Source: a virus. From it: a DNA stretch of 22,081 nt. The stretch lies in IMG/VR virus record IMGVR_UViG_3300027782_000399, positions 1 through 22,081 of that record; one strand, written 5' to 3'. Positions 1-22,081 of this stretch are shown one piece after another (positions within the stretch are counted from its first letter, which is position 1; each line of letters begins with the position of its first letter). The notes under the pieces were generated by a model. That model was not told the origin of the DNA. It was given only the letters and a program-made list of their open reading frames with translations, and ran no database searches. Position numbers and translations under genes: made by a program.

Positions 1-569
1 GTTAAATTACCAGCATGCCAAACTGTATTGTTCTTCCAAGTTAGTGTATTAAAACCAATTGCTAATCCATTAGCAGCTGATGCACTAGCTACACCATATC
101 CAGCTGTAATAATTGCAAATTCAGATTGAGAACCATCTGTGTCAGCAGCTAGAGTAAAAGTTCCATAAGCTTGAAGCAATCCATAAGATAAAGCAGTTGG
201 TTGGGAGTTTGCAGCAGCAGCAACCCCATTGCCCATTAATAATGCTCCTGTAAGAGTACCCCCTGCTAGTGGAAGTTTAGCGGCTATACTGTTTGTAATA
301 GTTGTTGAGAAACTGGCATCATTGCCTAAAGCTGTTGCTAGTTCTCTAAGCGTATCTAATGCTCCAGGAGCTGAGTCTACTAGAGAAGCTATGGCACTAG
401 TCACATAAGACTGTGTAGCATAACTAGTTAAACTAGAAGAAGTTAGATAAGCTTGAGATGTAACCCAAGATTGTGTAGCTGCAAGAGCTCCATTAATAGT
501 AATAGTTCCCGATGTGGTTAGGTCTCCTATTACTATAAGACCATTTTTGACTTTAAATTCGTTTGCCAT
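1..569 (-). CDS. Tail fibre protein, N-terminal part (cut by left edge)
   Basis: The reading frame runs open from an ATG at 569 to the window edge, giving 189 residues with no stop, so the C-terminus is missing. The residues seen are typical of trimeric phage fibres. SAPGALDTLRELATALGND (about 66-84) is the segment common in T4-type distal fibre proteins. It is followed by LPLAGGTLTGAL (about 99-110), and WHAGN appears just before the edge. Residues 31-60 hold repeated W/YVTS and YLTS segments that look like a shaft. The role would be receptor binding at the tail. It follows the 696-aa fibre gene after 32 bases, so the two are probably co-transcribed. The T4-like module is probably a mobile fibre domain and says little about the phage's backbone lineage. 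Fibre assignment is firm; receptor and full length are unknown. Confidence 0.85.
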   Translation of the reverse strand, partial: MANEFKVKNGLIVIGDLTTSGTITINGALAATQSWVTSQAYLTSSSLTSYATQSYVTSAIASLVDSAPGALDTLRELATALGNDASFSTTITNSIAAKLPLAGGTLTGALLMGNGVAAAANSQPTALSYGLLQAYGTFTLAADTDGSQSEFAIITAGYGVASASAANGLAIGFNTLTWKNNTVWHAGNL

Positions 570-601
570 TTTTTATTGTTTTCACTATCCAACAATGTTC
601 A

Positions 602-2692
602 TTAAAAATATTTATAACTCATTACCATCGTGTAAGGATGAGGACTTGAGCTTACTGCGTTAATTCGTGCATCTGAGCCCACTAGAGAGCTTGTAAAGTT
701 TACAGTGACAGTTGACCCTATATCAGGTGTAGTTGTTTCAGTGTGAGCAATTGTAGGCGTTCCTGACTGATTCCAAGTAACTATAATTTTACCTGCTCTT
801 TGATCTGTACCTGTGTTATTGTTAATTATGTAATATTCAATAAAGGCACACATACCTACACTTACGTTTTGAGACCAAACAATAGTAGTAGCACTAGGAT
901 TAATAGTAGCAGTAGAAGACATGTGTACTACTCCGTTACCAGAGTTTACAGTTCCTACTCTTAGTTTATCTTGTACTCTTACTTGACCGTTTACATCTAA
1001 GTCATATCCTGGGGATGCTTGGTTAATACCTACTCTGTTAGTAGCAGAGTTGTAGGTAAGCGCAGAAGCTCCTGCCAATGTTCCAGAACTGTTGTATTGG
1101 AATTGTGTATCAGATCCTCCTGGAGTTGTTGTTGCTATAGTCCAACTTCTATTTGCGCTTAGGTCATAAGTAGTTCCGTTAATAGTAAGCGTTCTTGCTT
1201 GAGGAACATAACTTGCTGAAGCATGATTACCCCAGCCATACGCAGTATTCCAATTAGTACTGTTACCGCCTGTTGCTGTGATAACTCCGCTTACATCTAA
1301 TTTAGTTGAAGGTGAAGTATTACCAATGCCTACGCTACCCCCAACATGCATGTCTCCATTACCTTGATATAAAGACCACTTAATATAACCAGTTCTAGGA
1401 TCTCCAGATCTGTTGTAAAAAATATTGCTTCCTAAACTGTTTGTACTTTCACCTGAATGTATATGGAATACGTTTGATGCATTTTCATGCATAAAGTTAT
1501 ATTCTACATAAGGCTCGTAGTCCCCAAAGATTATAGTATCTCCTTCTGAGGTAAGTTGTTGAATTGCAATAGCAGCCTGAGAAGTAGTAGTTCCTGCAGA
1601 TGCTACTACTAAAGCAGCATAGTTTGCTGAAGAGTTTCCTGCTATACCAGATTTAATAATTCCGCTTACTTCTAGCTTGTATCCAGGACTATTAGTTCCA
1701 ATACCGACAAGACCTGTAGTAGTAAAAGTTACATTTGTAGATGCGCTAAGTTGACCAAAGTATAAATTATCACTATGTGCAATAAACTCACCAGTTGGGT
1801 GTGCAAATCCATATCCAGTTGGACCATAGCCAACTTCAAGTTTAGTAGACGCTGCATTTTGTAAAAAAATACGAGTGTTACTATTTGCGCTATTAATTGC
1901 TAATTCTGCTCCAGGGTTAGTTGTACCAATACCGACAAGACCTGCTGCAGAAAGAAAGAGGGGCGTGAATTGATTAGGGTTAGATTGGTTACCTGCAGTA
2001 GTTCCAGTGTAAAAAGTATGAGACTTAGCTGTAAATTGAAAAGCATTAGACTCAATGTTAGTTAAGTTGTTACTTACTCCCGAAGTAAAGTAGGTAACTG
2101 TTGCACTTGTGGTTATTCCTAAACGATAAGGAACGTTCAGTGGACCAAAAGTACCTGCCATAAAGTAAAGAGCACCACTAGTTCCTATCAGAACTGAATC
2201 ATAATACGTACTTAGTGCTCCTTCTCCAGAAGAAGAACCACTACCGATTCCTATTTTAGGAGCATCATGCCATACTCTTAAAAGGGTAATATCATTGGTA
2301 TTTGCTACAGCATTAAGGTTAATACGTCCATCAGCGTGAACAGGAGAAAAGTAAAACTTAGATCCTGCATTAAGTGAGTTTACCCAAATAGTAGGTGTAC
2401 CATTATCAAAAAAACTAGAGTTACCTAAAGCACTAGTTCCTGTAAACTTAGGAAGATAATTAGTTGTTCCTGAACCCGTTACATAACTACTTAAACTTAT
2501 TCCTGTAGCTACATCACCCATGAACTGAGCGTAAGTCCTAGTGTAGATCTGACCTTGTGCGGTTGTTCCTACAATGACATGGTCCCAGCTAGCTGTGTTA
2601 GTTATTCCTGTTAAATAAACAGTCCCTGAAAGAGTGGTTAACCCTTGTATAGTTACACCACATTGATAGGTTTTGCTGCTGAGTGACTTCAT
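602..2692 (-). CDS. Repeat-containing tail fibre protein (696 aa)
   Basis: A glycine/serine/threonine-rich fibre protein. The sequence shows four VGIG-type repeats of the form VGIGTxxPxxxLxVxG, at about residues 252-266, 328-343, 453-469 and 553-568, a signature of phage fibres and adhesins. Between them are linker segments such as NYLPKFTGTSALGNSS (78-93) and a WNTAYGWGNHAS segment (481-492). The last roughly 110 residues lose the repeats and look like a beta-rich tip. I see no obvious S74 intramolecular chaperone domain at the C-terminus. The gene follows a strong intrinsic terminator and a candidate promoter, so it may form a separate transcription unit with the partial fibre gene downstream. 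Likely role: host recognition as a trimeric fibre. The receptor cannot be inferred. Confidence 0.85.
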   Translation of the reverse strand: MKSLSSKTYQCGVTIQGLTTLSGTVYLTGITNTASWDHVIVGTTAQGQIYTRTYAQFMGDVATGISLSSYVTGSGTTNYLPKFTGTSALGNSSFFDNGTPTIWVNSLNAGSKFYFSPVHADGRINLNAVANTNDITLLRVWHDAPKIGIGSGSSSGEGALSTYYDSVLIGTSGALYFMAGTFGPLNVPYRLGITTSATVTYFTSGVSNNLTNIESNAFQFTAKSHTFYTGTTAGNQSNPNQFTPLFLSAAGLVGIGTTNPGAELAINSANSNTRIFLQNAASTKLEVGYGPTGYGFAHPTGEFIAHSDNLYFGQLSASTNVTFTTTGLVGIGTNSPGYKLEVSGIIKSGIAGNSSANYAALVVASAGTTTSQAAIAIQQLTSEGDTIIFGDYEPYVEYNFMHENASNVFHIHSGESTNSLGSNIFYNRSGDPRTGYIKWSLYQGNGDMHVGGSVGIGNTSPSTKLDVSGVITATGGNSTNWNTAYGWGNHASASYVPQARTLTINGTTYDLSANRSWTIATTTPGGSDTQFQYNSSGTLAGASALTYNSATNRVGINQASPGYDLDVNGQVRVQDKLRVGTVNSGNGVVHMSSTATINPSATTIVWSQNVSVGMCAFIEYYIINNNTGTDQRAGKIIVTWNQSGTPTIAHTETTTPDIGSTVTVNFTSSLVGSDARINAVSSSPHPYTMVMSYKYF

Positions 2693-2707
2693 GTTTTCTT
2701 GTAATGT

Positions 2708-2737
2708 AAAAAAGCTAGGGGTTCTTAGGCCCCTAGC
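2708..2737 (-). terminator. Intrinsic terminator between two fibre genes
   Basis: On the minus strand an 8-bp perfect stem, GCTAGGGG paired with CCCCTAGC, has an 8-base loop and is followed at once by six T. It lies 22 bases past the stop of the 477-aa fibre gene and 15 bases before the ATG of the 696-aa fibre gene. This is the best-formed terminator in the window. Confidence 0.85.
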
Positions 2738-2767
2738 AAATATAAGGGTTTAATAAAAATTAAGCAA
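2737..2767 (-). promoter_or_regulatory. Candidate Bacteroides-type promoter for distal fibre genes
   Basis: On the minus strand TTG (2767-2765) is followed after exactly 20 bases by TATATTTG (2744-2737), matching the Bacteroides -33 TTTG / -7 TAnnTTTG layout apart from a shortened -33 box. The predicted start site would fall in the loop or 3' arm of the overlapping terminator, so new transcripts would lack the full hairpin. The -33 element lies inside the last codons of the upstream fibre gene. This is inferred from consensus only. Confidence 0.4.
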
Positions 2768-4193
2768 TCTTGATTACCAATACTCTCAAAGTATTGATTG
2801 CTTGAGGAGTACAGAATCCTAAAGTAACAACGTTACCTGATGTACGAGTTACATCACACTCTACTGTATCTCCTGTTGCTAGCTCATAAACTTGAACTAT
2901 AACATCGCTTGTACCCAAAGAGTGAGTAACAACCAAAGAAGAAGCAAGAGAAGCTGGACCTGTTACCGCATAACGCAAAGCAGCTAATCCAGAAGGAGTA
3001 ACTACTAAGGTAGAACTTGACATAGCCAAAGTCTCTGCACTTGTAGCCAACTCAACAACACCTACAGCACTTGTAGTAGCGTTTGTACCAGAGATACCAA
3101 TAGAGGTAGTTCCTGAACCAGAAACTGCAACTCCACTAGAACCTGTGATTGTAATTCCTGCAATAACATCAGTAGCTAAATCAGCAGCAGTCAAATACTT
3201 AATTACTCCTGAGTCACCGACCAAGTATTTGTTACCTGTGTAACCAGAGGTAGCGTCAGCAATAGAACCTACGTGCAAAGGCTCAGTTACAGTAGACCAG
3301 TAGTCACTAGTCTCATTCCAGATGAAAGAAACGTTAGCACTTGTTCCACGTTCTATCTCAATACCCGCATTCTGAGAAGGAGCACTTACTTCATCTCTGT
3401 TAAGAAGAAGGATGTTATCACCAATCTCTACAGTGTTTGAGTTAACATAAGTAACTGTTCCGTTAACTGTTAAGTTACCGCCAATAGTTACTGTAGTTCC
3501 GTCATCCGTGATAGTTGAGTTAGAAAGTCCTGTTCCGTTCCACTTAGTTAAGTAGTTAGTAGTTAAAGAACCAGCTCCTGTGATAGCAATATCATCAGCG
3601 TTAACTGTGATACCTGTTCCAGCACCTACGTTGAAAGTACGAGAAGCTGTAATATCTCCGCCTCCAGTTAAACCTGCACCTGCTGTAAGAGTTACAGAAG
3701 CGTGGTCTGTGTTAAGGGTAGAAGCTGTGTTCAACTGAACACTGTCTGCATTTACAATAATACCTGTACCTGCTCCAATGTTAAGGGTAATAGAAGCTCC
3801 TAAAGCAACAGAACCTCCATCAGTAAGACCTGTTCCAGCTACTACAGAAACAGAAGAGTTAACCAACATTGCGTTAGTTACACCACCTGCTTTAACAATA
3901 AGCTGATTAGATACGTTTAATCCAATAGAAGAGTTGTCATAAAGAACGTTAATTGTAATATCACGAGTTCCTGATACGGAGATAGCATTACCTGCTACAA
4001 GTGATCTTATATCACCTCCTACGTCTACCCATGATGTTCCGTCATAGAAGTAAATAGATTTATCTCCAGCTGTAGAGTTGAAGTAAACTTGACCTTGCCC
4101 TGGTGATCCAGGTGCTGTTGCTAGATTCTGGATGACCGCATTCTGCAGTTCGCATTTATTGAGGTCTATCGCTGTTAAGAATTTTTTTGCCAT
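2760..4193 (-). CDS. Tail fibre / virion appendage protein (477 aa)
   Basis: Residues about 25-60 form a phage-appendage N-terminal module: an APGSPGQGQVYFNS segment followed by an IYFYDGTSWVDVGG segment. Two related repeats follow, at about 119-155 and 171-204, with GxGLTxGG, then NxGAGTGIxVNAD. A LTVNGTVTYVNSNTVEIGDN segment (241-260) is also frequent in phage fibres. The C-terminal roughly 60 residues begin VVTHSLGTSDVIVQVY and resemble the C-terminus of the neighbouring 151-aa protein. The start has a long A/T leader containing a TATTT repeat and no Shine-Dalgarno. An intrinsic terminator follows the stop. Likely a tail or neck-attached fibre; which structure it attaches to is not visible. 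Confidence 0.8.
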   Translation of the reverse strand: MAKKFLTAIDLNKCELQNAVIQNLATAPGSPGQGQVYFNSTAGDKSIYFYDGTSWVDVGGDIRSLVAGNAISVSGTRDITINVLYDNSSIGLNVSNQLIVKAGGVTNAMLVNSSVSVVAGTGLTDGGSVALGASITLNIGAGTGIIVNADSVQLNTASTLNTDHASVTLTAGAGLTGGGDITASRTFNVGAGTGITVNADDIAITGAGSLTTNYLTKWNGTGLSNSTITDDGTTVTIGGNLTVNGTVTYVNSNTVEIGDNILLLNRDEVSAPSQNAGIEIERGTSANVSFIWNETSDYWSTVTEPLHVGSIADATSGYTGNKYLVGDSGVIKYLTAADLATDVIAGITITGSSGVAVSGSGTTSIGISGTNATTSAVGVVELATSAETLAMSSSTLVVTPSGLAALRYAVTGPASLASSLVVTHSLGTSDVIVQVYELATGDTVECDVTRTSGNVVTLGFCTPQAINTLRVLVIKIA

Positions 4194-4200
4194 GATTATT

Positions 4201-4222
4201 TATTTTATTTTATTTTATTTTA
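4201..4222 (-). repeat. TATTT pentanucleotide repeat in fibre gene leader
   Basis: Four perfect TATTT units plus TA on the plus strand, which read as AAATA repeats upstream of the 477-aa fibre ATG on the minus strand. The run also contains the TAA stop of the preceding gene. Its position fits an A-rich translation leader of the kind used in Bacteroidota. Repeat-number variation could tune expression, but that is speculation. Confidence 0.6.
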
Positions 4223-4675
4223 GTTAAAGTAAGCTTTACCACTGAACGCACCACAAAATGTAATTTTACAACTATTAAGATTTATATAATCAACAGCACC
4301 TTCAACAATACTACCAGCAGAATCTACAATTGTAACTGATGGAAATTTATTCATAGTATGAGTGACAGTCCATTCAATATTTGGTGTAGTTTGATTATGG
4401 ACATATGTATCAACGTATGATAAGTTTAATGCTGCTGCATTTCTTCTATTAAAAACAATAGTCTTTACTAAATCTCCAGTTAAAACAATTGAAGTTATAC
4501 TCTCATCATAAGCCTGATTACCTTTTTGAGATAATACAGCTGATAGATTATCAAGAGTTATTTTCTTTGTAAGATTATTTACTACGTCAACAATAGGTAT
4601 AACATCATAATATATGTTTACCTCCTGAGAAAAATAAGGTGGTAATTGTGTTATAGTTGGATCGTAGTTCCTCAT
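4220..4675 (-). CDS. Small fibre-associated virion protein (151 aa)
   Basis: The C-terminal third (about residues 100-151) begins IEWTVTHTMNKFPSVTIVD and ends FSGKAYFN. This W-x-V-x-H-x-M/L-x-K-x-P-S-V pattern recurs in short beta-rich C-terminal domains of phage fibre and baseplate proteins. A related segment ends the 477-aa fibre encoded next. The N-terminal half is not recognised. The start overlaps the stop of the upstream gene as TAATG, so translation is probably coupled. The role is most likely a fibre attachment or tip component; this rests on the shared domain and position. Confidence 0.65.
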   Translation of the reverse strand: MRNYDPTITQLPPYFSQEVNIYYDVIPIVDVVNNLTKKITLDNLSAVLSQKGNQAYDESITSIVLTGDLVKTIVFNRRNAAALNLSYVDTYVHNQTTPNIEWTVTHTMNKFPSVTIVDSAGSIVEGAVDYINLNSCKITFCGAFSGKAYFN

Positions 4676-4923
4676 TATACAACAAATCTATTTCCTGCTT
4701 GTGTTAATAGGTATTGTGGTCCGTAATCCACTACTTCAGTTGCAGTATATTTAGCATCAATCAATTTCATTAGATCAAACACTTCTTTATTATATATATC
4801 TACCTCTGATGTATCATTACAACATATTTCAATACCATACTTTTTCTCTCTAAATTCTGAATACATTGCTTCACCAAATTTTAGTGAAACTTTTGCTTCA
4901 TCGCAATTAGTACATTTACCCAT
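4675..4923 (-). CDS. Small Cys-containing protein, unknown function (82 aa)
   Basis: I do not recognise the family. The N-terminus is MGKCTNC, a CxxC pair, followed by a CC pair at about residues 34-35. Together they could coordinate one zinc ion. The rest is mixed alpha/beta with a terminal QYLLTQAGNRFVV. It overlaps the preceding 42-aa zinc-ribbon gene by 8 bases and the following gene by one base, so it is part of a tightly coupled run. It sits between structural genes, which suggests a virion or assembly role. Confidence 0.6.
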   Translation of the reverse strand: MGKCTNCDEAKVSLKFGEAMYSEFREKKYGIEICCNDTSEVDIYNKEVFDLMKLIDAKYTATEVVDYGPQYLLTQAGNRFVV

Positions 4924-5044
4924 TTTTTTGTTTTAAACTTTGTTCATACCCATCTATGCAATTAGCACAGACTTGTTTACCATCAGATGCAGTTTTTTTT
5001 TGACAACCACAATTTAATCTTGTTCCACAATTTTGACAATTCAT
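4916..5044 (-). CDS. Zinc-ribbon mini-protein (42 aa)
   Basis: An ATG at 5044 opens 42 codons ending at TAA 4918-4916. The protein begins MNCQNCGTRLNCGCQ and continues through KQVCANC. Cysteines fall at 3, 6, 12, 14, 26 and 29, so there are two CxxC knuckles with a CxC between, a compact zinc-ribbon layout. It starts 16 bases after the 182-aa gene and overlaps the next start by 8 bases, as expected for a real translated gene. The density and spacing of Cys in so short a frame argue against chance. A nucleic-acid or protein-binding role is possible; position suggests a structural or assembly accessory. Confidence 0.7.
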   Translation of the reverse strand: MNCQNCGTRLNCGCQKKTASDGKQVCANCIDGYEQSLKQKNG

Positions 5045-5060
5045 ATTGGTTTATATTTAG

Positions 5061-5609
5061 TTAGTTGCAATAAGTACAGTTCAGCTTATCAATCTGTTTT
5101 TTAGCATAGTTAAAAATTAATTGACCTTGTTCAGGATTATTACAAAATTCTACTTTTGCTTTAGCTCCTTCTAACATCATCTTTAACATACGCAATTTAT
5201 TTAATTTTTCTTTTTCAGTAGCTAAAGGCTCAGCTCCTGTTAGGTTTATACTACATAAAATATTGTAGTATGTATTTAAAGTCTGGGCTATACGTAAATA
5301 ATTATACTCTATCCAAACTTTATCATTAGGTGCTACACTATAACGTATTGTGTAAATGCCATCAGGTAATTCACTTAATGCAGTATCACAATTGGTGTCT
5401 TGCAAATGTAGTGTACAAGCATTAAATACGTTTTCACTATTTGGTAAAATCTCAAGAATCACTTCCTCTAAATATCCAGGAAGTAAAATTTGTAATCTAT
5501 TACATGTTATCCCTAAATCAGTACTGTATGTACTAGTGTCAACAACCCTAAAAATTTTTGTATTAAGGGTTTCTGGAATATCTAAACTGAGAATGTGTTT
5601 TTGTGCCAT
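5061..5609 (-). CDS. Putative minor virion / neck protein (182 aa)
   Basis: The N-terminal roughly 100 residues look beta-rich (HILSLDIPETLNTKIFRVVD, LPDGIYTIRYSVAPNDKVWIEY). The C-terminal roughly 80 residues are helical, holding LNKLRMLKMMLEGAKAKVEF, and the protein ends KLNCTYCN with a CxxC pair. This beta-domain plus helical hairpin arrangement, and its place between the 528-aa structural gene and the fibre genes, fit a neck-ring or adaptor protein, but no named family is certain. It follows a strong terminator, so it needs its own promoter or readthrough; I found no convincing promoter in the 109-base gap before it. Confidence 0.55.
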   Translation of the reverse strand: MAQKHILSLDIPETLNTKIFRVVDTSTYSTDLGITCNRLQILLPGYLEEVILEILPNSENVFNACTLHLQDTNCDTALSELPDGIYTIRYSVAPNDKVWIEYNYLRIAQTLNTYYNILCSINLTGAEPLATEKEKLNKLRMLKMMLEGAKAKVEFCNNPEQGQLIFNYAKKQIDKLNCTYCN

Positions 5610-5666
5610 AAGTTTTGTTGTAGACAGTATATCTACTCATATATAATTTACTAAATAAATCTAAAT

Positions 5667-5699
5667 AAAAAAAGGGGAAAGATTGCTCCTCCCCCTTTT
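5667..5699 (-). terminator. Intrinsic terminator after 528-aa virion gene
   Basis: On the minus strand AAAAGGGG pairs with CCCCTTTT across a 14-base loop, and the 3' arm runs into seven T in all. It begins 20 bases past the stop of the 528-aa structural gene. The remaining gap to 5609 is A/T-rich with a weak 5-bp hairpin (GTAGA/TCTAC) and no other signal I can support. Confidence 0.75.
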
Positions 5700-5718
5700 A
5701 TATGATAATACGCTAATA

Positions 5719-7305
5719 TTATAATGTTTGCAAAGAAACACCGTTTCCGGCAGCAGACAAAATTGCAGCCATATCACTTTCAAAAGTAGCAGAAACTGCA
5801 CTAGTAATTACTTCACATACATATTGATCATTATCAAACATGCTAGATGGATTGTTAAAACGTGGTACATTATGTACAACCATGTAACGGTAGTAAGAAT
5901 TGTTACGGTTAACACCAAATACAGCATTACCATTTAAAATCTCACGAATACGTGGATCATCATTCCAATGATTCTGCATGTAACGCTCAGATAAAATCAA
6001 ATCACGTAATACAGTTTCACCAAAACCTTCACCTTGCTTAGCAGCTTGTAATTCAGTTACACAAGTTCCAGAAAAAGTACAAACCTCTCCAATTTGATCA
6101 ACTTCAGCAGCAATAACTTTAATTGGCTCTTTATCAAAATGATCAGTTGGTTGGAAAGAACAATCACCAAACTTAGTATCAACATAAGCACCATTAATAA
6201 CTAAACCAGCTTTGTTAGAAGCATCAGGAGTAGTATCTTCTACAAAAGAAGTCCAAGACATAGCTTTAACTGCATAAGCAGCAGCACCAGATCCAGAACC
6301 ACCAGAGAATGTAACAGCAACATTACCAGATGCAGTATAACCTGAACCAGATGTAGTAATTGTAATACCTGTAACAACAGTACTAGTAAGAGTTGCAGTT
6401 GCAGTTGCAGAAGAACCAGCATAAGCAAATGTTACTGTGCCAGAAGCAACAGGAGTACTATTAGTATGTACAGGAGCAGTACCAGATCCACCACTAGTTC
6501 CAGCTACAGTTACAGTATATAAATTACCTAAATAAGCTACTTGGTCATTTAATGCATAAGCAGTAGTTGCAGCAAACTGAGTACCTATAACTACAGTTGG
6601 AGCAGAGGAATAACCAGTTCCACCATTAGTGATTTTAACTTCAATAACTTTACCAATGTTAGTAGAGGTAGGGTTAACATATGCAGTGTAACTAGCACCA
6701 GTGTTAGTACTTACATAAACTACAGGGTTAATAAATTGATTAATACGAGGATCTTCAGCTAAACTTTTAGCCCAACCAACCATAACAACACCTGGATCAA
6801 TACTAGTTTGACCAGTAGTACAACAGCCAGTATAGTAATCAGCAACATAATAAGCATTACGACTAAATAAACGCATAGCTGGAGAACCTTTAATATCTAC
6901 ACGTAGATAGTAGGTTTTATCACACTTATAAGTTTTGTTACTACAAGCAGCATAAGGTACATTGTTTAAACCAGCAGTTAAACCAACAGCAACAATACTA
7001 TTTGTAGCTGTTTTTGGAACAACTTTAACAAATGAACTGATGTACTTAGGATTAATAGTTTTAGATTTTGTAGACTCAGCATAACCACCATGATAAGGAC
7101 CAATCTTATCATTTGTAGGATTTAAACTAGAAGCAGCAATAATGAAATTGGTTCCAGTTGTTGCATTTAAGTTTACGAAAGTTGAGGCGTTGTAAAGACC
7201 AAAGTTACCAACTGTGGTCAATTCACCCGCAGTAGTTCCTGCACCGGACTTTTGGTAAGTACCAGTTCCTAGGAATACTTTTTTGAAGGCATGATTAAAA
7301 TACAT
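5719..7305 (-). CDS. Virion structural protein with inserted adhesive-type module (528 aa)
   Basis: The backbone comprises residues 1-204 and about 347-528. It includes MYFNHAFKKVFLGTG, a Cys-containing YYLRVDIKGSPAMRLF region (121-162) and a C-terminal region ending in YYRYMVVHNVPRFNNPSSM and beyond. Between them sits a roughly 140-residue low-complexity insert. Its order is a GGTGYSSAPTVVI repeat (228-240), a YALNDQVAYLGNLYTV segment (250-265) like small carbohydrate-binding or adhesion domains, and a second GSGYTASGNVAVTFSGGSGSG repeat (320-340). Such inserts decorate exposed loops of phage shell and tail proteins. An A-rich leader and a strong terminator bracket the gene, giving it its own expression unit and suggesting a high-copy product, perhaps a tail or decoration protein. 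The precise role is not recognised. Confidence 0.65.
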   Translation of the reverse strand: MYFNHAFKKVFLGTGTYQKSGAGTTAGELTTVGNFGLYNASTFVNLNATTGTNFIIAASSLNPTNDKIGPYHGGYAESTKSKTINPKYISSFVKVVPKTATNSIVAVGLTAGLNNVPYAACSNKTYKCDKTYYLRVDIKGSPAMRLFSRNAYYVADYYTGCCTTGQTSIDPGVVMVGWAKSLAEDPRINQFINPVVYVSTNTGASYTAYVNPTSTNIGKVIEVKITNGGTGYSSAPTVVIGTQFAATTAYALNDQVAYLGNLYTVTVAGTSGGSGTAPVHTNSTPVASGTVTFAYAGSSATATATLTSTVVTGITITTSGSGYTASGNVAVTFSGGSGSGAAAYAVKAMSWTSFVEDTTPDASNKAGLVINGAYVDTKFGDCSFQPTDHFDKEPIKVIAAEVDQIGEVCTFSGTCVTELQAAKQGEGFGETVLRDLILSERYMQNHWNDDPRIREILNGNAVFGVNRNNSYYRYMVVHNVPRFNNPSSMFDNDQYVCEVITSAVSATFESDMAAILSAAGNGVSLQTL

Positions 7306-7365
7306 AATTTTATTTTTTTATTTGTTTATAAATAGATACACTAATATAATAGTGAATATTTTTGA

Positions 7366-7788
7366 TTATTGCAAGAAAATTAATTTATACTTAGCAGAAT
7401 TAATGCTAGACTTAACATTATCTAATTCATTAATGATTTCTGAATAAGGCATAATAGCTTGCAAGTTATTTACCTTATTATATAAAGAACGTAGATAAGA
7501 GACTGCCTCATCTTTTGTTTTAATAGTTGGTAAACTTACATCTCCATATGAAAGTAATTTTTCTGAGGCACCTTGATAAGCTTCTGCAATAATATCAGCA
7601 TGCTCTGGTAATGCATCATAAATTACATTTAAAGCAGTATGAGCAGCAAAAGAACCTACACCAGTTACTAACAAATGTGCAATATGTAATTTAGTTCCTG
7701 CATTCATCATCTCAACTACTAAGTCAGATGTTGCTTTATCTAAATTATTTTCAGAGCCATTAGAAGGGCGTTGTAATTTTTGTATCAT
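7366..7788 (-). CDS. Dps/ferritin-like four-helix protein (140 aa)
   Basis: Residues 35-73 align without gaps to the ferroxidase region of E. coli Dps. H38, H50, D65 and E69 fall at the spacing of Dps H51, H63, D78 and E82; the fifth ligand, D67, is replaced by N54. LHIAH, the small Gly-rich linker GVGSFAAH and AEAYQG are also Dps-like. The rest is helical, fitting a four-helix bundle, and 140 residues is slightly short for Dps. Known relatives bind iron and protect DNA from peroxide; short phage proteins of this fold exist, but their role is unclear. The gene sits 5 bases after a connector gene inside the virion operon, so a structural or packaged role is plausible. Iron oxidation activity is uncertain because one ligand is changed. 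Confidence 0.65.
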   Translation of the reverse strand: MIQKLQRPSNGSENNLDKATSDLVVEMMNAGTKLHIAHLLVTGVGSFAAHTALNVIYDALPEHADIIAEAYQGASEKLLSYGDVSLPTIKTKDEAVSYLRSLYNKVNNLQAIMPYSEIINELDNVKSSINSAKYKLIFLQ

Positions 7789-7793
7789 TTTCT

Positions 7794-8495
7794 TTAATTA
7801 TTTCTTTCAGCATTTTGTGTGCCACGTGAAAACTGATTTACAGATTCAATATCTCCAGCAAGAATACTTGCAGTCTCATCTATTAGTAACTCTACAATAT
7901 CATCTTTAAACTCACAGATAACATTAGTTGCAGAGGTAAGTCCAGTGTATGGGTCTATTGCACCAGCAATTTGTATATAAATAGGTTTTCTATAATATGT
8001 AAGAATTGGGTCAACAATAGTAAAAAGGTCATCATGATAAATTTTTATCCTGTTACCCATTATTGTACAAAAAGTTTCACCCCATTCAAAACTAGGTTTC
8101 CTAAACTCATCACTTAATAAACTAGCTATGTTAGCTTCTTCAGCTAAATATACAGTCATTGAATCAGCAGGACAACATTTAGATAATGCATCAGTTGATA
8201 TCCTTTTATATTGTAGATAATCAGCTGGTAGCAAATTAGATTCAAAATACCCTTTTTTATTTATTCCAGTAATTGGGAGATCTAATAATAAAATCTGTAT
8301 ATCATCTATACGTCTTTTAGATCCTTCATCACCCTCACGAAAAACATTACTACCATGTAGTTGTCTTCTAACCCATTCTAATTGAGCTTTGTTAAAAGCT
8401 TCAATAATTTGCCAGGCCTCAAGATTATCATAATCATTAGAGGCTAACTTATTAAGTCGCTGCTTAATTTTTAACTGAAGTATATCGTTATTCAT
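7794..8495 (-). CDS. Putative head-tail connector / neck adaptor (233 aa)
   Basis: The N-terminus is helical (IKQRLNKLASNDYDNLEAWQ, then IIEAFNKAQLEWVRRQL), the middle is beta-rich with YYRKPIYIQIAG, and the C-terminus is a helix with DDIVELLIDETASILAGDIE followed by a polar SRGTQNAERNN tail. This helix-beta-helix architecture and the length resemble portal-adjacent ring or adaptor proteins of podovirus-like and crAss-like phages. It lies between head genes and the tail/fibre genes and follows a hairpin that may weaken transcription from upstream. Assignment rests on architecture and synteny; no catalytic motif is expected. Confidence 0.55.
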   Translation of the reverse strand: MNNDILQLKIKQRLNKLASNDYDNLEAWQIIEAFNKAQLEWVRRQLHGSNVFREGDEGSKRRIDDIQILLLDLPITGINKKGYFESNLLPADYLQYKRISTDALSKCCPADSMTVYLAEEANIASLLSDEFRKPSFEWGETFCTIMGNRIKIYHDDLFTIVDPILTYYRKPIYIQIAGAIDPYTGLTSATNVICEFKDDIVELLIDETASILAGDIESVNQFSRGTQNAERNN

Positions 8496-8504
8496 ATCTA
8501 ATTA

Positions 8505-8536
8505 ATTATGGGGATACTGTGTTATATCCCCATAAT
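8505..8536 (-). terminator. Perfect 12-bp intergenic hairpin (weak terminator or processing site)
   Basis: ATTATGGGGATA (8505-8516) and its exact complement TATCCCCATAAT (8525-8536) form a 12-bp stem with an 8-base loop, in the 57-base gap between the 337-aa gene and the connector gene. The minus-strand 3' flank is TAATTAGAT, not a clean T run, so partial termination, RNA processing or 3' end protection is as likely as full termination. Confidence 0.55.
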
Positions 8537-8552
8537 ACTACTTCATATTAGG

Positions 8553-9566
8553 TTAATCTTTCCAATGTTTTTCTACCTTCTCTATAATTTTGTCAGAAAT
8601 ATCCTGGTTTAAAGGATTTTTCATATACTCAATTATATCAGCTGGTGTTCTTCCAAGCATTGTACTAGATTCAAGGTGATAGATAAATCCGTCACTCTTA
8701 CTGATTATATATTTATAAAAAGAGGCATCTTTAACAACAGCTCTGAGTTTAAGGTTTGTCATATCCTCATTAGCTAATGATAAAAACTTTTCTGCTGTTT
8801 TAGTTTTATCTGTCTCAACTGTCTCACCATTAATGTATTTATCCATGTTATCATAAACAATATCATTAGGTGTAGACTTTTTATACTGTGCGCTGTCAAC
8901 ATCTAAAACTTTAGCAACATAAAATAATTTGCCTTGGTTCTTATCAAACATTTTTTGTAACTCAGACAATGCTTTGTTACGTAATTTTTTACTCTCTGTT
9001 TTAATGGTTACAGTCTCTTCAGCTCTATCTAAATAAAACTTTGGTGGTACTGCTCTACGTCTTGCATCATCATAATTTTTAGATACAATAGTAAAACCAT
9101 TTGCCTCAATTGCATAAAGCTTAATAAGATCATAAGGATCTTTACTTGGCTCTAAGAATAAAGGATCATTTCCACATCTTAATGCAATCCTACTCCAAAA
9201 TTCATCATTGTCTGGTTTAAGAAGTTTTATCTTATTCCAAAAATCTGGGTCTTCAGGATTAACAACGTTAGCTGCTAATTCTTTCTCTAATTGGGAAACA
9301 GTTCTTCTAATCTCTTTAATTTTGGCTTCACGTTCATCATCTGGTAAGAATTTTACTTCAGGAGCAAATTCATTTAGCCCAGTTACATAACGCTTAATCC
9401 CATTAATTTCAAGACAAGCTAGTTGTTCCTCATGGAATACCCCATCAAACAGGGATAGACCATATTTCTCAAGACCCATATTATTGATTTGTGCATCAAA
9501 ATAAGGGCGTACACTCACACTACTTTTTTTGTTTTGTGAATACTTTTCTACAATTGTTATACTCAT
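8553..9566 (-). CDS. Conserved-type virion-region protein of unknown function (337 aa)
   Basis: No family is recognised with confidence. The sequence is soluble and charged, with no signal peptide or membrane segment. A helical or coiled-coil stretch with DEREAKIKEIRRTVSQLEKE lies near residues 76-95, followed by PEDPDFWNKIKLLKPDNDEF. The C-terminus holds FIYHLESSTMLGRTPADIIE, then YMKNPLNQDISDKII, and ends in a charged helix. It lies between the capsid-decoration candidate and the connector gene, with hairpins on both sides, which fits a head-associated or cargo protein present at its own level. It could also be an assembly chaperone or internal virion protein. Confidence 0.5.
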   Translation of the reverse strand: MSITIVEKYSQNKKSSVSVRPYFDAQINNMGLEKYGLSLFDGVFHEEQLACLEINGIKRYVTGLNEFAPEVKFLPDDEREAKIKEIRRTVSQLEKELAANVVNPEDPDFWNKIKLLKPDNDEFWSRIALRCGNDPLFLEPSKDPYDLIKLYAIEANGFTIVSKNYDDARRRAVPPKFYLDRAEETVTIKTESKKLRNKALSELQKMFDKNQGKLFYVAKVLDVDSAQYKKSTPNDIVYDNMDKYINGETVETDKTKTAEKFLSLANEDMTNLKLRAVVKDASFYKYIISKSDGFIYHLESSTMLGRTPADIIEYMKNPLNQDISDKIIEKVEKHWKD

Positions 9567-9590
9567 GGTTTTTGTTGGTTTAATAATATT

Positions 9591-9609
9591 GGGGAGCTAT
9601 TAACTCCCC
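9591..9609 (-). terminator. Intergenic GGGGAG/CTCCCC hairpin
   Basis: On the minus strand GGGGAG pairs with CTCCCC across a 7-base loop, six bases past the stop of the 144-aa gene. The 3' flank AATATTATTAAA has few consecutive T, so it may be a weak terminator or a transcript-stabilising hairpin. Confidence 0.5.
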
Positions 9610-9615
9610 TATAGT

Positions 9616-10050
9616 TTAGTTAATTACTGAAAAATGTACATTTACTACAGCATTCAATGCCGCAGAAGCATGCACATTGTAAAGTTTTACTGTAAAGTTA
9701 CCATCTGCAATAGCTGAAATAGTTGCGTATGCAATACCAGTTCCTGCATATAATACAGATAATAAAACTTTTGATGTAGCCAAAACTTTAGTATTTGTTA
9801 CTACAAAAACAGCAGAAGCAGAGGCAGCTAAAGTACTAGATACTGTAGTAATAACACCTGCATCAGCACTAGCAGTAACACCTGTAGTGATACTAGTAGC
9901 TTGAGTTACATTAGCGCTAGTAACAATAGTAGCTTTTGTATTTAATTCAGTTACAACAGCATTAAGATGTCCAAATTTAGCTAAGGACATATCAGCTTCT
10001 TTTATAATAAAAGAATCCGGAGAAGCGGGAGAAAATGTAGAGATTGCCAT
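9616..10050 (-). CDS. Putative capsid decoration / head-fibre protein (144 aa)
   Basis: The N-terminal ADMSLAKFGHLNAVVTELNT (about 19-38) is a short helix-like pattern that I associate with small phage trimeric head proteins. Residues 45-80 are rich in Ala, Thr, Ser and Val and repetitive. The C-terminal half alternates hydrophobic residues like a beta-sandwich (VFVVTNTKVLATSKVLLSVL, then GNFTVKLYNVHA). It is the gene immediately after the capsid gene, has an A-rich leader, and is flanked by hairpins. Decoration or head-fibre function is inferred from position, size and composition. Confidence 0.55.
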   Translation of the reverse strand: MAISTFSPASPDSFIIKEADMSLAKFGHLNAVVTELNTKATIVTSANVTQATSITTGVTASADAGVITTVSSTLAASASAVFVVTNTKVLATSKVLLSVLYAGTGIAYATISAIADGNFTVKLYNVHASAALNAVVNVHFSVIN

Positions 10051-10073
10051 TTTATTTATATTTTTTTAATTAG

Positions 10074-10106
10074 AACCCAGAGCCAGCAACGAAGTGACTC
10101 TGGGTT
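10074..10106 (-). promoter_or_regulatory. Hairpin between capsid gene and decoration-like gene
   Basis: AACCCAGAG (10074-10082) pairs perfectly with CTCTGGGTT (10098-10106), a 9-bp stem with a 15-base loop, 13 bases past the capsid stop. On the minus strand the 3' flank is CTAATTAAAAAAA, with no T run, so a classical terminator is unlikely. An mRNA processing or 3' end stabilising element is the simplest reading. Confidence 0.5.
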
Positions 10107-10119
10107 GATATGTTATTTA

Positions 10120-11739
10120 TTAGAAGCTTCCGCCAGTAATAGGGTTACGCATAACAATTTTCAATACTTTAGTTGGATCTTTAACCCAAACTGCAGGCAT
10201 TGTTTGAGACATCATTACACGGTATCCGTTGAAGTTACCAGAAGACTGGAATCCTTGGCTACGGCCCATATAATCCATAGTTCCGTTTTGGTAGAACCAC
10301 TTCAATTGATTATCCCAAGATAATTTTAACAAGTAAATATTCTCGTTTACGTTATCTGTAATGTCAAAGATAATGAAATTATATGAACTTAAAGGATGAC
10401 CATCAATCAAGGGGTTTTCAATATCGTTAGTGTGCAAGTTGTCAAATGCAGGGTTAAGCACAAACTTAACGTTAGCCAAGAAAGGAATTACATAGCTGGT
10501 GTAAGCAAATCCAAAGTTCAAGTCCATTCCTTTACCAGTAATAGCTCCTACTTCAGATGCATTAATAACCAAACCACTGTTAACCGCTTCTTTCTTAATA
10601 GCCTCGTTAACCAACTTCATACCACCCAAACCAGTTTGAACAATCAACTGACGCTTAGGATCTGGACCTTGGAAGTCAACTTTACCTACGTAGAAGTTGT
10701 ACAACTCAGCACGGAACATTTCCAAAGTGAAACTAGATTTGTTATAGATACGTTTGAAGCTGTTATCCAACTGCTTCCAAAGACCTACTGACAAACGGAT
10801 ATCATCTGGACCATCTTGCTTAATACGTCCACCTTGTCCCCACATTAAGTAGGTCTCAATGTCATTAGCAATTTTGCTCAAGTGAGCAGCTTCCATAGTA
10901 GTTAAGAAAGTCTTACTTAACTGACCATTGTCAAATGCACGTTTAACTGCATCTTTACCCATAGTCTGTACCATAGACTCCAAACTAGTAATAGAAGGAT
11001 CCATAGATTTTTCAAAGTTACGCCAGATTTCTACAACAGGTACAGTACCATCAGCTTTCATTCCACCCTTTAACATCAAGTCAGCACGACTAGAGATAGA
11101 GTAAGATACGTGAGCTTCAGCACCACCTACGAAATTGTAGAATTCACGGAAACCAGCACCATATTGTCCAATATCAGAGAAACGCTCACCGTATTCACCA
11201 CGAGCAGAACCTTTACGGAAAACTTTAGTACCAGCTGCTAAGTATTTGTTATCCAAATATTTTGCATTGTCATTGTTTACTAACTGAACAGTGTAAATGA
11301 AACCATCACCTGTAGGAAGAATATCACTAACAGTTACATACATTTCTAAACCATTGTACTTATCATAAGTGATGATATCACCATGTCCAAAAGAACGCTT
11401 GTTTAATTTAAGTTTGAATGTAGTACCATCAACACCTTTAGTAGCATTTGAAGATTCAATATCTTCTACAATGTAAGGAAGATCTTGAGCAACAGGAACC
11501 TGCCACTTGTACTCTCCACGAGCATTGTCTACAGAGATGATGTTTTTTCCACCAAAACTAGAGAATTGATACAAGGGCATTTCAACTTTCTGAGCCATAG
11601 CCCATAAATCTACTGGACCCATGTCCATAGGTTCACTGCTTTTCAGCATGTTTACGAGGTGATATGAATCTACGTTTGAGCTAGCTTGGTAGCTGGTATC
11701 ACGTAGAAATATACCATTGTTTAAAACTGGAGTTGCCAT
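10120..11739 (-). CDS. Major capsid protein (539 aa)
   Basis: The product should form the icosahedral shell. The sequence is soluble and evenly composed, with no membrane segments. It is opened by MATPVLNNGIFLRDTSYQ and has long mixed alpha/beta stretches such as GMDLNFGFAYTSYVIPFLAN and KFVLNPAFDNLH in the C-terminal half, as expected of an HK97-type shell protein that is larger than usual. It stands in the canonical order portal, scaffold, capsid, and its codon use looks more constrained (fewer rare A/T codons) than its neighbours, as for a highly expressed gene. The leader is a long AAATAAATAAAATAAATAATT stretch with no Shine-Dalgarno. A hairpin follows the stop. I do not see individual catalytic residues, and the call rests on synteny, size and general resemblance. 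Confidence 0.8.
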   Translation of the reverse strand: MATPVLNNGIFLRDTSYQASSNVDSYHLVNMLKSSEPMDMGPVDLWAMAQKVEMPLYQFSSFGGKNIISVDNARGEYKWQVPVAQDLPYIVEDIESSNATKGVDGTTFKLKLNKRSFGHGDIITYDKYNGLEMYVTVSDILPTGDGFIYTVQLVNNDNAKYLDNKYLAAGTKVFRKGSARGEYGERFSDIGQYGAGFREFYNFVGGAEAHVSYSISSRADLMLKGGMKADGTVPVVEIWRNFEKSMDPSITSLESMVQTMGKDAVKRAFDNGQLSKTFLTTMEAAHLSKIANDIETYLMWGQGGRIKQDGPDDIRLSVGLWKQLDNSFKRIYNKSSFTLEMFRAELYNFYVGKVDFQGPDPKRQLIVQTGLGGMKLVNEAIKKEAVNSGLVINASEVGAITGKGMDLNFGFAYTSYVIPFLANVKFVLNPAFDNLHTNDIENPLIDGHPLSSYNFIIFDITDNVNENIYLLKLSWDNQLKWFYQNGTMDYMGRSQGFQSSGNFNGYRVMMSQTMPAVWVKDPTKVLKIVMRNPITGGSF

Positions 11740-11774
11740 AATTATTTATTTTATTTATTTGTTTGTTTGTATTG

Positions 11775-13007
11775 TTAAAATCTTTTAAAAATATTTGCTT
11801 GTCTTGGGATCTTACGCTGTTTAGGTTCTTCCTCTCTATCTTCAGGCATTGTACTAGAAATCTTTCTACCCTGCTCTGTTTTAAGTTGTCTTACAGTGTT
11901 TTCAACCACTTTATTTTTGCCTTGCTCCATGATCTTTGTCTTGTATCCGTCTGGATCAGCCAATAACCACAATGCTTCAGCTACTAATGGGTAGTTAGGT
12001 TCTACAAATTGATGTTTCTCTAACAGGTGTCCCAATAAGTTTGTATTTCTTCCTGAGATAGATGGGTAGTTAGGTTGTACAAGACCAGCATATAACATTG
12101 CTTGGGTCTTCTTGTCTAACTTAATACCAGCTAACTCTGAAGGTTTGAGGGCCTCATATACATTATCCATGTATGCTGATGCTGCTTGCTCTTGTTGTGC
12201 TTTCATTTGCTCTTGTTCAGCAATCTTCTGCGCTACAATAGACTCTTGCATCTTGTCCAACTTTGGTTTAAATTTATTAGCTTGTTGCTCTAATTTACCC
12301 AAGTCTTTCCAAGTTACAATCTCCTCATCAATGTCCTCATCATTGCCAAATCCAGTGGCACGCAAGTATGAACGTACAATTTGTTCTTGATCCATCTCAT
12401 CTGTTGGATCTAAACTACGTACCTCTTCTACTTGAGCTAATGCACTGAATAGACCTTTAAGGTCATTACCCCCGTTTGCTACATACTGTGCAGCATACTG
12501 GAGCTCTTCAGGAAGTGCTTCAAAGAACTCTTTCGGAGTTTGCTCTTTAATTGCCCGCTCTTTTTCTTCAAAATTTGCTTGCAAGAGTTCCTTCCAATCT
12601 TTAAGAGAGTAGTCTTCCATTGGTTTCTCATCTTCAAAACCAATTAAAACACCCTCTTCAATTAACTTAGAGAAGGTTTCCACCATCCCACTCTTATCTA
12701 CTTTAGGTCTGCCACCTTTTGGTAACTCACCTTCTTGATCAATTAAATCATCAACATCAGTTGTTAATTCTTTAAGAACATCATCAGCAGTCTGAGTAGA
12801 AAGAACTGAATTTCCATCCTCATCTTTTTCATCCTCTTTATCTAAGAACGTTAAATCAGTTTTAGGAGTAGAGAAAAAATTGGGTTTCTTCTCTGCTTCT
12901 GTTGGTAGCACGATACTATCGGCTCCCGGAGCTCCACCGAAGATATCATCAATATTGATATCTACTTGTTGTACGGTGGTTTGCTCATTTGGTTTTGCAT
13001 CACTCAT
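11775..13007 (-). CDS. Scaffolding-like capsid assembly protein (410 aa)
   Basis: The N-terminal roughly 100 residues are acidic and probably disordered (LDKEDEKDEDGNS, DVDDLIDQEGELP). The middle is helical with a Glu/Gln-rich coiled coil (EQEQMKAQQEQAASAY, around 265-280). The last residues are basic (PKQRKIPRQANIFKRF), like the capsid-binding tail of scaffolding proteins. It lies directly between portal and capsid genes, where phages usually encode scaffold or head protease. No protease motif is visible, so scaffold is preferred. The 108-base gap before it is A/T-rich, with a weak AGTTT/AAACT hairpin and no promoter I can support. Confidence 0.7.
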   Translation of the reverse strand: MSDAKPNEQTTVQQVDINIDDIFGGAPGADSIVLPTEAEKKPNFFSTPKTDLTFLDKEDEKDEDGNSVLSTQTADDVLKELTTDVDDLIDQEGELPKGGRPKVDKSGMVETFSKLIEEGVLIGFEDEKPMEDYSLKDWKELLQANFEEKERAIKEQTPKEFFEALPEELQYAAQYVANGGNDLKGLFSALAQVEEVRSLDPTDEMDQEQIVRSYLRATGFGNDEDIDEEIVTWKDLGKLEQQANKFKPKLDKMQESIVAQKIAEQEQMKAQQEQAASAYMDNVYEALKPSELAGIKLDKKTQAMLYAGLVQPNYPSISGRNTNLLGHLLEKHQFVEPNYPLVAEALWLLADPDGYKTKIMEQGKNKVVENTVRQLKTEQGRKISSTMPEDREEEPKQRKIPRQANIFKRF

Positions 13008-13115
13008 ATAGTTGGTTTGTTTTTATTTGTACTGTACATTAAAAATATAATATATTAGTTTGTATAAACTTTAAAAATTTGTTATTAAATCTGTATTTCC
13101 TCTAATATAAGGCTA

Positions 13116-15863
13116 TTACTTTTTCTTATTGTCTGGCTTGTCGTATTTATTTTTATTTGTTCTAGCAATTTCTAATTGTTTATTAGCAATTTCTCTTTGA
13201 GAGGCTAGCTTTTCACGCTCAATTGACATCTTATCCATGTTAACTGCTTTTTGTGTAGCAGCAGATTCTTTCTTTAAATCCATCTGTTGGTTAAACTCGT
13301 CACTTTTACGGATATCTTTCAGTGCATCTTGATAATCAGATTGTTGATTCTGATTAATATCTACAGTAGACCCAAAACCGGCAGACCTAATTTCAGCAAT
13401 AACAATATCATTCTGTCTATTCTTCTCATTCTCATCTGCTTCAAATTGCATCTTCATCATAGCTTCTTGATTCTTAGCTTGTAATGCTTGCTCTTGCATT
13501 GACTGCTGTTGCTGCATTTCTTGTTGACGTACTGCTTGTTGTTTTTCTTCAGAAGACTTAAGGATGTGTGTAACTTCAGAGATAGACTCTGCCTTCATGA
13601 TATTACCTAAGTCATAGATAGAAGCACCGGCAGTATTGTTTGTAAGTGCCAATTGCTTTAACTGTTCTAATGTAGCTCTATGATTAGTTTTAGTAGTACA
13701 GAAAATATTAAAATCTCTAAGTAATAAATCTGTACCATTCATTTCAAAATTAACCTTCTCATCATTTGTAGTAATGTACTGCAATCTGATGGATGGTTTA
13801 GTTGAATGATAGTATTGAGCTAAGTCTGTACGCATCTGGTGCACACGAGGCATTAAGTAATCACAGTGATTAATAAAATATGTCTCTGTTTGTGCATAGG
13901 AGTTTGATACAGCTATTCTTACGCCTGTAGCGGTAGCTTGTTCCACTTGCTCTCCCAAACGCTGTGGTGTAATCCCTATGACCTCAAATGCTTGCTGTTT
14001 AAAATAGTTAGCTAATTGAGTTCTAGACATCAAACGTTGTGTCTGTTCTAAGTTTAATACCTGGTAATGTTGGAAGTTAAGAGCATTTTCAGTGTTAGTA
14101 ATAGAAGTATCTAAAGGTAACATCTGGAAGTTCTTCATTGCAACATAAGCTTTTGCCAAGTTGTTCTTTCCCCAATCTTCCCCCAATGAGTGTCTAGGTA
14201 AAGCATTCTGATCTAACATGATCACTGTACCTAATTCATCTACAAGAATATCCGCAATCTGGTTATTAACAATGTTATAACCTATCTGGTATGGTTTCAT
14301 TAAATCTACTAAAGATGTAGACTTAGTATTTCTATCAGAGAATACAGATCCTTCCACTGGTAATTTACAACCATACAAAGTAGCATCCCCTTTAAATTGA
14401 AAAGGTACACGACCTACATTAGCTTTGTTAATACCAATATAAATAGGGTTAATACCACTAGCATTATTATTCATGCCAAAGTATGCAGGATTATTAGGCC
14501 CAATTTTTACACCACCCCACACTTCATTAATCCAAATCCAATCAACATGCTCACCAGCAATTAAATTCTCTTTAGTTTTATTCTTAAATAATGTAGTATC
14601 GTATATAGGCTTTTGAGTAATCTTATATGACTCATCTACAACATCTTGTATAACCTGACCAACCTCATCAATTTTAGTTAAATGACCTACCTTACGTTGT
14701 GACTTCCAATAAATATGAGAGACACGTAACATATCTGTATTTTGATAATCAGTGTAATCCTCTGATTCAGACATGATGTAACTTACAATATCATTACCGG
14801 CTGTACTATTCTGCTCCCATACTGACATAAACTGTCTGTATTGTAGAGAAGGCATATTAGTATTCCATTCATGTGATTTAGTAGCATCATAGTATGAACC
14901 ATCATTCTGCATACCCTGTAATGGATATCCAGCTGCTCTTGTTGGATAAACAGCCTCTAAAGATTCTAATTCTACGTCAGTTAATAAATATCCATACTTG
15001 TCAATAATTCCAGCTACAGTAAGTAATTCAATTTTACCTACCCAGTTACCCTGAGAAATATACCTTATATCAGGAGATTTATGGTAGAAAGTAACTAATG
15101 GATTCCATAACTCTACTTCATAATCATCCTCATTCATCTTAAAGTGCCAGAACTCTCTATCTGTAATTAACATATCACGAAAAGCTCTCTCCTCTAATTC
15201 ATCCATTTTAAATCTCTCCTCATCCACACGCATCTGATGTTCAGCCCATTCCTCTAACATAGACCTATAGTCTTTCTTAAAGAATTGCTCAATCTCTGGT
15301 AATGATTTAAGATTTTCTGGAGCTAAAGCTTTCTGAATTTCAGGGTCTTCCATATCAGCACCCTGTTCAATCATACTCATAACCATTTTACGTTCAGCAT
15401 CAGATAATAATCTTTGCTCAATCATGGCTCTTTTCTGTTCTAGTAATTCATTATAAGAGATTTCATCTACAGTCCTAAAACTAACCCTTGTATTTCTTTT
15501 AGCAAATTCTGCTACTAATACATTAATTACGTTAGGAATAATTGGGTAAAATTTTAACTCTAATGCTGACTGATCTTCTTTTGTAAGTACATCAATTAAT
15601 TCAGCATACTCAACATCCTCTTCAACAACATAGTCTGTCTTATCTATAATTCCTTTGGCAAGCTTATAGTTCTTAGAAAGCCTTCTAGCATTTCTACGTA
15701 ACTGCTTCATACCCTGCCATTCTAACCAATCAAGATTATGCGCAGCCCAATCATCATCCTTCTCTTTTCTAGGAATAAATTGAATGGGTTGAGTAAGGGT
15801 ACTCATTTTATTGTATTCTGCTTTAGCCCCATTTTTGAGCTGCATAGCATTATATAATTGCAT
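13116..15863 (-). CDS. Portal protein (915 aa, crAss-like type)
   Basis: Forms the dodecameric DNA entry channel at one capsid vertex. Support: position just after the large terminase, and the N-terminal core with YPIIPNVINVLVAEFAKRNT (107-126), a region typical of long portals in Bacteroidota phages. Other support comes from internal EHVDWIWINEVWGGVKI and QLANYFKQQAFEVIGITPQR, and a C-terminal Gln/Glu/Lys-rich helical barrel-like tail (about 770-915) with KQQAVRQQEMQQQQSMQEQA. At 915 residues it is much longer than common portals; the extension is the low-complexity helical C-terminus ending in KYDKPDNKKK. Two starts are possible: ATG at 15863 or the internal ATG at residue 20 (MSTLTQ). The first overlaps the upstream 48-aa gene by 14 bases and is kept provisionally. 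Confidence 0.85.
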   Translation of the reverse strand: MQLYNAMQLKNGAKAEYNKMSTLTQPIQFIPRKEKDDDWAAHNLDWLEWQGMKQLRRNARRLSKNYKLAKGIIDKTDYVVEEDVEYAELIDVLTKEDQSALELKFYPIIPNVINVLVAEFAKRNTRVSFRTVDEISYNELLEQKRAMIEQRLLSDAERKMVMSMIEQGADMEDPEIQKALAPENLKSLPEIEQFFKKDYRSMLEEWAEHQMRVDEERFKMDELEERAFRDMLITDREFWHFKMNEDDYEVELWNPLVTFYHKSPDIRYISQGNWVGKIELLTVAGIIDKYGYLLTDVELESLEAVYPTRAAGYPLQGMQNDGSYYDATKSHEWNTNMPSLQYRQFMSVWEQNSTAGNDIVSYIMSESEDYTDYQNTDMLRVSHIYWKSQRKVGHLTKIDEVGQVIQDVVDESYKITQKPIYDTTLFKNKTKENLIAGEHVDWIWINEVWGGVKIGPNNPAYFGMNNNASGINPIYIGINKANVGRVPFQFKGDATLYGCKLPVEGSVFSDRNTKSTSLVDLMKPYQIGYNIVNNQIADILVDELGTVIMLDQNALPRHSLGEDWGKNNLAKAYVAMKNFQMLPLDTSITNTENALNFQHYQVLNLEQTQRLMSRTQLANYFKQQAFEVIGITPQRLGEQVEQATATGVRIAVSNSYAQTETYFINHCDYLMPRVHQMRTDLAQYYHSTKPSIRLQYITTNDEKVNFEMNGTDLLLRDFNIFCTTKTNHRATLEQLKQLALTNNTAGASIYDLGNIMKAESISEVTHILKSSEEKQQAVRQQEMQQQQSMQEQALQAKNQEAMMKMQFEADENEKNRQNDIVIAEIRSAGFGSTVDINQNQQSDYQDALKDIRKSDEFNQQMDLKKESAATQKAVNMDKMSIEREKLASQREIANKQLEIARTNKNKYDKPDNKKK

Positions 15864-15996
15864 AGTCTGTAATTGTTGTGTTAAATTGTTCTATTGTATC
15901 ATTTAAATTAAACTCTATAATCTCCTCATCTTCATCACTATAGTAACTAATATATGTAATATTAATTGTTACATTTTCCATAGCCGTTGTACTCAT
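15850..15996 (-). CDS. Acidic mini-protein between TerL and portal (48 aa)
   Basis: An ATG at 15996 opens 48 codons, starting 11 bases after the terminase stop and overlapping the portal start by 14 bases. The product begins MSTTAMENVTINITYISYYS and contains YSDEDEEIIEFNLND. It reads as a short beta strand pair followed by an acidic helix. It fills the only gap between two packaging genes with coupled spacing, which supports translation. The function is unknown; no homologous family is recognised. It could be spurious if the portal starts at its second ATG. Confidence 0.5.
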   Translation of the reverse strand: MSTTAMENVTINITYISYYSDEDEEIIEFNLNDTIEQFNTTITDYAII

Positions 15997-16007
15997 ACAC
16001 CAATTTA

Positions 16008-18200
16008 TCATCTTAAATTTTTAAATGCTCGTTTTGGTCTTTGCATACCATTTGAAGAGGCACTTTTGCCAATATGTCTAAACGCTCCTACTTTTAATTT
16101 ATACAAATCTTTTGACTTATCCAAACTTTCAGGAGTTACTTCTCTACGTTTTAAATATCCACGGTTTGATTGTTGTATTTTAGCAAAGGCAACTAGAGCT
16201 GCAAATGCTACAAGTCTATCCACGTTTAAGCCATCTCTGTAAGCTAACATCTCTTTAATTAACATAGGATCTGGTATTCTAGATACACCATATGTTGTCT
16301 TTACCACAGTGCCATCAGTCTTATAATCATGATCGGTTTCCTCCCTTAAAAATTCAATAGCATAAGAGAGAAGGTGAGCTTTAAATAATGTCCCTGTGTT
16401 CCTCCAACCATACTGTTGATATACACTAGCATTACTACCAATATCTTTTAAAAATAATATCTGATCTTTAGTTACAAGGTAACGCTGCTTTCTTTGAGAG
16501 ATCATATATTGAATAAACAAAGAAACGTTATTCTCCACTAATGTCCAAGCATTATACCACTCAATAATTAACTCTAATCTCTCATGTGTCTTTTTAATAT
16601 CATCAAAACGACCACACCATGCAGCTACAATTTTATCCTGCTCTATATGAGTTTTCTGCTCTCCACCCTCTTCTCTAGATACTTCAACAGGGGCTTTATA
16701 AACAAAAATAGAACAAAGAGAGTCAGAGGTAGTAGTCTTTCCTTCAGAAACCGGGTCAATACTTGCATAATACATTCCAAAGGTAGGATCTTTTTTAGGT
16801 CTTTCCCATACTACTAAACAACCCGTTTTGTCCTCCGTCTTTTTAGAGATGGGGAACTCATTGATAGGCAATTTGTTAGAGTTTTTAACCTCTAATTTAC
16901 CATGCTCATCTCTATATAACTCTAGTAATTCATAAGGATATTCTTTGTCCTCAATCTTTCTTAACTGTGCAGCAAGCAAGTGTACAGAAAATACAGACTC
17001 CCTTCTAAATGCAAATGCCTCTTCAATGTTTGTAGGTTTCTGAGATATGCGTAACTGATATTTATCTGGTTCAATCTCTTTCTTCCACCTAAGCCTCTCC
17101 TCTTTAATAGCTGCTAATGCTTCAACTACTAATGAGTTACCATATTCATCTACATATGGCATCATTGACCATTGTTCTGGAATAAATAATCCTGCTGTAC
17201 CTATGCTTCCTTTAGCATCTAATAGATTAGTTTCTACAGCATAAATATCATTAGCCTCTGGATTCATAATTAAATTCTTCAATGGTTCACACTGATCCAG
17301 GTCACCCACAGATCCAGCTGCAATAAATACACCGGTAGTAATCATACCAGAGGCCATAGCAGGACGTAAGTATTCATAGGTTTCCCCCATCTTAGGAGCA
17401 ATACCTGCTTCCTCATGAAAGAAATATTGACAAGGACCACCCACACCAGATGTTGCAGACTTCTCAAAAGACATACCTTGTATAGTACCTTTTAATCCCA
17501 CCTCAGTTTTCTTATTCCCTTTTCTTACCTCAATCTTTTGCTGCCATAGCATAACCTTATCTGGATTCATAGGTCTATACCATGCAGTATGTTCATTTAA
17601 AAAAGATGAATACTCATCTAGGAATTTCCAAGTACCTTTATCATTTATATAATCCTTAAGGGAAGCACCTATCTTAAGGGTAACACCCTCTTCAAACCAT
17701 AATGAATTAATTAACTTACCAGCATGAAAGTATGAGGATGCAATCTGACGTTTCTTTAGGATAGCTACATGTTTGTAATATAGTTCAGCCAATATCTCGT
17801 ACAGAGCCATGTGGTACTGAGCATCCCGGACTTTAGCAAATCCAAACTTCTTCTCTTCCTTATCATAGATAGGGAGAAAGTTTAACCACATGTAATAATC
17901 CCTAGTTAGATACCAGATGTGTTTACTATCTTTATACAACACCCCATTCCTACACTTCTTCTTTTGGTCATCCCAATAATAGATATAGTCTTTGGATTTA
18001 AATGGTGCTAGTGTATAAAAACCTAATTTATTAAAAGTTCTAGCCTCTTTATTAAAGAGGAGGGCTACTTCATTGAAATCATATTGACCTGGTTCTTTAA
18101 ATAGTAATAGAAGATAGCTTCTCCATTCCTCATTAGAGGAGAAGGTAGAAACACTCCATACACCATTCTCCCAAGTCGGGATTTCAATAATTTCACTCAT
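16008..18200 (-). CDS. terL: Terminase large subunit (TerL)
   Basis: The packaging motor: an ATPase plus a nuclease that cuts concatemers. The ATPase half shows a variant Walker A-like stretch, KKRQIASSYFHAGK (149-162), a Walker B-type hydrophobic run ending in acids, CQYFFHEEAG (257-266), and the coupling segment FIAAGSVGD (292-300). The nuclease half has RNase H-fold acids: D482 in YASIDPVSEG, E556 in LVENN and D661 in NVDRLVAFAAL. At 730 residues it matches the long terminases of crAss-like and related phages. The start overlaps the 68-aa gene by 8 bases, so translation is coupled, and the portal follows at once. The exact Walker A lysine is not assigned with certainty. Confidence 0.9.
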   Translation of the reverse strand: MSEIIEIPTWENGVWSVSTFSSNEEWRSYLLLLFKEPGQYDFNEVALLFNKEARTFNKLGFYTLAPFKSKDYIYYWDDQKKKCRNGVLYKDSKHIWYLTRDYYMWLNFLPIYDKEEKKFGFAKVRDAQYHMALYEILAELYYKHVAILKKRQIASSYFHAGKLINSLWFEEGVTLKIGASLKDYINDKGTWKFLDEYSSFLNEHTAWYRPMNPDKVMLWQQKIEVRKGNKKTEVGLKGTIQGMSFEKSATSGVGGPCQYFFHEEAGIAPKMGETYEYLRPAMASGMITTGVFIAAGSVGDLDQCEPLKNLIMNPEANDIYAVETNLLDAKGSIGTAGLFIPEQWSMMPYVDEYGNSLVVEALAAIKEERLRWKKEIEPDKYQLRISQKPTNIEEAFAFRRESVFSVHLLAAQLRKIEDKEYPYELLELYRDEHGKLEVKNSNKLPINEFPISKKTEDKTGCLVVWERPKKDPTFGMYYASIDPVSEGKTTTSDSLCSIFVYKAPVEVSREEGGEQKTHIEQDKIVAAWCGRFDDIKKTHERLELIIEWYNAWTLVENNVSLFIQYMISQRKQRYLVTKDQILFLKDIGSNASVYQQYGWRNTGTLFKAHLLSYAIEFLREETDHDYKTDGTVVKTTYGVSRIPDPMLIKEMLAYRDGLNVDRLVAFAALVAFAKIQQSNRGYLKRREVTPESLDKSKDLYKLKVGAFRHIGKSASSNGMQRPKRAFKNLR

Positions 18201-18399
18201 CCCCCTTTATATCAGATTCCTCTGGTTTACCATTTGTAGTAATAATCATATAAAGTAATGTATCTATTGTCTTAGACGTAATTTTAGATTTACATTCTGA
18301 GTTATTAAAATACGCCTCTTTATCTTCAGACTTAAAAGCGTGCCAATGTTTTGTGTAGGTGTTGTATGTAAACAACCATCCGTATAAGCTATGTTCCAT
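18193..18399 (-). CDS. Small packaging-module protein (68 aa)
   Basis: Begins MEHSLYGWLFTYNTYTKHWH followed by AFKSEDKEAYFNN. The aromatic-rich first half looks like a compact beta fold, and the pattern W-x-F-x-Y-N-x-Y-T-x-x-W recalls short conserved proteins next to phage terminases, although no named family is certain. It starts 2 bases after the 171-aa gene and overlaps TerL by 8 bases, so all three should be translated together. A packaging accessory role is plausible; nothing more can be seen. Confidence 0.6.
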   Translation of the reverse strand: MEHSLYGWLFTYNTYTKHWHAFKSEDKEAYFNNSECKSKITSKTIDTLLYMIITTNGKPEESDIKGDE

Positions 18400-18401
18400 A
18401 A

Positions 18402-18917
18402 TTATTGATCGTATGCTAACCCTATATTTCCTCTTACTTGACTTTGCTGTTCTTCAGCTAAATCTTTATATGCCCCTTTAAATGATTGTCTAATCTGCTC
18501 AAACTTAGCAGCGGCATTCACTAATGCTGTAATGTTACCATCTCTACCATGATGAATCTCTGTTGTCTCCATATAATGTGCCAATCTATCCAACATAGAC
18601 TTGATACCTACATACGTTCTATACGTAGGAGTCTCATATAATTTCTTACACGTACTCATACCCCGGATAATAAGTTCATCCTCAGTAGATATATCCATAT
18701 CAATCTCAGACATAATAATCTCTTCCTTCTCATGTTCAGGAACATTAAAGAATGGGTTAAGATCTGGGTTAGGACAAGTCATATAAAACAGGTAGGTATA
18801 TACTTTTAAATAATCATCTGGGTATTCCGTCATTATATCATTTAAAGAGGAGATTGTATAGCAATGCTCTGTAGGCACTACTTTATTATTCACTATATCA
18901 AATAGTTTAATTAGCAT
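18402..18917 (-). CDS. Helical protein upstream of TerL, candidate small terminase (171 aa)
   Basis: Mostly helical, with YLFYMTCPNPDLNPFFNVPE (43-62), RGMSTCKKLYETPTYRTYVG (85-104), and IHHGRDGN followed by LVNAAAKFEQIRQSFKGAYK near the C-terminus. The length and the place two genes before TerL fit the small terminase subunit, which recognises DNA and feeds TerL. I do not see a clear helix-turn-helix, so this remains a positional inference; a packaging accessory or internal virion protein is the alternative. It overlaps the upstream nuclease gene by 11 bases. Confidence 0.5.
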   Translation of the reverse strand: MLIKLFDIVNNKVVPTEHCYTISSLNDIMTEYPDDYLKVYTYLFYMTCPNPDLNPFFNVPEHEKEEIIMSEIDMDISTEDELIIRGMSTCKKLYETPTYRTYVGIKSMLDRLAHYMETTEIHHGRDGNITALVNAAAKFEQIRQSFKGAYKDLAEEQQSQVRGNIGLAYDQ

Positions 18918-19722
18918 CTTGCTTGTGTTTAATTAAGTTAACTACCTCAACCTTAAGGTAAGGTAAATCATAGGGTACGATTTTTCTAACTAATGGTTCC
19001 CCCTGATCATCTAACTTAGTAATTGGGTTTCCAAACTTATCTGCACCATCCGTATAAAACAAAACATGGTGAATTGTTATTTTACCGGGTCTAAGTTTAG
19101 GGTTATGCTTCAATATAATATACATATATGTTGACAACTGTAGTGCATAATGCCAGAAATTACAGTCATCTAGGTGACTAACGGGCGTTAGCATCTTCTG
19201 ACTTACACCCTCCCAATTTATATATGATTCTTTTTTAATCTCTTTATTAGTCTTGTAGTCTGTTATGTTAACTTGGCCTTTTGCTACCTCTACTAGATCT
19301 GATTGCCCACATATACCAGCAGACTTAAGGTATACAAAATGCTCTGGGTACATACCCTCCACTAATTTCTGTGGTGGAGCATACTTTATATCATCTGTAA
19401 TAAGGGGCCTAATAATAGGGAGAATACAACCATGTCTTTCAACAGTATTCAATTCAAGGAGATCAGCCTCACGTTGATTGTGATACCAGTTACCTTGATC
19501 AATAGCCCTATTAGATTCATTCTCCCAAGCCTGTAAAATATCTGTTACAGACATACCATACCATTTAGATTTCTTAGACTTAGAAGATTTCTCAGCTATA
19601 GTCTGGGCGTCAAAAGGTTTCTTATACTTAGATATAAACGAGGTAACACTAGTCCACTCTATTAACTCAGATGAATCTATAGACTCATACTTATGGTTTT
19701 GTGATTTAAATATTACACTCAT
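18907..19722 (-). CDS. PD-(D/E)XK (RecB/Cas4-like) nuclease (271 aa)
   Basis: The core motif order is visible: H81 in GNWYHNQREADLLE, E122 in the VEGMYPEHF segment, D142 in GICGQSDLVEV, the D155-Y-K157 signature in VNITDYKTNK, and Q195-Y199 in ALQLSTYMY. These are the hallmarks of RecB-type exonuclease domains, about 270 residues here with no Cys cluster, so the iron-sulphur form of Cas4 is unlikely. In phages such enzymes act in recombination, DNA end processing or host DNA breakdown. It lies in a coupled operon with HU-like, winged-helix and packaging genes (4-base ATGA overlap upstream, 11-base overlap downstream), which favours a role in preparing DNA for packaging. Confidence 0.8.
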   Translation of the reverse strand: MSVIFKSQNHKYESIDSSELIEWTSVTSFISKYKKPFDAQTIAEKSSKSKKSKWYGMSVTDILQAWENESNRAIDQGNWYHNQREADLLELNTVERHGCILPIIRPLITDDIKYAPPQKLVEGMYPEHFVYLKSAGICGQSDLVEVAKGQVNITDYKTNKEIKKESYINWEGVSQKMLTPVSHLDDCNFWHYALQLSTYMYIILKHNPKLRPGKITIHHVLFYTDGADKFGNPITKLDDQGEPLVRKIVPYDLPYLKVEVVNLIKHKQDAN

Positions 19723-20054
19723 AACTTAGCTAATAATTTATCCTCTTCCTCCGAAGACATAAATGAATCCCACTTACCTAAAGGACAAGAGGAGGATAAA
19801 CTCCGAGTTTTAAATTTCAAAGAACACCCACACTCAGAACAACAAGGTTGTGTTCCGGGTGCTAAACAATCCTTACCCACTAAATCTAATTGTGGGCAAG
19901 CTTGACAAATAGTGTAACGCTCTAGAGCAATCTGCTCTATACTATCAGTGGTGAATAAATAATTCCTAATACCCTCAAGTATCAAAGGATAGTTATTCCA
20001 AAGTCTTGTCACTTTGTTGTTTTTTATTTTTTCTATGATCTTTCTTTTTTTCAT
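19719..20054 (-). CDS. Zinc-ribbon protein (111 aa)
   Basis: The C-terminal half carries eight cysteines: 50, 53, 63, 71, 72, 75, 77 and 90. They form CxxC in YTICQAC, CCSECGC, and the final SSSCPLGKW. This CPxGKW-ended pattern, which I recall from small DUF6171-like zinc-binding proteins, is a recollection and not a verified hit. The first 35 residues are basic and helical. The ATG at 20054 lies 62 bases inside the preceding gene; a GTG at residue 15 would cut the overlap to 20 bases, so the start is uncertain. It ends 4 bases into the nuclease gene and probably acts with it or binds nucleic acid. Confidence 0.65.
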   Translation of the reverse strand: MKKRKIIEKIKNNKVTRLWNNYPLILEGIRNYLFTTDSIEQIALERYTICQACPQLDLVGKDCLAPGTQPCCSECGCSLKFKTRSLSSSCPLGKWDSFMSSEEEDKLLAKL

Positions 20055-20376
20055 ACTCTTCTTTCATTTTGATTTCTAGTCCTTGCATCTTCTCTAGCTT
20101 ATCCACGGTACTCTTGTATACATGATACCTAGAAAATACAAGGTTCTCCCTATTCTCTAAGTATTCAGAATATCTACGTATATTGGTTTGAAGTATATCC
20201 CACTTAATATTAAAAGTGCCAAGACCATCTATAAATACATGGGGGTCTTCTAAGGAAGATAGAGATTTCCTGGCTTTATCCCAGTAGAAGTCTGTCACAG
20301 CTTTAATAACCTTCTGTTCCATATTCAACTCTATAGATGTCTCCTTTAAGATATCTTTATATTTCTTAGGATTCAA
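19993..20376 (-). CDS. HU/IHF-like DNA-binding protein, TTG start (127 aa)
   Basis: The first 58 residues have the HU layout: helix KYKDILKETSIELN, longer helix with VIKAVTDFYWDKARKSLSSL, then the strand segment HVFIDGLGTFNIK (46-58), matching the HU GxGTF-type turn. The DNA-clasping arm is not obvious. The C-terminus (about 100-127) is a highly basic coiled coil with KKKDHRKNKKQQ. The first codon is TTG; the next ATG is residue 19 and would remove the first helix, so TTG is preferred. The gene starts within the last codons of the winged-helix gene (11-base overlap), suggesting coupled translation. Likely a nucleoid or packaging accessory; crAss-like phages are known to carry IHF-like genes. 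Confidence 0.55.
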   Translation of the reverse strand: MNPKKYKDILKETSIELNMEQKVIKAVTDFYWDKARKSLSSLEDPHVFIDGLGTFNIKWDILQTNIRRYSEYLENRENLVFSRYHVYKSTVDKLEKMQGLEIKMKEEYEKKKDHRKNKKQQSDKTLE

Positions 20377-20725
20377 TACTTACAAATTTATAATCCAGAA
20401 AAACATTACCCTTAGCTTGTACATTAAGTGTTGAAGCTAACTTAATCATCTTCCTACCCTTACCATTCTTTTCAATCATACCCTTCCTCTCAAATTTAAT
20501 AACAGCGTTACGCACAGACTGAGGGGTTTTGAATATCCCCTCATCTGAAGCATTGTTACAAAATTCTGTGAGTTCCACCTCTTCATTAAAAGCAAGCATA
20601 GTAAGACAATCCAAGTCAGCGTTACTAACATTGATCTTCTCTAGGTAGCAATGGGTGAGGAGCTGATACTTTACAATATCCTGCCTCTCCATCTTAACCT
20701 TCTTACTAACTTGATTTACAATCAT
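20366..20725 (-). CDS. Winged-helix DNA-binding protein (119 aa)
   Basis: Residues about 45-95 fit a winged helix-turn-helix: helices around VELTEFCNNASDEGIFKTPQ, a recognition helix in SVRNAVIKFERKGMIEKNGK, and a wing with GKGRKMIKLA. The C-terminal LNVQAKGNVFLDYKFVSIE is a final strand pair. It could be a regulator of the leftward operon or a packaging or replication accessory. The stop overlaps the TTG start of the HU-like gene, and its own ATG overlaps the upstream stop as ATGA, so all are coupled. There is no ligand domain, so the regulatory signal is not visible. Confidence 0.6.
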   Translation of the reverse strand: MIVNQVSKKVKMERQDIVKYQLLTHCYLEKINVSNADLDCLTMLAFNEEVELTEFCNNASDEGIFKTPQSVRNAVIKFERKGMIEKNGKGRKMIKLASTLNVQAKGNVFLDYKFVSIES

Positions 20726-20970
20726 GATCTTTTAAGTCCTCTTGGTTTTTCTTCAACCTCCTCCTCTTCATCATCATCCGGGGCCAACATATTAGCCACC
20801 ATAACTTGGAACTGTAAGCGCTTGGCTCTCTGTTCCTCAATATCAGTGACTAATGTTTCATACTGTAACTGTACAGTTAAGAACTCTACTTGCTCAGTAT
20901 AGTACTGAGTTAGTTTTTCTTTACGGTCTTTTACCTCTTCAGGTGTGAGCACTTCTTTATTTTCTTCCAT
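20722..20970 (-). CDS. Acidic coiled-coil protein (82 aa)
   Basis: A helical segment (about residues 8-62) with QYYTEQVEFLTVQLQYETLV and DIEEQRAKRLQFQVM forms a likely coiled coil, followed by a strongly acidic run DDDEEEEVEEK and a basic end. No family is recognised. It starts 12 bases after a 38-aa Cys mini-gene and overlaps the winged-helix gene by 4 bases. It could be an adaptor or a DNA-mimic-like acidic protein; neither can be shown. Confidence 0.6.
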   Translation of the reverse strand: MEENKEVLTPEEVKDRKEKLTQYYTEQVEFLTVQLQYETLVTDIEEQRAKRLQFQVMVANMLAPDDDEEEEVEEKPRGLKRS

Positions 20971-20982
20971 TGGTTTTATAAT

Positions 20983-21099
20983 TTACATTTCCCAGTACAC
21001 ATATACCAGCTCATTACAATCACAGGGTTCTTCAGGGGGCATTGGTTTACCGCACCTAATACAAATAATTGGCTTTGTAACTTCCTCATTCTCTGGCAT
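20983..21099 (-). CDS. CxxC/CxC mini-protein (38 aa)
   Basis: An ATG at 21099 opens 38 codons to TAA at 20985-20983. The product begins MPENEEVTKPIICIRCGKPM and contains PPEEPCDCNE, so C13, C16, C26 and C28 could hold one zinc ion. It lies 12 bases before the next start, in an otherwise unexplained gap, and in the same direction as all neighbours. The 53-base gap upstream (21100-21152) is A/T-rich with two TTGTTAGT copies and no firm promoter. Function is unknown. Confidence 0.6.
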   Translation of the reverse strand: MPENEEVTKPIICIRCGKPMPPEEPCDCNELVYVYWEM

Positions 21100-21152
21100 A
21101 ATATACAAGTTTACACATTATATATTTATTTGAACTAACAAGTTACTAACAA

Positions 21153-21629
21153 TTAATCCCAATGCTTATTGTATCTCTCCCAATAAAACTCAGGAATAGT
21201 ATCTGTGTAAGCTTGTACATATTCACATTTAAATATACTAGTGTTCATCTCTATAAGAGCAACGGTAATAATATCATCATTCTCATACCCCATATCTAAA
21301 AGCATTTCTTTTATCCAAGTATAGTTATTCCCGGAAAGCACTGCAGCCTCAACTAAGATAACCTTATTATACCTATAAGGAATAATCTGTCCACTCCTCT
21401 TAAACTCATATTGATAATTATCTTTACTCTCATCAGGATACGGGACATCCAAAGGAAACATATCTAACATTTTCCCATGAGCTGAAAGATGGTGTGCTAT
21501 CTGCATAGACACTATAGAAGAATAGTCCGGGGACACATTAATAACAAGGGTGTCATTAGGATCTACCCTGGGTAACCTCTTAAGCAATCCCTGTATAAGC
21601 TCATGCTCTTTTAAAAAATCTATATACAT
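21153..21629 (-). CDS. PRTase-like phage protein (158 aa)
   Basis: The segment VILVEAAVLSGNNYTWIKEM has the position and hydrophobic run of the PRPP-binding loop of type I phosphoribosyltransferases (hydrophobic strand, two acids, TGGT), but the acidic pair is EA and the loop is SGNN, so catalysis is doubtful. The N-terminal LVINVSPDYSSIVSMQIAHH looks like the first strand-helix unit of the fold. The ATG at 21629 is chosen over an in-frame TTG at 21644, because the longer frame would run into the TATATTTG element just upstream. It is the first gene of the leftward operon and faces away from the plus-strand gene, so its promoter should control the whole block. Confidence 0.55.
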   Translation of the reverse strand: MYIDFLKEHELIQGLLKRLPRVDPNDTLVINVSPDYSSIVSMQIAHHLSAHGKMLDMFPLDVPYPDESKDNYQYEFKRSGQIIPYRYNKVILVEAAVLSGNNYTWIKEMLLDMGYENDDIITVALIEMNTSIFKCEYVQAYTDTIPEFYWERYNKHWD

Positions 21630-21633
21630 AAAA

Positions 21634-21641
21634 CAAATATA
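21634..21641 (-). promoter_or_regulatory. Candidate -7 box of the leftward operon
   Basis: TATATTTG on the minus strand, the only other exact copy I found besides 2737-2744, lies 4 bases before the ATG at 21629. It fits the Bacteroides TAnnTTTG -7 consensus, but no TTTG or TTG lies at the expected distance upstream, where there are C runs. If used, the transcript would be nearly leaderless. Confidence 0.3.
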
Positions 21642-21644
21642 CAA

Positions 21645-21784
21645 ATAATACCCCCCTTTTTATACCCCCCGGTATAATACCCCCCGTATATTGGGATTGT
21701 TTTATGGGTGGCATGGTGAGTGGGTATAAGCTATCAACTCCCCTCCTTACTTTTAGCGGGGACTAACCCCCGTGAACTACCAAC
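21645..21784. promoter_or_regulatory. Divergent intergenic control region
   Basis: This 140-base stretch separates the leftward block from the only rightward gene. It holds the three C6 repeats at its left end, and a hairpin CGGGG (21757-21761) with CCCCG (21768-21772) 12 bases before the rightward ATG. GC content is clearly higher than in the flanking genes. A TATATTGG sequence near 21687-21694 is a poor match to a rightward -7 box. No tRNA or ORF is visible. It is a candidate promoter, operator or origin site. Confidence 0.5.
21648..21685. repeat. Three ATACCCCCC direct repeats in the divergent region
   Basis: ATACCCCCC occurs at 21648-21656, 21662-21670 and 21677-21685, spaced 14 and 15 bases start to start. 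The second reads on into GGTAT and the third into GTAT, giving partial dyads. Such six-C runs stand out in this AT-rich sequence. Operator, promoter-linked or origin-linked iterons are all possible. Confidence 0.65.
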
Positions 21785-22048
21785 ATGATGTACTTTTATA
21801 AGAAAACCGACAAAGCAATTATTTGCACAACAGAAACATTGGGAACTAAGACTGTGACCTTACCTAATGGAAAGAAAATTGAGTCACGCATCCAAGTAGC
21901 AGACCTTAAATTTGGGGTCATCGCTGTGGGTGATCAAGAGATAGGTGAAATGAAAGTAGGGGATAAACTCCCTTACAAACTCATTGGTGATCCTATTGTG
22001 AACCAGGATGGTGAGCAAACAAGCCTGTATTGGTGTACTCCTGAATAA
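21785..22048 (+). CDS. Small beta-rich protein, first rightward gene (87 aa)
   Basis: The only plus-strand gene I accept. The product alternates short strands and turns: TVTLPNGKKIESRIQVADLK, GVIAVGDQEIGEMKVGDKLP, then a final QTSLYWCTPE. This suggests a compact all-beta fold, perhaps OB- or SH3-like, but no family is recognised. Two ATG codons in a row open it (21785 and 21788) with no Shine-Dalgarno. The orientation, opposite to the virion block, suggests it begins the rightward early or replication block that continues beyond the window. The 33 bases after the stop contain a CCCAATTGGG palindrome (22055-22064) and nothing else. Confidence 0.65.
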   Translation: MMYFYKKTDKAIICTTETLGTKTVTLPNGKKIESRIQVADLKFGVIAVGDQEIGEMKVGDKLPYKLIGDPIVNQDGEQTSLYWCTPE

Positions 22049-22081
22049 GGAGTGCCCAATTGGGTTACAGGCATAAGCACT

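Follow-up and report, generated by a model that had tools for sequence, protein, structure and literature searches.

The window that we analysed is a 22,081-base fragment of an IMG/VR virus with its genes on the minus strand, and its source phage belongs to a crAss-like freshwater lineage. Along that strand, genes for the terminase large subunit (16008..18200) and a P22-type portal protein (13116..15863) are followed by a 410-aa gene and the gene for a crAss-type major capsid protein (10120..11739; Pfam Crass_capsid, 4e-32). After the capsid gene come a 144-aa gene, a conserved 337-aa gene (8553..9566) with a homologue in Leptolyngbya phage Lbo-JY46, a 233-aa connector gene (7794..8495), the DUF5856 gene that is our subject (7366..7788), and tail genes, of which the next downstream encodes a putative tail/virion protein of 528 aa and is a member of a conserved trio (5719..7305). 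Judged by its capsid protein, the nearest named relative of the phage is Lbo-JY46, at 28% identity.

Upstream of most genes in the window (e.g., 7789-7813), the leaders are rich in A and, for the most part, show no clear Shine-Dalgarno motif, a pattern often seen in Bacteroidota. Separately, our scan of genome contigs found a relative on a single short MAG contig, L188 (RFPL01000035.1). This 7.9-kb contig was binned in a Sphingomonadaceae MAG and bears the phage cassette with a Dps at 87% identity; it could be either a mis-binned phage contig or a hint of the host.

The DUF5856 gene starts with ATG and encodes a predicted Dps-like mini-ferritin of 140 aa. Considering this length, its position 5 bases after the connector gene (the spacer is 7789-7793), and its close homologues in many contigs, the open reading frame is genuine. 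The initial annotation had called the upstream gene a connector, and this holds: the predicted fold of its product resembles the tail-barrel ring proteins of phicrAss001, matching three chains of 7qoj (D, E, and F) with E values from 7.5e-11 (TM 0.75) to 1.3e-9. We therefore refer to it as the ring gene.

The product of 7366-7788 matched DUF5856 (PF19174) with an E value of 2.5e-13 and 51.3 bits, relative to a curated cut-off of 34.6, and PHROG 858 with an E value of 2.9e-17. It contains the DUF5856 pattern H-x2-H ... S[YF]xxHxAL ... D-x3-E-x3-G ... D ... KL. DUF5856 was matched by 35 of 35 relatives, seven of which also matched Pfam Ferritin (E <= 0.01). The window protein had no PF00210 (Ferritin) match at E <= 1, and in five of the seven long contigs this family was found only under the cut-off. 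Because the PF00210 score was not reached, we file the window protein under DUF5856 and claim just that it "works like a Dps."

Comparison of a profile of the 35 relatives with the PDB returned NAP/Dps chains from 8e-7 and dozens of Dps chains. An AlphaFold2 monomer model from the 35-sequence alignment (pLDDT 88.6, pTM 0.81) contains four helices, at residues 13-40, 46-75, 92-112, and 116-138. When the PDB was searched with this model, the top matches were all Dps, with TM mostly at 0.63-0.75 and modest E values (~1e-3). Among viral models, the best matches were small phage proteins, with annotated Dps or DNA-binding proteins, some from crAss-like phages, further down. The initial annotation had proposed a ferritin/Dps fold that prediction of a four-helix bundle could check; structure prediction yielded such a bundle, and the profile comparison and the Dps proteins heading the PDB matches support the same assignment. 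On these models, the product is almost certain to have a Dps-like fold.

We also observed by fold a Dps-like four-helix domain in three "prohead protease" proteins of uncultured Caudovirales (A0A6J7WIS1, A0A6J7XDU5, and A0A6J7WPK9). If real, these fusions would be independent evidence of Dps domains entering proheads. Text searches returned nothing relevant on Dps combined with prohead protease and no papers on DUF5856.

For the metal site, the ferroxidase ligands in E. coli Dps numbering are H51, H63, D78, and E82, with D67 as the fifth ligand. A gapless match of these first four to H38, H50, D65, and E69 had been claimed for the window protein, and the spacing (12/15/4) is indeed identical. 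The corresponding codons lie on the minus strand at 7675..7677, 7639..7641, 7594..7596, and 7582..7584. The motif H-x11-H-x14-D-x3-E occurs once in the six frames of the window; a chance motif was ruled out by this single match together with the strong family scores.

Conservation of these His, Asp, and Glu positions in homologues, which the initial annotation had named as a check, proved complete. H38, H50, D65, and E69 were invariant in 106 distinct DUF5856 homologues drawn from the crAss-like lineage, from two unrelated groups of podoviruses, and from five further phages, as were H35, A52, Y57, G73, D123, and L136. H35 (codon 7684..7686, minus strand), where aligned NAP-type Dps proteins also have His, and D123 show the same invariance as the four ligand positions and extend the original list. 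Because these residues are invariant despite only ~30% identity between the groups, we conclude that selection on the Dps ferroxidase positions is strong, and the metal site is very probably under selection.

Residue 54 (codon 7627..7629, minus strand), at the D67 position, is Asn as initially noted, and thus the window protein lacks the acidic fifth ligand. Column 54 is variable across the family, being mostly N or G and otherwise D, R, Q, E, or A. The absent fifth Dps ligand is therefore a family trait, and N54 as a mutation of the window phage alone was ruled out. The substitution on which the earlier proposal of possibly altered iron chemistry rested is real, but it reflects a family-wide feature and not a change in this phage.

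The names given to this family suggest another function. A single 120-aa query found DUF5856 in 1351 phage records, and most of these give it as "hypothetical" or as a "starvation-inducible transcriptional regulator," the latter being the label of PHROG 858, and RefSeq names likewise favor a regulator of transcription. Pfam assigns no function to DUF5856. The predicted fold, however, is a plain four-helix bundle without a DNA-binding domain, and the conserved residues are those at Dps metal-ligand positions. The label looks like a misread Dps name that goes back to the phrase "DNA protection during starvation," and we give a transcription regulator hardly any credence. No DNA-binding feature was conserved across the family among the 106 homologues, in which N-terminal tails are group-specific and the P22-portal group is tail-less.

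Within PF19174/PHROG 858, which includes T4-type rI.-1 (= MobD.6), phiR1-37 g280, and Sajous1 gp217, the window protein has the same ligand positions. Relative to other DUF5856 members, its gene occupies a crAss-like virion cassette right after the tail-barrel ring gene, and an N-terminal K-x-x-R-P-like motif is present only in the crAss-like lineage. The A-B loop of this lineage is also about three residues longer than those of Sajous1, phiR1-37, and the P22-portal group. The closest cellular Dps proteins are the H. pylori and Campylobacter NAP (the profile match at 8e-7), which have in common with the window protein the four-helix fold and the H-x2-H, H, D, and E positions. Compared with cellular Dps, the window protein is shorter and is without an acidic residue at the D67 position, and its C-terminal half is hardly alignable by sequence to Dps proteins in the PDB.

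Two other types of phage Dps differ from the window protein in sequence and gene location. The proteins of C3 podophages (SU10 CDS67 and Privateer) are likewise Dps-like, but SU10 CDS67 is a member of PF00210 and not of DUF5856; it retains an acidic residue at the fourth position past the second His, and its gene lies with the middle genes. The gut crAss-like DpsA of cr106_1, annotated after phicrAss001, is a Dps-like protein of Crassvirales that shares the H38, H50, D65, and E69 positions and matches DUF5856 weakly (31.3 bits, under the cut-off). Unlike the window protein, it carries an acidic residue four positions past the second His, and its gene lies beside tRNA genes and away from the virion cassette; the protein falls outside the DUF5856 clade.

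The initial annotation had placed the gene in a virion operon, and relatives make the case for this location much stronger than was stated. In the crAss-like lineage, the order ring-Dps-tail is kept, with the DUF5856 gene immediately after the ring gene in 43 of the 45 loci that had enough sequence. In one exception (L003), an insert (7046-8000) separates the ring gene from a Dps gene further down; in the other (L015), a different open frame (12066-12892) follows the ring gene at the Dps place and the contig then ends. The gap ahead of the ring gene, counted from the 337-aa gene (8496-8552 in the window), ranges from 6 to 4146 bases in related loci. Because this gap varies so widely, the ring-Dps adjacency is not simply that of a frozen region. 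The gap itself may be a cargo hotspot within the virion cassette. Each of the seven long contigs (57-113 kb) has exactly one copy of the DUF5856 gene, and pairwise divergence of the Dps tracks that of the ring, capsid, and tail genes (Mantel r ~0.6, 0/999 permutations).

This adjacency to ring and portal genes, along with the family-wide loss of the fifth ferroxidase ligand, would fit a structural component of the neck or connector that recruited a ferritin fold and in which the metal site locks the subunit interface rather than oxidising iron. In Lbo-JY46, however, the ring and tail genes adjoin without a DUF5856 gene between them, and thus the gene is non-essential to this virion architecture. 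The virion cassette of cr106_1 is likewise without a Dps gene, and from these two cassettes we conclude that the neck does not need a DUF5856 protein. The occasional insert between the ring and Dps genes, as in L003, further argues against a structural neck component, which we consider improbable.

Proximity to portal genes recurs outside the crAss-like lineage. In two unrelated podovirus groups, in each of which portal identity comes from one member and annotated relatives, the DUF5856 gene lies directly after the portal gene in 93 of 93 testable loci. In the group with a Head-tail_con portal (PF12236), it begins 9-15 bases after the portal gene (16/16 loci), and in the P22-portal group all 77 loci that include the upstream side have it overlapping, or immediately next to, the gene before it. 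Phage DSL-LC05 likewise has the gene directly after its portal gene, and ctyzp037 has it between the terminase and portal genes. Other neighborhoods also occur: the gene adjoins rI and tk in T4-like phages (Krischvirus), adjoins the holin gene in P19250A, and lies amid DNA-metabolism genes in cta1H496. Because of these neighbors, a virion-gene neighborhood is not universal for the family.

In a tree rooted on SU10, with weak deep nodes, the crAss-like lineage groups with the Head-tail_con phages (98%) and separately from the P22-portal group; gut crAss DpsA branches outside the family (98%). Connector adjacency therefore either evolved repeatedly or moved together with the gene. Inheritance of the window gene from gut crAss DpsA was ruled out by the position of DpsA outside the clade.

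Virion association, as proposed in the initial annotation, is supported indirectly, through proteomics or annotation of family members in other phages. Sajous1 gp217 (MW021757, 154947-155300) is a DUF5856 protein (E 1.3e-28), and mass spectrometry of virions purified on CsCl detected it with 10 spectra, with the authors cautioning that low peptide counts cannot tell virion proteins from contaminants (PMC10892097); small proteins seen by mass spectrometry in virion preparations can generally be such contaminants. phiR1-37 g280 is also a DUF5856 protein (E 1.7e-22), and its record bears the note "phage structural protein"; two further phiR1-37 papers do not name g280. Dps proteins of other sequence types were found by mass spectrometry in virion preparations of SU10 (PF00210; PMC4281155) and Privateer (PMC7881722). 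By analogy with these phages, we lean slightly toward association of the DUF5856 protein with the virion in the window phage.

How such a protein might serve a virion has been addressed for Sajous1 gp217, which was predicted by Phyre2 to be a ferritin and proposed to act as a "ferrojan horse" (PMC10892097), with virion-borne iron in a ferritin-like protein exploiting host iron-uptake receptors at entry. Sajous1 showed no TonB or FeoB dependence in the single Salmonella host tried (PMC10892097). Furthermore, a Dps-type cage would hold iron inside and not display it, and the gene in our lineage adjoins a connector gene and not fibre genes. Use of iron-uptake receptors thus appears very unlikely to us, despite having been proposed for a member of the same family.

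The main rival to a virion-borne protein is an enzyme that acts as a protectant inside the cell late in infection without ever becoming part of the virion: by removing Fe(II) and peroxide as the host dies, it would let replication and packaging run to completion; a place among virion genes would then give just late timing and high expression. Several lineages place the family gene by lysis or DNA-metabolism genes, the cr106_1 DpsA gene lies near tRNA genes and off the virion cassette, and Benler et al. 2021 (PMC8008677) proposed such a role for gut-phage Dps and catalase genes. An intracellular enzyme nevertheless leaves unexplained both the connector-adjacent position in three unrelated groups and the finding of Sajous1 gp217 in virions and of phiR1-37 g280 annotated as structural. 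We view it as a serious alternative that is nonetheless rather unlikely.

We instead favor, at about an even chance for the whole, a model in which the late virion cassette has, as a constant member, a gene for a small Dps-like ferritin of DUF5856, which binds metal, is produced along with the virion, is probably carried by it, and spares DNA. Starting from the fold, the ligand conservation, and the gene order, which sequence and prediction provide, we infer that subunits would associate as in Dps, with H38 and H50 of one subunit and D65 and E69 of the next binding Fe(II) or another metal; H35 perhaps compensates for the absent D67 carboxylate, and iron oxidation may follow. The protein would be produced late, at the same time as the connector, and would remain attached to the virion or inside it, probably close to the neck or alongside the packaged DNA, where it may keep iron from peroxide and so spare DNA in assembly, transit, or entry. 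That the main benefit is to shield DNA against damage by iron and peroxide is plausible to us, at somewhat less than an even chance. More speculatively, DUF5856 proteins might be widespread virion-borne mini-ferritins that, in phages with short tails, dock at the portal or neck and bring iron chemistry, or a shell that scavenges iron, to the side of the channel through which the genome leaves; several lineages would each have recruited the gene on their own to a place next to a connector gene. We hold this generalization as doubtful.

That phages encode Dps has been published (PMC8008677), as has the virion-associated predicted ferritin Sajous1 gp217 (PMC10892097), which we here place in DUF5856. 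Our analysis adds a crAss-like lineage with a DUF5856 gene fixed in its virion cassette and the recurrent adjacency of DUF5856 genes to portal or neck genes. As judged from aligned sequences, it also adds an invariant ligand set across DUF5856 with a family-wide loss of the fifth ligand. Invariant residues at Dps metal positions, combined with the repeated portal or neck adjacency, provide a testable question about a virion ferritin: is a ferritin carried by virions, shielding packaged DNA from iron and peroxide? If true, a virion ferritin would be relevant to the debate over what virus-bound iron does in water. Since family members have been detected in particle preparations purified from other phages, a protein that handles iron may accompany phage virions or be required along with them.
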